Positions 1 to 64,000 of a stretch of 64,000 nucleotides of DNA are shown here, piece after piece (position 1 is the stretch's first letter; every line of letters starts with the position of its first letter). The notes under the pieces were generated by a model. It saw only the letters and a program-made list of their open reading frames with translations, made no database searches and was not told where the DNA came from. The stretch spans positions 196,382 through 260,381 of the forward strand of contig NZ_FNWJ01000002.1 of the NCBI RefSeq assembly GCF_900108055.1, written 5' to 3'. The translations under genes and the position numbers were made by a program. The stretch is from Thermoleophilum album. GTDB taxonomy: Bacteria; Actinomycetota; Thermoleophilia; Solirubrobacterales; Thermoleophilaceae.

Positions 1-1826
1 GCGACCTCGACGACCTTGACTGGCCCGAGCACGTCAAGACGATGCAGCGCAACTGGATCGGGCGCTCCGAGGGCGCGGAGGTCGTCTTTCGCTGCGATGA
101 GCTCGGCATCGACTACCCGGTCTTCACGACCCGTCCGGACACGCTCTTCGGCGCGACGTTTTTTGTGCTCGCTCCCGAGCATCCCGACGTGCTCAAGCTC
201 AACGACTCGCCCGAAGTGCGCGAGTACGTCAACCGCGCGATGCAGGCGTCGCACGAAGAGCGCGGGGCCGCCGACCGCCGCAAGACCGGTGTCGCGCTTG
301 GCCGCTACGTGCGCAACCCGGTCAACGGCGAACTGATCCCGATGTTCGTCTCCGACTACGTGCTGATGGAGTACGGCACCGGCGCGATCATGGCGGTGCC
401 CGCCCACGACGAGCGCGATCACGAGTTCGCGCGCGAGTTCGGGCTTCCGATCCGGGAGGTCATCAAGGGTGGTGAGGACGTCCAGCGCGAGGCCTACACG
501 GGCGACGGCCCGATGGTCAACTCGGGACCGTTCGATGGCCTCCACAACCGCGAGGCGTACGAGCGGATCGTCGAATGGCTGGAGCGCGAAGGCAAGGGCC
601 GGCGGGCCGTCAACTACCGCCTACGCGACTGGTTGATTTCCCGCCAGCGCTATTGGGGCTGCCCGATACCGGTCGTCTACTGCGAGCGCGAGTGCGGGAT
701 CGTGCCGGTGCCAGACGAGCAACTGCCGGTCGAACTGCCCGACATCTCAGACTACGCGCCGAAGGGGCGCTCGCCGCTCGCAGCGGCCGAGGATTGGGTG
801 CGTACGAGTTGCCCGCGCTGCGGGGGCGAGGCGCGGCGCGAGACCGACACCATGGACACCTTCGTCGACTCGTCCTGGTACTTCCTGCGCTACTGCGACC
901 CGCGCAACGACCGCGCGCCCTTCGACCGCGCTGTCGTGCGGCATTGGATGCCCGTCGATCAGTACATCGGCGGGGTCGAGCACGCGATCCTGCACTTGCT
1001 CTACGCGCGCTTCTTCTGCAAGGCGCTTGCCGACATGGAGCTGCTCGACGTGCGCGAACCGTTCGCGCGGCTTTTTACGCAGGGCATGGTCACGCGCGAA
1101 GGGGCGAAGATGTCGAAGTCGAAGGGCAACGTCGTCAGCCCCCGCGATTACGTTGAGCGCTACGGGGCCGACACCGCCCGCACGTACGTGCTCTACATCG
1201 GGCCTCCCGAGCAGGACGCCGACTGGTCGGACGAGGGCATCGCTGGCATCCACCGCCAGCTCGCGCGGCTGTGGCGGGTAGCGCGCGAAGTCGCCGAGCG
1301 GACGCCGCCGAGCGCGGCGCCCAGCGGCGAGCCGACGCCCCTGTTGCGCAAGGCGCATTGGGCGATCGACAAGGTCACGCGGGACTGCGAACGGTTCGCT
1401 TTCAACACCGCGATCGCCGCGGTGATCGAGCTCGACAACGAGATCTACCGCTTCAAAGACGAGCTGATCGACACGCCCGAGGGCGCCTCGCAGCTGCGTT
1501 TCGCGGTCGCCACCGCCGGTTCGCTGATCTTCCCGTTCGCCCCGCACCTCGGGGCCGAGGTTTACGAGCTGATGACGGGGCGGCGGGTCTGGGAGGAACC
1601 GTGGCCGCAAGCCGATCCCGAACTGCTGCGCAGCGACCTCTTCGAGCTGGTCGTGCAGCTCAACGGTCGGCTCGTCGATCGCGTCGAGGCGCCCGCCGAT
1701 GCCTCGCGCGAGGAGCTCGAACGGATCGCTCGTGAGTCGCCGAAGCTACGGGCGCGGCTCGACGGCCGCGAGATCGTGAAGGCGATCGTGGTGCCGGGGC
1801 GGCTCGTCAACTTCGTAGTGCGGTGA
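1..1826 (+). CDS. leuS: Leucyl-tRNA synthetase, 5'-truncated by the window edge
   Basis: Charges tRNA-Leu with leucine in the cytoplasm. The reading frame is already open at base 3 and gives about 607 residues. Class Ia LeuRS proteins are usually a little over 800 residues, so roughly the first 220, including the HIGH signature, lie upstream of the window. Visible parts are the CP1 editing domain (TTRPDTLFGATF near base 126 and GTGAIMAVPAHDERDH near base 378), a zinc-type CPRCGG near base 811, the KMSKS loop at 1107-1121, and the anticodon-binding and C-terminal domains. The motifs leave little room for IleRS or ValRS. A LOG-like gene follows after 43 bases and may be co-transcribed. Confidence 0.97.
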   Translation, partial: DLDDLDWPEHVKTMQRNWIGRSEGAEVVFRCDELGIDYPVFTTRPDTLFGATFFVLAPEHPDVLKLNDSPEVREYVNRAMQASHEERGAADRRKTGVALGRYVRNPVNGELIPMFVSDYVLMEYGTGAIMAVPAHDERDHEFAREFGLPIREVIKGGEDVQREAYTGDGPMVNSGPFDGLHNREAYERIVEWLEREGKGRRAVNYRLRDWLISRQRYWGCPIPVVYCERECGIVPVPDEQLPVELPDISDYAPKGRSPLAAAEDWVRTSCPRCGGEARRETDTMDTFVDSSWYFLRYCDPRNDRAPFDRAVVRHWMPVDQYIGGVEHAILHLLYARFFCKALADMELLDVREPFARLFTQGMVTREGAKMSKSKGNVVSPRDYVERYGADTARTYVLYIGPPEQDADWSDEGIAGIHRQLARLWRVAREVAERTPPSAAPSGEPTPLLRKAHWAIDKVTRDCERFAFNTAIAAVIELDNEIYRFKDELIDTPEGASQLRFAVATAGSLIFPFAPHLGAEVYELMTGRRVWEEPWPQADPELLRSDLFELVVQLNGRLVDRVEAPADASREELERIARESPKLRARLDGREIVKAIVVPGRLVNFVVR

Positions 1827-1869
1827 AGATGCGCACCGGGGCCGGTCGCTCGCACCACGTGCGCCAGCG

Positions 1870-2427
1870 ATGACGCCGCGTCCCGCGATTTCGGTGATCG
1901 GTCCCGGCGAAGCGGCTGCGCGCGAGCTGTGGCTCGCCGAAGAAGCGGGGAAGCTGATCGCCGAGGGGGGCGCAGTGCTCGTTTGCGGCGGGCTCGGTGG
2001 GGTAATGGAGGCAGCTTGTCGCGGGGCACGGCGCGCCGGCGGCGTGACGGTCGGGATCCTGCCCGGCGTCTCCGCGCTCGACGCCAACCCGTGGGTGGAG
2101 ATCGCGATCCCGACCGGGCTCGGGGAGGCGCGTAACGCGCTGGTCGCGCGCGCCGCCGGAGCTGTCGTCGCGATCGGCGGCGGTCTCGGGACGCTGTCGG
2201 AGATCGCCCTCGCGCTGAAGGCCGGCAAGCGCGTGTTCGGCGTCGACACATGGCGACTCGAGGCAGCCTGGCCGAGCGGGCAGAGCGGCGCGCCGGTCGC
2301 GCCGCGTTACGGCCGGCGGGCGGCCCCACCGGAGGCGGCCGCGCCGGTTGCGTGCCATTCGGTCGAGGAAGCCGTCAGCGCGGCGCTATCGGCGGTCGCG
2401 CCGACCGCAGGCGCGGGCGAGCTCTGA
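1870..2427 (+). CDS. LOG-like Rossmann protein (TIGR00725 type)
   Basis: 185 residues. A Rossmann fold with CGGLGGVMEA (residues 39-48) and GLGTLSEI (about 105-112), the latter a variant of the PGGxGTxxE phosphoribohydrolase signature of the LOG / lysine decarboxylase-like superfamily. It best fits the TIGR00725 branch, distantly related to DprA. Some relatives release the base from nucleoside monophosphates, but the activity of this branch is not settled, so I give no reaction. The start is ATG 1870; no good Shine-Dalgarno site precedes it. The roughly 40 C-terminal residues are Ala/Pro-rich and look disordered. It probably travels with leuS. Confidence 0.75.
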   Translation: MTPRPAISVIGPGEAAARELWLAEEAGKLIAEGGAVLVCGGLGGVMEAACRGARRAGGVTVGILPGVSALDANPWVEIAIPTGLGEARNALVARAAGAVVAIGGGLGTLSEIALALKAGKRVFGVDTWRLEAAWPSGQSGAPVAPRYGRRAAPPEAAAPVACHSVEEAVSAALSAVAPTAGAGEL

Positions 2428-2437
2428 GGCGCTGCCG

Positions 2438-2443
2438 TAGACT
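2438..2443 (+). promoter_or_regulatory. -10 box TAGACT, leaderless type
   Basis: TAGACT ends 8 bases before GTG 2452, so transcription should begin at or next to the start codon. No Shine-Dalgarno site is possible in that space. Confidence 0.55.
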
Positions 2444-2451
2444 CGCCGTTC

Positions 2452-3996
2452 GTGCCCGAGCCCGCAACGAGCCATGCGCCCACCGGGCAGGAGCGGCGGG
2501 TCGAGGGAAGCGAACAGGAGCGGGCTCCATACCTCGAAGCGCTCCGCGCCTACGCCTCCCGGCGACCCGCCAGGCTCAACGTGCCCGGCCACAAGGGCGG
2601 CGCCGGTGCCGATCCCGAAGCCCTCGAGGCGTTCGGTCAGCGTGCCTTCGAGCTCGACATTCCGCCCGGCATCCCCGGGATCGATGCCGGCGCGCGACCG
2701 CACCCGCTGGAGCGGGCCCAGCGCCTGGCGGCCGAGGCTTGGGGCGCGCGACGCACTTGGTTTCTGATCAACGGTGCCTCCCAAGGCAACCACGCGGCCT
2801 TGCTGGCGCTTGCCCACCGTGGATCGCACGTTGTAGTGCAACGCAATGCGCACTCGAGCACCATCGATGCGCTGATTCTCTCCGGCCTGCGGCCGGTTTT
2901 CGTCGAACCCGAGGTCGACGACGAGCTTCATATCGCGCACTGTGTGACGCCGGAAGCGCTCGAGCGAGCGCTCGACTCGGCGCCCGCCGACGACGTCGCC
3001 GGTGTAGTGGTGGTTTCGCCCACCTACTACGGAGCGGTCGCCGACGTCGAAGCGCTCTGTGCGGTCGCTCACGCTCGCGGCTTGCCGGTGGTGGTTGACG
3101 AGGCGTGGGGGGCCCATCTCGCCTTTCACGAGGAGCTTCCGGCGCCAGCCCTGGCGCTCGGCGCCGACCTCGTGGTCTCGAGCACCCATAAGAGCGTCGG
3201 CAGCCTCACACAGTCGGCGATGTTGCATCTCTCCCGCGACGCTCTGATCGACGAGGACGTGGTCGATCGCTGCGTTACCACGGTCGAGTCAACGAGCCCG
3301 AATTCGCTGCTCTGCGGCTCGCTCGATGCAGCTCGGCGTTTCGCCGCGACCTCCGGCCGCGAGGCGCTCACGCGCACCCTCGAGCGGATCGCGGCGACGC
3401 GTCGACGCATCAACGAGATCCCGGGATTGGCGGCGATCGGGGAGCTACCGGGTCGCGCCAGCGTGCGCGCACTCGATCCGTTGCGCCTGATGGTCGACGT
3501 GCGCGCGACTGGCAGCACCGGCTTCGAGATCTCCGCGCTGCTGCGGTCGGTCTGCGACGTCCACGTCGAGCTCAGCTGCGACACGCTGGTGGTTGCGGCG
3601 TTCGGACTCGACGAGCCGGCAGAGACATTCGAACGCTTGGTTGAGGGATTGCGGTGCGTTGCCCCCGCCGCCGATCGGCGGGCCGCGCACGACGATTTCC
3701 GTCCGCCACCGGCCTGGGGCCGCCTGGCGATGACGCCGCGGGAGGCGTTCTTCGCGCCGCACGAGGTGGTGTCGGCGGAGCGCGCAGCAGGGCGCGTGGC
3801 GGCCGAGTCGCTCGCCGCCTACCCGCCCGGGATACCGAACGTCTTGCCCGGCGAGCTGATCGAACCGGCAGTGCTCGACTACGTGCGCACGACGCTCGCG
3901 CGTGGGGGAAGCGTGCGCGGCGCAGCCGACCGCACGCTCGGCACGGTGCGCGTAGTTGCCGAAGACCACGGTCTGGGTGATGACCAGCGCGCGTAG
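2452..3996 (+). CDS. Orn/Lys/Arg decarboxylase family protein (PLP fold type I)
   Basis: 514 residues. Decarboxylates a basic amino acid (lysine, ornithine or arginine; substrate not readable) to a polyamine precursor. NVPGHKGG near residues 44-51, NGASQGNHAAL, and STHKSVGSLTQSAMLH with the PLP-binding lysine at about K247 mark the major domain. The C-terminal stretch with AYPPGIPNVLPGE is the OKR_DC C-terminal domain. There is no N-terminal receiver-like wing domain, so it resembles the shorter Bacillus SpeA/YaaO type rather than E. coli LdcI or AdiA. Start GTG 2452 follows a leaderless-type -10 box. Confidence 0.88.
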   Translation: MPEPATSHAPTGQERRVEGSEQERAPYLEALRAYASRRPARLNVPGHKGGAGADPEALEAFGQRAFELDIPPGIPGIDAGARPHPLERAQRLAAEAWGARRTWFLINGASQGNHAALLALAHRGSHVVVQRNAHSSTIDALILSGLRPVFVEPEVDDELHIAHCVTPEALERALDSAPADDVAGVVVVSPTYYGAVADVEALCAVAHARGLPVVVDEAWGAHLAFHEELPAPALALGADLVVSSTHKSVGSLTQSAMLHLSRDALIDEDVVDRCVTTVESTSPNSLLCGSLDAARRFAATSGREALTRTLERIAATRRRINEIPGLAAIGELPGRASVRALDPLRLMVDVRATGSTGFEISALLRSVCDVHVELSCDTLVVAAFGLDEPAETFERLVEGLRCVAPAADRRAAHDDFRPPPAWGRLAMTPREAFFAPHEVVSAERAAGRVAAESLAAYPPGIPNVLPGELIEPAVLDYVRTTLARGGSVRGAADRTLGTVRVVAEDHGLGDDQRA

Positions 3997-4064
3997 TGCA
4001 GCTCGCTTAGCGCAGCGGTCGCCGAGCGTTTGCACACGTAGCTTTTAGGCGCGTTCGCGCTGCG

Positions 4065-4070
4065 TACGGT
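4065..4070 (+). promoter_or_regulatory. -10 box TACGGT, leaderless type
   Basis: TACGGT ends 7 bases before GTG 4078. It overlaps the earlier in-frame GTG at 4069, which argues that 4078 is the true comEA start. Confidence 0.5.
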
Positions 4071-4077
4071 GGCTCTA

Positions 4078-4827
4078 GTGGAGCCGCCGCGAGCCGATCG
4101 AGAGCGGGTTTGCGAACCCGCATGGGAGGAAGCACAGCCGTGCGCGCGGGCCAGCGATGCGCGCGTCCTTGGCCTCGGCGAGTTGGGGCGGCTGGAGGGC
4201 GATCAACTTCGCCGCTTGCTGGCCGGAGTGCTGGTGCTTGCAGCGCTCGTCGTCGCGTTCGTGTCATGGCAGCGGGGTGGCGAGAGGGCGCGGCGCGAAC
4301 GACCGGTGCTGTCCGTGCGCTCCAGCGCCGAGCGGGCGAGCGCGCGTTTCGCCTGGGTGCACGTGGTGGGCGCGGTTCGACGCCCGGGTGTCTACCGCCT
4401 GCCCGACCGGGCGCTAGTAGCCCGGGCAGTGGCGGCCGCCGGTGGTGCCGATCGCGCTGCCGATCTCACGGCCTTGAACCTCGCCGCACGGATCGAGGAC
4501 GGCCAGCAGGTGGTCGTGCCAAGGCGTGGCGCGCAGCCGGCGGGGGCGTCGGCGGGGGTTCCGACTTCGCCGGCCACGGCCGGTGGCGCCGGTGGTGCGG
4601 GGAGTAGCGCGCCCGGCGCGCGAGCCGCGGCGGCCGGCGGCAAGCTCAGCTTGCGGACCGCCACTCTCGAGCAGCTCGAACAACTCGATGGCATTGGGCC
4701 AACACTCGCCCGCCGGATCTTGGCTTACCGCGAGCGCCGCGGTTTTCGATCGCTCGACGAGCTCCGCGAGGTCGAGGGGATCGGCGAGAAGCGCTTCGAG
4801 GCGCTCCGTGAGCAGCTCGCGCCGTAA
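4078..4827 (+). CDS. comEA: Competence protein ComEA, membrane-anchored DNA receptor
   Basis: 249 residues from GTG 4078, chosen because TACGGT sits 7 bases upstream; GTG 4069 would add three residues. It binds incoming double-stranded DNA at the outer face of the membrane and passes it to ComEC. In order: a polar N-terminus, one transmembrane helix (about 46-63), an SLBB-type domain with VHVVGAVRRPGVYRLP (about 92-150), a Gly/Ala/Pro-rich linker, and a helix-hairpin-helix pair (LEQLDGIGPTLARRIL about 200-215 and LREVEGIGEKRFEAL about 230-244). comEC starts 3 bases after the stop. Confidence 0.92.
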   Translation: MEPPRADRERVCEPAWEEAQPCARASDARVLGLGELGRLEGDQLRRLLAGVLVLAALVVAFVSWQRGGERARRERPVLSVRSSAERASARFAWVHVVGAVRRPGVYRLPDRALVARAVAAAGGADRAADLTALNLAARIEDGQQVVVPRRGAQPAGASAGVPTSPATAGGAGGAGSSAPGARAAAAGGKLSLRTATLEQLEQLDGIGPTLARRILAYRERRGFRSLDELREVEGIGEKRFEALREQLAP

Positions 4828-4830
4828 GCG

Positions 4831-7200
4831 GTGCTGGGTCCCAGCCAGGTTTTCGTCGCTGCGCTTGCGGTCGGCCTTGCCGTGCCGGCGCTCGGCGTGG
4901 CGCGGCCGTCGCTGGTCGCAGCGGCTGCCCTCGTCGTTGCCGCCGCCGCGTTGGCCGGTCGCCCACAATCGGCGACGCTCCTGACGGTTGGCGGCGTGGC
5001 CCTGGCGCTCGGCGCGCTGGCCGGAGATTTCAGGCTCCGCGCACTGGCCGCTCCCGCTGCCGAGCTTCGGGGTCAGGCCGAGACGCGAGGGATCGACACG
5101 TGGAGCGGCGTACTCGAACTTCAGGAGCGACCCCGCCGAGTTCGCTACGGGTGGCGGGCACGTGCCCGCCTGTCGTCGCCGCCGGGCGCCGGGGCGACGG
5201 TCATGGTGCGTGGAGACGGGCACCCGCCGCGCGCTCTCGATCTCGGTTCTCGGGCCTGTGTGCGGGGGCGCTTGCAGCAGGAGGATCGCCTGCCGGCCGG
5301 GCGGGGGCGTGCCGACGGGGCAGGGCCGGCGCGTTCGCCGCCCCGCCTCGCCGGCCTGCTGCGCCTCTCCCAGATCCGCTACTGCGGACACCGTCAGGGC
5401 GTCGCCGGCGCGATCGATGCGGCGCGGCGTCGTTCGTTGGCCGCCCTGCGGGGCGCCCTCGGCAGCGCCGACGGGGAGCTTGCGGCCGGCCTCGTGCTCG
5501 GTCTCGACGAGTGGATCGCGCCAAGCACGCGCGAAGACTTCCGGGCGAGCGGCCTTGGGCACCTGCTGGCCGTCTCGGGCCAGAACGTCGCTCTGTTGCT
5601 TGCGCTGGCGGGGCCGTTCGTTCGCGTCGCCGTGCGCTCCCTACGCCTGCGGTGGGCTCTCCTCGCCCTGCTGATAGTGCTGTACGTCCCGCTAGCCGGT
5701 GCCGGGGCGCCCCTCCAACGCGCGGCGGTGATGGGTCTCGCGGGCCTCGCGGCTAGTGCAGCCGCCCGCCCGCAGCAGCGCTGGCACGCGCTGGCGCTGG
5801 CGGCGGTGGCGACACTGCTGCTCGACCCGCGCCAGGTCCACGACGCGAGTTGGCAGCTTTCGTTCGCGGCCGTCGCCGGTCTCGCGGGCTTCGCCCGACC
5901 GCTCGAGCGAGCGCTCGCGCCGCCTCTGCGCGGGCGTCCCGAAGGGCCGCTGAGGCCACTGCTCGATGCCGCACAGCGCAGCTTCGCGGCCGCCGTGGCG
6001 ATGACCGTGGCGGCGTCGCTCGCCACTGCGCCGATCACGCTCGCGACGTTCGGAGCGCTACCAGCCGGCACGCTCGCCGCGAACCTCGTGGCGCTCCCGG
6101 CGGTGGCGCCTGCGATGTGGTTCGGGATGGTGCTGGCGGCCAGCGGTCAGCTGTCCGTGGTGCCGGGGTGCGGGAGCTTCCTAGTCGGACTCGCGGGGAA
6201 GCTCATCGGCCCGTGTTTGCAGCTCGCGCTGCGACATCTCGAGTGGTCGGCGGAGACCTTCGCCGTGCTCCCACAGATCGATCGCACGAGTGGCCTGAAG
6301 CTGCTCGCCCCAGCGTTGCTTGCAGGCGCACTGGTACTGCTCGCCCCGCTGCCGGGGGCGCGACCGGCGCGGCGCGTCCTCGCCGCAGCGATCGCCGCCT
6401 ACGCGCTGTGGGTGGTGGTCGAGCTGCGCGGCCCCGGCCCTCCCAGCGCGCCGACGATCACCTTCCTAGACGTTGGTCAGGGTGACGCAGTGCTCGTGCA
6501 GGATGGACGCGGTGCAAGCGTGCTGTTCGACAGCGGACCGCCCGAGGCCCGCGTCGTTCGGTTGTTGCGACGGGCCGGCGTGTCGCGACTCGATGTGGTG
6601 GTCGCGACGCACCCCTCCCGCGACCACCACGGCGGTTTGCGCGCGGTCGTCGAACAGTTGCGGCCGCGACTGTTCGTCGACGGCGGCGACGGCACCCGCG
6701 ACCCGGTGTTCCGCGCTGCCCGTTCGCTCGCCGTGGCGCACGGTGCCCGGCTGATCCCGGGTCTCGCGCCGCTGCGTCTTTCCGTGGGCCGGATCTCGGT
6801 GCAGGTGCTCTCGCCGCGCCCGCGGCCGCCCGGTCCGCCCCCCGCGGATCCCAACCCCCGGGCAATCGTGGCGCTCGTGGAGGTCGCCGGCGTGCGCTTC
6901 CTGACCTCCGGCGACGCCGAAAGTGGCGCGCTGAGTCCCTTGCGACTGCCCGCCGTCGAAATCATCAAGGTGCCCCACCACGGAAGCGCTGACCCCGGCC
7001 TCCCGGCAGTCTTGCGACGCCTGCGGCCGGCGATCGCCGTGATCGAAGTAGGCGCCGGTAACCCCTTCGGTCACCCCAGCCCATCGACGCTCGCCGCGCT
7101 CGCGCGTCACGGCGCGCGGGTCTGGCGGACCGACCGTGACGGCACCGTCACGATCTCGCTGCGTCGCCGGCGCCTGATTGTCGAGACGGCCGGTGGTTAG
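4831..7200 (+). CDS. comEC: Competence protein ComEC/Rec2, DNA uptake channel
   Basis: 789 residues from GTG 4831. Forms the inner-membrane channel that takes up single-stranded DNA. Layout: N-terminal membrane helices and a DUF4131-type soluble part to about residue 200; the polytopic Competence domain (LLAVSGQNVALLLAL, then many helices) to about 520; a metallo-beta-lactamase-like domain from DVGQGDAVLV (about 547). The metal motif is THPSRDHHGG (593-602), so the second His of HxHxDH is Ser; ComEC proteins commonly replace that His with Asp. VPHHGSAD (714-721) supplies further ligands. It is translationally close to comEA (3-base gap), as in the classic late-competence operon. Confidence 0.93.
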   Translation: MLGPSQVFVAALAVGLAVPALGVARPSLVAAAALVVAAAALAGRPQSATLLTVGGVALALGALAGDFRLRALAAPAAELRGQAETRGIDTWSGVLELQERPRRVRYGWRARARLSSPPGAGATVMVRGDGHPPRALDLGSRACVRGRLQQEDRLPAGRGRADGAGPARSPPRLAGLLRLSQIRYCGHRQGVAGAIDAARRRSLAALRGALGSADGELAAGLVLGLDEWIAPSTREDFRASGLGHLLAVSGQNVALLLALAGPFVRVAVRSLRLRWALLALLIVLYVPLAGAGAPLQRAAVMGLAGLAASAAARPQQRWHALALAAVATLLLDPRQVHDASWQLSFAAVAGLAGFARPLERALAPPLRGRPEGPLRPLLDAAQRSFAAAVAMTVAASLATAPITLATFGALPAGTLAANLVALPAVAPAMWFGMVLAASGQLSVVPGCGSFLVGLAGKLIGPCLQLALRHLEWSAETFAVLPQIDRTSGLKLLAPALLAGALVLLAPLPGARPARRVLAAAIAAYALWVVVELRGPGPPSAPTITFLDVGQGDAVLVQDGRGASVLFDSGPPEARVVRLLRRAGVSRLDVVVATHPSRDHHGGLRAVVEQLRPRLFVDGGDGTRDPVFRAARSLAVAHGARLIPGLAPLRLSVGRISVQVLSPRPRPPGPPPADPNPRAIVALVEVAGVRFLTSGDAESGALSPLRLPAVEIIKVPHHGSADPGLPAVLRRLRPAIAVIEVGAGNPFGHPSPSTLAALARHGARVWRTDRDGTVTISLRRRRLIVETAGG

Positions 7201-7215
7201 CCCTCGCTTCCCGGT

Positions 7216-7221
7216 TAGCCT
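7216..7221 (+). promoter_or_regulatory. -10 box TAGCCT, leaderless type
   Basis: TAGCCT ends 6 bases before GTG 7228, the holA start. Confidence 0.5.
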
Positions 7222-7227
7222 GCGGCC

Positions 7228-8196
7228 GTGGCCGCGCTCAAGCCCGTGTACCTCGTTTACGGCGACGACCACGCACGAATCGAGTCGTGGCGCGCGCGCC
7301 TCCGAGCTCGAGCGGCTCGCGAGCACGCGGAGCTGCACGCCTTCGCAGGCGGCGAGACCGCACCCTCGGTGGTCGTAACCGAAATCGAATCGCCAGGGCT
7401 CTTTAGCGAGCGCCGCTACGTCGTCGTCGACCACTGTGAGCGGTGGTCGGCATCGGATCTCGAGCGGCTGGCACAGGCGGTTCGCCATCCCGCCCCAGCG
7501 ACCGTGGTGCTTTTGATCGCCCGCGCCAACAAGGTGTCCAAAGCTCTCGAGCGAGCTGTCGGCGAGGCGGGAGGAGAGGTCCGCCGCCACGAGGCGCCCA
7601 AGCCCTGGCAGCTGGGCGCATGGGTGCGCGCGCGGGCCGCCGAGCTTGGCCAGCGGATCGAGCGCGAGGCCGCCGACGAGCTGGTCGCGCAGGTCGGGGC
7701 CAACCAGATGCGGCTCGAGCGCGAGCTCGAGAAGCTCGCGCTCGCCGCCGACGGCGAGCCGATCGACAGCGCGCTGGTGCGCGCTGTGGCGGCCGCCGAC
7801 AGCGGCGAAAGCGTGTGGGAGTTTGCGGACGCACTGCTAGCCGGTGAAGCGGGCCGTGCCCTCGAACTGGCCGAGCTGCTCGCCGTGCACGGCGAGTCGG
7901 CTCACCGGCTCGTGCAGACCGCGAGCCACCGTGCCCGTGAGCTCGCCGCGGTGCGACGCATGCTCGACGGGCGGGTAGCCGAGGGGGAGATCGGCAAGCG
8001 GCTGCGGATCGGCGGTTGGCGTCTCAAGCGTCTTCTGCAAGCCGCGCGCCGTTGCGACCGGGAGCGCCTGGACCGCGCCTTGGTGCGCCTCTCGCAGCTC
8101 GAGCTGGAACTACGCGGCGGGCGACGACCGCGCGCCACCGATGAACAGGGCGCACTGGCACGCGCGATCCTCGACGTCGCGGGCGCTGACGCCTAG
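7228..8196 (+). CDS. holA: DNA polymerase III delta subunit
   Basis: 322 residues. Clamp-loader subunit that opens the beta sliding clamp. The N-terminal KPVYLVYGDDHARIESW and LFSERRYVVVDHCERW match the HolA fold, with an AAA+-like first domain that lacks a working P-loop, a helical lid, and a C-terminal collar domain (about 210-322) rich in RxLxxL helices. Position directly after comEA-comEC and before rpsT is a widespread gene order and supports the call. Start GTG 7228 follows a leaderless-type -10 box. Confidence 0.9.
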   Translation: MAALKPVYLVYGDDHARIESWRARLRARAAREHAELHAFAGGETAPSVVVTEIESPGLFSERRYVVVDHCERWSASDLERLAQAVRHPAPATVVLLIARANKVSKALERAVGEAGGEVRRHEAPKPWQLGAWVRARAAELGQRIEREAADELVAQVGANQMRLERELEKLALAADGEPIDSALVRAVAAADSGESVWEFADALLAGEAGRALELAELLAVHGESAHRLVQTASHRARELAAVRRMLDGRVAEGEIGKRLRIGGWRLKRLLQAARRCDRERLDRALVRLSQLELELRGGRRPRATDEQGALARAILDVAGADA

Positions 8197-8248
8197 CTCC
8201 TGCCGGGCCGCGCGTGCTGATGCTTAGCTGCTGCCGAGCCGCGCGCGC
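8194..8248. repeat. Imperfect 24-base direct repeat at the holA/rpsT convergent junction
   Basis: Bases 8194-8217 and 8225-8248 match at 21 of 24 positions, period 31. The first copy carries the holA stop codon. The second encodes the C-terminus of S20 on the opposite strand. Confidence 0.6.
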
Positions 8249-8493
8249 AACCGCGCCGCTCGTGACTTGCGGCGTGCCCCGGCGTTTCGGTGAAGGGCAC
8301 CCGTCTTGATCGCCTTGTCGATCTTCGCCAGCAGCGTTCGGTACTCCTGCTCGGCGCGCTCGCTGTCACCGGCGGTCACCGCCTCCTCTAAACGCCGGAA
8401 CCAGGTCCGCACCTGCGAGATGCGGAAACGGTTCTCGAGCCGCTCTCGCTCGGAGCGCTTGATGCGTTTTTTCTGTGACGGGATGTTGGCCAT
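8224..8493 (-). CDS. rpsT: 30S ribosomal protein S20
   Basis: 89 residues, the usual S20 length. Starts MANIPSQKKRIKRSERERLE and ends in a basic helix; NAGARRKSRAARLRARL is a clear S20 C-terminal signature. It binds 16S rRNA in the body of the small subunit. It is convergent with holA (27 bases between stops) and transcribed away from murJ. Its likely promoter is a TACACT about 80 bases upstream, so unlike many neighbours this mRNA probably has a leader, which contains a GC palindrome. Confidence 0.97.
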   Translation of the reverse strand: MANIPSQKKRIKRSERERLENRFRISQVRTWFRRLEEAVTAGDSERAEQEYRTLLAKIDKAIKTGALHRNAGARRKSRAARLRARLGSS

Positions 8494-8537
8494 CGCAGGA
8501 TTACCGCCGGCACCGCGCGGAACCGTTGGGCACCAAA

Positions 8538-8549
8538 GCTCGCGCGAGC
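8538..8549. repeat. 12-bp perfect palindrome in the rpsT leader
   Basis: GCTCGCGCGAGC lies between the rpsT -10 box and its ATG, about 45 bases before the start. It could form structure in the rpsT leader RNA; any regulatory role is a guess. Confidence 0.45.
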
Positions 8550-8574
8550 GAGTTGGGCCGACGGGCGGCCGCGT

Positions 8575-8580
8575 AGTGTA
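8575..8580 (-). promoter_or_regulatory. -10 box TACACT for rpsT
   Basis: On the minus strand TACACT lies 81 bases before the rpsT ATG (8493). It is the best match to the -10 pattern seen across the window and implies a leader of about 75 bases. Confidence 0.45.
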
Positions 8581-8667
8581 GCGCGGGTTCGTCGGACGCC
8601 CACGCTGGTGCGCTGCGCAGGTCCCTGGTGCTGGTGGCCGGCAAGGGCGGGAGACTGTGCTGAGAAG

Positions 8668-10344
8668 GTGAGCGGAACGAAAGCGAGCGACGGCGCTCCG
8701 GCCGCGGCCGGAGCGCCCTCAGAGTCACGATCGCCGGGTGCGCACGCGCGGGGTGGCGGGGTCTCTGCCACAGAGCAGCGCTCCCAACACGCGCGGCGGC
8801 TCGTGCGCAGCACCCTCTTTTTCTCGGCGGCGACCGGGCTGTCGCGTGTTCTGGGGCTTCTGCGCGAGGTGACGGCGGCCAGCCTGTATGGCGTCAGCGG
8901 AGCGATGTCGGCGTTCACGATCGCCTTCCAGGTCCCCAACCTGGTGCGCGCCCTGTTCGCCGACTCGGCGCTCCAGGGAGCGTTCGTACCGGTCTTCACG
9001 GAGTTGCTCGAACGGGGCGAACGCCAGCGGGCGTTCCGGGTCGCCTCGACGCTGTTCGTCTTGATCATCGTCGTGCTGGGGACGGTGACGCTTCTGTTCA
9101 TCGCCTTCGCGCGCCCCCTAATGGCGCTATTTACGCCCGGCTTCGCTGACGACCCGGCGCTTGCCGACCTGACCGTCGGTCTCGCGCGTCTGATGTTCCC
9201 GATCGTGCTCTTGCTCGCGCTCACCGGTCTGGTCGTGGGGATCCTCAACGCCTTCGATCACTTCGCGGTGCCGGCGCTTGCCCCGGTGGCCTGGAACGCC
9301 GTGATCATCGCTGCGCTCCTCGGCCTGACGCCGCTCCTAAGCCACGACCAACGGATTTACGCCTACGCGATCGGAGTTCTGGCGGGGACGGTCGTGCAGT
9401 TCTTGCTGCCCTTGCCGTGGTTGCGCGGGCGCGGCGCGCGCCTCGGCATCGCGTTCGACGTCCGCGATCCTTACGTCTGGCGGGTCCTCAAGTTGATGCT
9501 GCCGGTGACCGTCGCACTTGGCTTGATCAACCTCTCATTGCTGATCAACTCGCTGTTCGGGACGCTCGTCTCCGAGCAGGTTCCGGCAGCGATCGACAAG
9601 GCCTTCCGCATCTACCAGCTGCCGCAAGGCTTGTTCTCGATCTCGATCGCGACAATCCTCTTTCCGACGCTCGCGCGGTTGGCCGCGCGCGGCCAGCGCG
9701 CGGAGCTCCGCAGCTGGCTCGGCGAGGGCGTGCGGCAGGTCTTGCTTTTGCTGATCCCAAGCGCCGTGCTGATGGCCGTGCTGGCGGAGCCGATCACGCG
9801 CGTCGTCTATCAACGCGGTTCCTTCGGGGCGGATGCGACCGATCTCGTCTCGACGGCGCTGGTGTGGTGGTCGCTGTCGCTGCCGGCGCAGGGCGTCAGC
9901 CTGCTCTTCTCGCGCACCTTCTTCAGTTTGCAGCGCCCCTGGCTGACGACCGGGCTGTCGCTCGCCAATCTCGCGGTCAACGCCATCGTTGCTGCGCTGC
10001 TCTACCGTCCCCTCGGGATCGCCGGGATCGTGCTCGGCACGGTCGCCGGCACGATCGCGATGTGTGTCTGGCAAGGCGCCGTGCTGCGGCGCGAGCTCGG
10101 CGGTATCGAGGGCGCCAAGACCCTCAGCGCGGCGCTGCGGATGCTCGTCGCCGGGGGCCTCTTGGCCGCTGTCTCGTGGCTCGTGTGGCGGCAGCTCGAC
10201 GCTGCGCTGGGGCGGTCACTGTGGGGACAAGTGGTGGCGGTCGGCAGCGGCTGCGGGGCGGGCGCTGTGGCCTACCTCGCGACCTGTCGATTGCTCGGTG
10301 TGAGCGAGCTCGCGCGGGTCGCGCGGGCGCTGCGTGCTCGCTGA
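8668..10344 (+). CDS. murJ: Lipid II flippase MurJ (MviN family)
   Basis: 558 residues from GTG 8668. Flips lipid II across the membrane for peptidoglycan synthesis. The MOP-superfamily core begins near LVRSTLFFSAATGLSRVLGL with the conserved RVLGxxRE, followed by about 14 hydrophobic segments. PQGLFSISIATILFPTLAR and LLFSRTFFSLQRPW are typical MurJ motifs. The start is uncertain: GTG 8608, 8668 and 8803 are all in frame. The roughly 45 residues before the core are Ala/Gly-rich, and part of them is encoded by a perfect 26-bp palindrome, so 8803 may be the true start. Confidence 0.9.
   Translation: MSGTKASDGAPAAAGAPSESRSPGAHARGGGVSATEQRSQHARRLVRSTLFFSAATGLSRVLGLLREVTAASLYGVSGAMSAFTIAFQVPNLVRALFADSALQGAFVPVFTELLERGERQRAFRVASTLFVLIIVVLGTVTLLFIAFARPLMALFTPGFADDPALADLTVGLARLMFPIVLLLALTGLVVGILNAFDHFAVPALAPVAWNAVIIAALLGLTPLLSHDQRIYAYAIGVLAGTVVQFLLPLPWLRGRGARLGIAFDVRDPYVWRVLKLMLPVTVALGLINLSLLINSLFGTLVSEQVPAAIDKAFRIYQLPQGLFSISIATILFPTLARLAARGQRAELRSWLGEGVRQVLLLLIPSAVLMAVLAEPITRVVYQRGSFGADATDLVSTALVWWSLSLPAQGVSLLFSRTFFSLQRPWLTTGLSLANLAVNAIVAALLYRPLGIAGIVLGTVAGTIAMCVWQGAVLRRELGGIEGAKTLSAALRMLVAGGLLAAVSWLVWRQLDAALGRSLWGQVVAVGSGCGAGAVAYLATCRLLGVSELARVARALRAR
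8692..8717. repeat. 26-bp perfect palindrome near the murJ start
   Basis: A fully self-complementary stretch (arms GGCGCTCCGGCC and GGCCGGAGCGCC around GC). It lies in the weakly conserved N-terminal coding part of murJ, or just upstream of it if translation starts at 8803. It could act as an operator or a very stable RNA hairpin. Confidence 0.75.
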
Positions 10345-10371
10345 GCGGGCTTCGGTGGCGGCAAAGCCCGC
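10345..10371 (+). terminator. Hairpin directly after murJ
   Basis: GCGGGCTT pairs with AAGCCCGC across an 11-base loop, beginning on the base after the murJ stop. A second, mutually exclusive stem (GTGGCGG 10355-10361 with CCGCCAC 10368-10374) overlaps it. No U-run follows. It lies just before the lepA -10 box, fitting a transcript boundary. Confidence 0.5.
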
Positions 10372-10380
10372 CACTGCGGG

Positions 10381-10386
10381 CATACT
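10381..10386 (+). promoter_or_regulatory. -10 box CATACT, leaderless type
   Basis: CATACT ends 9 bases before TTG 10396, the lepA start. First base off consensus. Confidence 0.35.
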
Positions 10387-10395
10387 CACGGCGCC

Positions 10396-12213
<1,818 letters not shown>

Positions 12214-12219
12214 ACAGAT

Positions 12220-12241
12220 TTAGGTGGCGCTTAGGGGGCGC
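12220..12241. repeat. Two tandem 11-bp direct repeats before the sigma factor
   Basis: TTAGGTGGCGC (12220-12230) is followed immediately by TTAGGGGGCGC (12231-12241), one mismatch, a spacing of about one helical turn. They cover the -35 region of the -10 box at 12245, a position suited to an activator or repressor pair. Confidence 0.6.
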
Positions 12242-12244
12242 GCG

Positions 12245-12250
12245 TACCTT
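12245..12250 (+). promoter_or_regulatory. -10 box TACCTT, leaderless type
   Basis: TACCTT ends 8 bases before GTG 12259, the sigma factor start. Confidence 0.5.
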
Positions 12251-12258
12251 CGCTTCCC

Positions 12259-13335
<1,077 letters not shown>

Positions 13336-13396
13336 GCTGCGCGCCACGCTCGGCGCCCGGCGGGCGGCGAATCGGTCGTCGAGCGGCTCCCTCCAA

Positions 13397-13402
13397 TACA
13401 CT
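13397..13402 (+). promoter_or_regulatory. -10 box TACACT with a leader
   Basis: TACACT lies 35 bases before ATG 13438. The resulting leader of about 28 bases contains a strong Shine-Dalgarno site (13429-13434), so this operon is not leaderless, in contrast to most neighbours. Confidence 0.5.
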
Positions 13403-13428
13403 GCCCCGCCGCACACGGAAGGAGAGTC

Positions 13429-13434
13429 GGAGGG
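13429..13434 (+). promoter_or_regulatory. Shine-Dalgarno site GGAGGG
   Basis: Three bases plus A before ATG 13438; among the clearest ribosome-binding sites in the window. It fixes the HadA-like start. Confidence 0.6.
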
Positions 13435-13437
13435 AAG

Positions 13438-13881
13438 ATGCCGGTCGACACCAAGGCCGTAGGCAAGACGTATCCGCCCTACGAGTACGAGGTCGGTAAA
13501 GAGAAGATCCGCGAGTACGCGCAGGCGGTTGGCGAGACCAACCCGATCTACTTCGACCGTCAGCAGGCGCAGGCTGCGGGTTTCCGCGACGTGGTGGCGC
13601 CGCCGATGTTCTGCGTCGTGTTCAGCGCCGGTTCCGTCGGGCCGGCGATTCTCGATCCCGAGGTCGGGATCAACTTCGCGATGATGGTGCACGGGGCGCA
13701 GGAGTTCGTGTGGGGCGAGCCGGTCTGCTCCGGCGACACGATCACGACCACCACGACCTGCAAAGAGATTTACGAGCGCGGCGGCATGGGCTTCTACGTG
13801 TTCGAGACGCGCTCGGTCAACCAGGAGGGGAAAGAGGTCGTGCGCGGACTGTGGACGAACATCGTGCGGGGGGTTTCGTGA
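13438..13881 (+). CDS. MaoC-type dehydratase, HadA-like (non-catalytic) subunit
   Basis: 147 residues, a single hot-dog fold. The position that carries the Asp/His hydratase motif in active MaoC proteins reads YAQAVGETNPIYFD here, with the catalytic Asp and His missing. In mycobacterial HadAB the A subunit likewise lacks catalytic residues and binds the acyl chain, while B is catalytic. The next gene starts on the last base of this stop codon (TGATG) and has an intact motif, so the two are probably a heterodimeric (3R)-hydroxyacyl thioester dehydratase of type II fatty acid synthesis. A separate enoyl hydratase role is possible. Confidence 0.8.
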   Translation: MPVDTKAVGKTYPPYEYEVGKEKIREYAQAVGETNPIYFDRQQAQAAGFRDVVAPPMFCVVFSAGSVGPAILDPEVGINFAMMVHGAQEFVWGEPVCSGDTITTTTTCKEIYERGGMGFYVFETRSVNQEGKEVVRGLWTNIVRGVS

Positions 13882-14279
13882 TGGCGCTTGAGGCCGGCCA
13901 GAAGATCCCGGAACTGCGGGTTACCCCGGATCGTTATCTGCCGCACCGCTACGCCGGCGCGTCGGGAGACTTCAACCCGATCCACATCGATCCCGAGTTC
14001 GCCCGCAACGTTGGGCTGCCCGGCAACATCCTGCACGGTCTATGGACGATGGCGCAGGTGGCTCGCGCCGTCGAGCAGGTCGCCGGCGACGATCCGCGGC
14101 GCCTGAAGCGCCTGTCGGTGCAGTTCCGCGGGATGGGTTTGCCGGAGAAGGAGATCGTGGTGAGCGGCACCGTCCGCGAGGTCGCGGGTGGGCGCGCGAC
14201 GATCGATCTCGTTGCCGAGCAGGACGGCAAGCAGATCATCCGCAACGCGGTAGCCGAGGTCGAGCTGCCGGAGGGGTAG
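13881..14279 (+). CDS. MaoC-type dehydratase, HadB-like catalytic subunit
   Basis: 132 residues from ATG 13881, which shares one base with the preceding stop. YAGASGDFNPIHIDPEFA carries the Asp and His of the R-specific hydratase motif; GLPGNILHGLWTMAQVARAV follows as in HadB. It removes water from (3R)-hydroxyacyl-ACP or -CoA. Tight coupling to the HadA-like gene supports a 1:1 complex. A GC hairpin follows 9 bases after the stop. Confidence 0.82.
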   Translation: MALEAGQKIPELRVTPDRYLPHRYAGASGDFNPIHIDPEFARNVGLPGNILHGLWTMAQVARAVEQVAGDDPRRLKRLSVQFRGMGLPEKEIVVSGTVREVAGGRATIDLVAEQDGKQIIRNAVAEVELPEG

Positions 14280-14287
14280 CCCGGGGG

Positions 14288-14310
14288 CGCGGGCGGCTCA
14301 GCCGCCCGCG
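14288..14310 (+). terminator. GC-rich hairpin after the HadAB-like pair
   Basis: A perfect 10-bp stem (CGCGGGCGGC / GCCGCCCGCG) with a 3-base loop, starting 9 bases after the stop at 14279. There is no U-tract, which is common for terminators in GC-rich actinobacteria. Confidence 0.65.
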
Positions 14311-14333
14311 CAAACGCCGGGCCGGCGCGAACG

Positions 14334-14366
14334 ATCACCCCCTCGTGCTTGCACAATTGGGGTGAT
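14334..14366. promoter_or_regulatory. Inverted repeat over the hrcA promoter and start codon
   Basis: ATCACCCC (14334-14341) and GGGGTGAT (14359-14366) are perfect 8-bp arms with 17 bases between them, and a small inner repeat GTGC-TT-GCAC (14345-14354). The right arm covers the start codon. It is not a CIRCE element (no GCACTC-N9-GAGTGC), so if it is the hrcA operator it is atypical. Confidence 0.5.
14352..14357 (+). promoter_or_regulatory. -10 box CACAAT, leaderless type
   Basis: CACAAT ends 7 bases before ATG 14365 and lies inside the inverted repeat. First base off consensus. Confidence 0.35.
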
Positions 14367-15477
14367 GGTGGCGGTTGGTCGGGCACGGATGGATAGCGGG
14401 CAGCGCTCGCTGCGGGCTAGCTCGCCTGCCGCGAACGCCCCTGCCAGCCCGCGCATTAGCGACCGGCAGCGACTGATCCTGCGTAAGGTCGTCGAGCGCC
14501 ACTTGGTTTCTGGGGAGCCGGTTGGCTCGAAATGGATCGCCGGTGAGCCCGACGTCCCTTGGGGACCGTCGACGGTCCGCGCCGAGCTCCACCGTCTCGA
14601 GCAACTCGGGCTCTTGCAGCATCCTCACACCTCGGCCGGTCGCGTGCCGACCGACCGGGGCTATCGCGTCTACGTCGACGATCTGCTGGCGAGCGGTGGA
14701 CTGCCGGTATCGCCCGTGGCCGAGATCACCCTGCCGGCCGTGCGTCGCGAGCTCGACCAGGCGATCCGCCAAGCCACCACCCAGCTCTCGCAGATCACCA
14801 ATCTGCTCGCACTGGTCACGGCCCCCCCGATCGAGACGACCACGGTGCGGCGGGTCGAAGTGCTCCAGCTGCAGCCCCAGCTGGTGATGGTCGTGGTGAT
14901 TACCTCGACCGGCGGGGTGACCAAGCGCGTCTTCACCTATCCGGCGCCGGTCGATCCGGGTCTCGTGGAGTGGGCCGAGAGCTACCTCAATGAGACCCTG
15001 CACGGCCTCGAGGTGGGGGCGCGGATGTTGCGGAAGCGGTTGGACGATCCCGAGCTCGACGAGCGGGAGCGCGAGTTCCTGCGCTCCCTCGCGCCGGTCT
15101 TCACTGAACTCGAGGAGAGCGCGCAGAGCACGTTGTTCATGGAGGGCGCACACCGCCTGCTTGCTGAGCACCGCTTCTTCGAGCTCTCGCAGATCGCCGA
15201 TCTGCTCGGCATTCTCGAGCGCCGCGTTCTGCTGCTGGGGTTGCTGCGGCGCTGGCTCGACGAACCGAGCGTCTACTTGCGGATCGGTAGTGAGAACCCG
15301 GCGCCCGAGATGCGCTCGATGTCGCTGGTGGCAGCCAACTACGGAACGCCCTTGCGCAACCTCGGTACCGTCTCCGTGCTCGGTCCCGTGCGCATGGATT
15401 ACGCCCGCGCGATCGCTGCCGTGCGGGCGACCGCACGGGAGCTATCGCGCTTCGTCGGCGAGGTCTACGAGCGGTGA
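14365..15477 (+). CDS. hrcA: Heat-inducible transcription repressor HrcA
   Basis: 370 residues from ATG 14365. GTG 14362 and ATG 14389 are alternatives; 14365 is favoured because CACAAT lies 7 bases upstream. It represses chaperone genes, classically by binding CIRCE. A winged HTH (ISDRQRLILRKVVERHLVSG, then GPSTVRAELHRLEQLGLLQ and PHTSAGRVPTDRGYRVYVD) precedes the GAF-like dimerisation domain, which ends with MDYARAIAAVRATARELS. The dnaJ start overlaps the stop, so HrcA and DnaJ are made from one message. Confidence 0.95.
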   Translation: MVAVGRARMDSGQRSLRASSPAANAPASPRISDRQRLILRKVVERHLVSGEPVGSKWIAGEPDVPWGPSTVRAELHRLEQLGLLQHPHTSAGRVPTDRGYRVYVDDLLASGGLPVSPVAEITLPAVRRELDQAIRQATTQLSQITNLLALVTAPPIETTTVRRVEVLQLQPQLVMVVVITSTGGVTKRVFTYPAPVDPGLVEWAESYLNETLHGLEVGARMLRKRLDDPELDEREREFLRSLAPVFTELEESAQSTLFMEGAHRLLAEHRFFELSQIADLLGILERRVLLLGLLRRWLDEPSVYLRIGSENPAPEMRSMSLVAANYGTPLRNLGTVSVLGPVRMDYARAIAAVRATARELSRFVGEVYER

Positions 15478-16622
15478 GTCGTCCTGATCCCTACGAGTTG
15501 CTTGGTGTCTCTCGCGATGCCGACGAGCGCGAGATCAAGAAGGCGTTCCGGCGGCGAGCACGAGAGCTCCACCCTGACATCAACAAGCACGATCCGCAGG
15601 CGGAAGAGAAGTTCAAGCAACTGACCGAGGCCTACGAGGTGCTGTCGGACCCTGAGCGGCGAGCGATCTACGATCGCTACGGCTGGGCGGGTCTCGAGCG
15701 CCAGGGCTTCCAGCCGACGGCGCAAAGCTACCGGTCGTTCAGCGACATCTTCGAGGCGTTCTTCGGGGGGGATCCCTTCGCATCGTTCTTCGGTGGCGGC
15801 CGCACCGGCAGCGCCGGCGAGGACATCGAGGTCGAGGTCGAAATCGACCTCGAGCTGGCGGCGCGGGGGGGAACGGTCGACGTCGAGTACGACGCCGTCG
15901 AGCTGTGCGAGCACTGCGCTGGCGGCGGTGCAGCCCCGGGCTCGGCAATGGTTCCTTGCGGACGCTGCGGCGGCAGCGGTCAGCTGCGGTCGGTGGCTGC
16001 CACGCCGTTCGGGCGGGTGGTGCGCAGTGAGACCTGCGCGGCTTGTGGCGGCGAGGGGCTGCGGCCCGCGCGCCGCTGTCCCGCCTGTGAGGGCAGTGGT
16101 CGCAGGCTTGCCCGACGCAAGCTGGAGGTGGCGATCCCGCCGGGCATCGCCGACGGTCAGCGGATCCGCCTGTCTGGCCGCGGCCACGCCGGCAGCGGCG
16201 GTGGGCCGAACGGCGATCTCTTCCTGCATGTGCGCGTACGCGAAGACGCACGTTTCTTGCGCGACGGCGACGACCTGATCACCGCCGTGCGGATCCCGAT
16301 GGCCGACGCCGCGCTCGGCACGAAGGTGACGGTGCCCACGGTCGAGGGCGAGGAGACGATCGAGCTGCCGCCTGGCACCCAGCCGGGCACCGTGGTGACG
16401 TTGAGCGGTCGCGGGATGCCTCGCCTCGGCCGCCGCGGGCGCGGCGATCTGCGGGTCGTCGTGGACGTCGAGGTGCCGGCCGTCGTCGATGACCGCGCTC
16501 GGCAACTACTCGAGCAACTCCGGACCGAGCTCGCAGGACGTCCGAACGGTGATGGGCGTTCGGGCGCCGAGCGCGAACACCACCTAGGCATCGTCGAGCG
16601 CTTGCGGCGCGTCTTCCGTTGA
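15474..16622 (+). CDS. dnaJ: Chaperone DnaJ
   Basis: 382 residues from GTG 15474, which overlaps the hrcA stop (GTGA). Stimulates DnaK ATPase and binds unfolded protein. J domain with HPD at 33-35, a Gly/Phe-rich segment (FEAFFGGDPFASFFGGG), a complete zinc domain of four CxxCxGxG repeats (CEHCAGGG, CGRCGGSG, CAACGGEG, CPACEGSG; about 145-205), and the C-terminal substrate domain. This is a full type I DnaJ. prmA begins inside its stop codon. No dnaK or grpE is in the window, so this is the DnaJ2-type copy linked to hrcA. Confidence 0.97.
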   Translation: MSRPDPYELLGVSRDADEREIKKAFRRRARELHPDINKHDPQAEEKFKQLTEAYEVLSDPERRAIYDRYGWAGLERQGFQPTAQSYRSFSDIFEAFFGGDPFASFFGGGRTGSAGEDIEVEVEIDLELAARGGTVDVEYDAVELCEHCAGGGAAPGSAMVPCGRCGGSGQLRSVAATPFGRVVRSETCAACGGEGLRPARRCPACEGSGRRLARRKLEVAIPPGIADGQRIRLSGRGHAGSGGGPNGDLFLHVRVREDARFLRDGDDLITAVRIPMADAALGTKVTVPTVEGEETIELPPGTQPGTVVTLSGRGMPRLGRRGRGDLRVVVDVEVPAVVDDRARQLLEQLRTELAGRPNGDGRSGAEREHHLGIVERLRRVFR

Positions 16623-17464
16623 CCGAGATCGTGAGACTCGCGATCGCGGGCCCGGCGCGCGAGCGCGAGCGGCTGTTAGCGGCGCTTATCGAACTAGCGC
16701 CCGCGGGCTTTGAGGAGACGGAGATTGAGGGCTCCGAGCGCGTCGAGTTCGCCCTCTACGGGGCGCCCGGCGAATTGCCGGAGCTGGCGCCTGGGCGGGC
16801 GACGCTGGGGGACGTGGAGGTCGAGGTGCGCTGCGAGCTCGTCCCCAGCGACTGGGCAGACCGTTGGCGTCGCTTCCACCGCGCGGTCCGCGTGGCGGGC
16901 ATCCACGTGCGACCGCCCTGGGAGCCGCGCGACCGGTCGGCACGCGTGGATGTCGAGATCGACCCAGGACGCGCCTTCGGCACCGGTGCACACGCGACTA
17001 CGCGCCTCTGTCTGCTGCTCCTAAGCACCTGGCTGCAGGGAGGCGAAGGGCGGGAGCGGCTGACCGTCTGCGACGTTGGGTGCGGTTCGGGTGTCCTCGC
17101 GCTGGTCGCTCGTGCTCTCGGCGTCGAGCGAGTGCTGGCGCTCGACCAGGACCCCCAAGCAGTCGAAGCGACCCGTGCCAACGCTCAGCGCAACCGCCTC
17201 GAGCTCGCAGCGATCGAGCAGCGTGACGCGCTGCGCGACGAACTTCCTGGGGCCGACCTCTACCTGGCGAACCTCACTGGGCCCGTGCTCCAGCGTCTTG
17301 CACCCCGCCTGCCCCGTCAGTCCTGGGTCGCGGCGGGCGGCTTCCTGCGCAGTGAAGAGGCGGTGGTAGCGGACAGCTTCGCCCCGCGCATCGCCGCGGC
17401 GCGGATGACCGAGGGCGAGTGGTGCGCGCTGCTCTTCGCGCCGCCTCAGAGCACCGCGCTCTGA
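16619..17464 (+). CDS. prmA: Ribosomal protein L11 methyltransferase
   Basis: 281 residues from TTG 16619, overlapping the dnaJ stop; GTG 16631 is an alternative. Trimethylates ribosomal protein L11. SAM-binding motif I is VCDVGCGSGV (150-159). GRAFGTGAHATT (117-128) is the PrmA family signature. The motif usually read as an NxxA/NPPY-like loop is LANLTGPVL (216-224). The gene order hrcA-dnaJ-prmA is common. The last 19 bases overlap the end of the convergent antiporter gene. Confidence 0.92.
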   Translation: MTEIVRLAIAGPARERERLLAALIELAPAGFEETEIEGSERVEFALYGAPGELPELAPGRATLGDVEVEVRCELVPSDWADRWRRFHRAVRVAGIHVRPPWEPRDRSARVDVEIDPGRAFGTGAHATTRLCLLLLSTWLQGGEGRERLTVCDVGCGSGVLALVARALGVERVLALDQDPQAVEATRANAQRNRLELAAIEQRDALRDELPGADLYLANLTGPVLQRLAPRLPRQSWVAAGGFLRSEEAVVADSFAPRIAAARMTEGEWCALLFAPPQSTAL

Positions 17465-19257
17465 GTCGCCACACCCGCGACCTCTTGCCACCAGGAGCGC
17501 GTCTGCTCGTCCGGAGCGTTCCGGATGCGGTCACGCGCGTAGCGCAAGAGCTGACGTGGGCCGCCGATTGCGACACGGCCCTCGCCGGTAGCGGCGAGAC
17601 GGCCGTCCGCGAGCTGCACCAGCGCTCCCGGAGCGCCGTGGCGGGTTCGGAGCACTCGCACGACTTCCAAGCCGTCGATCATCTGTGGCTCGCCGGGATC
17701 TCCCCACTCGGGCCGCCACGGCTTGACCGAGAAGATCGCTGCGCGCCCGAGTAGCGGTCCGCGGCGTCGCTGCGCGTCGTCGCCCAGCGGGCCACGTCGC
17801 CAGCGCTCGAACAGGTCCTCGACCAATTGGCGGTGGTCGCGACGCACGAGGATGTGCAGGCGATCGCCGGCAGCGATCTCGGTCGAGCCGCGCGGCAGCA
17901 AAGCTTGGTCGCCGCGGACGATCACGCTGACGAGCGCGTCGCGGGGGAGACCGAGCTCCCGCACCAGCCGCCCAACCGCCGCGTCGCCGGCGCGCACAGG
18001 GAACTCCAGCACCTCGGCGCCAAGCCGGCGGATCGTTCCGACCTCCACGAGCGGTCGCGGCAGCGCCGGCTCCTTGCTGGTCAAGCCGAGCGCGCGTGCC
18101 AACGGCTCGAACGTAATTCCCTGGACGAGGGTCGATACCAGGACGGTGAAGAAGACGATGTCGAAGAAGCGCTCGGCCCCGGCCACCCCTTCGAGCACCG
18201 GAAAGGTGGCGAAGACCACCGGCAGGGCGCCCCGCAACCCGGCCCAGCCAAGCAGCAAGGTCTCCCGCGCCGAGTAACGCGCCGGCAGCGTGCAGACCAA
18301 AGCCGCCAGCGGGCGAGCAACGAGCACTAGCACGGCGGTGACGATCAGTCCGTCCACCGCGACATCGCCCAGGCGACTCGGAAACACGAGCAGTCCGAGC
18401 AGCAGGAAGAGAGCTATCTGACAGACCCACGCTACGCCCGCGTGGAACGCCTCGATCGTGCGGCGGCCCGGGATCGCCGCACTGCCAAGCGTCAGTCCCG
18501 CGAGGTACACCGCAAGGAAACCCGAGCCGTGCGAGACGTCGGCGGCCCCGAACGCGATCCCACAGGTCGCCACGGACGCGACCGGGTAGAGACCGAGCGA
18601 CGGCAGCCGCAGCGGCTCGAGCGCACGCACCGCCAATAACCCGGTCACAAGGCCCACGGCGCCGCCGATTGTCAGCTGGCGCACCAGCAGCACGACCATG
18701 TCGTCGAGGCCGTAGCCCGGCCGGCGGATCCACTCGATAAAGCCGATCACCAGCAGAATCGCGAGGGGATCGTTGAAGCCAGCTTCTGCTTCGAGCGTCC
18801 GTGCCAGCCGACGGCGCAAACTCGAGCCCCGCAAAACCGAGAAGACGGCGGCGGTGTCGGTAGTCGACATCACCGCGCCCAGGAGAAGCCCCTCGAGCAG
18901 CCCGATTCGCAGCAATAAGTGAGCGGCGAGGCCGGTTATCGCTGCCGTCAGGAAGGTCCCCACGGTGGCCAGCGCGAGACCCGTTGGCAGCACCGGTCGT
19001 ATCTCCCGCCAGCCGGCCGCCAGCCCACCCTCGAAGAGGATCAGCGCGAGTGCGATCACTCCCAGCGTCCGTGCCAGCTCGATGTCTGAGCGGCTTGCGC
19101 CGAACTCGATCAGGCCGAGGCCGTCGGAACCGATGAGCATGCCCAGAGCGAGGAACAGCACAAGCCCCGGCACGCGCAGGCGGCCGGCGAGCATCGTGGC
19201 GCCGACGCCGAGCGCGAGCAGGGCGCCGGCGGCAAGCATGGCTGGGCCCGCAGACAC
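17446..19257 (-). CDS. K+/H+ antiporter, CPA1 type with C-terminal TrkA-C domain (CvrA/NhaP2-like)
   Basis: 603 residues from GTG 19257. Exchanges protons for K+ (perhaps Na+) at the membrane. About 12-13 hydrophobic segments fill residues 1-390, with LILFEGGL, TDTAAVFSVLRG and LEAEAGFNDPLA, the last holding the conserved ion-site Asn-Asp. A TrkA-C/RCK_C regulatory domain follows (about 395-470), then a CorC/HlyC-like C-terminal region. This layout matches the potassium/proton antiporter CvrA (NhaP2). It shares its promoter region with yqeY and ends inside prmA. Confidence 0.87.
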   Translation of the reverse strand: MSAGPAMLAAGALLALGVGATMLAGRLRVPGLVLFLALGMLIGSDGLGLIEFGASRSDIELARTLGVIALALILFEGGLAAGWREIRPVLPTGLALATVGTFLTAAITGLAAHLLLRIGLLEGLLLGAVMSTTDTAAVFSVLRGSSLRRRLARTLEAEAGFNDPLAILLVIGFIEWIRRPGYGLDDMVVLLVRQLTIGGAVGLVTGLLAVRALEPLRLPSLGLYPVASVATCGIAFGAADVSHGSGFLAVYLAGLTLGSAAIPGRRTIEAFHAGVAWVCQIALFLLLGLLVFPSRLGDVAVDGLIVTAVLVLVARPLAALVCTLPARYSARETLLLGWAGLRGALPVVFATFPVLEGVAGAERFFDIVFFTVLVSTLVQGITFEPLARALGLTSKEPALPRPLVEVGTIRRLGAEVLEFPVRAGDAAVGRLVRELGLPRDALVSVIVRGDQALLPRGSTEIAAGDRLHILVRRDHRQLVEDLFERWRRGPLGDDAQRRRGPLLGRAAIFSVKPWRPEWGDPGEPQMIDGLEVVRVLRTRHGAPGALVQLADGRLAATGEGRVAIGGPRQLLRYARDRIRNAPDEQTRSWWQEVAGVATQSAVL

Positions 19258-19266
19258 GGTCGGCCG

Positions 19267-19272
19267 AGTCTA
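19267..19272 (-). promoter_or_regulatory. -10 box TAGACT for the antiporter
   Basis: On the minus strand TAGACT ends 9 bases before GTG 19257. It is only 10 bp from the oppositely directed -10 box of yqeY. Confidence 0.5.
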
Positions 19273-19282
19273 CGGTCGCGCC

Positions 19283-19288
19283 TACACT
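19283..19288 (+). promoter_or_regulatory. -10 box TACACT, leaderless type
   Basis: TACACT ends 8 bases before GTG 19297. It overlaps the alternative TTG at 19288, so it favours GTG 19297 as the yqeY start. Confidence 0.55.
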
Positions 19289-19296
19289 TGCCGGGA

Positions 19297-19737
19297 GTGG
19301 CGATACTCGAACGGATCCAAGAAGACGTGAAGGCGGCGCTCAAAGCCGGCGACCGCGTCCGCGCGACATCGCTGAGGATGCTCGTCAACTCGCTTCAGGG
19401 AGCGCTCAAGGAGGCGCGGGGAGCGGATGTCGACGAGATAGCTGTGCTACGGCGGGAGCGCAAGCGGCGGCTCGAGGCGGCCGAGGCGTTCGAACGCGCG
19501 GGACAGCTGGAGCGTGCGCAAGCGGAGCGGGCGGAGGCACAGTTGATCGATGCCTACCTGCCGGCGCCGCTGGCGGCGGAGGAGTTAGAGGGACTGATCG
19601 AGGAGGCGGTTCGCAACGTCGGCGCGAGCGGTCCCAGTGACGTCGGCAAGGTGATGGCGGCGGTGATGCCGAAAGTGCGCGGACGTGCCGACGGTGCCGA
19701 GGTCAGTCGCCTGGTAAGGGAGCGTCTCGCTGCGTAA
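19297..19737 (+). CDS. yqeY: GatB/YqeY domain protein
   Basis: 146 residues from GTG 19297, chosen from the promoter spacing; TTG 19288 would add three residues. All-helical YqeY fold: LERIQEDVKAALKAGD at the start, TSLRMLVNSLQGALKEA, AYLPAPLAAEELEGLIEEAV, and GPSDVGKVMAAVMPKVRGRADG near the end. The domain resembles the tRNA-binding tail of the amidotransferase GatB, but the stand-alone protein has no established reaction. It leads the phoH-ybeY/era gene string. Confidence 0.88.
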   Translation: MAILERIQEDVKAALKAGDRVRATSLRMLVNSLQGALKEARGADVDEIAVLRRERKRRLEAAEAFERAGQLERAQAERAEAQLIDAYLPAPLAAEELEGLIEEAVRNVGASGPSDVGKVMAAVMPKVRGRADGAEVSRLVRERLAA

Positions 19738-19753
19738 CCGACCCCGGACGCAG

Positions 19754-20749
19754 GTGGCTCGCACACGGCTTGAGCTCCCGAACGAGGTGGCGCTCGAGCT
19801 CGCTGGGGTTGGCGACTCCGTGATCAAAACGCTCGAGCAGTACTTGGATTGCCAGGTCCACTTGCGTGGCAACGTGTTGACGCTGTCGGGCAGCGAGCGC
19901 GAGGTGGCAGCCGGCGAGAGCGTCGTGCGCGAGATCGAGGAGCTCGTTCGTCGCGGACACGAAATCGCGCCGGGCACGGTGGAGGCGATCGCGCGCGCGC
20001 TCGAGCAGCACGAAGACCCCCAGCGGGTGCTCGAGGACGTGATCTGGCAGCACCGCGGGACCCGCATCGCCCCGAAGACGCTCAACCAGAAGCGTTACGT
20101 GGACGCGATCCGCCGGGCGACGATCACGATCGGGATCGGCCCGGCCGGAACCGGCAAGTCATTCCTGGCGGTCGCCATGGCGGTGGCGGCGCTCTCGCGC
20201 CGCGAGGTGAGCCGGATCGTCCTCACGCGCCCGGCAGTTGAGGCAGGCGAGCGGCTCGGGTTCCTGCCAGGCGACGTGATGGCGAAGGTTGACCCCTACC
20301 TGCGCCCGCTGTTCGACGCGCTCTACGACATGATCGACCCGGAGCGCGTCAGCGAGCTTCTGGAGCGCGGCGTGATCGAGGTCGCTCCGCTCGCCTACAT
20401 GCGTGGGCGGACCCTCAACGACGCCTTCGTCATCCTCGACGAGGCGCAAAACACGACGCCGGAGCAGATGAAGATGTTTCTCACGCGACTCGGCTTCGGC
20501 TCACGGATGGTGGTCACTGGCGACGTTACGCAGGTCGACCTGCCGCGTGACCAACCATCGGGCCTGGTCGTGGTGGGCGAGATCCTGGAGGGGATCGAGG
20601 GCATCGAGTTCGTGCGCTTCGGTGACGAGGATGTCGTCCGCCACAAGCTCGTGCAGCGCATCGTGGCGGCCTACAACCGGTACGCAGAGCGCAAAGCCAA
20701 GTCCCGAGAGGCGCCGGTAGAGCTGCGCACGGCGGGCGATGGCGCGTGA
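19754..20749 (+). CDS. phoH: PhoH family ATPase
   Basis: 331 residues from GTG 19754. An N-terminal KH-like segment (about 1-75) precedes the PhoH ATPase domain. Walker A is GPAGTGKS (129-136) and Walker B is VILDEAQN (about 223-230); GDVTQVDLP is sensor-like. Linked in many genomes to ybeY and era, suggesting a role in RNA or ribosome metabolism, though the activity is not firmly known. The ybeY-era start overlaps the stop (GTGA). Confidence 0.93.
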   Translation: MARTRLELPNEVALELAGVGDSVIKTLEQYLDCQVHLRGNVLTLSGSEREVAAGESVVREIEELVRRGHEIAPGTVEAIARALEQHEDPQRVLEDVIWQHRGTRIAPKTLNQKRYVDAIRRATITIGIGPAGTGKSFLAVAMAVAALSRREVSRIVLTRPAVEAGERLGFLPGDVMAKVDPYLRPLFDALYDMIDPERVSELLERGVIEVAPLAYMRGRTLNDAFVILDEAQNTTPEQMKMFLTRLGFGSRMVVTGDVTQVDLPRDQPSGLVVVGEILEGIEGIEFVRFGDEDVVRHKLVQRIVAAYNRYAERKAKSREAPVELRTAGDGA

Positions 20750-22122
20750 CTAGCGCAGCCAGCAGTCCGAGCAGCGCGGACCGCGACTGCGGCACCGACG
20801 CCGGCCTCGAGGTCGAGGTCTTGGGAGCGTCGGAAGAGCTCGCGCGCCGTTTGCGCCGTGCCGCCCTGGCGGCGCTCGAGGCGGCGGGCGTAAGCGACGG
20901 ACACCTGGCAGTGGAGCTCGTCGACCGCGCACGGATGCGCGAACTAAACGCGCGCTTTCGTGGTCGCGACGCCGCCACCGACGTTCTTTCGTTCCCGATC
21001 GACGGGGTCGAAGCGGCTACTGGACCACGCGAGCTCGGCGACGTGATCGTCTGTCCTCCCGAGTGCAGCGATCTCGAGGAAGCGGTAGTCCACGGCGTGC
21101 TTCACCTCTGCGGCTACGACCACGAGCGCGACCAAGGCCAGATGCTCGCGCTCCAGGCTGACGTGCTGACACGTCTGCGGGGATCCGCGAGCGGCTCTGC
21201 AGCGCCACGAACGGTGGCCCTTGCGGTCGGCTCAGGCACCAAAACCCGAGCGGGCTTCGTGGCACTTGCGGGGCGTCCGAACGTCGGCAAGTCGACCCTC
21301 GTCAATCGTTTCGCTGGTACGAAAGTGGCGATCGTTTCCGACAAGCCCCAGACGACGCGCCGCGAGCTGCGCGGCGTGGTAACCGGCGACGATTGGCAAC
21401 TCGTGCTCTGTGACCTTCCCGGTTTCCAGCGGCCCCGCGATGAGCTCACGGCGCGCATGCAAGCGCGCGTCGAACGGGCGCTCGCGGACTCCGACGTAGT
21501 GCTTTACATCGTCAGTGCGACGGAACCGATCGGGCCCGGCGATCGCTTCATCGCGGAAGCCGTGCGTAGAGCCGAGAAGCCAACGGTCGCAGCCGTCAAC
21601 AAGATCGACGCCGTCGACCGCGAACGCACGGCGTTGGCCTTGCTGGAGGTCGAGAAGCTCGATCTGCCGGGCGAGATCTTCCCGATCAGTGCAAAGACCG
21701 GAGAAGGGGTCGAGGAGCTGCGCGAACACTTGGTCTCACTGCTGCCTGAGGGGCCTTTCCTCTATCCGCCGGAGTCGCGCTCGGACGTGCCGCCGGAGCT
21801 GGCGTTTGCGGAGTTGATCCGCGAGCAGGTGCTGCGGCACACCCGGGAGGAGGTGCCACACGCGGTCGAGGTGGAGGTCTCAGAGATCGAGCGGCGTCCC
21901 GACGGGTCGCTGGTCGTGCACGCCGATCTCTGGTGCGAGACGGAGAGTCAGAAGGCGATTTTGATCGGCGCGGGCGGCCGCATGGTGAAGGCGATCGGCA
22001 GCGCGGCGCGCGCCGAGATGGCGATCCTTGCTGGCGTGCCCGTGCATCTCGATCTGCGCGTGCGAGTTCGGCGGGGCTGGCGCAAGGACGAGGGCTTGCT
22101 CGACCGGATCGGCATTCGCTGA
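20746..22122 (+). CDS. ybeY-era: YbeY endoribonuclease fused to Era GTPase
   Basis: 458 residues in one uninterrupted frame from GTG 20746. The N-terminal part is YbeY (16S rRNA 3'-end maturation and ribosome quality control), with the zinc motif H116-x3-H120-x5-H126. A short Ala/Gly linker (about 146-168) leads to Era, a GTPase for small-subunit assembly: GRPNVGKST (176-184), DLPG (223-226, usually DTPG), NKID (285-288), SAKTGE (315-320) and a KH RNA-binding domain (about 350-458). An internal GTG at 21214 could allow separate Era, but no ribosome-binding site precedes it. cdd, corC and recO, often nearby, are absent. Confidence 0.92.
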   Translation: MTSAASSPSSADRDCGTDAGLEVEVLGASEELARRLRRAALAALEAAGVSDGHLAVELVDRARMRELNARFRGRDAATDVLSFPIDGVEAATGPRELGDVIVCPPECSDLEEAVVHGVLHLCGYDHERDQGQMLALQADVLTRLRGSASGSAAPRTVALAVGSGTKTRAGFVALAGRPNVGKSTLVNRFAGTKVAIVSDKPQTTRRELRGVVTGDDWQLVLCDLPGFQRPRDELTARMQARVERALADSDVVLYIVSATEPIGPGDRFIAEAVRRAEKPTVAAVNKIDAVDRERTALALLEVEKLDLPGEIFPISAKTGEGVEELREHLVSLLPEGPFLYPPESRSDVPPELAFAELIREQVLRHTREEVPHAVEVEVSEIERRPDGSLVVHADLWCETESQKAILIGAGGRMVKAIGSAARAEMAILAGVPVHLDLRVRVRRGWRKDEGLLDRIGIR

Positions 22123-22126
22123 CTGC

Positions 22127-22132
22127 GACAAT
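22127..22132 (+). promoter_or_regulatory. -10 box GACAAT, leaderless type
   Basis: GACAAT ends 8 bases before ATG 22141, the hisIE start. First base off consensus. Confidence 0.35.
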
Positions 22133-22140
22133 CGCGCACG

Positions 22141-22788
22141 ATGGCCGGTAGTGAGGAAACGGTCGAGCGAGCGCAGCCGAGCGCGGATCTGGTGTCGAGC
22201 GTCGTCTTCGACGAGCGCGGTCTGGTGCCGTGCGTAGTCCAGGATTGGGCGAGTGGAGAGGTACTGATGCTCGCCTACATGAACCGCGAGGCTCTTGCGC
22301 GGACGCTCACCACCGGGGTCGTTCACTTCTGGTCGCGTTCGCGCGAGCGCTTGTGGAAGAAGGGCGAGACGTCGGGCAACGTCCTCCAGTTGCGGGCACT
22401 TCGACTGGACTGCGACGGAGACGCTCTGCTCGCTCTCGTTGAGCCAGCCGGGCCGGTCTGCCACACCGGCGAGCGTTCCTGCTTCCACCGCGGCGACCGC
22501 AGCTGCGCGCCGCACGAAGCGCTGCCGAATCTCGCCCGCGTGATCGCCGAGCGCGGTGCGCGGCCCACGCCGGGTTCCTACACCGCCCAGCTGCTTGCCG
22601 ACCAGCGACGCGCGCGCGCGAAGGTTCTCGAAGAGTCGCAGGAGGTCGGGCGCGCGGTCGCCGACGAAAGCGACGAACGCGTGGCGGAGGAGGCGGCTGA
22701 CGTCCTCTACCACCTTGCCGTTCTGATGGCCACGCGCGGCGTTCCCCTGCGGGCAGCGCTCGAGGTGCTGAATGCGCGTCGCCGCTGA
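22141..22788 (+). CDS. hisIE: Bifunctional phosphoribosyl-AMP cyclohydrolase / phosphoribosyl-ATP pyrophosphatase
   Basis: 215 residues. Steps 2 and 3 of histidine synthesis. The HisI half (about 15-118) has [18 protein letters not shown], the metal motif LDCDGDALL and [12 protein letters not shown]. The HisE half (about 125-215) has [15 protein letters not shown] and [14 protein letters not shown], a MazG-like helical fold. Standing at the head of the trp genes is unusual but not unknown. The trpE start lies inside its last codons (17-base overlap), so the two are co-translated. Confidence 0.95.
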
Positions 22789-24271
22789 GCCGCTCGATCT
22801 CTGGCCGACGCGACGGGAGTTCCGCAAGCTCGCCGCGGAGCACGCGATCGTCCCCGTGGCTCACCGCTTCGTCAGCGATCTCGAGACCCCTGTCTCCGCC
22901 TACCTGAAACTGCGGGGTGAGGGACCATCGTTCCTACTTGAGTCCGCTGAGCAGGGGCGTCTCGGCCGCTGGTCGTTCATCGGCTTCAGGCCGCGATCGG
23001 TGGCGCGCCTGGAGGGCGGCAAGCTGATCGTCGACGGCGACGAGGAACCGTTCGATGATCCCTTCCAGGTGGCGCAGCGCTTGCTCGGCTCGCGGGCGGT
23101 AGCGACGGTCCCAGACCTACCGCCGTTTATCGGTGGCGTTGTTGGGATGTTCGGCTACGACCTTGCCCGGCTGGTCGAACCGGTGATCGGCCAGGGACCC
23201 CCCGACGACCTCAGCCTGCCCGATCTTGCCCTGATGGTCTGTGATCTGATGGTCGCTTTCGACCATCTGCGCCACGAATCGACGGTGGTCGCGAGCGTGT
23301 GGGTGGAGGACGATCCAGACGCCGGCTACGACGCTGCGGAGGCGGCTATCGCCGAGGTGCGGGAGGCGCTTCGGGGGCTCGTGCCGGAACCGCACGGACG
23401 AGCGTCGAGCGGGCGCACGCTAGCGCCACCGCGGTTCGTCTCGAACGTCGGTCGTGAGGGCTTCATTCGGGCCGTTGAGCGCTGCCAGGAGTACATACGT
23501 GCCGGCGACGCGTACCAGATCGTTCCGAGCCAGCGCTGGAGTGCTGACTGCCCGGTCGCGCCGTTCTCCGTTTACCGCGGCTTGCGGTGCATCAACCCGA
23601 GTCCCTACATGTACTTCCTGGACTTCGGTGACTTTCAGCTTGCGGGAGCGTCGCCGGAGCCACTCGTGACGGTTCACGGGCGACGCGTCTCCCAGCGACC
23701 GATCGCGGGTACCCGCCCCCGGGCTGGCACCGCAGAGGGCGATCTCGCCGCTGCGCGTGAGCTCTTGGCCGACGAGAAGGAGCGGGCCGAACACGTGATG
23801 CTTGTCGACTTGGCCCGCAACGACCTCGGGCGCGTCAGCAAGTACGGAACCGTACGCGTCGAGGAGTTGATGGTCGTGGAGTCCTTTTCGCACGTGATGC
23901 ACATCGTCTCGACCGTTTCGGGAGAGCTCCGCGACGGTCTCACCGCGGTTGACGCTTTGCGCGCTGTACTGCCCGCCGGCACCCTGTCGGGCGCACCGAA
24001 GATCCGGGCGATGCAGATCATCGACGAGCTCGAGCCGGCGCGGCGCGGACCGTATGGCGGTGCCGTCGGCTATCTCTCGTACAACGGCGACCTCGACACC
24101 TGCATCTGCATCCGGACGGCGGTGATCAAGGATGGCCGCATCCACGTCCAGGCGGGTGCTGGCATCGTTGCCGATTCGGTGCCCGAGCGGGAGGTGGCGG
24201 AGACCGAAGCAAAGGCGCGTGCGGTAATTGCGGCGGTGGAACTAGCCGCTCGTCAGCCGGAACTGCCGTGA
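22772..24271 (+). CDS. trpE: Anthranilate synthase component I
   Basis: 499 residues from ATG 22772. Makes anthranilate from chorismate with ammonia supplied by TrpG. N-terminal regulatory half ([16 protein letters not shown], holding part of the tryptophan-binding LLES site), then the chorismate-binding domain: [37 protein letters not shown] and [20 protein letters not shown]. Full length. The LLES element suggests feedback inhibition by tryptophan. It overlaps hisIE and is followed by trpG after 31 bases. Confidence 0.96.
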
Positions 24272-24302
24272 AACCGCCCGCAGAGACCAGCTTGGCGAGC
24301 GC

Positions 24303-24893
24303 GTGAAGGTCCTGCTGATCGACAACTACGACTCCTTCACCTACAACGTCGTGCAGCTGCTGGGCGCGATCGGCGCGGACGTCGCGGTGGTCCGCAACGA
24401 TCGCGCCTCCGCCCAAGAACTGCTAGCGCGCGCGATCGACGAGGGCCGGCGGCTGGTGGTCTCCCCAGGTCCTTGCACGCCACGTGAAGCCGGCGTGTCG
24501 GTGGCGGCGATTCGCCTGTTCGCGGAAGTGCGCGTACCGGTGCTGGGAATCTGTCTCGGGCATCAGGCCCTGGCCGCGGCGTTCGGGGGTCGGGTAGTTC
24601 GCGGGCAGCCGGTGCACGGCAAGGAAGCGCTTGTCGAGCACGACGGCGAAGGCGTGTTTCGCGGGCTGCCCTCGCCGCTACGGGCGGGGCGCTACCACTC
24701 GCTGGTGGTCGCTCCCGACCTTCCGCCGGAGCTGGTTGCGAGCGCCTGGTCCAACGACGTGCTGATGGGGATCCGGCACCGCTCGTTGCCCGCCGAGGGG
24801 GTGCAGTTCCATCCCGAGTCGGTGCTGACCCCCGAGGGCCGTAGCATGCTTGCAAACTTCCTGACCCTCGCACCCGATCGGGCGAGCGCTTAG
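24303..24893 (+). CDS. trpG: Anthranilate synthase component II (glutamine amidotransferase)
   Basis: 196 residues from GTG 24303. Class I glutaminase that feeds ammonia to TrpE. DNYDSFTYN at the start, SPGPCTP, the nucleophile C84 in LGICLGHQA, and VQFHPESVLT with the catalytic His-x-Glu. Such subunits are often shared with 4-amino-4-deoxychorismate synthase (PabA); the trp context favours TrpG. Confidence 0.94.
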   Translation: MKVLLIDNYDSFTYNVVQLLGAIGADVAVVRNDRASAQELLARAIDEGRRLVVSPGPCTPREAGVSVAAIRLFAEVRVPVLGICLGHQALAAAFGGRVVRGQPVHGKEALVEHDGEGVFRGLPSPLRAGRYHSLVVAPDLPPELVASAWSNDVLMGIRHRSLPAEGVQFHPESVLTPEGRSMLANFLTLAPDRASA

Positions 24894-24910
24894 CCTTCTC
24901 GACGCTAGTC

Positions 24911-25954
24911 GTGCCCAACCAGCTGCTGACCGAAGTCATCGATCGCCTCGCAAGACGCGAAGACCTCGGACCCGACGAGGCGCGCGCCGCGCTCGGCGAG
25001 ATCATGGCAGGGCGCGCCTCTGAGGCGCAAACAGCGGCGTTTTTGATCGCGCTCCGCACGAAGGGCGAGACTGCGCAGGAGATTGTCGGCCTGGCACGGG
25101 CGATGCGCGAGCTGGCAACGACGGTTGAGCTGCCGGAGCACCTGCGGGCGGTCGACACGGCCGGTACCGGCGGTGGCCGCCCGACCTTCAACGTCTCGAC
25201 GACGGCCGCGCTGATCGCCGCCAGCGCCGGGGTGCCGGTCGCCAAGCACGGCAACCGTTCGGCGACCGGCCGCTCCGGGTCCGCCGACGTGTTAGAGGCG
25301 CTCGGTGCCCGCATCGATCTGCGGCCGGAGGTCGTCGCCCGTTCGATCACCGAGCTCGGCTTCGGGTTCATGTTCGCGCCCTTGCACCACGCGGCGATGC
25401 GCCACGTCGTACCGGTGCGCAAGGAGCTCGCGGTACGCACGATCTTCAACTTCCTCGGCCCACTCACCAACCCCGCGGGTGTACGCAGGCAGGTGATCGG
25501 GGTATCCGATCCGGCGTTCCTGGCGCCGCTCGCCGAGGCTTTGCTAGAGCTAGGAGCCGACCACTGCCTGGTCGTCTCCAGCGACGATGGTCTCGACGAG
25601 TTCAGCGCCGCCGCCGCCACGACCGTGCTCGAGGTGCGCGACGGGGCGGTCCGCCAGCTGCGGGTAGAGCCCAGCGACTTCGGAGTGGAGCCGATCGCTG
25701 GCGATCAGGTGCGGGCCGGCGACCCGCAGGAGAACGCAGCTATCGCGCGCGCCGTACTCGCCGGCGAGTCGTGCCCGGAGCGGACGGTCGCGCTCGTCAA
25801 TGCCGCGGCGGCGCTCTACGTTGGGGGCCTGGTCGAGGATTGGCGAGAGGGAGTCGAGGTCGCGGCGCGAGCGATCGACGAGGGCGCAGCGGCCGAGCTG
25901 CTGCGCAACTGGGTCGCGTTGACGAAGGCCAACGAGCCGGCGGCTGCCCGGTGA
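24911..25954 (+). CDS. trpD: Anthranilate phosphoribosyltransferase
   Basis: 347 residues from GTG 24911. Transfers phosphoribose from PRPP to anthranilate. The helical N-terminal domain is followed by the PRPP loop DTAGTGGGRPTFNVST; KHGNRSATGRSGSADVLEALG is the anthranilate/PRPP site. The loop reads GTGGG where GTGGD is usual. The fit is full length. A TAGCCT at the trpG stop is 14 bases from this start, too far for the leaderless pattern, so I treat trpD as operon-internal. Confidence 0.95.
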   Translation: MPNQLLTEVIDRLARREDLGPDEARAALGEIMAGRASEAQTAAFLIALRTKGETAQEIVGLARAMRELATTVELPEHLRAVDTAGTGGGRPTFNVSTTAALIAASAGVPVAKHGNRSATGRSGSADVLEALGARIDLRPEVVARSITELGFGFMFAPLHHAAMRHVVPVRKELAVRTIFNFLGPLTNPAGVRRQVIGVSDPAFLAPLAEALLELGADHCLVVSSDDGLDEFSAAAATTVLEVRDGAVRQLRVEPSDFGVEPIAGDQVRAGDPQENAAIARAVLAGESCPERTVALVNAAAALYVGGLVEDWREGVEVAARAIDEGAAAELLRNWVALTKANEPAAAR

Positions 25955-25980
25955 GCTGCCGGGTGGCAAGCGGAGCGGAC

Positions 25981-25988
25981 AGGGAGGG
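25981..25988 (+). promoter_or_regulatory. Shine-Dalgarno site AGGGAGGG
   Basis: Six bases before GTG 25995. It fixes the trpC start and shows internal translation initiation within the trp operon. Confidence 0.6.
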
Positions 25989-25994
25989 ATCGTC

Positions 25995-26786
25995 GTGCGG
26001 CTCGAAGCTCTGATTGCAGCGACACGGGAGGCGGTTGCGCGCCGCCGCGCGGAACTGCCGCTGCGCGAGCTCGAACGCTTGGTCGAGCTGGACCGTGCCG
26101 GACGACCGTTCGCCGAGGCGCTAGCGCGGCCCGGTACCTCGGTGATCGCGGAGTACAAGCGCCGGTCGCCGTCGGCAGGCGCGATCCGTGAGGACCTCGA
26201 ATGCGCCGACGTGGTGCGCGCTTACGAGCGCGGGGGCGCGGCGGCGGTTTCCGTGCTCACCGAGGAGCGCCACTTCGGCGGCTCGCTCGCCGACCTGCGG
26301 GCCGCCCGGTCGGCGACCAGCCTGCCGATCCTCCGCAAGGACTTCACGATCGATCCCTATCAGGTCTACGAGGCCAAGATCAGCGGGGCCGATGCGGTTC
26401 TGCTGGTGGTGGCGGCGCTCAAGCCGCAGCAGCTGCAAGAGCTTTATGCCCTCGCCGGCGAGCTGGATCTCGACGCGCTGGTGGAGGTCGCGAACGAGGA
26501 GGATCTCGAACGGGCGCTCGAGATCGACGCTGACGTGATCGGAATCAACAATCGTGACCTCAGTGACTTCACCGTCGATGTGCGCCGTACCTTTGATCTG
26601 CTACCGAGCATTCCGGCCGGCAAGACGGTCGTCTCCGAGTCGGGTATCTCCACTCGCAGCCAGATCGAGGAGCTCGAGCAGGTCGGCGTCGACGCGGTCT
26701 TGGTAGGGGAGGCGCTAATGCGGGCACTCGATCCCGAGCAGGCCGTTCGGGAGCTCGTTCGTAGCGGCGCTACGAGCGACGCTTGA
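25995..26786 (+). CDS. trpC: Indole-3-glycerol phosphate synthase
   Basis: 263 residues. Ring-closes CdRP to indole-3-glycerol phosphate. TIM barrel with IAEYKRRSPSAG, LRKDFTIDPYQVYEA, LVEVANEEDLERAL, IGINNRDLSDFTVD and VSESGI: the catalytic Lys and Glu residues are in their usual strands. Monofunctional (no fused TrpF). A strong ribosome-binding site precedes it. After the stop comes an 81-base gap with a palindrome, then the protease gene. Confidence 0.96.
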   Translation: MRLEALIAATREAVARRRAELPLRELERLVELDRAGRPFAEALARPGTSVIAEYKRRSPSAGAIREDLECADVVRAYERGGAAAVSVLTEERHFGGSLADLRAARSATSLPILRKDFTIDPYQVYEAKISGADAVLLVVAALKPQQLQELYALAGELDLDALVEVANEEDLERALEIDADVIGINNRDLSDFTVDVRRTFDLLPSIPAGKTVVSESGISTRSQIEELEQVGVDAVLVGEALMRALDPEQAVRELVRSGATSDA

Positions 26787-26838
26787 GGGGATTCTTGGCG
26801 CCGCCACGGGCAACCCGCGTGCGCGCCTTTCGGAACCG

Positions 26839-26858
26839 TTTAGGCCGATCGGCTTAAA
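26839..26858. promoter_or_regulatory. 20-bp near-perfect palindrome upstream of htrA
   Basis: TTTAGGCCGATCGGCTTAAA, one mismatched pair. The right arm overlaps the likely -10 box (26854-26859), as a repressor site would. As RNA it forms an 8-bp stem with a 4-base loop, so a terminator for trpEGDC is the other reading. Confidence 0.55.
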
Positions 26859-26859
26859 T
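26854..26859 (+). promoter_or_regulatory. -10 box TTAAAT, leaderless type
   Basis: TTAAAT ends 8 bases before ATG 26868, the htrA start. It matches TATAAT at 4 of 6 positions. Confidence 0.35.
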
Positions 26860-26867
26860 GGGCGGGG

Positions 26868-28073
26868 ATGGAGGGTCGTTCCCGCACTTCACGGATCGCG
26901 CCGAGCCACCTGTTGGCAGGTGCGATCGGCGGTCTTTTATCCGCCGTGCTGGTGGTCGTGCTGGCGCTCGCGGGCGCCGTCGACCTCGGGGAGACCAAGG
27001 AAGTGGTGCGCGAACGCACGATCGTGCGCGACGGGGGCCACGGCCTGGACGTCACCGACATCTACAAAAAGGCGGGACCGGGGGTCGTTTACGTCGAGGC
27101 CCAAGGAGGGACCGATACCTCCCCCTTCGGCCTGCCGTCGCCCGGCGAGGAGGCGAGTGGCTCGGGGATCGTGATCGACCGCGACGGCAACGTCCTCACC
27201 AACTGGCACGTGGTCGAGGGAGCACGCTCGATCAACGTCAGGTTTAGCGAGGACGGGCCCCAGGTAGCAGCGCAGCTGAAAGGGCGCGATCCCTCCTCCG
27301 ACCTCGCGGTGATCAAGGTCGATCCGGACAAGGCAGGGAGACTCGTGCCGCTGCCGCTCGGCTCGTCGGCGAAGGCGAAGGTCGGCGACCCGGTCGTGGC
27401 GATCGGCAACCCGTTCGGTCTTTCCCGAACCGTCACTACCGGCATCGTCTCGGCCGTCCAGCGGCAGATCCAGGCACCGAACGGTTTCACCATTCCCAAC
27501 GCGATTCAGACCGACGCCGCCATCAACCCCGGCAACTCAGGCGGCCCTCTGCTCGATGCCGAGGGGCGAGTGATCGGCGTCAACTCGCAGATCGTGACGG
27601 GCGGCAGCCGTGGCTCGGTGGGAATCGGCTTCGCCGTTCCGATCGATCTCGCGAAGCGTCTGTTGCCACAGCTGAAGCGGGGCGGCGTGGTCAAGCGTGC
27701 CTACCTCGGGATCGAGATGACGACGCTGACGCCGCAGCTCGCTCAGGACCTCAACCTGCCGATCGAGAGCGGCGCCCTCATCACCAGCGTGGTGCCTCGC
27801 AGTCCGGCAGCGCAGGCGGGTCTGCGCGGTGGTCGCACGCGTCTCGACAATGGCCTGCGGGTGGGCGGCGACGTGATCGTCGAGATCGATGGCCGGAAGG
27901 TCCGTTCGGCCGAGGATGTCACCGCGATCATCGGGGCGCGCAACCCCGGGGACACCGTGCGGATCGTCTACTACCGAGGGCGCCAGCGGCGAAGCGCGAA
28001 CGTCCGGCTCGGTACCCGTCCCGCGCGGGTAGCGACGCCGTCCGCTGAGGAGCTTCCCTCGCCGCTGCCGTGA
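26868..28073 (+). CDS. Membrane-anchored HtrA/DegP-type serine protease with one PDZ domain
   Basis: 401 residues. Extracytoplasmic quality-control protease. One N-terminal transmembrane anchor (about 14-38), a linker, then a trypsin-like domain with the triad H114 (TNWHVVEG), D145 (PSSDLAV) and S224 (NPGNSGGP), and a PDZ domain (about 275-375). It has its own promoter-like site with a palindrome. It lies between trpC and trpF with no metabolic link, probably an insertion into the trp cluster. Degradation of misfolded envelope proteins is the usual family role. Confidence 0.93.
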   Translation: MEGRSRTSRIAPSHLLAGAIGGLLSAVLVVVLALAGAVDLGETKEVVRERTIVRDGGHGLDVTDIYKKAGPGVVYVEAQGGTDTSPFGLPSPGEEASGSGIVIDRDGNVLTNWHVVEGARSINVRFSEDGPQVAAQLKGRDPSSDLAVIKVDPDKAGRLVPLPLGSSAKAKVGDPVVAIGNPFGLSRTVTTGIVSAVQRQIQAPNGFTIPNAIQTDAAINPGNSGGPLLDAEGRVIGVNSQIVTGGSRGSVGIGFAVPIDLAKRLLPQLKRGGVVKRAYLGIEMTTLTPQLAQDLNLPIESGALITSVVPRSPAAQAGLRGGRTRLDNGLRVGGDVIVEIDGRKVRSAEDVTAIIGARNPGDTVRIVYYRGRQRRSANVRLGTRPARVATPSAEELPSPLP

Positions 28074-28127
28074 TCGGCCCCTTGCGGCGCCCCTTGCCCG
28101 CTCGATCGGGGTCGCTGCGCCGTGTGC

Positions 28128-28133
28128 GACGAT
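28128..28133 (+). promoter_or_regulatory. -10 box GACGAT, leaderless type
   Basis: GACGAT ends 7 bases before GTG 28141, the trpF start. Weak match: only positions 2 and 6 fit. Confidence 0.3.
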
Positions 28134-28140
28134 TGGCGCC

Positions 28141-28985
28141 GTGACGCGCGTCAAGATCTGCGGCCTCACCGACCCCGCGCAGGCGCTCGCGTGTGCCGAG
28201 CTCGGGGTGTGGGCAGTCGGGCTGGTGTTATGGCCGGAAAGCCCGCGGTTCTGCCAGCCGGAGGCGGCGGAGGAGATCGGCCAGCGGCTCAAACGGCGCG
28301 TCGCGCTGGTTGGGGTATTCGTCGACCAGACGCTCGACGAGATCGCGTGGGCAGCGGATCGTTTCGGCCTCACGCACGTGCAGTTGCACGGCCACGAGGG
28401 GCCCGCTTTCTGTAGCGAGGTCGCCCGACGCACCGGATGCAAGGTGATCAAGGCGGTGCAAGTGCGGGATGCTGCGCAGGTGCGTAGCCTGCGCCCCTAC
28501 CGCGTCGATTACCACCTGTTGGACGCCTACGTCCCGGGCGCTCCGGGGGGTAGTGGCCACACCTTCAACTGGGAGCTGGCTCGGCTGCACGACGGGGCGG
28601 TGCCAGTGATCCTTGCCGGTGGACTAACCCCAGACAATGTCGGCCAAGCGATCGCGACCGTGCGCCCGTTCGCAGTCGACGTCTCCTCAGGCGTCGAGCG
28701 CGCCCCGGGTGACAAGGATCTGGCGCGCGTGCGTGCCTTCGTGCGGGCGGTGGCGGCCGCCGATGCCCCTGCGCAGGCGGCCGATCGCGCGGGCGACACG
28801 CCCCGGAACACCGGTACGCCGACGCCGCGTTCGGCCGCCGGTGCGGTGAGAGCTACGACGCGCGGCGCTGCTCGCGCCCGCAGGTCGCGTGCGGCCGCTC
28901 GCGGCGACCGGCGTGGCGGCGACGGCGTGGCGCAAGCGGTCGGCCGCGCGCGCGGGCGCGCGGGTCGCCGCGCCCGGAGGGGCTC

Positions 28986-28989
<4 letters not shown>
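28141..28989 (+). CDS. trpF: Phosphoribosylanthranilate isomerase with a basic C-terminal extension
   Basis: 282 residues; the family is usually about 200-215. The isomerase barrel fills residues 1-205: KICGLT (5-10, catalytic Cys7), [24 protein letters not shown] and [10 protein letters not shown] with the catalytic Asp. Residues 206-282 are low-complexity, rich in Ala, Arg and Gly and strongly basic toward the end (for example [15 protein letters not shown]). The frame stays open and its stop overlaps the trpB start (GTGA), so the tail is not an obvious frameshift artefact. Such a tail could bind nucleic acid, but there is no direct evidence. Confidence 0.9.
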
Positions 28990-30189
<1,200 letters not shown>

Positions 30190-30200
<11 letters not shown>

Positions 30201-30990
30201 CGGTATCGAACGCATCCAGGCGGCGTTCGCCAAAGGCGAACGCCGCGCCGCCTTGATGCCGTACCTGCTAGGCGGCTACCCGGACCCGGAGCGCTCCCGC
30301 GCGTGCGTGGTGGCGGCGATCGAGGCTGGCGCCGACCTGATCGAGCTCGGCGTGCCGTTCTCCGATCCGCTCGCCGACGGTCCGGTGATCCACGAGGCGG
30401 CGAGTCAGGCGCTGGCCCGTGGCGTCACGCCGGGCGACGTGCTGGCGATCGCCGAGGCAGTTGCCGACCGCTGTCCGGTAGTGCTGATGGCCTACGCCAA
30501 CCTCGTCTTCACCGTCGGGGCGGCGCGCTTTTGCGAGCGCTTGCAGGCAGCCGGGGTCGCCGGGCTGATCGTGCCCGACTTGCCGTTCGACGAAGCGGAC
30601 GAGCTGCGCGCTGAGACCGACCGCCGGGGACTCGCGTTGGTGCCGCTGTCGGCGCCGACCAGCACCGACGAGCGGCTCAAGTCGCTGGGAGCGGTCGCAC
30701 GCGGCTTCGTGTACGCGGTTTCGCTTACCGGAACGACCGGTGAGCGAGCCGAACTACCGCCCGGTCTGCCCGAGTTCGTGGCACGAGTTCGGGCCAACAC
30801 GAGCGTACCGGTGGCTGTCGGCTTCGGCATCTCGGGTCCGCGGCAAGCTGCCCGCGTGGCGGAGTTCGCCGACGGCGTGATCGTCGGCAGCCGGATCGTG
30901 CGCGCGGCAGGCGAGGAGGGTCCGCAAGGGGTGGAAGCAGTCGTTCGCGAGCTCGCCGGCGCGCTCACACAGGTTCGCCAGCCCGCTTGA
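30190..30990 (+). CDS. trpA: Tryptophan synthase alpha chain
   Basis: 266 residues from GTG 30190. Splits indole-3-glycerol phosphate and channels indole to TrpB. The catalytic pair is E52 (ELGVPFSDP) and D63 (LADGP); the phosphate site is GFGISGP. The stop is immediately followed by a TAGGGT -10 box for the next gene. Confidence 0.96.
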
Positions 30991-30996
30991 TAGGGT
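30991..30996 (+). promoter_or_regulatory. -10 box TAGGGT, leaderless type
   Basis: TAGGGT begins on the base after the trpA stop and ends 9 bases before GTG 31006. Confidence 0.45.
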
Positions 30997-31005
30997 CACG
31001 GGCCG

Positions 31006-31569
31006 GTGGCTTCCGGGGATCAGGACCGTAAGACGCGGGGTGCGGCGCGGGAGTCCGCGGTCGAGGCTGCGCCGAGCACCGCGGAGGAGTGCGCGCGCGG
31101 TTACTTCGAGGCGCTAGCGCGACGCGATCCAGAGGCGATGGTCGCCTATTGGGCGCCCGACGGTGTCGACGACATCGTGCCGCTACGCGTCCTGCGCGGG
31201 CGCGACGAGATCCGCTCGTTCTTCGAGGGTCTCTTCGCTGCCTTCCCGGATCTCACGACGCAAGTCCGGCGCATCGTCAGCGACGAGCGCTGCGCCGCGG
31301 TGGAGTGGCGGATGCGGGGCACCTTCAGCGGACGGCCCTTCCAGGGAATCGCGCCGACCGGCCAGAAGCTCGAGCTTCGCGGTGTCGACCTAGTCGAGGT
31401 GAAGGCTGGCCTGATTGTGCGCAACGCTGCTTACTACGATGGCGCGGCGTTCGCGCGGCAGGTGGGCTTGTTGCCCCCCGCCGACTCGACCGCGGAACGG
31501 GCGCTGAAGTCGCTCTTCAACGCGTACGTGAAGGTTCGCAAGGACATCTTCGGCAGACTCGGAGGCTGA
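31006..31569 (+). CDS. SnoaL-like / NTF2-fold protein
   Basis: 187 residues. The centre (about 25-150) reads as a SnoaL-like cyclase or ketosteroid-isomerase cone: YFEALARRDPEAMVAYW, VLRGRDEIRSFFEGLF, AFPDLTTQVRRIVSD, GTFSGRPFQGIAPTG. Members of this fold range from polyketide cyclases to proteins with no known reaction, and I cannot assign a substrate. The N-terminal 25 residues are polar. A 57-residue membrane protein starts 4 bases after the stop and is probably co-transcribed. Confidence 0.75.
   Translation: MASGDQDRKTRGAARESAVEAAPSTAEECARGYFEALARRDPEAMVAYWAPDGVDDIVPLRVLRGRDEIRSFFEGLFAAFPDLTTQVRRIVSDERCAAVEWRMRGTFSGRPFQGIAPTGQKLELRGVDLVEVKAGLIVRNAAYYDGAAFARQVGLLPPADSTAERALKSLFNAYVKVRKDIFGRLGG
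31561..31565 (+). promoter_or_regulatory. Shine-Dalgarno site GGAGG
   Basis: Eight bases before ATG 31574, inside the last codons of the SnoaL-like gene. It supports the small downstream gene being translated. Confidence 0.55.
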
Positions 31570-31573
31570 GCGG

Positions 31574-31747
31574 ATGGGCGTACTGGTTGCGATCGCGGTG
31601 GGTCTCGTCTTTTGGGTCACGGCCTGGGCGTTCGGCGCCAAGGCGTTCGACGCCTTCCTAGTGACGGTCTTCTTGACGCTCGCTGCGGCGGCCGCGCACA
31701 TCGCACGCCCGGGCTTGCGGCGCGCGTTGCGCTGGGAGCGCGACTGA
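31574..31747 (+). CDS. Small membrane protein (57 residues)
   Basis: Too short for routine gene calling but well supported: ATG 31574, GGAGG 8 bases upstream, and a 4-base gap from the preceding stop. The product begins MGVLVAIAVGLVFWVTAW and has two hydrophobic helices (about 2-20 and 26-43) and a basic tail ending RRALRWERD. I recognise no family. Two helices with a positive C-terminus suggest a hairpin in the cytoplasmic membrane. Co-transcription with the SnoaL-like gene is likely. Confidence 0.65.
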   Translation: MGVLVAIAVGLVFWVTAWAFGAKAFDAFLVTVFLTLAAAAAHIARPGLRRALRWERD

Positions 31748-31775
31748 CGCAGCGCCAGCCGGCGCGCGTCGTCGC

Positions 31776-32807
31776 TCAACCGAAGAAAGTGGCGGCTAGC
31801 TCGTAGAGCTCGTCAGGGACGAGTTTCGGCTCACGCACCGCTTCGGCGAGCGGAACGAGCACGATGTCTGTTCCGCGCAGCGCAACCATCTCGCCCCAGC
31901 GGCGCTGGCTGGCGGCGTCAGCTGCGGCGATACCGAAGCGCGTCGCGAGCACACGGTCGAAGGCCGTGGGCGTGCCTCCGCGCTGGGTATGACCGAGTAC
32001 TACGGCCCGCGTCTCGAACCCCGTGCGAGCCTCGATCTCGCGCTCCAACACGTGACCGATGCCCCCCAGGCGCACATGCCCGAACTCGTCGGTCTTGCCC
32101 TCCTGGACGACCAGTGTCCCTTCGCGTGGCACGGCACCCTCGGCAACCACCACGATCGAGAAGTAGCGACCACGCGCATGGCGGCGCCGCACGAGCTCGC
32201 AGACCTCTTCGATGTCGAACGGGCGCTCCGGAATCAGGATCACGTCGGCACCGCCCGCCAGGCCCGAGTAGAGGGCGATCCACCCGGCGTGGCGGCCCAT
32301 CACCTCGACGACGATCACTCGATTGTGCGATTCGGCGGTCGTGTGGAGCCGGTCGATCGCCTCGGTCGCGACCGACACGGCAGTGTCAAACCCGAACGTC
32401 AGGTCGGTCGCGCCCAGGTCGTTGTCGATCGTCTTGGGTACTCCCACCACTGGCACGCCGTGCTCGCGGTGGAGTCGCTCGGCCGCTCCGAGCGTGTCCT
32501 CGCCGCCGATCGCGATCAAGCCGTCGAGTTCGAGCTCCGCTAGCGTGGAGCGCACCCGTGCCGGCCCGTCTTCGCGCTTAAAGGGGTTGGTGCGCGAGGT
32601 GCCGAGGATGGTGCCGCCGCGTGGCAGGATGCCCCGCGTCGACTCGATCGTGAGCTCCTCGTGAACGTTCTCGAGCACCCCGCGCCAGCCATCTCGAAAG
32701 CCGACGAAGCTCTGCCCATGGTGCTCGACGCCCCGCCGCACGATCGCCCGAATCACGGCATTCAGTCCCGGGCAGTCGCCACCACCGGTCAACACACCGA
32801 TACGCAC
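31776..32807 (-). CDS. 6-phosphofructokinase, probably pyrophosphate-dependent type
   Basis: 343 residues from GTG 32807. Phosphorylates fructose 6-phosphate. GGGDCPGLN (8-16), TIDND (126-130) and EVMGRHAGW (168-176) define the PfkA family. The donor site reads GGEDT (101-105) with Asp104 where ATP enzymes have Gly, and VGVPKTIDND with Lys125 where E. coli PfkA has Gly. Asp and Lys at these two places are the published hallmark of PPi-using actinobacterial enzymes; the M. tuberculosis ATP enzyme, as I recall it, keeps Gly at the first. PPi use is an inference. Confidence 0.9.
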   Translation of the reverse strand: MRIGVLTGGGDCPGLNAVIRAIVRRGVEHHGQSFVGFRDGWRGVLENVHEELTIESTRGILPRGGTILGTSRTNPFKREDGPARVRSTLAELELDGLIAIGGEDTLGAAERLHREHGVPVVGVPKTIDNDLGATDLTFGFDTAVSVATEAIDRLHTTAESHNRVIVVEVMGRHAGWIALYSGLAGGADVILIPERPFDIEEVCELVRRRHARGRYFSIVVVAEGAVPREGTLVVQEGKTDEFGHVRLGGIGHVLEREIEARTGFETRAVVLGHTQRGGTPTAFDRVLATRFGIAAADAASQRRWGEMVALRGTDIVLVPLAEAVREPKLVPDELYELAATFFG

Positions 32808-32815
32808 GGCAACAG

Positions 32816-32821
32816 AAGATA
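32816..32821 (-). promoter_or_regulatory. -10 box TATCTT for phosphofructokinase
   Basis: On the minus strand TATCTT ends 8 bases before GTG 32807. Confidence 0.5.
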
Positions 32822-32852
32822 TTCACGGCGCGCAGGCGCGACATCCCCGCCG

Positions 32853-33968
32853 GTGTTGGTCGTTCTGTTGGCCTTATTGACCATGAGCCTCCTCGGATGC
32901 GGGGGCGACGAGGTCGGGGTTGGCGCTGGGCGTCCCCTGTTGGTCGTCGTAAGTGCGCCGAGCAACGGTCCGCAGGCGAACCTCGGAGAGGCGTTCGCGG
33001 AAGGTTTCCTCGCCGGCTTCGACGGTCGCGTCCGGCGTTTCGGGAAGCTCACCGTGCGGGTGGTGCGGACCGACCCGGCGGCCCTCGACGGTGCCGGTAG
33101 CGATCCGAGTCGCATTGCCACGGCCGCCGACGCCTACGCGCGCGACCCGCGGCTGCTGGCCTACGTCGGGGAGCTCGATGCGCAGGCGACCGCGGTTTCG
33201 CTGCCACGTCTGGCAGCTCGGGGGATCCCCGTTGTGGTAGGGGCGCCCGGGGCTGTCGGGCTGTCCGGTCGCGGTCCGGGTCAACTGATCGGCGAACCCG
33301 CGCGCTACTACCCGACGGGTATCCGCACGTTGGTCCGGCTGGTAAGTGACGACCGTGCACGGGTGCGCTTAGTGGCGGCGGCCTTCCGCCGCCGCGGCTG
33401 CAAGACGCCGACGGTGGTTTCCGACGGCACCCTCGATGGCGATGCCGCGCTACGCGCGTTTCGCTTCGAAGCTCGCCGCGCGGGTCTCGCGGCACCCTAC
33501 GAGTGGCGCTACATCGGCGGTCGAGCGGACCTCGGAGTTGCCGACGCGCTGGCTGCCGCGCCGCGCCCCCTCTGTGTGCTCCTGGCGACGGCGGGCGGCG
33601 CTCGCGGCCTCACGCTGATGTTCGCGACGCTTGCCGCGGCACGGCAAGCCGTCGTCGCCACGTTCGACCGTTTCGACGGCCGTGCGGTCGCTGCGGCGGC
33701 GCGCGCCAGCTCGCGGCTCTTGATCGTGACCTGGGCACGGCGGCCCGCCGAGACCGCCTATCGCGAGCTGGGTCGGCGCGCGGGCCGCTTGCTCGCCGGC
33801 GCGCTGTCGACGCTCGGCGCTCGCGCCCAGCGATCCGGTCGCCTGTTGCGCGTTTTGCGCGCGCGGGCGACCGGCGAGCTGCTCACGCCGCGTCTCGTCC
33901 CGGCCGAGGCGCTCGGCATTCGCGTCGATCCGCGCCCTGACGCGAAACAACCGGGCAGGCGCGGATAG
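32853..33968 (+). CDS. Putative lipoprotein resembling ABC substrate-binding proteins
   Basis: 371 residues from GTG 32853, the only usable in-frame start before the hydrophobic stretch. A short hydrophobic segment ends in a lipobox LLGC (Cys16), so the protein is probably lipid-anchored outside the membrane. The n-region lacks basic residues, which is unusual and leaves the start open. The rest reads as a two-lobed type I periplasmic-binding fold: LVVVSAPSNGP, LGEAFAEGFLAGFDG, LLAYVGELDAQATAVSLP and AARGIPVVVGAPGAVGLSG, as in branched-chain amino acid binding proteins. No permease or ATPase gene is nearby. Confidence 0.6.
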   Translation: MLVVLLALLTMSLLGCGGDEVGVGAGRPLLVVVSAPSNGPQANLGEAFAEGFLAGFDGRVRRFGKLTVRVVRTDPAALDGAGSDPSRIATAADAYARDPRLLAYVGELDAQATAVSLPRLAARGIPVVVGAPGAVGLSGRGPGQLIGEPARYYPTGIRTLVRLVSDDRARVRLVAAAFRRRGCKTPTVVSDGTLDGDAALRAFRFEARRAGLAAPYEWRYIGGRADLGVADALAAAPRPLCVLLATAGGARGLTLMFATLAAARQAVVATFDRFDGRAVAAAARASSRLLIVTWARRPAETAYRELGRRAGRLLAGALSTLGARAQRSGRLLRVLRARATGELLTPRLVPAEALGIRVDPRPDAKQPGRRG

Positions 33969-33971
33969 CCT
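33966..33971 (+). promoter_or_regulatory. -10 box TAGCCT
   Basis: TAGCCT starts at the stop codon of the lipoprotein gene and ends 11 bases before GTG 33983, slightly longer than in the other leaderless-type sites. Confidence 0.4.
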
Positions 33972-33982
33972 TTGGCGCCCCG

Positions 33983-36106
33983 GTGTCGGACACGACCGTC
34001 ACTGTCCTCGATGGAGCGACGTTCGTCGTCGCCGACCGCACAGGCGACCTCGATGCGGGTCGCGACCCCACGCACGGCTTCTATGTCGACGACACGCGCG
34101 TCCTCTCGCTCTTTCGACTGCGGGTCGACGGCAACGACCTAACCGAGCTCTCCTGCTCGCAGGAGCATCACTACCTCGCTCGTTTCTTCCTTGTTCCCGC
34201 GGCGCGCCGCCGCTTCGACGACCCGCGCCTGTCGGTGATCCGCGAGCGGGTGGTGCGTTCGGAGTGGGTCGACCGCATCACGGTGTTCAACCACACGCCG
34301 CAGCGCACGCGCATCGAGCTGGAAGTGGAGCTCGACGCCGACTTCGCCGACCTGTTCGAGGTCAAGGAGGGTGCTGTGAGGCCGCGCGTGGCCGAGCGGC
34401 GCCTGGACGGAGACGCGATGCTCGTGCGCTACCGCCGTGAGCAGTTCACGCGTGGTGCGCGCGTGGCAGTGGCGGTGCCGCCGGCGGCCGGAACGTCGAA
34501 CACCTCCGCGGTCACCGTGCAACCGCGCTTCGATGGTCGCGGTTTGCGGATACCCGTTGAGCTCGAGGGACGGGGGAGCGCGCGCCTCGAGATCCGTGTC
34601 AGTCCCCTGACCGAGGGACCCCTGCCGGTTGGAGTGGCCGGCAAGGGCGGTGCCCAGAGAGCCCCACGCGGACCCTTTGAGAGCTTCGAAGAGGTGGTAG
34701 CGGACGTGCGCCAACGGCTCGAAGCGTGGCGCGCCTCGGCACCGCTCTTGGAAACCGATTGGGAGCAGCTCCGGGATCTATGGGAGCAGAGCCTCGCCGA
34801 CCTCGCCGCGCTGCGCTTCGATCCCCGTGTGCTGCCCGGAGCCGAGCTACCGGCCGCCGGTCTGCCGTGGTTCATGGCGCTGTTCGGACGCGACACGCTG
34901 ATCACCAGCTACCAGGTCGTGCCGTTCATTCCGGAACTGGCGGCCACCGCGCTGCGCGTGCTCGCCGCTTTGCAGGCCACCACAGACGATCCGCTACGCG
35001 ACGCCGAGCCCGGCAAGATCATCCACGAGCTGCGGTTCGGCGAGCTCGCGGCCTTCGGTGAGACACCCCACTCGCCGTACTACGGATCGGCTGACGCAAC
35101 ACCGCTGTTTTTGATCGTCCTCGACGAGTACCACCGCTGGACCGGCGACGATGCTTTGGTGCGCGAGCTCGAGGGCAACGCCCGCGCGGCCCTCGCCTGG
35201 ATCGACGAGTACGGCGACCGCGACGGCGACGGCTTCATCGAGTACGCGACACGCAACGCGATGCGCGGCTTGCGCAACCAGTGCTGGAAGGATTCCTGGA
35301 ACTCGATCGTCTTCGGCGATGGCAGCCTCGCGGAGCCACCGATCGCGAGCTGTGAGATCCAGGGTTACGCCTACGACGCGAAGCGCCGCTGTGCGCGGCT
35401 GGCGCGGGAGGTTTGGGGCGACGAGCAGCTGGCGTCGCGACTCGCGCGCGAGGCGGAGGCCCTAGCGCGGGCCTTCGACGACGCCTTCTGGATCGAGCAC
35501 AAGGGCTTTTATGCACTGGCGCTCGATCGCGACAAGCGTCGTGTGGATGTTCTCGCGTCGAACGTCGGGCACCTGCTGTGGAGCGGCATCGTGCCGCCCG
35601 AGCGGGCACAGCGCCTAGCGGCTCTGATCATGTCCGATCGCCTCGCCAGTGGCTGGGGAGTACGCACCTTGGCGGCCGACGAGCTCGCCTACAACCCCGT
35701 CGGCTACCACAACGGCAGCGTCTGGCCGCACGACACGGCGCTGGTCGCCTGCGGGCTCGCACGCTTCGGTTTCCGGCGCGAAGCCGGCCAGCTGGCGTGT
35801 GCGGTCGCGGATGCGGCGGAGGCCTTCCGCTTCACTCTCCCCGAGGTTTTCGCCGGCTACCCGCGCTCGCTGACGGACGTGCCGGTCGAGTACCCGACCT
35901 CGTCGCGCCCTCAGGCCTGGGCGGCGGGTGCCGCGCTGCTCCTCGTTCGCGTGCTGATGGGTCTGGACGTAACGGAAGCGGGGGCGGCGACGCTGCCGCT
36001 CGAATGCGAGCGGGCGACGCGCATCGCGCTCCGCGGCGTGCGCGTGCGCGGGACGGTCTGCGACCTGGCGAGCGAACGGGTCGTCGCGCCGACGACCAGC
36101 CTGTAG
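33983..36106 (+). CDS. Glycogen-debranching-enzyme-like protein (amylo-alpha-1,6-glucosidase family)
   Basis: 707 residues. The N-terminal GDE_N-type beta domain (FVVADRTGDLDAG, HGFYVDDTRVLSLFRLRVDG; about 10-215) is followed by an (alpha/alpha)6 toroid (about 250-690): LPWFMALFGRDTLITSYQ, GYAYDAKRRCARLA, YNPVGYHNGSVWPHDTALVACG. Relatives hydrolyse alpha-1,6 or other glucosidic links in glycogen or storage glucans. Its C-terminal 196 bases overlap the tail of the convergent glycosyltransferase gene. Exact substrate unknown. Confidence 0.88.
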   Translation: MSDTTVTVLDGATFVVADRTGDLDAGRDPTHGFYVDDTRVLSLFRLRVDGNDLTELSCSQEHHYLARFFLVPAARRRFDDPRLSVIRERVVRSEWVDRITVFNHTPQRTRIELEVELDADFADLFEVKEGAVRPRVAERRLDGDAMLVRYRREQFTRGARVAVAVPPAAGTSNTSAVTVQPRFDGRGLRIPVELEGRGSARLEIRVSPLTEGPLPVGVAGKGGAQRAPRGPFESFEEVVADVRQRLEAWRASAPLLETDWEQLRDLWEQSLADLAALRFDPRVLPGAELPAAGLPWFMALFGRDTLITSYQVVPFIPELAATALRVLAALQATTDDPLRDAEPGKIIHELRFGELAAFGETPHSPYYGSADATPLFLIVLDEYHRWTGDDALVRELEGNARAALAWIDEYGDRDGDGFIEYATRNAMRGLRNQCWKDSWNSIVFGDGSLAEPPIASCEIQGYAYDAKRRCARLAREVWGDEQLASRLAREAEALARAFDDAFWIEHKGFYALALDRDKRRVDVLASNVGHLLWSGIVPPERAQRLAALIMSDRLASGWGVRTLAADELAYNPVGYHNGSVWPHDTALVACGLARFGFRREAGQLACAVADAAEAFRFTLPEVFAGYPRSLTDVPVEYPTSSRPQAWAAGAALLLVRVLMGLDVTEAGAATLPLECERATRIALRGVRVRGTVCDLASERVVAPTTSL

Positions 36107-37455
36107 GCCGACTCGTAGGCGCGTGCCACCCGCTCCACGTCGAAGCGTTCGCGCGCGACCGACCGGCAACGCTCGGGGTCGATCTCGCTGAGGCGACCGA
36201 CGGCCCGCGCCATCTCCCGCTCGTCGGCAACCAGGAAGCCGGTTAGCCCGTCGTCGACGATCTCCTCGGCCGAACCTTCGCGGAAGGCGATCACCGGCGT
36301 GCCGCAGGCAAGCGCCTCGATCATCACCATGCCGAACGGCTCGGGCCAACGGATCGGCATCAGGAGCGCCGCCGCGCGCGCGAATAACTGCTGTTTAAGC
36401 TCGCCGCCGACCTCGCCGACGTAGCGGACGTTTTGGCCGTCGATGTGTGGTTCGACATGCTCGCTGAAGAACCGCTCCTGACCGGGCTGAACCGGTCCGG
36501 CGAGCACCAGCGGGCGCTCGGCAAGGCGCGCCACCTCGATCGCGCGGTGCGGTCCCTTGACCGGCGACATGCGACCGATCCAGAGCAGAAAGTCTTCTTT
36601 CTCCCGCCTGAACGGCCAGTCGTCGACCCGCAGCGGATTGGGAATTACCCCCACTACGTTGAGTCCCGGCGGCGCGGCCCGCAGCTGGGCCGCGCTGATC
36701 GCCACCATCGCCGCCTTGTGGCCGTGCCGCGCGTAGAAGCCGTAGGTGCGCTCGTCGAACGGGCCGTGCAGTGTGTGGAGCATCGGCGTCGCCAAGCGAT
36801 CGGCGAAGGCAAGCGCCACGAAACCGCTGTGATCGTGCACCAGGTCGAAGCGCCCGTTGGCAGGGTTTTCGACGTACGCCAGCGCCTGGGCGACATGGTC
36901 GGCCTCTTCGAGGGCCTGCCCGATCACCTGCGGATGGGGTCGCTCGAGCGGCGTCAGGAGCTGCGCTCGCGAGCGCGAGCCGGGTGGCGCAAACAAGACG
37001 ACGTCGTGCCCGAGGTCGACCAAGGCGTCCGTTAGGTGCGCGACCACTAACTCGATCCCTCCGTAACCGCGCGGTGGCACCTCGATCCAGGGGGGAGCGA
37101 GCATCGCGATACGCAGGCGACCGCGCCGCACCACGGCTGGGCGGCCGAGCGCGGACGCCGAATAAAGCCGCGAGCGAATTGCCGCTTCGCCGGCGAGCGG
37201 CGCGAGTTCAGTCGGACGCGCGGCGGCCTCCTTCGCCTCGCCGCGCGATCGCAGGCCGGCGATGGCACTCGCGAGCAGCGGCGCGAGCCACGGCGCGAAC
37301 ACGAGCACGGCGCAGGTCGCCGTGAGCAGCGCCGTGAGCGTCAAATCGCCGACCGCTGCAAGCCACGCGCCACCCACGTAAAAAGTGAATAGAGAAAAAG
37401 CCGCCAAGCGCCAACTCTCCGGCGCAGGCGGGAGCGCCGCGACGGCGCTTGTCAA
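35911..37455 (-). CDS. GT4 family glycosyltransferase with N-terminal hydrophobic segment
   Basis: 514 residues from TTG 37455. GT-B fold: the first domain begins LRIAMLAPPWIEVPPRGYGG (about 113); the sugar-nucleotide domain has LLWIGRMSPVKGPHRAIEVA, MPIRWPEPFGMVMIEALACG and VIAFREGSAEEIVDD. Residues 15-70 contain two likely membrane helices not typical of soluble GT4 enzymes; an internal GTG near residue 107 could give a version without them. The last 65 or so residues, after YRLVVGA, are Ser/Arg/Thr-rich and lie opposite the end of the debranching-enzyme gene. Donor and acceptor unknown. It starts 18 bases after the epimerase stop, so the two are probably co-transcribed. Confidence 0.82.
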   Translation of the reverse strand: MTSAVAALPPAPESWRLAAFSLFTFYVGGAWLAAVGDLTLTALLTATCAVLVFAPWLAPLLASAIAGLRSRGEAKEAAARPTELAPLAGEAAIRSRLYSASALGRPAVVRRGRLRIAMLAPPWIEVPPRGYGGIELVVAHLTDALVDLGHDVVLFAPPGSRSRAQLLTPLERPHPQVIGQALEEADHVAQALAYVENPANGRFDLVHDHSGFVALAFADRLATPMLHTLHGPFDERTYGFYARHGHKAAMVAISAAQLRAAPPGLNVVGVIPNPLRVDDWPFRREKEDFLLWIGRMSPVKGPHRAIEVARLAERPLVLAGPVQPGQERFFSEHVEPHIDGQNVRYVGEVGGELKQQLFARAAALLMPIRWPEPFGMVMIEALACGTPVIAFREGSAEEIVDDGLTGFLVADEREMARAVGRLSEIDPERCRSVARERFDVERVARAYESAYRLVVGATTRSLARSQTVPRTRTPRSAMRVARSHSSGSVAAPASVTSRPISTRTRSSAAPAAQA

Positions 37456-37473
37456 TCGCGCGGCGGTGGTCAG

Positions 37474-38382
37474 CTAGCGAAGCAGGTCGCTCAGGGCAGC
37501 GTCGAGCCGCTCGAAGCGGAAGCGGTAGCCCCCTTCGAGAGCGCGTTTGGGAAGCGCTCGTTGGCTCGAGACGAGGGCTGCCGCGAGCTCCCGACCGAAG
37601 GCCAGGTCGAGAGCGAAGCGCGGGACCGGCAGGAGTGCCGGACGACGCAGGACGCGAGCCAGCGTCCGGGTGAACTCGGCGTTGCGGACGGGGTTCGGCG
37701 CGGTCGCATTGAAAGTTCCCTCACCCGCGCCTTCAACCAGCCAGCGCAACAGCCCGAGCTCGTCGGCAAGGTGGATCCACGGCATCCACTGGCGGCCAGA
37801 GCCGATCTTGCCGCCAAGTCCGAGCTTGAAGATCGGCACGAGGCGCGCCAGCAGACCGCTGTTCTTGCTCAGCACGAGGCCCGTGCGCAGCACCGCGACG
37901 CGCAAGCCGTGCGCCGAGGCCTGCCTCGCCGCCGCCTCCCACTCAACACACACCTGTGCGAGAAAGTCACTACCCGGCGTCGATTGTTCGTCCAGTTCCT
38001 CGTCACCGCGATCGCCGTAATAGCCGACCGCCGACTGGCTGATCAAGGCGCGCGGACGATCGTTCTCCGGTAGCGCGGCGATCGCATCGACGAGCGCCCG
38101 CGTCGCGTCGACGCGGCTGCGCCGGATGCGCTCCTTGGCGGCTCCCGTGAGGCGCTGGTCGATCCGCTCGCCGATGAGGTTCACCACGGCGTCGCAGCCG
38201 GCGAGGGCGCGCTCGGGCGGCGGCTGCGGTGGCTGCCAAGCGTGCCAGTCAACTGCCGGCAGTTTGCGTGCCGCTTGCGCCGGGTTGCGGCTGAGGCCAA
38301 GCACCGTATGGCCTCCCGCGATTAGTTCATTCGCCAGGGCACTGCCGATCGTGCCGCTCGCACCGGTGATCAGAACGCGCAT
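37474..38382 (-). CDS. TIGR01777 family epimerase/oxidoreductase (SDR)
   Basis: 302 residues from ATG 38382. NAD(P)-binding GASGTIG (about 7-13), AVVNLIGERID, SAVGYYGDRG with the SDR Tyr, and a C-terminal DUF1731 domain (RFALDLAFGRELAAAL onward). Family members such as YfcH and the plant SulA homolog have no settled substrate. It has a leaderless-type promoter and leads a likely two-gene unit with the GT4 gene. Confidence 0.88.
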   Translation of the reverse strand: MRVLITGASGTIGSALANELIAGGHTVLGLSRNPAQAARKLPAVDWHAWQPPQPPPERALAGCDAVVNLIGERIDQRLTGAAKERIRRSRVDATRALVDAIAALPENDRPRALISQSAVGYYGDRGDEELDEQSTPGSDFLAQVCVEWEAAARQASAHGLRVAVLRTGLVLSKNSGLLARLVPIFKLGLGGKIGSGRQWMPWIHLADELGLLRWLVEGAGEGTFNATAPNPVRNAEFTRTLARVLRRPALLPVPRFALDLAFGRELAAALVSSQRALPKRALEGGYRFRFERLDAALSDLLR

Positions 38383-38389
38383 ACGTTGC

Positions 38390-38395
38390 AGGGTA
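38390..38395 (-). promoter_or_regulatory. -10 box TACCCT for the TIGR01777 gene
   Basis: On the minus strand TACCCT ends 7 bases before ATG 38382. Confidence 0.55.
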
Positions 38396-38439
38396 CGGGC
38401 GCTGCCGCGCAGCGGCTCACGGTGCTGCCGTCGCGCCAG

Positions 38440-39888
38440 CTAGACGACCGCGGGGCGCCGCGCCTCCGGCGGCGTGGTGGCGCGAGCGGTGCCGCTGCGG
38501 CGAGCCTCGCGGGCGACCGCCTCGGCGACCGCGTGCACGACATCACGGTTAAAGACGCTCGGGACGATGTAGTCCTCGTCGAGCTCCTCGTCGCCGACGA
38601 CCTGCGCGATTCCGTGCGCCGCCGCCAGCTTCATCTCGTCGGTGATTCGCTCGGCGCGGACGTCGAGTGCGCCACGGAAGACACCCGGGAAGGCGAGCAC
38701 GTTGTTGATCTGGTTCGGGTAGTCGGACCTACCGGTGGCCATCACGCGCACGTAGGGGGCTGCCTCCTCCGGTCGCACCTCCGGCTCGGGGTTGGCCATC
38801 GCGAACACGAACGGTTCGGGGTTCATCTTTTGGAGGTCGCGAGCGCTGATGATCCCGGGTCCCGAAAGACCGATGAAGAGGTCGGTCCCCTCGATCACGT
38901 CACTCGGTGCTCCCGAGCGGCAGGCGTGGTTGGTGTTCTCGGCCAGCCAGCGTTTCGGTGCGTTCATCTCGCCTGCCAGGTAGTCCTCTCGCTCGCGGTG
39001 GATCGCGCCGAACCGGTCGCAGGCCACGATCTCGGTGATGCCCGCTTGCATCAGGATCTTCGCGACCGCGACACCGGCTGCCCCGGCGCCCACCATGCAC
39101 ACCGAGAGGTCCTGGAGTTTGCGACCGGTGAGCCGGCAGGCGTTGATCAAAGCCGCCAACGTGACGATCGCGGTGCCGTGCTGGTCGTCGTGGAAGACGG
39201 GGATGTCGAGCTCCTCGACCAGACGCTGCTCGATCTCGAAGCAGCGCGGCGACGAGATGTCCTCGAGATTGATGCCGCCAAAGGTGGGGGAGATGCGCTT
39301 GACCGTCTCGACGATCTCGTCGACGTCCTTCGTTGCTAGGCAGATGGGGAAGGCGTCGACGTCGGCGAACTCCTTGAAGAGCATCGCCTTGCCTTCCATC
39401 ACCGGCATCGCCGCCTCGGGGCCGATATCGCCGAGGCCAAGCACCGCCGTGCCATCGGAGACGACCGCCACGGTGTTGCCCTTGATCGTGTACTTGAAAG
39501 CCTTCTGACGGTTCTCGGCGATCGCCATGCAGACCCGTGCGACGCCGGGCGTGTAGGCCATGGAGAGGTCGTCGCGCGTTTTGATCGGATGGTTGAGCCC
39601 GGTGTGCAGCTTGCCTCCGCGGTGGATCTCGAAGGTGCGATCGGTGATCTCGAGCACCCGGGCTTGGCGGACCGCCTGAACGGCGCTGATCACTTCGCCG
39701 CGGTGGTAGGCGCTTGTGCACTCGATGGTGATCTCGCGAACCGTCGAATCGCCGCTCGCCTCGACGGTGTCCACCGCCACGATCGCGCCGCCGGCGCGCG
39801 CGATTGCCGCGGTCACCTTGCTCAGCACGCCGCCGTGCGGTAGCTCGACGCGCAAGGTGACGGAGTATTGGGCAGACGGCGTGGCCAT
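38440..39888 (-). CDS. NAD(P)-dependent malic enzyme with N-terminal ACT domain
   Basis: 482 residues from ATG 39888; upstream in-frame starts would read through the promoter. Oxidatively decarboxylates malate to pyruvate. An ACT domain (SVTLRVELPHGGVLSKVTAA; about 5-85) suggests control by a small ligand, often an amino acid. The catalytic part has SMAYTPGVARVC, SDGTAVLGLGDIGPEAAMPV, the metal motif DDQHGTAI, and VGAGAAGVAVAKIL for NAD binding. The C-terminal 25 residues are Arg/Ala/Pro-rich. Divergent from polA. Confidence 0.94.
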   Translation of the reverse strand: MATPSAQYSVTLRVELPHGGVLSKVTAAIARAGGAIVAVDTVEASGDSTVREITIECTSAYHRGEVISAVQAVRQARVLEITDRTFEIHRGGKLHTGLNHPIKTRDDLSMAYTPGVARVCMAIAENRQKAFKYTIKGNTVAVVSDGTAVLGLGDIGPEAAMPVMEGKAMLFKEFADVDAFPICLATKDVDEIVETVKRISPTFGGINLEDISSPRCFEIEQRLVEELDIPVFHDDQHGTAIVTLAALINACRLTGRKLQDLSVCMVGAGAAGVAVAKILMQAGITEIVACDRFGAIHREREDYLAGEMNAPKRWLAENTNHACRSGAPSDVIEGTDLFIGLSGPGIISARDLQKMNPEPFVFAMANPEPEVRPEEAAPYVRVMATGRSDYPNQINNVLAFPGVFRGALDVRAERITDEMKLAAAHGIAQVVGDEELDEDYIVPSVFNRDVVHAVAEAVAREARRSGTARATTPPEARRPAVV

Positions 39889-39895
39889 CGGCGGC

Positions 39896-39901
39896 AGGAT
39901 A
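39896..39901 (-). promoter_or_regulatory. -10 box TATCCT for malic enzyme
   Basis: On the minus strand TATCCT ends 7 bases before ATG 39888. Confidence 0.55.
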
Positions 39902-39930
39902 TTGCGCCGATGCGCCGCTTCCGCCGCCGG

Positions 39931-39936
39931 TACGGT
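39931..39936 (+). promoter_or_regulatory. -10 box TACGGT, leaderless type
   Basis: TACGGT ends 7 bases before GTG 39944 and so selects that start for polA. Confidence 0.55.
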
Positions 39937-39943
39937 TCGGGCC

Positions 39944-42655
39944 GTGCCCGCGCAGCGGCCGCGTGAACTGCTACTGATCGACGGCAACAGCCTCGCCTAT
40001 CGCGCCTACTTCGCCCTGCCGGAAGAGCTCGCGACCTCCAAGGGCGAGCCGACGAACGCGATCTTCGGCTTCGCTTCGATGCTCGTGAAGCTAGTGGGGG
40101 AGTTCGGCTTGAAGCCGACGCTGGTCGTCTGGGACGCCGGCATGTCCGGTCGCGAGGAGGCGTACGAGCCGTACAAGGCGCAGCGCGAGGAGACGCCCGA
40201 CCTCTTGCAGGAACAGCTCGCCAAGCTGCCCGAGCTGGTCGAGGCGCTGGGCTTCCGCAACCTGCGCGTCGAGGGCTACGAGGCCGACGACGTGATCGCG
40301 ACTTTGGCGCGCCGTGCTGCCCGCGAGGGGATCGACGTGATCGTCGTCACCGGCGACCGCGACATGTTCCAAATCGTCGACGACCACATCAAGGTTTTGG
40401 CGACCGCCCGTGGCATCACCGACACCAAGCTCTACGACCGCGAGGCGGTGCTCGCGCGGTACGGCATCCCTCCCGAACTGATCCCCGACTTCGTGGGGCT
40501 GAAAGGGGATACGTCGGACAACATCCCCGGTGTGCCTGGGATCGGCGAAAAGACCGCTGCCGAACTACTGCAACGCTTCGGGAGCCTCGAGGCTGTGCTC
40601 GAGCACGTCGACGAGGTGCCGGGGCCCAAGCGCCGCGAGAACCTTCGCGCGCACGCCCACGAGGCGCGCGTCTCGAAGCAGCTTGCGACCGTTATCGACG
40701 AGGTCCCGATCGCTCTCGATCTCGACGAGCTACAGGTCGAGCCGCCGGATCCCCAGCGCGTACGCGAGGTGTTCATGCGCTTCGAGTTGCGGGAACCGCT
40801 GCGGCGCCTCGAGGAGGCGCTGGCAGCGGCCGGCGTGGCGGTCGACGGGGCCTCGCCGACGGCCAGTGGTGACGGGGGAGACCGGGCACGGGAGGCAATT
40901 GAGTTCGAGGTCAAGCGGGTCCCCTTGCCGGAGCTCGTCCCGGCGACCGCGGCCGAGGGGCCGGTGGCGCTCGCCCTCGCCGGCTTGGCCGACGAAGCCG
41001 ACGAGGAGTCGTCGCTCGCCGCGCAAGCGTCGCCCTCTGGCGAGACCTTGACGGTCGCTGCTTGTCGGGCGCGCGAGGAGGTGCGGGTTGCGGAGGCCGA
41101 GAGCGTCGACGCTGTGCTGCTCACCCTCGATCGAGCGCGGATCACGGTCCACGACTGGAAGCCGGCGCTGCGCAAGGCGAGTGGAGAATCGCCGCTGCCG
41201 ACCCTCGCGCACGACACAAGGATCGCCGCCTGGCTGCTGGACGCCCTGCGCCGCCGCTACCCGCTTGACGAGCTCGCCGAAGAGCGTCAGCTGGTCGCGC
41301 GGCCCCGCGCGGACAGTGTTCAGTCGGGTAGCACGGCGGAGTGGGACGGAGCGCCGCAGTTGCGTGCCGTCGCGACGGCCGCTGTGCTCACCCACGAGCT
41401 GGCACGGTTGCAGCGCCGAGAGCTCGAACGTGAGGGGCTTACGCGACTGTTCGAGGACGTCGAGCTGCCGCTGGTGCCGATCCTGGCGGCGATGGAGCGG
41501 GTCGGCATCCGCCTCGACGTCGAGCGCTTACGGGCGGTTTCGTCCGGCCTCGCGGAACAAATCGCTGACCTCGAACGTCGCATCTGGGAACTTGCAGGCG
41601 AGCGCTTCACGATCGGCTCGCCCCAGCAGCTCGGACGGATCCTCTTCGACAAGCTCGGGCTTAGTCGCAAGCGCCGTGGCAAGACCGGGTTCTCGACCGA
41701 CGCTCGGGTGCTGCAACAGATTCGCCACGAGCATCCAATCGTCCCGCTGATCGAGCAGTGGCGCGAGTTGACCAAGCTGAAGTCGACGTACATCGATTCG
41801 CTGCCGCAATACGTCGCCGCCGACGGGCGGCTGCACACCACCTTCAACCAGACTGGTACGGCCACCGGTCGTCTTTCGAGCACCAACCCGAACCTCCAGA
41901 ACATTCCCATCAAGACCGAGCTCGGTCGAGGTGTGCGTAGCGCCTTCGTCGCCGACCCCGGCTGGCTTTTCGTGTCGGCCGACTACTCGCAGGTCGAGCT
42001 GCGGCTGCTCGCCCATATCGCCGGCGAGGAGCGGCTCAAGCGGTTCTTCCGCGAGGGCGTCGACGTGCACGCCGCGACGGCCGCGGAGATCCTCGGCGTT
42101 CGACCCGAGGAAGCCGATCCGGCGACGCGGTCGAAAGCGAAGATGGTCAACTACGGGATCGTTTACGGACTGTCCGCTTTCGGGCTTGCCGATCGGCTGG
42201 CGATCCCGCGCGAGGAGGCGCAAGAATTCATCGAGCGCTACTTCGAACGCTTTCCAGCGGTGCGGCGGTTCATCGACGAAACGATCGAGCGCGCCCGCCG
42301 CGAGGGCAAAGTGCGGACCTTGTTCGGCCGCCTGCGCCGCGTTCCGGAGCTGCGCTCGCGGCAGCGGCAGACACAGATGTTGGGTGAGCGTCTTGCCGTC
42401 AACATGGTGATCCAGGGAACTGCAGCTGACGTCATCAAGATCGCCATGGTCCGCTGCGACCGTGAGCTCGCCGCACGCGGCCTGCGCGCGCGACTGGTCC
42501 TCCAGATCCACGACGAGCTGTTGTTCGAGGCGCCCGAGGAGGAGGCGCAGGAGGTCGCCGACCTGGTGCGGCGAGAGATGGTCGCGGCGCTCGAGATGGA
42601 TCCGCCGCTCGCCGTCGACGTGGGCATCGGACGCAACTGGCTGGAGGCCAAGTGA
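39944..42655 (+). CDS. polA: DNA polymerase I
   Basis: 903 residues from GTG 39944, fixed by the promoter spacing. Fills gaps and removes RNA primers. The 5'-3' exonuclease (about 1-290) begins LLLIDGNSLAYRAYFALP and has VVTGDRDMFQIVD and GVPGIGEKTAAELL. The middle domain (about 300-530) lacks the DxE metal motif of proofreading enzymes. The polymerase domain has motif A (SADYSQVELRLLAHI), motif B (RSKAKMVNYGIVYGLSAFGL) and motif C (QIHDELLFEAP). The next gene starts inside its stop codon (GTGA). Confidence 0.96.
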   Translation: MPAQRPRELLLIDGNSLAYRAYFALPEELATSKGEPTNAIFGFASMLVKLVGEFGLKPTLVVWDAGMSGREEAYEPYKAQREETPDLLQEQLAKLPELVEALGFRNLRVEGYEADDVIATLARRAAREGIDVIVVTGDRDMFQIVDDHIKVLATARGITDTKLYDREAVLARYGIPPELIPDFVGLKGDTSDNIPGVPGIGEKTAAELLQRFGSLEAVLEHVDEVPGPKRRENLRAHAHEARVSKQLATVIDEVPIALDLDELQVEPPDPQRVREVFMRFELREPLRRLEEALAAAGVAVDGASPTASGDGGDRAREAIEFEVKRVPLPELVPATAAEGPVALALAGLADEADEESSLAAQASPSGETLTVAACRAREEVRVAEAESVDAVLLTLDRARITVHDWKPALRKASGESPLPTLAHDTRIAAWLLDALRRRYPLDELAEERQLVARPRADSVQSGSTAEWDGAPQLRAVATAAVLTHELARLQRRELEREGLTRLFEDVELPLVPILAAMERVGIRLDVERLRAVSSGLAEQIADLERRIWELAGERFTIGSPQQLGRILFDKLGLSRKRRGKTGFSTDARVLQQIRHEHPIVPLIEQWRELTKLKSTYIDSLPQYVAADGRLHTTFNQTGTATGRLSSTNPNLQNIPIKTELGRGVRSAFVADPGWLFVSADYSQVELRLLAHIAGEERLKRFFREGVDVHAATAAEILGVRPEEADPATRSKAKMVNYGIVYGLSAFGLADRLAIPREEAQEFIERYFERFPAVRRFIDETIERARREGKVRTLFGRLRRVPELRSRQRQTQMLGERLAVNMVIQGTAADVIKIAMVRCDRELAARGLRARLVLQIHDELLFEAPEEEAQEVADLVRREMVAALEMDPPLAVDVGIGRNWLEAK

Positions 42656-43095
42656 GTCGTCTGCTGGCGGTGCTGGCGACGGTCCTCGCCGGGGGGTTGG
42701 TCGGCATGCAGGCGCCGATCAACTCGGTGCTCGGGAAACGCATCGGGACGCTGGCGGCGGCGTCGGTCTCGTTTGCCGTCGGGCTTGCTGCCTTAGCTGC
42801 GCTTACCGTCCTGATCGGTGGCGGCTTCGGTCGTCTCGGCGAGATCAGGGGCCTGCCCTGGTATTACCTGATCGGAGGGTTGCTCGGCGCCGTCTACGTG
42901 ACTTGCGTACTCCTCAGCGTTCGCACGATCGGTGCCGGCGGGGTCGCCGCGGCGACGATCGTCGGCCAGCTAACGATGTCGGTGCTGCTCGACCGGTTCG
43001 GCCTGCTCGGGCTCCCGCAGCGCCCGCTGGATATCACCCGTCTGGCAGGGGTAGCCCTGTTGGTCGCCGGGACGGCGCTGGTCGTTCGCGGCTGA
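42652..43095 (+). CDS. DUF606 / YdcZ-type small transporter (DMT superfamily)
   Basis: 147 residues from GTG 42652, overlapping the polA stop. Five hydrophobic helices with AGGLVGMQAPINSVLGKRIG at the start and GAVYVTCVLLSVRTIGAG in the middle, the DUF606 pattern. Members are half-size DMT permeases that usually work as dimers; no substrate can be read. Translational coupling to polA need not mean a shared role. Confidence 0.85.
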   Translation: MSRLLAVLATVLAGGLVGMQAPINSVLGKRIGTLAAASVSFAVGLAALAALTVLIGGGFGRLGEIRGLPWYYLIGGLLGAVYVTCVLLSVRTIGAGGVAAATIVGQLTMSVLLDRFGLLGLPQRPLDITRLAGVALLVAGTALVVRG

Positions 43096-43117
43096 CTGCG
43101 CTTTAGGCGTCAAGCCG

Positions 43118-44278
43118 CTAGGCCGCTCGCGCTGCGACACCGCCGGCCTGTGCCCTGTCGGCGACGCGACCGCGGCCAGCGCCACCGCCCATTGCGAACT
43201 CGGGCGGAGCGATGCGCAGGTAGTGGCCGAACGCCCAGGCGGTGAAACGGGGGCTGCGCTCCATCGCCCGCAGGAAGCGCCAGAGGAGCCTCGGCGGTAC
43301 CCGCGGTACGAGCCTTTGGGTGCGCAACATCCAGCGGAACTTCCAGGCGTGGGCCGCCGAAAACGCGTGGTATCTGGCCAGTGCCTCCTGGCGGCTGCGT
43401 TCGCCGCTCAGCACCGCGCGAAGCTCGCGACCGCAGGCGATGCCGAAGTACAAGGCGGTGCGAATACCCTCGGCCGTGAGCGGCAAGCAGTGGCCTGCCG
43501 AATCGCCGACGAAGAAGACACCGTCTTCGGTCGCCTCGCGTAGACGGTGGGGTATCCAGTTGCCTTGGAAGCGGATCGGCGGCTGGCCCAGCTGGGTGGC
43601 CAAGCGCACGGTCGGCTCGCGCACGTGGTAGCGAGGGTCGAACGACCCCACTCCGATGCGGAGCTCGTCGCCCGCCGGGAAGCTCCAGCCGTAGCCCGCC
43701 GGCACGTAGGAGCGGTCGATCCACACCTCCATGTCTTTGCCGCTTCCGTGCGGGTGCACCTCGAGTCCCCGCGACAGCGGCGCGTCGGGTGGCTGGTAAC
43801 CCCGGCGACCGAGGACGCGGCGCCAACCGAGCGCGTCGACGATCAGCGGCGCCTCGAGGTCGCCGCGGTCGGTGTGCACGACGTTGCCGCTGCGGCCCGT
43901 AACGGTCGCTGTTTCGAAGATGGCGTTGCCGCAGTCTCGCCAGAGCACTTTGCAGAGCGTCTCGTAGTCGAAGGTCGAGAAGGTCCAGGGCAGCTCCAGC
44001 CGGACGCTGCCCAGCGGCGTGTGGATCACGAGCGAGCGGAACGTCTGCCGGTGAGCCTCCATCAGGCCGCAGGCCTCGAGCCAGCAGGTCGGGATGCCGC
44101 AAGCGCTCGTCGGGCGCTCGCCGATCTCGTAGCGGTCGAGCACCAGCACTCGGGCGCCACTGCCCGCGAGTTCACGCGCGACAGCGAGACCGGCGAAGCT
44201 CGCTCCGCAGACCAATACGTCGCAAACCCCGCCCAGCGGTGTCCGCTCCGCGCCCCTCTTGGTTCTGCGCGTCGGCAC
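43118..44278 (-). CDS. Geranylgeranyl-reductase-family FAD-dependent oxidoreductase
   Basis: 386 residues from GTG 44278. FAD-binding start CDVLVCGASFAGLAVAREL (about 19-37) with an acidic strand end VLVLDR; the second FAD motif GVFFVGDSAGHCLPLTAEGI is strong. The family reduces isoprenoid double bonds (geranylgeranyl groups, menaquinone tails) or acts as related hydroxylases. No isoprenoid genes are adjacent, so the substrate is open. The last 30 residues are Ala/Arg/Gly-rich. Divergent from rpsA. Confidence 0.85.
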   Translation of the reverse strand: MPTRRTKRGAERTPLGGVCDVLVCGASFAGLAVARELAGSGARVLVLDRYEIGERPTSACGIPTCWLEACGLMEAHRQTFRSLVIHTPLGSVRLELPWTFSTFDYETLCKVLWRDCGNAIFETATVTGRSGNVVHTDRGDLEAPLIVDALGWRRVLGRRGYQPPDAPLSRGLEVHPHGSGKDMEVWIDRSYVPAGYGWSFPAGDELRIGVGSFDPRYHVREPTVRLATQLGQPPIRFQGNWIPHRLREATEDGVFFVGDSAGHCLPLTAEGIRTALYFGIACGRELRAVLSGERSRQEALARYHAFSAAHAWKFRWMLRTQRLVPRVPPRLLWRFLRAMERSPRFTAWAFGHYLRIAPPEFAMGGGAGRGRVADRAQAGGVAARAA

Positions 44279-44284
44279 GACCGC

Positions 44285-44290
44285 AGCGTA
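44285..44290 (-). promoter_or_regulatory. -10 box TACGCT for the flavoprotein
   Basis: On the minus strand TACGCT ends 6 bases before GTG 44278. Confidence 0.5.
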
Positions 44291-44328
44291 ACGCTGTTGG
44301 CGCTCGGCGCGCGCCCCAGGGTCTCCGC

Positions 44329-44334
44329 TACCCT
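44329..44334 (+). promoter_or_regulatory. -10 box TACCCT, leaderless type
   Basis: TACCCT ends 9 bases before GTG 44344 and selects that start for rpsA. Confidence 0.5.
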
Positions 44335-44343
44335 AGGCGCCCA

Positions 44344-45699
44344 GTGCCAGCAACGGAAACCGAACCAGCGCCGCGAGCCGTCGAGGGATCGGGCGGTTTA
44401 CTGCTCGAGATCGACGGCCGAATCATCCCTAACTACGACGCGACGATCATCCCCTTCGACGAGGGTGATGTAGTCACTGGACGCGTCGTCCGGATCGACC
44501 AAGACGAGGTCTGGGTCGACATCGGCTACAAGTCCGAGGGCGTAATACCGCTCAACGAGCTCTCGATCCGCAAGAACGTCGATCCCCACGAAGAAGTCGA
44601 GCTCGGCGAGGAGATCGAGGCGCTCGTCCTGACCAAGGAAGATCAGGAGGGACGACTCGTACTCTCCAAGAAGCGCGCCCGCTTCGAAAAGGCTTGGCGC
44701 CGCATCGAGCAGGCGGCGGAATCCGGCGAGCCGGTCGAGGGCGCCGTGATCGAGGTCGTCAAGGGCGGCTTGATCGTCGACCTTGGGGTGCGCGGCTTCC
44801 TACCCGCCTCGCTGGTCGATATCCGGCGCGTTTCCGACCTCGACAGCTTCCTCGGTCAGACGATCCGCTGCAAGGTCATCGAGCTGAACCGCGCCCGCAA
44901 CAACGTCGTGTTGTCGCGACGCGCGGTGCTCGAGGAGGAGCGGCGCGAACAGCGTCAGCAGGTCATCGATCGCTTGCAGCCGGGGATGATCGTCGAGGGC
45001 ACGATCTCCAACATCGTCGACTTTGGCGCCTTCGTGGACCTCGACGGGATCGACGGTCTGATCCACATCTCCGAACTGTCGTGGAGCCACGTCAACCACC
45101 CGTCGGAAGTACTCAAGGTCGGTGAGCGGGTGCCGGTGAAGGTGCTCGACATCGACCGCGAGCGCCAGCGCATCTCGCTCGGCCTCAAGCAGACGCAGGA
45201 GGACCCGTGGCAGCGGGTCGTGCGGACCTACAACGTCGGCGACGTGCTCGAGGGCAAGGTGACGAAGGTCGTCAACTTCGGCGCCTTCGTCGAGATCCTC
45301 GACGGTGTCGAGGGGCTCGTACACATCTCGGAGCTCTCGCAAGAGCACGTCGAGAACCCGCGCGAGGTCGTCGAGCCGGGGCAGGAAGTGCGGGTCAAGA
45401 TCCTCGAGATCGACTCCGACCGGCGGCGCCTGTCGCTGTCCATCAAGCGGGTCGAAGAGGAACTCCGCGGTGGTGGCAGCGGCGGTGGCGAGTCGCGCGA
45501 GCGTCCGCAGCGAGAGCGCAAGGGCGGCGGCCGTCAACGCAGTGGCGTGTTCGCGGGCGCCGACATCACCGTGGAGGGCGGTGACCTGCGGGCGGCCGTG
45601 GCGCGGGCTCAAGCAGCCGACGCGGGCGAAAGCGCGGAGCCAGCTGCCGCGCCCGGCGACCAAGAGCCCACCGACGCTGAGGGCGAGTCGGGCGGCTGA
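44344..45699 (+). CDS. rpsA: 30S ribosomal protein S1
   Basis: 451 residues from GTG 44344. Binds mRNA at the ribosome. Four S1 (OB-fold) repeats: from GDVVTGRVVRIDQDEVWVDIG, from GEPVEGAVIEVVKGGLIVDLG, from GMIVEGTISNIVDFGAFVDL and from GDVLEGKVTKVVNFGAFVEI. The tail is Gly/Arg/Ala-rich. Four repeats is the usual actinobacterial form. It is itself leaderless by the promoter rule, which is notable because S1 assists initiation on structured leaders. coaE begins 4 bases after the stop. Confidence 0.95.
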   Translation: MPATETEPAPRAVEGSGGLLLEIDGRIIPNYDATIIPFDEGDVVTGRVVRIDQDEVWVDIGYKSEGVIPLNELSIRKNVDPHEEVELGEEIEALVLTKEDQEGRLVLSKKRARFEKAWRRIEQAAESGEPVEGAVIEVVKGGLIVDLGVRGFLPASLVDIRRVSDLDSFLGQTIRCKVIELNRARNNVVLSRRAVLEEERREQRQQVIDRLQPGMIVEGTISNIVDFGAFVDLDGIDGLIHISELSWSHVNHPSEVLKVGERVPVKVLDIDRERQRISLGLKQTQEDPWQRVVRTYNVGDVLEGKVTKVVNFGAFVEILDGVEGLVHISELSQEHVENPREVVEPGQEVRVKILEIDSDRRRLSLSIKRVEEELRGGGSGGGESRERPQRERKGGGRQRSGVFAGADITVEGGDLRAAVARAQAADAGESAEPAAAPGDQEPTDAEGESGG

Positions 45700-45703
45700 A
45701 CCG

Positions 45704-46348
45704 GTGGCGCGCGCCGACGGGCAGCGCGCCGATCGCGGCGAGCAGGCGCCGCCGTTCGTCGGGCTGACCGGCGGTCTCGGCGCCGGCAAGACGACGGCGC
45801 TCGCGCTCTTGCGTGAGCTGGGGGCGGCGACGCTCTCGAGCGACGAGGTCGTCCACGAGCTACTGGAACAGCCAGAGGTCGTAGCCGAGATCGCGGAGCG
45901 CTTCGGCGAGCGGGTGCTAGCGGACGGCCGGGTAGATCGGGGCCGGTTGGCGGAGACGGTCTTCGCCGATCCCGAGGCGCGCCGCGCGCTCGAGCAAATA
46001 CTGTGGCCGCGGGTGGGCGCAGAGGTGGCGGCCTGGCGCGCCCGTGCCGCCGCGCAACAGCCGCCGCCGCGGGCGCTGGTGGTAGAGGTGCCCTTGCTCT
46101 TCGAGGCTGGTATGGAAGGCGCCTTCGACGCGACGATCGCGGTCGTAGCGGACGATTCGGTGCGCTCCGAGCGGCTCGTAGGCCGCGACCAACGGGCGCT
46201 CGCCGAGCGCGACCGTCGTCAGCTTCCCCAACACGAGAAGGCGGCGCGAGCGACCTTCACCGTTCGCAACGACGGGACCATCGAGCAGCTCCGCGCGCAA
46301 TTGTCCGCCGTGCTCGCGACCATTGCACCGTGCAAGGCGCGGCGCTAG
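45704..46348 (+). CDS. coaE: Dephospho-CoA kinase
   Basis: 214 residues from GTG 45704. Last step of coenzyme A synthesis. P-loop GGLGAGKT (23-30), ATLSSDEVVHELL and VVEVPLLFEAGMEGAFD are CoaE signatures. The order rpsA-coaE is widespread. Together with the pan operon at 57 kb, this window holds several steps from pantothenate to CoA. Confidence 0.95.
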   Translation: MARADGQRADRGEQAPPFVGLTGGLGAGKTTALALLRELGAATLSSDEVVHELLEQPEVVAEIAERFGERVLADGRVDRGRLAETVFADPEARRALEQILWPRVGAEVAAWRARAAAQQPPPRALVVEVPLLFEAGMEGAFDATIAVVADDSVRSERLVGRDQRALAERDRRQLPQHEKAARATFTVRNDGTIEQLRAQLSAVLATIAPCKARR

Positions 46349-46350
46349 CA

Positions 46351-46356
46351 GGAAGG
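46351..46356 (+). promoter_or_regulatory. Shine-Dalgarno site GGAAGG
   Basis: Five bases before ATG 46362. It favours that start over GTG 46356 for the transglycosylase. Confidence 0.5.
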
Positions 46357-46361
46357 TGCCG

Positions 46362-46976
46362 ATGACGACGCGTGCGCGGCGCCGTTCGCGCAGCGCCGTG
46401 GCCCGCCGGCGGCTGTTCGCCGCGGTGCTTGCGTTGCTGCTCGCGGTGGGCGCCGTGGTGACCGCCTTCGGCCCCTTGCGGCGTCAGTTCGAGCGCGCGC
46501 TATTGCCGCTCGAATATGCCGCAATCATCCGCGAGCAAGCGCGGGCCAAGGGGCTCGATCCGGCACTGGTGGCTGCCGTGATCTACGAGGAGTCGAAGTT
46601 CCAAGACCGCACCTCGCACGCCGGTGCGCGCGGGCTGATGCAGATCACGCCCGCCACGGCCCGCTTCATCGCCGCGCGCTCCGGGGGTTCGAGGTTTGTG
46701 CTCAGCGATCTCTCTTCGCCGCCCGTCAACATCGCCTACGGCTGCTGGTACCTGCGCTACCTGATCCGGCGCTACGGCGGCAACGAGACGCTGGCGATCG
46801 CCGCCTACAACGCGGGACACACGAACGTCGACCGTTGGCTTAGGCGCGCTGGGGGGCCGCAGCAGTTTGACCCGAACGTCGACATCCCGTTCCCCGAGAC
46901 CCGCGACTACGTGCGCGACGTAGCTCGTCGGCGCCAGCAGTACCGGCGACTCTACGCCGCAGAGCTCGGGCTCTGA
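46362..46976 (+). CDS. Lytic transglycosylase (SLT domain), membrane-anchored
   Basis: 204 residues from ATG 46362. Cleaves the glycan strands of peptidoglycan outside the membrane. Basic N-terminus, one signal-anchor helix (about 18-37), then the SLT domain: [11 protein letters not shown] with the catalytic Glu (E77), [29 protein letters not shown] and [16 protein letters not shown]. Downstream of coaE by 13 bases, probably one transcript. Confidence 0.92.
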
Positions 46977-47004
46977 GGGTCGCTGGAAGCGGCAGTAAGC
47001 CGGC

Positions 47005-47010
47005 TACCGT
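47005..47010 (+). promoter_or_regulatory. -10 box TACCGT, leaderless type
   Basis: TACCGT ends 7 bases before GTG 47018, the uvrB start. No LexA-type palindrome is visible around it. Confidence 0.55.
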
Positions 47011-47017
47011 TGCTCGG

Positions 47018-49036
47018 GTGCCCGCGTTCCGCGTCAATCCCGCATACCAACCGGTTGCCGACCAGGCGCGCGCACGTGACCAGCTGGCGGAGGGGATCGA
47101 GGCCGGCGAGCGTTTCCAAACGCTGCTCGGCGTTACGGGCTCGGGGAAGACCGCCACGATGGCCTTCACGATCGAGCGGGTGCAGCGACCGACGCTCGTG
47201 ATCGCGCACAACAAGACCCTCGCGGCCCAGCTTTGCAACGAGTTCCGCGAGTTCTTCCCGGACAACGCGGTCGAGTACTTCGTCTCCTACTACGACTACT
47301 ACCAGCCGGAGGCGTACGTCCCGCACCAGGACCTCTACATCGAGAAGGACGCGTCGATCAACGAGGAGATCGACCGCCTTCGGCACTCGGCGACCGCGGC
47401 ATTGTTGGCTCGACGCGACGTGATCATCGTCGCCTCGGTTTCTTGCATCTACGGCCTCGGCTCACCCGATCGCTACCGGGAGCAGAACCTGGTGCTGGCG
47501 CGCGGACAGTTCGTCGATCGCGACGAGGTTCTACGACAGCTGGTTGCGATGCAGTACTCACGCAACGACCAAGCGCTCGCGCGCGGACGGTTCCGGGTCC
47601 GTGGCGACACGCTCGAGATCTTCCCGGCGTACGCCGAACGCAGCGCCTACCGGATCCTGTTCTTTGGAGACGAGATCGAGCAGATCCTGCAGGTCGATCC
47701 GCTGACCGGGGAGGTGCTGGGTGAGCCGGAGCATGTGGGGATCTGGCCGGCCACGCACTACGTAACCGACCCGCCGACGATCGAGCGCGCGATCGAGGAG
47801 ATCCGCGCGGAACTCGAGCAGCGTTGCCGCGAGCTAGAGGAGCAGGGGAAGCTGCTCGAAGCCCACCGCCTGCGCCAGCGCACCGAGTTCGATATCGAGA
47901 TGCTCCGCGAGGTTGGCTACTGCAACGGGATCGAGAACTACTCGCGGATCCTCGACGGGCGGCCGCCGGGTGCGCGCCCGTACTGCCTGATCGACTACTT
48001 CCCCGACGACTTCATCTGCTTCATCGACGAGTCGCACCAGACCGTGCCGCAGATCGGCGGCATGTACGAGGGCGACCGCTCGCGCAAGCAGACGCTCGTC
48101 GACTACGGCTTCCGCCTGCCGTCGGCTCTCGACAACCGCCCGCAAACGTTTGAAGAGTTCCTGGCGATCGTGCCACAGATCGTCTTCGTCTCGGCCACCC
48201 CTGGGGAGTTCGAGCGGCGGGTGTCGACGCGCATCGTCGAGCAGATCGTTCGGCCCACCGGCATCGTCGACCCGGAGGTCGAGGTGCGCCCGACGGAGAA
48301 CCAGATCGACGACCTGATGAACGAGATCCGCCGGCGCGTCGACGCTGGCGAGCGCACGCTCGTCACGACCTTGACCAAGCGGATGGCCGAGGACCTCACC
48401 GAGTACCTGCTGGACCACGGCTTGCGCGTGCGCTACCTGCATTCGGAGATCGACACGCTCGAGCGCATCCAGATCATCCGCGAGCTGCGGCTTGGCGAGT
48501 TCGACGTGCTGGTCGGAGTGAACCTGCTGCGGGAGGGTCTCGACCTGCCGGAGGTCTCGCTCGTCGCGATCCTCGACGCCGACAAGGAGGGCTTCCTGCG
48601 CGGCGAGACGGCGCTGATCCAGACGATCGGTCGGGCTGCGCGCAACGTCCATGGCAAGGTGATCATGTACGCCGATCGCGAGACCGAAGCGATGCGGCGG
48701 GCGATCGCCGAGACCAACCGCCGCCGGCGGATCCAGATCGCCTACAACGAGCGTCACGGCATAACGCCCGAAACGATCCGCAAGGGCATCTCCGACATCA
48801 CCGACTTCTTGGCGCTCGAGCAGACCCCGCGCAGTCGGGGACGGCGCGGGCACGGGGAGCGCATGCGTGCCACCAGAAAGCGCTCGCCCGAGGAGCTCCG
48901 GCGCCTAATCGTTGAGCTTGAGGAAGAGATGTTCGCGGCCGCCGAAGACCTCCGCTTTGAGCAGGCGGCACGGCTGCGCGACGAGATCAAGGAGCTGCGG
49001 CGCGAGCTTGACGCACTCGAGCACGCTCCCACCTAG
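47018..49036 (+). CDS. uvrB: UvrABC system protein B
   Basis: 672 residues. Damage-verifying helicase-like subunit of nucleotide excision repair. Walker [10 protein letters not shown] (38-46), the beta-hairpin [10 protein letters not shown] that inserts into [24 protein letters not shown], helicase motifs through QTIGRAARN, and a C-terminal UVR motif ([20 protein letters not shown]) that contacts UvrC. uvrA is only 1.7 kb downstream on the same strand, separated by the copper-protein gene. Confidence 0.97.
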
Positions 49037-49067
49037 CGCGCCAGACAGCTACGGGGTAGCCAATAAC

Positions 49068-49081
49068 TGACCAATCGGTCA
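49068..49081. promoter_or_regulatory. Palindromic operator-like site upstream of the copper protein
   Basis: TGACC-AATC-GGTCA, perfect 5-bp arms. It ends one base into the -10 box at 49080-49085, and a further TTGACC lies directly downstream (49085-49090). Position and size suit a dimeric repressor, for example of the TetR family; the regulator is unknown and not encoded here. Confidence 0.6.
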
Positions 49082-49085
49082 TGAT
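49080..49085 (+). promoter_or_regulatory. -10 box CATGAT, leaderless type
   Basis: CATGAT ends 6 bases before ATG 49092 and abuts the palindrome. Confidence 0.4.
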
Positions 49086-49091
49086 TGACCC

Positions 49092-50669
49092 ATGCTCTGC
49101 GAGTCCCCCACGAACCCCACGCTGCCTGCACGTCTTCGGGATCGACTGCGAGTCGCCGGTGCGCTAGCGGTCTCGACGCTCGCGCTGGCCCTTGCGCCGG
49201 CGACGGCCGCGGCCGCCGGTGACGTTCAGCACCTGAGCTACCGGATCGGCCCGTTTCACATCACACCAGGCCAGAACCGCATTGCCTTTGCCCCGATCGC
49301 ACCCTCGCAGCGCCCCGCGGTTCCGGGGTACATCACGCGCATCAAGCCGAACCTGACGTACCTGAACGGAAAGATTCCTCGCGTCGACATCGTCCATCTG
49401 CACCACGCGGTCTGGCTCAACCTTTCGCGTAAGGACGCCACGATGGGGGGCCCGGAGCGGTTCTTCGCGGCCGGTGAGGAGAAAACGATCTTCCGAGTGC
49501 CGCCGGGATACGGCTACTACTACGACCCCAAAGACCGGTGGGTTCTCAACCACATGCTCCACGACCTGGTCGGTAAGCCGGCCGAGGTCTACGTCACCTA
49601 CGACATCGACTTCGTTCCCGCCGACTCGCCCACCGGCCGCCGCATGAAAGCGGTGCGCCCGATCTGGATGGATGTTCAGAACGGCAGCCTCTACCCGGTG
49701 TTCGACGTGCTCAAGGGCTCCGGCGAGGGCGGTCGCTTTACCTTCCCCGATCAGGCTCGCAACCCCTACCGCGGGGGGCCGCGCAACGTGTGGCGAGTGG
49801 ATCGCGACGGAGTGCTCGTGGCCGGCGCGGGGCACGTGCACCCCGGTGGTCTCTACACGGATCTCTGGCTCAATCGTCCCGGCGCGACGCCGGCGCGTGC
49901 CCGCTGCGCGGCGACTGCGGGCGCCGCCCGCCGCCGTTGTCTCGCGAAGGCGCCAACGGTGCGCGGGCAGTGGGTGCACCTGCTGCGTTCGAAGGCCAAG
50001 TACTTCGGCAAGAAGGGGCCGATCGACTGGGACCTGGCGATGACCGGCAGCCGCCCGGACTGGCAGGTGCAGGTCCGCAAGGGCGACCTGCTGCGCATCA
50101 CCGCTACCTACGACTCGAGCCGGGCCGCTTGGTACGAGTCGATGGGGATCATGGTCCTGTACATGGCCGATGGGTCGGGCGGGAAGGACCCGCTACGCAC
50201 CAAGGTCGACTACATCGGCACGACCACCCACGGCCGCCTGCCGGAGAACATCGATCGCGGCGGTCGCCCGACGAACCTGCCCAACCCGCTGGCGCTGCCA
50301 GCGGGGGGACCGGCGCCGAGCGTGATCGGCATCTCCGACTTCCGCTACCAGGTCGGTGACTTCCTGTTGCCTGGCGCCGGCAAGCGACCGCCGGTCGTGC
50401 GTCGTGGGCAGCAGGTCCTGTTCGTAAATGGCGACGACGGCCGCGAGATCTACCACTCGGTGACATCCTGCCGCGAGCCCTGCAACCGCTCCTCGGGGAT
50501 CGGCTACCCGCTGGCCGACGGCCGTTTCGACTCCGGCCAGCTTGGCAGTCGCCTGCCGGGGGTCGGAAGGGTCGAATGGCAGCTCCCGACTTCCCGCCTC
50601 AAACCGGGGACGTACACCTACTTCTGTCGCATCCATCCCTTCATGCGCGGGTCGTTCAGGGTCCAGTAG
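49092..50669 (+). CDS. Secreted copper protein: PHM/DBH-like two-domain part plus C-terminal cupredoxin
   Basis: 525 residues with a signal peptide (about 1-42, ending TAAAAG). Residues 45-370 carry, in order, HLHHAVW (His104/His105), NHMLHDL (His154/His157), GHVHPGG (His248/His250) and [11 protein letters not shown] (Met351). This His-His, His, His-x-His, Met order copies the CuH and CuM sites of peptidylglycine and dopamine monooxygenases, though I cannot confirm the fold. Residues 410-525 are a cupredoxin with ligands His455, Cys512, His515 and Met518 ([11 protein letters not shown]). Together this would place up to three copper ions in one secreted chain. It lies between uvrB and uvrA with its own promoter and operator-like site. 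Substrate unknown; the N-terminal part could instead be a copper-storage or electron-transfer domain. Confidence 0.65.
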
Positions 50670-50690
50670 AGCGGACGCTGAACGGGTGAG

Positions 50691-50726
50691 ACGGCCGGGC
50701 GCGCGGCGCGACCGCCGCCCGGTCGT
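50691..50726 (+). terminator. Long GC hairpin between the copper gene and uvrA
   Basis: An 11-bp stem (50691-50701 with 50716-50726, one G-T pair) around a 14-base loop that can pair within itself. It lies 21 bases after the copper-protein stop and just ahead of the uvrA promoter. A short TTC follows instead of a U-run. Confidence 0.6.
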
Positions 50727-50744
50727 TCTGCATCTAGCGGTCCG

Positions 50745-50750
50745 TACACT
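50745..50750 (+). promoter_or_regulatory. -10 box TACACT, leaderless type
   Basis: TACACT ends 9 bases before ATG 50760, the uvrA start. I see no LexA-type box nearby. Confidence 0.55.
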
Positions 50751-50759
50751 CGCCTGCGA

Positions 50760-53639
50760 ATGGCAAGCGGCGAGATCGTCATCACCGGGGCGCGCCAGCA
50801 CAACCTCAAGAACATTTCGCTGCGCCTTCCCCGCGATGCCCTGATCGTGATCACTGGCTTGTCCGGATCGGGCAAGTCGAGCCTCGCCTTCGACACGATC
50901 TACGCCGAGGGGCAGCGCCGTTACGTCGAGTCGCTGTCGGCCTACGCCCGCCAGTTCCTGGGCCAGATGGACAAGCCCGACGTCGACTCCATCGAGGGGC
51001 TCTCGCCGGCGATCTCGATCGACCAGAAGACGACTTCCCGCAACCCCCGCTCGACGGTCGGCACGATCACCGAGATCCACGATTACCTGCGCCTCCTGTG
51101 GGCGCGGATCGGCGTCCCTCACTGCCATCGCTGCGGCAAGCGCATCGAGGCGCAGGCGCCCGACCAGATCGTCGATCGGGTGCTCGCCCGACCCGAAGGG
51201 AGCCGCGTGATGGTGATGGCGCCGGTGGTGCGGGGACGCAAGGGCGAACATCGCGAACTGCTCGAGCGTCTGCGTTCGGAGGGCTTCGCGCGGATCAAGG
51301 TCGATGGGCAGGTGCGTCGCCTCGACGAGCCGATCGAGCTGGACAAAAAGCGAGCGCATTCGCTGTCGGTCGTCGTCGACCGGTTGATCGTGCGTCCGGA
51401 GATCAGACGGCGGCTCGCTGACTCGATCGAGACGGCCGTCGCCCTCGCCGACGGTCTGGTCGAAATCGAAGACGTCGAACGCGGCGAGGTGGAGCTCTAC
51501 TCCGACCGCTTCATGTGCGTCGACTGCGGCATCTCGTTGCCGGAGCTCGAGCCCCGCATGTTCTCCTTCAACTCGCCGTACGGCGCTTGTCCGCACTGCA
51601 CCGGCCTCGGGCATCAGCGCGAGATCGATCCGGAGCTGGTGATTCCCAACCCCGAGCTCTCGCTCTCGGAAGGCGCGATCGCTCCCTGGAGCGCGAACGG
51701 CGTGGGCTTCTACGACCGCTTACTCGACGCCTTCTGTGAGCAGGAGGGGATCGATCCGACGGTGCCGTGGCGCAAGCTGCCGGCCGCCGTGCGCCGAGCG
51801 ATCCTCTACGGAAGCGACGAGCGGGTGGAGTTCACCTACCGCAGTCGCCGTGGCCGTTGGCGGCGGCGAAGCACCTGGTTCGAGGGCGTCATCCCGAACC
51901 TCGAACGCCGCTACCGCGAGACCGATTCGGAGGTCGTGCGGGAGCGCATCGAGAGCTACATGACGCTGCGACCGTGTCCGCAGTGCGGCGGTGCGCGACT
52001 GCGGCCCGAGGCGCTTGCGGTGAAGGTCGGGGGTCTCGGCATCCACGAGCTGAGCGCGCGCTCCGCACGCGACGCCCTCGAGTGGCTGCGCAGACTTCAG
52101 CTCAGCGAGACCGAGCAGCGCATCGCCGCGCGCGTGCTGCGGGAGATCGAGGAGCGGCTGGGTTTCCTCGACGCCGTGGGCATCGGCTACCTCTCGCTCG
52201 ACCGCCCGGCAAGCACGCTCTCCGGCGGCGAGGCGCAGCGCATACGCCTAGCTACCCAGATCGGATCGAGTCTCGTGGGCGTGCTCTACATCCTCGACGA
52301 GCCGTCGATCGGCCTCCACCAGCGGGACAACGCGCGGCTGGTCGCGACGCTCGAGCGCTTGCGCGATCTCGGCAACACGGTGATCGTCGTCGAGCACGAC
52401 GAAGGCACGATGCGCGCAGCCGACCACATCGTCGACCTCGGGCCGGGGGCGGGAGAGCACGGTGGGCGGGTCGTTGCGCAGGGCCCTCCCGAGGCGATCA
52501 TGGCCAACGAAGAGTCGCTGACCGGCGGCTACCTATCGGGCAGGCTGCAGATTCCGGTGCCAGCCCGGCGGCGAAAGCCGCGTGGTTGGCTGCACGTCGA
52601 GGGTGCCAGCCAGCACAACCTCAAGGAGATCGACGTCGACTTCCCGCTCGGCGTTCTCTGCTGCGTAACGGGCGTGTCGGGATCCGGGAAGTCCACGCTT
52701 GTCAACGAGATCCTCTACAAGGCTGTCGCTGCGCGGCTGCATCGTCTTCGGGCTAGGCCTGGTGCTCACCGTCGGATCCGCGGACTAGAGCGCATCGACA
52801 AGGTGATCGCAATCGACCAGGCGCCGATCGGCCGCACGCCCCGCTCCAATCCGGCGACCTACATCGGTCTGTTCGACCACATCCGCGAGCTATTCGCGCG
52901 CACCCCCGAGGCCCGCGCGCGCGGCTACAAGCCGGGACGTTTCTCCTTCAACGTGCGTGGCGGCCGCTGTGAAACCTGCCGCGGCGACGGGCAGCTGAGA
53001 ATCGAGATGCACTTCCTGCCCGACGTCTACGTGGAGTGCGACCGTTGCCACGGGCGGCGCTACAACCGTGAGACGCTCGACATCCGCTACAAGGGTCGGA
53101 CGATCGCCGACGTCTTGGAGATGACTGTTGCCGAGGCGCTCGAGTTCTTCCACCCGATCCCGAAGATCCGGCGCCGCTTGCAGACACTGCACGACGTAGG
53201 GCTCGGCTACGTGCGCCTCGGGCAGCCCGCGACGACGCTCTCCGGCGGTGAGGCGCAGCGCGTGAAGTTGGCATCCGAGCTCTGCAAAGTCGCCACCGGC
53301 GACACCCTCTACATCCTCGACGAGCCGACCACCGGCCTGCACTTCGCTGACGTCGAACGGCTGCTCGCGGTCCTCAACCGGCTGGTCGACCAGGGCAACA
53401 CGGTGGTGGTGATCGAACACAACCTCGACGTCGTGAAGGCCGCCGACTGGCTCATCGATCTCGGGCCGGAGGGTGGCGAAGAGGGCGGCGAGCTGGTCGC
53501 GACCGGTCCTCCCGAGCAGGTCGCGATGGTGGACGCGTCGCACACCGGGCGCTTCCTGCGGCCCTTGCTTACCGCTACTCGCTCACCGCAGCCGCAGTCG
53601 GAATTTGCGCAACGCCGTGCGGCCGGAGCGGTCGCCTAG
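50760..53639 (+). CDS. uvrA: UvrABC system protein A
   Basis: 959 residues. Damage-sensing ABC ATPase of nucleotide excision repair. First Walker A GLSGSGKS (33-40), zinc modules CHRCG and CVDCG...CPHCTGLG, signature [18 protein letters not shown], second Walker A GVSGSGKS, zinc module CETCRGDGQ...[10 protein letters not shown], second signature [18 protein letters not shown]. Complete. The last 57 bases overlap the convergent subtilase gene. Confidence 0.98.
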
Positions 53640-56021
53640 CCGCACTTCGAGTGCGTAAGTTCCGCGCCGCAGCCGGTGCTTGGCATGCAAGGTGACGTAA
53701 CGCCCGAGACGACCGTTCGCGGTGGCGAGAGTGCGCCGAGCCTTGCGCAGCACGAAGCGAAGCGTGAGCGGTCGGGAGGCGCTTGCGCTCAAGACCAGTT
53801 TGCAGCGCAGCGCGCGTGCGCTCCAGCGCGGACAGCGGATGCGCGCGCTCCGCGCCAGCGCGGCCAGCTGAGCGCTGCTCGATGTTGGGCCGGACTGGAT
53901 ACTTTGTGTCCCCCCGCCGGTGGAACCCGCGGGCCCCGGAGAGGGTGGCCGCGCCGGACCGTTGTCTTGCGGAGCGATCGGTGTGGCGACGAGGTCGAGC
54001 AGGCGTCGCAAGTCGAGACGGCCACCCGAGACCGTCCGCCCGGCGAGTGCTTGCACGGGGTCTGCGCTGCGCAGCAATAGCTCGCGCAGCTGCGCAGGAG
54101 TGAGGTCCGGTCGACGGGCCAGCACCAGTGCCGCTGCTCCAGCTACGTGCGGGGCGGCCATCGACGTGCCGCTCGAGAACTGCCAGCTGCCGCTGCCGGA
54201 TGCCGTGTTGACGCAGAGCACCCGGACGTCATCGACGATCACCCGTCCGCCCTGCGTTCCGTGGTCGTACAGAACGCCGAAACCGATGATCGCGTCCGGC
54301 CGCCCGTCGAACGCCGGCGTCGGGAGCATCATCTGCCATGGGTCGACAACCGCTTGGCGGAGCGCGCCAGCAGTGTCGCCGCTTTTCGTGTCGACGATCT
54401 GGACTCCGCCAGCGCCAGTGAGCGAACCGAGCTTGACGTAGAGCGAGACCGCGGGGCTGCCACCGCTAGCGGCCTGAGGATCGTCGATCAGATAGCGGAA
54501 GCGCAGGCGGCAGCCGTGCTGGGCGCTCAGGTCGAGCGGGGTGCGGACGACGACCTCGGAGTTGCCGTACTGCGTGGCTGCCGAGGGTGCGATCGTGACG
54601 CCAGCAGCGGCAAGCCCAGTGCCGGCGACGCCGCTCACGAGCCCCCGCTCCGGTAGCGCTCCGCTGGTGCTCGTGACCCAGTCGACGCTCAGCGGGGTGC
54701 CGTCGTCGAACGACCAGGTGCGCACCACGAGGTTGCGATCTGGCCAGGTCGAGATGATCGCGTTGCCGGGCGCGCCGAGATCGACGCTTGCCGCCCCGAA
54801 GTTCGACCACGTGGGGACGCCGTCGTTTTGGTCGGTGGCGGCGACGCACACCAGGTTCGGGCTGTCTAAGGCGCACGGGTAGCTGCGTTGCGGGGAGCTG
54901 TCGTTGTCGATGCCGTCGTTGCCGGCCGCGGTCACGAACAGCACGTCAGGGTGCCGGTCGATCGCCTCCTTGAGGGCCGGCGAGTAGCCGGGGCCACCGA
55001 GCGAGACGTTGACGACGCGGGCTCCCATGCGGGCCGCGTAGTCGAAGGCGGCGATCAACGCGGAATCCGTAGCGCCAGCGATGCCAACCACGCGCAGGGG
55101 CATCAAAGGGCCGCGCCAGGCGACGCCGGCAACGCCGGTGCCGTCGTTGGCGCGCGCGGCAATCGTGCCCGCGACGTGCGTGCCGTGCCCGTCGTAGTCA
55201 CTGGGATCGGGATCGCCACCAGCGAAGTCCCAGCCGTGCACGTCGTCGACGAAGCCGTTGCCGTCGTCGTCGACCCCTGGTCGGCCTCGTGCCTCCGCGT
55301 CATTGGTCCAGAGCTCAGGCGCGAGGTCGGGATGCCCGAGCGCGACGCCCGTGTCGACCACCGCTACCGGCGCTGCGAAAGTGTTGGCAATCTCCCACCC
55401 AGCATCGGCATCGATGTCCGCTCCCGCCGTCCCCGGGGGATAGGCAGAGTCGAACTGCTGGCCCGTGTTGACGAGCGCCCACTGCTTCGGGAAGAGCGGA
55501 TCGGACGGCGTGGCGAGAGGGACGCGCCGGTAGTCCGGCTGGGCGTAGGCGATGGCACGGGAGCTGCGAAGGATCGCGAGGAGGCGCTCGAGCTTCGCTC
55601 CCCGCGCCGGGCGTACGACGACAGCACCGGGCAGCGGCAGTCGCTCGCTGACCCGCGCTCCCGCGGCCTTCAGCAGCTCACTGCGCCGCCGTCGGTCGAC
55701 CCCGCCACGGAAGCGCACGATCAGCGCCGTTGCCGCCCTCGGTGGCGGGCGGCGCCGGAGGCGCCGCTCGAGGTTGCTCAGGGCGCGTTTGGTGGCGCCA
55801 AGCGGCGGGCGCTGAGCGGCCGAGGGGCCGTTGCGCGGGCGTGGCAACTTCCCCGGCCGGGGGTCGAGCTTCGCAGCCGCTATCGGCGCTTGGCGGGTCG
55901 GCGCAGTACGTGAGTGCTCGGAGTCGCCGCCCGTTGCAGCCGCTGTGCCGAGCGCCAGCGCGACCGCGAGCGCGCCCAAACACCCTGCCCGAAACCCGCC
56001 GAATCGTCGTCGCTTGCTCAA
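53583..56021 (-). CDS. Secreted subtilisin-like serine protease (S8) with a large insertion
   Basis: 812 residues from TTG 56021. Signal peptide (about 1-30), Pro/Arg-rich spacer, an I9-like propeptide (about 97-165, [10 protein letters not shown] to [10 protein letters not shown]), and a catalytic domain with D223 ([13 protein letters not shown]), H279 (DGHGTHVAG), N368 (AAGNDG) and S620 ([13 protein letters not shown]). About 185 residues (425-612) lie between the oxyanion Asn strand and the Ser loop, reading like a beta-sandwich. After a disordered linker comes a C-terminal beta-rich domain (about 715-812). Secreted proteolysis is clear; target unknown. The TTG start has no good -10 box or SD, so the true start could differ. 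Confidence 0.9.
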
Positions 56022-56058
56022 GGCCCTATCAGTGACATCGGCGGCGCGTTACCCCGAC

Positions 56059-56072
56059 CTTGAGCGCTCAAG
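56059..56072. promoter_or_regulatory. 14-bp perfect palindrome between divergent genes
   Basis: CTTGAGCGCTCAAG lies 38 bases upstream of the subtilase start and 120 bases upstream of the acyltransferase start, suiting an operator for the subtilase. Confidence 0.5.
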
Positions 56073-56122
56073 TTGTCTCAGCAGCCGCTCCCTAACGGCC
56101 GGGCACCGCACGCCTCCCCCTG

Positions 56123-56143
56123 CCGCGTTCGACTCTAACGCGG
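56123..56143. repeat. 7-bp inverted repeat with 7-base loop
   Basis: CCGCGTT / AACGCGG around CGACTCT, with an outer CTGCC...GGCAG pair (56120-56124, 56151-56155). It lies 49 bases before the acyltransferase start, in the same divergent gap. Confidence 0.45.
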
Positions 56144-56177
56144 TTCCCCCGGCAGCGGGAGCACCCGAGTTGCGGCT

Positions 56178-56183
56178 TACACT
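56178..56183 (+). promoter_or_regulatory. -10 box TACACT, leaderless type
   Basis: TACACT ends 8 bases before GTG 56192. Confidence 0.55.
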
Positions 56184-56191
56184 GCGCGGCC

Positions 56192-56788
56192 GTGGCGGAG
56201 CGGCCCGGTTGGCTCCTCACCTGGTGGCGCAAGTGGCGCTGGTACGAGCGCAACTCGCTGCCTTGGCGACGAGCGCAGATCCATTTGGAACTCGCGCGCC
56301 GCGGCGCCTACTGCCGATGGCCGCTCCACGGCGACGTGCTGGAAGCGCTCCGCGCTGGTCGTCTGCAGGTGGGGGAGGGTGTCCACTTCGAGCCGCACGT
56401 TTGGCTCGCTGCGCCGGGGTCGGCGACGATCGCGATCGGCGCCGGCAGCTTCCTCAACATCGCGGTGATGGTGGCGGCGCTCGAGCGGGTCGAGATCGGG
56501 CGGCACTGCATGTTCGCCAACGGTTGCTTCATCAGCGACGCCGATCACCGCTTCGACGACCTGACGCTGCCGGTGACATGGCAGGGCTTCACCTCGAAGG
56601 GGCCGACGCGCATCGGCGACAACGTTTGGTGCGGCGCGAACGTCGTGGTTACGAGCGGCGTGACGATCGGCGAACGCTGCGTGATCGGCGCGAACAGCGT
56701 CGTGACCCGTGACATCCCGCCCTTCTCGGTGGCGGCGGGGGCACCCGCACGCGTGCTGCGGCGCTTCGGTCCGGCCGCGCAGACCTAG
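56192..56788 (+). CDS. Hexapeptide-repeat acyltransferase (maltose/galactoside O-acetyltransferase-like)
   Basis: 198 residues. A left-handed beta-helix of [LIV]-G-x4 repeats from GEGVHFEPHVWL to IGANSVVTRD, with ISDADHRFDD holding the catalytic His, and VAAGAPARVLRRFG at the end, typical of sugar or CoA acetyltransferases. The N-terminal 60 residues are unusually Trp/Arg-rich (LTWWRKWRWYERNSLPWRR) and may touch the membrane. Acceptor unknown. Its stop codon lies on CTAG, shared with the stop of panB on the other strand. Confidence 0.85.
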   Translation: MAERPGWLLTWWRKWRWYERNSLPWRRAQIHLELARRGAYCRWPLHGDVLEALRAGRLQVGEGVHFEPHVWLAAPGSATIAIGAGSFLNIAVMVAALERVEIGRHCMFANGCFISDADHRFDDLTLPVTWQGFTSKGPTRIGDNVWCGANVVVTSGVTIGERCVIGANSVVTRDIPPFSVAAGAPARVLRRFGPAAQT

Positions 56789-57714
56789 AGGCTCGGCCCG
56801 CCGGTGAACGGCTCCTCGACGTGCTCCTCCTGGGCGCTGAGCAGCGCCTGGAGGCGTGCGCTCTCGTCCGGCGCCATCTCGTAGCAGTGCTCGTCGGCGG
56901 GGTACGCGCGGCCCCGCACCTCTTCGCAGAAGCGCCTGACAGCGGCGACCATCTGTTCCCGGAGGTTGGCGTAGCGCTTGACGAAGCGCGGTGTGTGACC
57001 CTCGAAGAGGCCGAGCAGATCGTGGAAGACCAGCACTTGGCCGGCGGTGTCCGGGCCGGCGCCGATCCCGATCGTCGGCACGGAGACACGCTTGACGATC
57101 TCGATCGTCAGCTCGCGCGGGATCGCCTCCAGGACGATCGCGAAGCAGCCAGCGCGCTCTAGCTCGATGGCGTCGCGCAAAACTGCCAGCGCCTGCTCGG
57201 CAGTGCGACCCTGCGAGCGGTAGCCGCCCAGCGCGGTCGCGGTCTGCGGGGTGAGGCCGACGTGCCCCATCACCGGAATTCCCGCGTCGACGATCGCGCG
57301 CGCACGCTCCACCGACGGCCCACCTCGTTCCAGCTTCACTGCGTCGCAACCAGCTTCCTTGACGAAGCGTTGTGCGGTCGCCACCGCCTGCTCGTTGGAG
57401 CGCTCGTAGCTACCGAACGGCAGGTCGCCGACCAGCAGCGGCGTGCGCAGTCCGCGGCGCACAGCGGCCGCCAGCATCAGCATCTCGTCGAGCGATACCG
57501 GCACCGTGCTCTCGTAGCCGAGCACGGTCATCGCCGCCGAATCACCGACCAGCACGAGGTCCACGCCCGCCGCTTCGGCAACCCGCGCGCTCGGGTAGTC
57601 GTAGGCGGTGACCATCACTAACGGCTCGCCCAGCGCCTTCTTCTCGGCGAGCGTCGACAGCGTCACCGGCCGGCCCTTGGGCGGCGGTGCCGAGGCGAGT
57701 GGCGCTGCGCTCAT
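56785..57714 (-). CDS. panB: 3-methyl-2-oxobutanoate hydroxymethyltransferase
   Basis: 309 residues from ATG 57714, overlapping the panD stop (ATGA). First committed step to pantothenate. TIM-barrel motifs: [60 protein letters not shown] and [21 protein letters not shown]. The C-terminal 45 residues are an acidic extension. Last gene of the pan unit. Confidence 0.97.
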
Positions 57715-58091
57715 CGGACCAGCTCCGAGGCCTTCTCGTTAACCGCCACGATCTGGTTGCGCTCGTCGACGTGGACGACCACTGGGCGATGGTCGTCGAG
57801 CTCCTCCTCTTCGTACTCGGCGTAGGACAGGATGATCAAGGTGTCGCCGGTGTGAACCAGCCGCGCAGCGGCGCCGTTGACGCAGACCTCACCAGAGCCG
57901 CGGCGGCCGGAGATCGTGTAGGTCTCGAAACGGTTGCCGTTGTTGACATCGAGCACGTGGACGAGCTCGTGCTCGCGGATGTCGGCAGCGTCCAGTAGGT
58001 CCTGGTCGACGGTGATCGAGCCGACGTAGTTGAGGTCGCTGCCTGTCACCGTCGCACGGTGGATCTTCGACTTGAGCATCGTCCGTCTCAT
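57711..58091 (-). CDS. panD: Aspartate 1-decarboxylase
   Basis: 126 residues from ATG 58091. Makes beta-alanine from aspartate with a pyruvoyl cofactor. Starting at MRRTMLKSK puts the self-cleavage site YVG-SIT at Gly24-Ser25, the standard numbering, which supports this start over ATG 58079. It overlaps the panC stop (ATGA). Confidence 0.96.
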
Positions 58092-58945
58092 CCTTGGGCG
58101 CCTCCGATGATCGTGTTGTCAATCAGCCGCGCACGTCCGATGCGCGCGGCCACGGCTAACAGTGCGGGGCCGTTGACCTCGGCCAGCGGCCGCAGGTCTT
58201 CGGCGGAACGAAGTTCGAGGTACTCCGCAGCTACGCCGGCACGCTCCAGCTCGCGCCGTGCCGTAGCGATGATCGCTGACGCCTCGCGCACGCCCTCGCG
58301 TGCCGCTTGCGCCGCAGCCTCCAGCGCGCGCGGCAGGGCGGTCGCGCGCACGCGTTCCTCCGGGGTCAGGTAGACGTTGCGGGAGCTCAGGGCGAGGCCG
58401 TCGCGGTCGCGGGCGGTCGGGCAGACGACGATCTCCACGGGAAAGTCGAGGTCGCGCACCATCCGCTGCACGACGAGCGCCTGCTGGGCGTCCTTCTGGC
58501 CAAAGTAGGCACGATCGGGCTGGACCAGGTTGAAGAGCTTCGCGACGACCGTCGTGACGCCGTCGAAGTGCTCCGGTCCGCGGCGCTCGGGAGCCCCGCA
58601 CAGCACCTCGGTCAGGCCACCGCGCACCCGCACTTCGGTGCAGTGAGCGGGGAGATACATCTCGTCGGCCGAGGGCGCAAAGAAGAGGTCGATCCCGACC
58701 TCCTGCGCGAGCGCGAGGTCCCGTTGCTCGTCGCGTGGGTACGAGGAGAGGTCCTCACCGGGGCGGAACTGGATGGGATTGACGAAGACCGACACCACGA
58801 CCGTGTCGCACTCTGCGCGGGCGCGCCGCATCAACGCCAAGTGGCCGTCGTGGAAGTAGCCCATCGTCGGTACCAATCCGACCGTGCCGGTGCGCCGCGG
58901 TCGCAGCGCCTCGCGTAGCTCAGCCTTAGAGCGCACCACCTGCAT
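58088..58945 (-). CDS. panC: Pantothenate synthetase
   Basis: 285 residues from ATG 58945. Joins pantoate and beta-alanine. [14 protein letters not shown] carries the HIGH-like site; [28 protein letters not shown] and [13 protein letters not shown] are conserved. It starts 4 bases after the DUF2520 stop. Confidence 0.97.
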
Positions 58946-58949
58946 CGCG

Positions 58950-59807
58950 TCACGCCACCTCGGCGGCCGGAGCGGGCGCTGACGGACGCTGAGCGGCCAG
59001 CGCCCGGGTGTGTTCGACGAGGACGTCGAAAAGGTCCACTAACGCCGGCGCGGTCGCCGCAACCGCCGCCCGCTGCCGCGCAACGGTCGCTTCGTCGCCT
59101 CTTGCGATCGGGCCGGTTAGGGCGCGGGCCGGGCCCTTACGCGCCCAATTCTCGACGGTGCGAGCCACCAGTGGGGCAAACAGCGCGCGCGCTTGTTCGG
59201 CAGACAAGCCCGCGCCGCTCGCTACCTGCTCGGCCGCTGCCTCGAGCGTGACGAGGAAGTTGGACGCGATCGAGGCGGCGGCGTGGTACGCCGCGCGACC
59301 GACCTCGTCGATTTCGAACGGCACCATCCCTGTGGCGCTTGCGAGCGCCGCTGCCACATCCCGGGTCCTGGCCGAGTCGCCGGCGATCGCGCAGCCAGCA
59401 CCGGCCAGATGAGCGCGCGCGGCCGCGCGATCGTCGATGGGCTCGGGGAAGCTCATCAGGGGGTGGAGGGAGAAGACGCCCGCACCGCTCTCCGCTGCGG
59501 GTGACAGCGCGGCGAGCGGTGTGGCGCCGCTCGTATGACCGACTAGCGGCGCTACTCCTGCGACCACGCGTGCCACCGCCTCGATCTCCCGGTCCGGTAC
59601 GCACAACAGCAGACAGTCGCAGCGAGGCGGCAACTCGCCGCGGCCGTAAGGACCCAGCACGTTCAAGGGAGCACCGGACAGGGCCGCCGCGATCGTACGA
59701 CCTACACGCCCCTGACCAACCACGGCCAGGCGGCGCGGCAACGCCCTCGCTGGGTGTGTCGTGTAGCGCATCGCCCTCGCGATCGAGGAAGCGGGTCGCC
59801 GGTCCAC
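58950..59807 (-). CDS. Rossmann-fold protein with DUF2520 domain, head of the pan operon
   Basis: 285 residues from GTG 59807 (273 from ATG 59771). NAD(P)-binding LAVVGQGRVGRTIAAALSG (about 27-45), CDCLLLCVPDREIEAVA, HTSGATPLAAL and SLHPLMSFPEP, then a helical DUF2520 domain (about 150-275) with AAYHAAASIASNFLVTL. The layout resembles ketopantoate or pyrroline-carboxylate reductases. The same family precedes panC-panD in mycobacteria (Rv3603c). No panE is seen here, so ketopantoate reductase is a reasonable but unproven role. Confidence 0.82.
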   Translation of the reverse strand: MDRRPASSIARAMRYTTHPARALPRRLAVVGQGRVGRTIAAALSGAPLNVLGPYGRGELPPRCDCLLLCVPDREIEAVARVVAGVAPLVGHTSGATPLAALSPAAESGAGVFSLHPLMSFPEPIDDRAAARAHLAGAGCAIAGDSARTRDVAAALASATGMVPFEIDEVGRAAYHAAASIASNFLVTLEAAAEQVASGAGLSAEQARALFAPLVARTVENWARKGPARALTGPIARGDEATVARQRAAVAATAPALVDLFDVLVEHTRALAAQRPSAPAPAAEVA

Positions 59808-59838
59808 TCCCGTGGGCGGGTAGCGGCCGGGCGCGTCA

Positions 59839-59844
59839 ACGATA
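59839..59844 (-). promoter_or_regulatory. -10 box TATCGT for the pan operon
   Basis: On the minus strand TATCGT lies 31 bases before GTG 59807, implying a leader of about 24 bases. Confidence 0.35.
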
Positions 59845-59875
59845 CCCGCACCGGCCCGACGTCCGTCGCGAGCCC

Positions 59876-59881
59876 TACGCT
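59876..59881 (+). promoter_or_regulatory. -10 box TACGCT, leaderless type
   Basis: TACGCT ends 8 bases before GTG 59890. The in-frame TTG at 59881 overlaps it and is therefore unlikely to be the start. Confidence 0.55.
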
Positions 59882-59889
59882 TGCAGCCT

Positions 59890-60609
59890 GTGAGCGAGCT
59901 CCCTGCCGAGCGGCGCCGCGAGCTACTCGTTGAGCTGCTGCGGGAGGCGCGCGGCTGCTGTCGCTGCCCACTTCACGAGGGGCGCACAAAAGTCGTTTTC
60001 GGAATGGGCAACGCCGACGCTTCATTGATGTTCGTCGGCGAGGCTCCCGGGTTCCACGAGGATCAGCAGGGTCTTCCGTTCGTCGGCCGGGCGGGGCAGC
60101 TGCTCGAAGAGCTGCTCCGGGGCATTGGCCTCGAGCGCCGCGAGGTCTTCATCGCCAACGTTCTCAAGTGCCGCCCACCCGGCAACCGGGACCCGCTGCC
60201 AGCTGAAATCGAGGCCTGCAAGCCCTTCCTGTTGCGGCAAATCGAGCTCGTCGATCCGCGCGTGATAGCGACGCTCGGAAACTTCGCGACGAAGCTGCTT
60301 ACGCGTTCTCAGCGGGGTATCGGCGCGGTGCACGGCACCCCGCAAGTTCACGAGATCGCCGGTCGGCGGCGCTGGGTGATGCCGCTCTACCACCCCGCCG
60401 CCGCGCTGCGCACGCCGCGTCTGGTCGACGAGTTGCGACTCGACTTCCGCGCGCTGGCCGAACTCCTGCGTGCACCGCTACCCGCGCCCGTGCGGTCGGA
60501 CGCGTTCGCTGTCGCCGACGGCTCCTCCGGCGCGGGTAGTAGCGCGGAGAGCGAGCCGCAGGCCACCGCCGCGGCCGACGGCGCGCTCCAATTGGGCCTG
60601 TTCGGGTAG
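59890..60609 (+). CDS. Uracil-DNA glycosylase, family 4 (Fe-S type)
   Basis: 239 residues from GTG 59890. Removes uracil from DNA. GEAPGFHEDQQGLPFVG (about 50-66) is the water-activating region, NVLKCRPPGNRDP follows, and LYHPAAAL is the His loop. Four cysteines in family 4 spacing (C23-x2-C26 and C94-x15-C110) would hold a 4Fe-4S cluster. A disordered Ser/Ala/Glu-rich tail of about 45 residues ends in QLGLF (234-238), matching the bacterial beta-clamp-binding pattern. Confidence 0.92.
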   Translation: MSELPAERRRELLVELLREARGCCRCPLHEGRTKVVFGMGNADASLMFVGEAPGFHEDQQGLPFVGRAGQLLEELLRGIGLERREVFIANVLKCRPPGNRDPLPAEIEACKPFLLRQIELVDPRVIATLGNFATKLLTRSQRGIGAVHGTPQVHEIAGRRRWVMPLYHPAAALRTPRLVDELRLDFRALAELLRAPLPAPVRSDAFAVADGSSGAGSSAESEPQATAAADGALQLGLFG

Positions 60610-60638
60610 CGGCACGCATCGTTCGGCGCTCGAGCAGC

Positions 60639-60644
60639 CACACT
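60639..60644 (+). promoter_or_regulatory. -10 box CACACT, leaderless type
   Basis: CACACT ends 8 bases before ATG 60653, the tsaE start. First base off consensus. Confidence 0.4.
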
Positions 60645-60652
60645 TCCGGTTG

Positions 60653-61117
60653 ATGCGCCGAGATCGCGGGATGCGTGCAGTCACCAGCTCCGCGGAGGAG
60701 ACCATGCGGCTGGCCGCGCAGCTTGCGAAAGGCCTCGTGCCCGGTGATCTGGTGCTGGTGCAGGGAGAACTCGGCGTCGGCAAGACCACGCTGATCCGGG
60801 GCGCTTGTAGGGCGCTCGGGGTGCGTGGTCCGATCCCCAGCCCGACATTTACGATCGGCCAGCTGCTGCCGGGCGAGGGCGTGGAGATCGCACATCTCGA
60901 CCTGTACCGCTTGGAGGCGCTCGGTCGCGACGAGCTCGCGGTACTCGACGACTACCTGACGCCGGAACGCATCGCTTTCGTCGAATGGCCGGAGGTCGCG
61001 GAGCACGCCGGCGTGCTGCCGCAGCCGACCCTACGGCTGGTGCTGAGGCACGCGGGGGGCGATCGCCGCGAGGTCGCGGTCGAGGAGCTCGCGAAGGTGG
61101 CTGCGGAGGGGATGTAG
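60653..61117 (+). CDS. tsaE: tRNA t6A synthesis ATPase TsaE
   Basis: 154 residues from ATG 60653; ATG 60671 is an alternative. Partner of TsaB and TsaD in making N6-threonylcarbamoyl-adenosine in ANN-decoding tRNAs. P-loop GELGVGKTT, SPTFTI, HLDLYRLE and FVEWPE are the family motifs. It leads tsaE-tsaB-rimI-tsaD; tsaB begins on the base after its stop. Confidence 0.95.
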   Translation: MRRDRGMRAVTSSAEETMRLAAQLAKGLVPGDLVLVQGELGVGKTTLIRGACRALGVRGPIPSPTFTIGQLLPGEGVEIAHLDLYRLEALGRDELAVLDDYLTPERIAFVEWPEVAEHAGVLPQPTLRLVLRHAGGDRREVAVEELAKVAAEGM

Positions 61118-61795
61118 GTGGGGCACGCGCTGGCGATCGACACTTCCACGCCGCTCGTGTCGGTGGCGCTGCGCACGGATAGCGGCCAGATCGTCGAGCA
61201 CGCCTGCGATCCAAGTCAGCTGCTCGCAGCTCGTCCGGCGCACGCGCGCGAGTTGCTGGTAGCCGCGCACGCTTTGCTGACAGCACGGGGGCTGCGTTTC
61301 GGAGATCTGGCGGAGGTCTGCGTGGGCATCGGACCGGGGGGTTACACCGGGCTTCGGATCGGTATCGCGAGCGCCCGCGGGCTGGCGACCGCTTTGGATC
61401 TACCGGTTCGCCCGGTCGACAGCCTGGCAGCGCTGGCGCGGGGGATACCGGGCGAGGCCCGTCTGGCAGCGATCGACGCGCGCCGCGGCGAGCTCTTCTG
61501 TCGCCTCGAGGTCGGCGACGGCGAGGTCGTCTGGGACGCACACGTCGCTGATCCCGAGGACGTGGCGCAGCGGCTGCGCGACGCTGGCATGCGGGTGCGC
61601 GCGGCCGGCGACGGCGCCTTGCGTTATCGCGCTCTGCTGGAGACTGCCGGCGCCGAGGTCGAGCCGGAAAGCTCGCCCGCGCACCTCGTGCACGGCCGCT
61701 TCCTCTTCGAGCTCGCCGCGCGCGTAGAGCCGGTCGAAGCGGCAGCAGTTAGCCCCCGTTACCTCCGCGAACCAGATGCGGAGCCACGCCGATGA
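61118..61795 (+). CDS. tsaB: tRNA t6A synthesis protein TsaB
   Basis: 225 residues from GTG 61118. Non-catalytic ASKHA-fold partner of TsaD. LAIDTSTPLVSVAL at the start, GIGPGGYTGLRIGIASARGL in the middle, RLAAIDARRGELFC. The length is typical. rimI starts inside its stop (ATGA). Confidence 0.93.
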   Translation: MGHALAIDTSTPLVSVALRTDSGQIVEHACDPSQLLAARPAHARELLVAAHALLTARGLRFGDLAEVCVGIGPGGYTGLRIGIASARGLATALDLPVRPVDSLAALARGIPGEARLAAIDARRGELFCRLEVGDGEVVWDAHVADPEDVAQRLRDAGMRVRAAGDGALRYRALLETAGAEVEPESSPAHLVHGRFLFELAARVEPVEAAAVSPRYLREPDAEPRR

Positions 61796-62334
61796 TCGAT
61801 CGTGCAGACGAGCGATCCCGTCCGCCGTTGCCCGGCTTACGGGTCCGCCGGCTGGGGTACGGCGATCTGCCGCAAGTAATCGCGATCGAGCGACGGGCGT
61901 TTCCGGCCCCTTGGTCGCTCGCGATGTTCGTTCTAGAGCTATCGAAACAGTCCGGGATCTGCTTGGCGGCGGAACTCGAGGGTTCGCTCGTCGGATACCT
62001 CATCTGCTCACGCTACGCGCACGTATGGCATGTGATGAACGTCGCCGTCGATCCCGCCTACCAGCGGCGCGGCATCGCCAGCGCTTTGCTCGAGTCGCTG
62101 TTCGCCCAGGCGGACCGCCCGGGCGCTGAGTACACGCTCGAGGTGCGGCCCTCGAACACGCCTGCAATCCGGCTCTACGAGCGGTACGGATTCCGGGTCG
62201 AGGGCCTCCGAAAGGCCTACTACCACGACAACCGTGAGGACGCTCTGGTGATGTGGCGGCGCATACCGTCGGAACCGGAGGCGCAGATGACCGCTCGCGG
62301 GCGCCGCGGCAGCGACGGTGAGGAGCAACGATGA
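61792..62334 (+). CDS. rimI: Ribosomal-protein-S18-alanine N-acetyltransferase RimI
   Basis: 180 residues from ATG 61792. GNAT fold: VIAIERRAFPAPWSLAMF, WHVMNVAVDPAYQRRGIASALL (acetyl-CoA site) and EVRPSNTPAIRLYERYGFRVEGLRKAYY, all RimI hallmarks. The C-terminal 30 residues are polar. Both ends overlap neighbours by ATGA, the usual tsaB-rimI-tsaD arrangement. Confidence 0.93.
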   Translation: MIDRADERSRPPLPGLRVRRLGYGDLPQVIAIERRAFPAPWSLAMFVLELSKQSGICLAAELEGSLVGYLICSRYAHVWHVMNVAVDPAYQRRGIASALLESLFAQADRPGAEYTLEVRPSNTPAIRLYERYGFRVEGLRKAYYHDNREDALVMWRRIPSEPEAQMTARGRRGSDGEEQR

Positions 62335-63350
62335 GTGGACCTGGTGAGCTGATCCTGGGGGTCGAGACCAGCTGCGACGACACGGGCGTCGCGTTGGTAA
62401 CGCGCGGCGGTGAGATCCTCGCCAACGTCGTGGCCTCGCAAGGCTTGCTACACGATCGCTACGGGGGAGTGGTTCCGGAAGTCGCCGCGCGTCGGCACCT
62501 CGAAGTACTCGACGCGGTCGCAGCCGATGCCTTCGAGCGCGCCGGAGCGGAGCGCGAGGAGGTCGGGCTGGTCGCCGTTACGCAAGGCCCAGGACTGATC
62601 GGCGCGCTGTTGGTCGGCCTGTCGTGGGCCAAGGCTTTCGCCGCCGCGCGCGAGCTACCGCTGGCGGCGGTCGATCACCTGCACGGCCACGCGGTGGCAA
62701 GCACGCTCGAAGCCGAGCCGATCACGCCCCCTTTCCTGGTGCTCGTAGCCAGCGGCGGACACACCTTCCTCGCGCTTGTCGAGGACCCTGCGGCCTATCG
62801 CGTGCTCGGCGAAACCCTCGACGATGCGGCCGGCGAGGCGTTCGACAAGGGCGCTCGTCTGCTCGGCTTGCCGTACCCGGGAGGGCCCGCGCTAGATCGC
62901 CTCGCCCGCCAGGGCGACGCCGCTGCCTTCGATTTCCCGCGTGCCCGCCCCGGCCGCCTCGATTTCAGCTTCAGTGGCCTAAAAACGGCGCTCCTTTACA
63001 AGGTCCGCGAGCTCGGCCCGGAGGCTGAGCAGCGGCGAGCGGACCTCGCGGCCTCCTACCAGCGGGCGATCGTCGACGCGTTGCTGGCGCGGCTTCGCGA
63101 CGCGGTCGAAGAGACAGGGATCGAGCGCGTCGCGCTGGGCGGGGGAGTGGCGGCGAACAGCGAGCTCCGCGAGCGGGCACGAGAGCTCGCCGACGAGCTA
63201 GGGGTGCGGCTGTGGATACCGCCGATCGCGCTTTGCACCGACAACGCGGCGATGATCGCGGGGGCCGCGCGCTTCCTCGAACCGCTGGCGTTTCCCGATT
63301 ACTTGGTGCTGGACGCCAAGGCGCGGCTCGAAAGGCAAGTTTTGGCATGA
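62331..63350 (+). CDS. tsaD: tRNA t6A transferase TsaD
   Basis: 339 residues from ATG 62331. Transfers threonylcarbamoyl to A37 of tRNA. ILGVETSCDDTGVAL at the start, metal ligands H116 and H120 in HLHGH (HxEGH or HxEAH is more common), LVASGGHT, GEAFDKGARLLGLPYPGGP, FSFSGLKTAL and CTDNAAM. The glutaredoxin-like gene begins inside its stop. Confidence 0.96.
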   Translation: MSGPGELILGVETSCDDTGVALVTRGGEILANVVASQGLLHDRYGGVVPEVAARRHLEVLDAVAADAFERAGAEREEVGLVAVTQGPGLIGALLVGLSWAKAFAAARELPLAAVDHLHGHAVASTLEAEPITPPFLVLVASGGHTFLALVEDPAAYRVLGETLDDAAGEAFDKGARLLGLPYPGGPALDRLARQGDAAAFDFPRARPGRLDFSFSGLKTALLYKVRELGPEAEQRRADLAASYQRAIVDALLARLRDAVEETGIERVALGGGVAANSELRERARELADELGVRLWIPPIALCTDNAAMIAGAARFLEPLAFPDYLVLDAKARLERQVLA

Positions 63351-63598
63351 CCGGCGAGGAGCTCGTGTTTGTCGGCAAGGCTGGATGTCACCTGTGTCTT
63401 GAGCGGGCGGAGTGGGTGCGTGCCGCGGCGCGCTCGCGGGGCTTGCGCCTGGTCGAGCTGGACGCTTCGCTGGACCCAGCGCTAGAACGGCTCTACGGGC
63501 GTCGGGTGCCGGTTTTGTTGCACCGCGAGCGGGTGTTGGCAGAGCTCGATTTCGGGCCGGACGAGCTCGCGAGCGCGCTCGATAGATTGATCGCGTGA
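63347..63598 (+). CDS. Glutaredoxin-like protein (DUF836 type)
   Basis: 83 residues from ATG 63347, overlapping the tsaD stop. A compact thioredoxin fold with a CxxC site (AGCHLCLER, Cys14 and Cys17) and the cis-Pro region RRVPVLLH. Likely a thiol-disulfide protein; partner unknown. The rex start overlaps its stop (GTGA), so redox sensor and redox protein are co-translated. Confidence 0.85.
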   Translation: MTGEELVFVGKAGCHLCLERAEWVRAAARSRGLRLVELDASLDPALERLYGRRVPVLLHRERVLAELDFGPDELASALDRLIA

Positions 63599-64000
63599 GC
63601 GCGGGCGAATCGACGATGATCGAGCGTGCGGCGCAGGGGTCAAGGGAACGCCTGCCGCTGGGTGTAGCTGCCCGGCTCTCGCGCTACTTGCAGGTCCTCA
63701 CGCAGGCCAAGAAGATGGGTCGCTCGACGATCTCCTCGCAGGAGCTCGCCGAGTACACGCACGTCAATCCCACCCAGATCCGTCGCGACCTTTCGGGCTT
63801 CGGCAAGTTCGGGAAGCGCGGAGTCGGCTACAACGTCGACGCGCTCGTCTCGCAGATCCGCAAAATCCTGCGCACCGCTGGGCGCCGACACAACATTGCG
63901 CTGTTCGGCGCCGGTCGGCTCGGACAGGCGATCGCCGGCTCGGAGATCTTCGCGGACCACGGCTTCCGGGTAGTCGCGGTGTTCGACGTCGATCCCGACA
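63595..64000 (+). CDS. rex: Redox-sensing transcriptional repressor Rex, 3'-truncated by the window edge
   Basis: 135 residues visible from GTG 63595; Rex proteins are usually about 210-230. Winged HTH with LSRYLQVLTQAKKMG and SSQELAEYTHVNPTQIRRDL, then FGKFGKRGVGYN, and the Rossmann NAD(H) site ALFGAGRLGQAI. It represses respiratory and fermentative genes when NADH is low. The remainder of the NADH-sensing domain lies outside. Confidence 0.95.
   Translation, partial: MSAGESTMIERAAQGSRERLPLGVAARLSRYLQVLTQAKKMGRSTISSQELAEYTHVNPTQIRRDLSGFGKFGKRGVGYNVDALVSQIRKILRTAGRRHNIALFGAGRLGQAIAGSEIFADHGFRVVAVFDVDPD

What the first reader, a model, noticed from the sequence alone, without database searches (positions are those of the whole stretch)
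49092..50669. PHM/DBH-like copper fold fused to a cupredoxin in a bacterium
The His-His / His / His-x-His / Met order (104-105, 154 or 157, 248-250, 351) copies the two separated copper sites of peptidylglycine and dopamine monooxygenases, which are mostly known from animals. A cupredoxin (H455, C512, H515, M518) is joined in the same secreted chain and could serve as a built-in electron donor in place of ascorbate. I know of no described system with this layout, but I cannot search.
Basis: inference. Interest (0 to 1): 0.8.

Follow-up and report, generated by a model that had tools for sequence, protein, structure and literature searches.

The report
Bacterial two-copper monooxygenase-like protein plus cupredoxin
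A secreted bacterial protein combines the two-copper fold of the animal hormone- and neurotransmitter-making hydroxylases with a built-in electron-carrying copper domain, and it belongs to a branch that also includes an unexplained plant stress protein family (Nod19), for which it suggests a copper-oxidase-type role.

Summary
Window 49092-50669 (+) encodes a 525-aa secreted protein between uvrB and uvrA. Over 105 related sequences the six proposed core ligands (H104, H105, H157, H248, H250, M351) never change; the cupredoxin ligands (H455, C512, H515, M518) are missing only where the alignment has gaps (contig ends). A confident AlphaFold2 model matches human dopamine beta-hydroxylase (Z 17.3) and PHM (Z 16.9), far above the next fold (PNGase F, 8.6). 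The C-terminal domain folds as a cupredoxin.

It is not PHM or DBH itself. Pfam Cu2_monooxygen and Cu2_monoox_C do not match, and PHM's peptide-binding residues (R240, N316, Y318) are absent. Its sister subfamily scores above cut-off for Pfam SURNod19, the plant 'stress up-regulated Nod 19' family of unknown function, whose profile itself rewards the HH, HxH and Met ligands. Bean Nod19 is a published target of the copper microRNA miR398, which fits.

Most likely mechanism: an extracytoplasmic O2-dependent copper monooxygenase fed electrons by its own cupredoxin instead of ascorbate. In 11 related loci a second small cupredoxin gene lies directly upstream. Substrate unknown; an operator-like palindrome shared with acyl-CoA genes hints at lipid catabolism.

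The parts
49092..50669 (+). Complete gene for the secreted PHM/DBH-like + cupredoxin protein (525 aa)
49068..49081 (.). Perfect palindrome TGACCAATCGGTCA, 10 bp before the ATG; TetR-type operator candidate, conserved in two same-genus relatives (G103 and HR41)
49092..49217 (+). Probable Sec signal peptide, residues 1-42 (hydrophobic stretch then AxA-type site; read by eye)
   Evidence: sequence inspection
49218..49646 (+). Domain 1 (CuH-type), about residues 43-185
   Evidence: AF2 model and PDB matches; boundaries approximate
49401..49406 (+). H104-H105, CuH ligands (PHM H107-H108)
   Evidence: 105/105; aligned to the PHM HH in blind hhalign
49473..49484 (+). GEEK 128-131, E129/E130/K131 105/105, role unknown
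49554..49556 (+). M155, 105/105, at the place of PHM Q170, two residues before the CuH His
49560..49562 (+). H157, third CuH ligand (PHM H172)
   Evidence: 105/105; one column off
49650..50177 (+). Domain 2 (CuM-type), about residues 187-362
   Evidence: boundaries approximate
49833..49841 (+). H248-V-H250, CuM ligands (PHM H242, H244)
   Evidence: 105/105
49884..49970 (+). Lineage-specific insert in domain 2, residues about 265-293
50142..50144 (+). M351, CuM ligand (PHM M314)
   Evidence: 105/105; one column off
50229..50231 (+). H380 in the conserved THGxLxEN motif, 104/105, role unknown
50313..50666 (+). Cupredoxin domain, residues 408-525
50454..50456 (+). H455, type-1 copper ligand
   Evidence: 104/105
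50469..50483 (+). C460 and C464 (CxxxC), 103 and 104 of 105, disulfide or extra metal site
50625..50645 (+). C512, H515, M518 (CxxHxxM), type-1 copper ligands
   Evidence: 100/100 where covered

Best explanation
The protein is an extracytoplasmic (secreted) dicopper enzyme of the PHM/DBH fold, in a separate branch shared with the plant SURNod19 family, with a type-1 copper cupredoxin fused at its C-terminus. Expected mechanism: O2 and substrate bind at the CuM-type site (H248, H250, M351). The CuH-type site (H104, H105, H157) supplies the second electron across the cleft. The fused cupredoxin, fed by other small secreted copper proteins, re-reduces the coppers in place of ascorbate. The product is an oxidised (probably hydroxylated) small molecule or lipid, not an amidated peptide. 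Shown here: gene, fold by prediction, ligand conservation, cupredoxin fusion, link to SURNod19, loss of PHM peptide-binding residues, upstream cupredoxin gene in relatives. Inferred: copper binding, catalysis, direction of electron flow, substrate.
For: Fold: AF2 model, mean pLDDT 82.7, pTM 0.83. VIA Z 17.3 to DBH 4zel_A (245 residues, 3.2 A, 14% identity) and 16.9 to PHM 6ala_A (234 residues, 3.3 A); the next fold, PNGase F, is 8.6. Foldseek hits 1-21 are all PHM or DBH, E 5e-8 to 1e-6. The best two entries are the closed conformers described in PMC4846438 and PMC6123673. Ligands: 105/105 for all six core positions. Blind global hhalign against a PHM-containing profile places HxH on HxH and the third His and the Met within one column; the local alignment to PHM alone places HH on HH. 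Cupredoxin: profile E 5e-6 to amicyanin, fold Z 9.8 to a cupredoxin. Electron supply: a secreted cupredoxin gene lies directly upstream on the same strand in 11 loci, nine of them with gaps of -4 to +6 bp. Cytochrome-c-like domains are joined to a true Cu2_monooxygen core in related bacteria, an independent redox fusion. SURNod19 link: sister members score 36-58 bits against a 25-bit cut-off and also carry a cupredoxin above the Copper-bind cut-off.
Against: No copper content, activity or substrate is known. Model coordinates could not be downloaded, so ligand distances within each site were not measured, and the placement of the cupredoxin relative to the core is unknown (its confidence in the full-length model is low, about 45-70 pLDDT). 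Sequence-level similarity to PHM is very weak (no Pfam match; hhalign probability 14-49%). The neighbours in this genome are DNA-repair genes (uvrB, uvrA), which say nothing about function. A copper-storage, copper-sensing or copper-delivery role would also conserve ligands.
Confidence: 0.66

Rival explanations
1. Copper-handling protein: the PHM-like fold binds copper for storage, sensing or delivery, and the cupredoxin is a second copper site; no oxygen chemistry takes place.
For: Secreted, up to three copper sites. Plant Nod19 transcript rises under copper excess and is cut by the copper-sparing microRNA miR398 (PMC3882225). No substrate is known.
Against: The Met-containing CuM site and the three-His CuH site are both kept exactly as in the hydroxylases, and the fold keeps both domains. 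Copper microRNAs such as miR398 degrade mRNAs of abundant and dispensable copper proteins (PMC8430956 abstract), which fits an enzyme as well as a store.
Confidence: 0.17
2. True peptidylglycine or catecholamine hydroxylase acquired from animals, using ascorbate.
For: Best structural matches are PHM and DBH.
Against: No Cu2_monooxygen or Cu2_monoox_C match. Positions of PHM R240, N316 and Y318 are mainly A, I and V in the family. The core has only two Cys, at poorly conserved positions (27%), so PHM's disulfide set is missing. The family is widespread and diverse in Actinomycetota, not a recent animal import.
Confidence: 0.03
3. A secreted oxidase of lipids or hydrocarbons under a fatty-acid-type TetR regulator (a narrower form of the best explanation).
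For: The palindrome before the ATG (window 49068-49081) matches sites 11-23 bp before an enoyl-CoA hydratase gene and an acyl-CoA dehydrogenase gene in the same genome, the first near a TetR/EthR-type gene. It is conserved before the PHM-like gene in two relatives and before the hydratase gene in G103. Some relatives have acyl-CoA genes nearby.
Against: Few sites (three with at most one mismatch); no regulator was shown to bind; acyl-CoA genes are common in these genomes.
Confidence: 0.3
4. Structural look-alike of the PNGase F/viral jelly-roll kind with incidental histidines.
For: PNGase F and double-jelly-roll capsids appear lower in the list.
Against: Z drops from 17 to 8.6, and ligand residues are strictly conserved.
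Confidence: 0.02

Closest known systems
Peptidylglycine alpha-hydroxylating monooxygenase and dopamine beta-hydroxylase (PF01082/PF03712)
   Same: Two jelly-roll domains; HH...H and HxH...M in the same order; top structural matches.
   Different: About 14% identity; no Pfam match; no PHM substrate residues; M155 in place of PHM Q170; a cupredoxin instead of a DOMON or PAL neighbour.
SURNod19, stress up-regulated Nod 19 (PF07712), plants
   Same: The sister bacterial subfamily matches above cut-off; the Pfam profile rewards HH, HxH and Met at the ligand places.
   Different: P0001 itself does not reach the cut-off; plant NOD19 is described with a signal peptide, the SURNod19 domain and a C-terminal hydrophobic helix, without a cupredoxin (PMC10326430).
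Bacterial Cu2_monooxygen proteins with an N-terminal cytochrome-c-like domain (loci L032-L035)
   Same: PHM core joined to a one-electron carrier in the same bacterial class.
   Different: Different carrier, at the other end, and a core that does match Pfam Cu2_monoox models.
Amicyanin/plastocyanin and the cupredoxin domains of multidomain copper proteins (NirK 6hbe, N. maritimus 9cck)
   Same: Cupredoxin fold and H...CxxHxxM ligands.
   Different: Extra conserved CxxxC after the first His; attached to a PHM-like core rather than a multicopper oxidase or nitrite reductase.

Membership tests
PHM/DBH copper monooxygenases | Two-domain jelly-roll core | tested here: met
   Z 17.3 and 16.9 over 234-245 residues, next fold 8.6; prediction only
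PHM/DBH copper monooxygenases | CuH ligands His-His and a third His | tested here: met
   H104, H105, H157 105/105; HH aligned exactly, third His one column off in blind alignment; distances not measured
PHM/DBH copper monooxygenases | CuM ligands His-x-His and Met | tested here: met
   H248, H250, M351 105/105; HxH exact, Met one column off; distances not measured
PHM/DBH copper monooxygenases | Pfam PF01082 / PF03712 above cut-off | tested here: not met
   No match for P0001 even at E 10; one of 30 members at E 0.22 for PF03712
PHM/DBH copper monooxygenases | PHM peptide-carboxylate and substrate residues R240, N316, Y318 | tested here: not met
   Equivalent columns (taken by offset from the ligands) are mainly A, I and V
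PHM/DBH copper monooxygenases | Conserved disulfides of the core | tested here: not met
   Mature core has Cys only at 272 and 283, 27% conserved
PHM/DBH copper monooxygenases | Two coppers, ascorbate- and O2-dependent hydroxylation | not testable with these tools
   Needs purified protein
SURNod19 (PF07712) | Score above the curated cut-off | tested here: not met
   Not met for P0001; met by the sister subfamily, which the A1 profile of P0001's family finds at E down to 1e-40
SURNod19 (PF07712) | HH, HxH and Met at ligand places in the family profile | tested here: met
   Single Ala changes in L039 cost 4.3, 5.2, 5.3, 5.3 and 4.7 bits; two control His changes -0.3 and +0.2
SURNod19 (PF07712) | Third CuH His in the family profile | tested here: inconclusive
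   H136A costs 0.2 bits, but this stretch is probably outside the aligned segments
Cupredoxin / type-1 copper | Cupredoxin fold | tested here: met
   Domain model pLDDT 79.8, Z 9.8
Cupredoxin / type-1 copper | His, Cys, His, Met ligands | tested here: met
   H455 104/105; C512, H515, M518 100/100 where covered
Cupredoxin / type-1 copper | Pfam Cupredoxin_1 or Copper-bind above cut-off | tested here: not met
   14.1 bits against 27 for P0001; sister subfamily exceeds the Copper-bind cut-off

The most novel reading that the evidence does not exclude
SURNod19 is an unrecognised ancient branch of the PHM/DBH dicopper superfamily spanning plants and Actinomycetota. In bacteria it became a self-sufficient monooxygenase with a built-in cupredoxin electron donor replacing ascorbate, acting on lipid-type substrates; plant Nod19 is the standalone version, which would explain its control by copper microRNA miR398.
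Probability: 0.4. Interest if true: 0.8.

Novelty: new variant of a known kind. Interest (0 to 1): 0.62.

Why it matters
PHM and DBH need ascorbate to reload both coppers. A natural version with a covalently attached type-1 copper donor would be a ready-made system for studying how electrons reach the two distant coppers, and a possible self-sufficient biocatalyst. Linking it to SURNod19 gives a testable biochemical hypothesis (a two-copper, O2-using enzyme) for a plant stress and nodulation family whose function was still called elusive in 2023 (PMC10326430).

Tried and rejected
Viral contigs: no relative. PADLOC defence families: none. Sequence search of the PDB finds only the cupredoxin part, never PHM. 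hhalign of A1 against four cytochrome-fused PHM proteins gave probability 17% only; with more members and rat PHM added, 14% (local) and 49% (global), still weak alone, so the PHM claim rests on fold plus ligands. Gene neighbourhoods over 78 loci showed no conserved partner beyond the upstream cupredoxin and lineage-bound acyl-CoA genes; the first attempt was spoiled by antisense ORFs and redone with codon-position scoring. No sigma-70 or terminator match around the gene. Peptide amidation was rejected for lack of PHM substrate residues. Literature searches for this fusion found none, but the library lacks most subscription papers. The palindrome does not match the Thermus FadR consensus TTRNACYNRGTNYAA (PMC5597230). 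A codon comparison with L059 failed on frame and is not used.

Full report
WHAT IS THERE. Window 49092-50669 (+) encodes a 525-residue protein with a signal-peptide-like start, between uvrB (47018-49036) and uvrA (50760-53639) (uvrA/uvrB named by eye from their sequence). The same arrangement and gene occur in the nearest named relative, Bacterium HR41, at 80% protein identity; the genome is therefore probably a relative in the Thermoleophilia (Actinomycetota), an inference from the named relatives. All residue numbers in the finding are right, and H157, not H154, is the conserved third histidine.

CONSERVATION. A protein search found relatives in 62 of 299 genomes of the class, and a scan of species genomes found 126 stretches; the 78 loci kept are mostly from Solirubrobacterales, Thermoleophilaceae, Acidimicrobiia and other Actinomycetota. 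In 105 distinct sequences H104, H105, H157, H248, H250 and M351 are invariant, and the four cupredoxin ligands are missing only where the alignment has gaps. The other histidines in the chain, apart from H380, are not conserved. Four further features are as conserved as the ligands and unexplained: M155, the GEEK motif at 128-131, the THGxLxEN motif around H380, and a CxxxC after the cupredoxin histidine.

FOLD. AlphaFold2 with 30 relatives gave mean pLDDT 82.7, high for residues 1-345 of the mature chain and low for most of the rest. Foldseek ranks PHM and DBH 1-21. VIA-align gives Z 17.3 for DBH chain A and 16.9 for PHM 6ala, then 8.6 for PNGase F. These two entries are the closed conformers reported in PMC4846438 and PMC6123673, so the model resembles the closed state. 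The last residue aligned to PHM 6ala (319 in the model, 324 in PHM) lies exactly ten residues after the Met ligand in both chains (309 and 314), consistent with an in-register match. The cupredoxin part, predicted alone with 81 sequences, matches cupredoxins at Z up to 9.8 and amicyanin by sequence at E 5e-6.

FAMILY. P0001 matches no Cu2_monooxygen model. A recalled rat PHM core sequence was checked against the PDB (nearly identical to 1yjk) and used in a blind profile alignment; ligands fall exactly or within one column. PHM's R240, N316 and Y318 (roles from own knowledge) are replaced. Twelve of 30 relatives hint at Pfam SURNod19, and a sister subfamily exceeds its cut-off and also ends in a cupredoxin above the Copper-bind cut-off. 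Some Actinomycetota have standalone cores of 316-367 residues without a cupredoxin, not far from the length of bean Nod19 (404 aa, PMC3882225). To read the SURNod19 profile, one member was scored with single substitutions: changing either His of HH, either His of HxH, or the Met cost 4.3-5.3 bits, whereas two unrelated His changes cost nothing and a third His, next to the Met (PHTRVMG), cost 3.3. The third CuH-type His probably lies outside the aligned stretches, so that point is open. Whether the Pfam seed is purely plant could not be checked.

PLANT LINK. Bean Nod19 mRNA is cut by miR398b and falls under copper deficiency (PMC3882225); soybean Nod19 is listed among genes negatively regulated by miR398 (PMC7201782). 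The 2023 study of Arabidopsis NOD19 calls its function elusive and describes a signal peptide, a compact predicted fold and a C-terminal hydrophobic helix (PMC10326430). A cuproenzyme of PHM type would fit copper-sparing control; this is inference.

PARTNERS. In 11 loci a small secreted cupredoxin gene sits directly upstream on the same strand, nine with gaps of -4 to +6 bp; Pfam hints agree. In a different family of the class, a true Cu2_monooxygen core is joined to a cytochrome-c-like domain (the cytochrome match is below cut-off but has a CxxCH motif). PHM-type cores joined to one-electron carriers thus appear at least twice in these bacteria, which is the main support for an electron-donor role.

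REGULATION LEAD. TGACCAATCGGTCA lies 10 bp before the start codon (0.07 expected per window). In the genome the three sites within one mismatch of TGACCGATCGGTCA lie 10-23 bp before this gene, an enoyl-CoA hydratase gene and an acyl-CoA dehydrogenase gene; a TetR/EthR-type gene is close to the second. The site before this gene is conserved in G103 and HR41, and the hydratase site in G103 with two mismatches. This suggests, and no more, a lipid-catabolism regulon.

MECHANISM. By analogy with PHM/DBH: O2 and substrate at CuM, electron transfer from CuH, closing of the cleft, product release, re-reduction. Here the re-reduction is most likely by the fused cupredoxin. Shown: sequence, predicted folds, conservation, neighbourhoods. 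Inferred: metals, reaction, direction of electron flow, substrate.

VERDICT. A new variant of a known kind.

Noticed in passing
window 49068-49081; G000 C1:964985, C2:130185; G103 C1:1269858: Operator-like palindrome shared by the PHM-like gene, an enoyl-CoA hydratase gene and an acyl-CoA dehydrogenase gene, near a TetR/EthR-type regulator gene.
   Followed up: partly
L032-L035 (and L137, L138): Bacterial Cu2_monooxygen proteins with an N-terminal CxxCH cytochrome-c-like domain, a second kind of PHM core joined to a redox carrier.
   Followed up: partly
L062, L063, L064, L066, L067, L069, L070, L092, L106, L127, L128: Small secreted cupredoxin gene directly upstream of the PHM-like gene, often with overlapping or nearly touching reading frames.
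   Followed up: yes
L152 4091-5104 (-): Ribonucleotide-reductase small-chain-like (R2-type) protein next to the TetR/EthR-type gene and the enoyl-CoA hydratase gene; possibly an R2-like oxidase.
   Followed up: no
L002 1243-2151 (-), own genome C1 about 204,000: Separate secreted cupredoxin with a C-terminal LPATG-like sorting signal in the same genome; a possible electron partner.
   Followed up: no
L040 799-1809 (+): A diverged SURNod19-like member in which the third CuH-type His reads MNW instead of MNH, so that site may be degenerate.
   Followed up: no
window 53583-56021 (-): Large secreted subtilisin-like protease ORF (812 aa) next to uvrA; assignment by eye only.
   Followed up: no
window 50193-51614 (-) and 49164-49979 (-): Long antisense ORFs opposite the gene, typical mirror frames of high-GC DNA, not taken as genes.
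   Followed up: no
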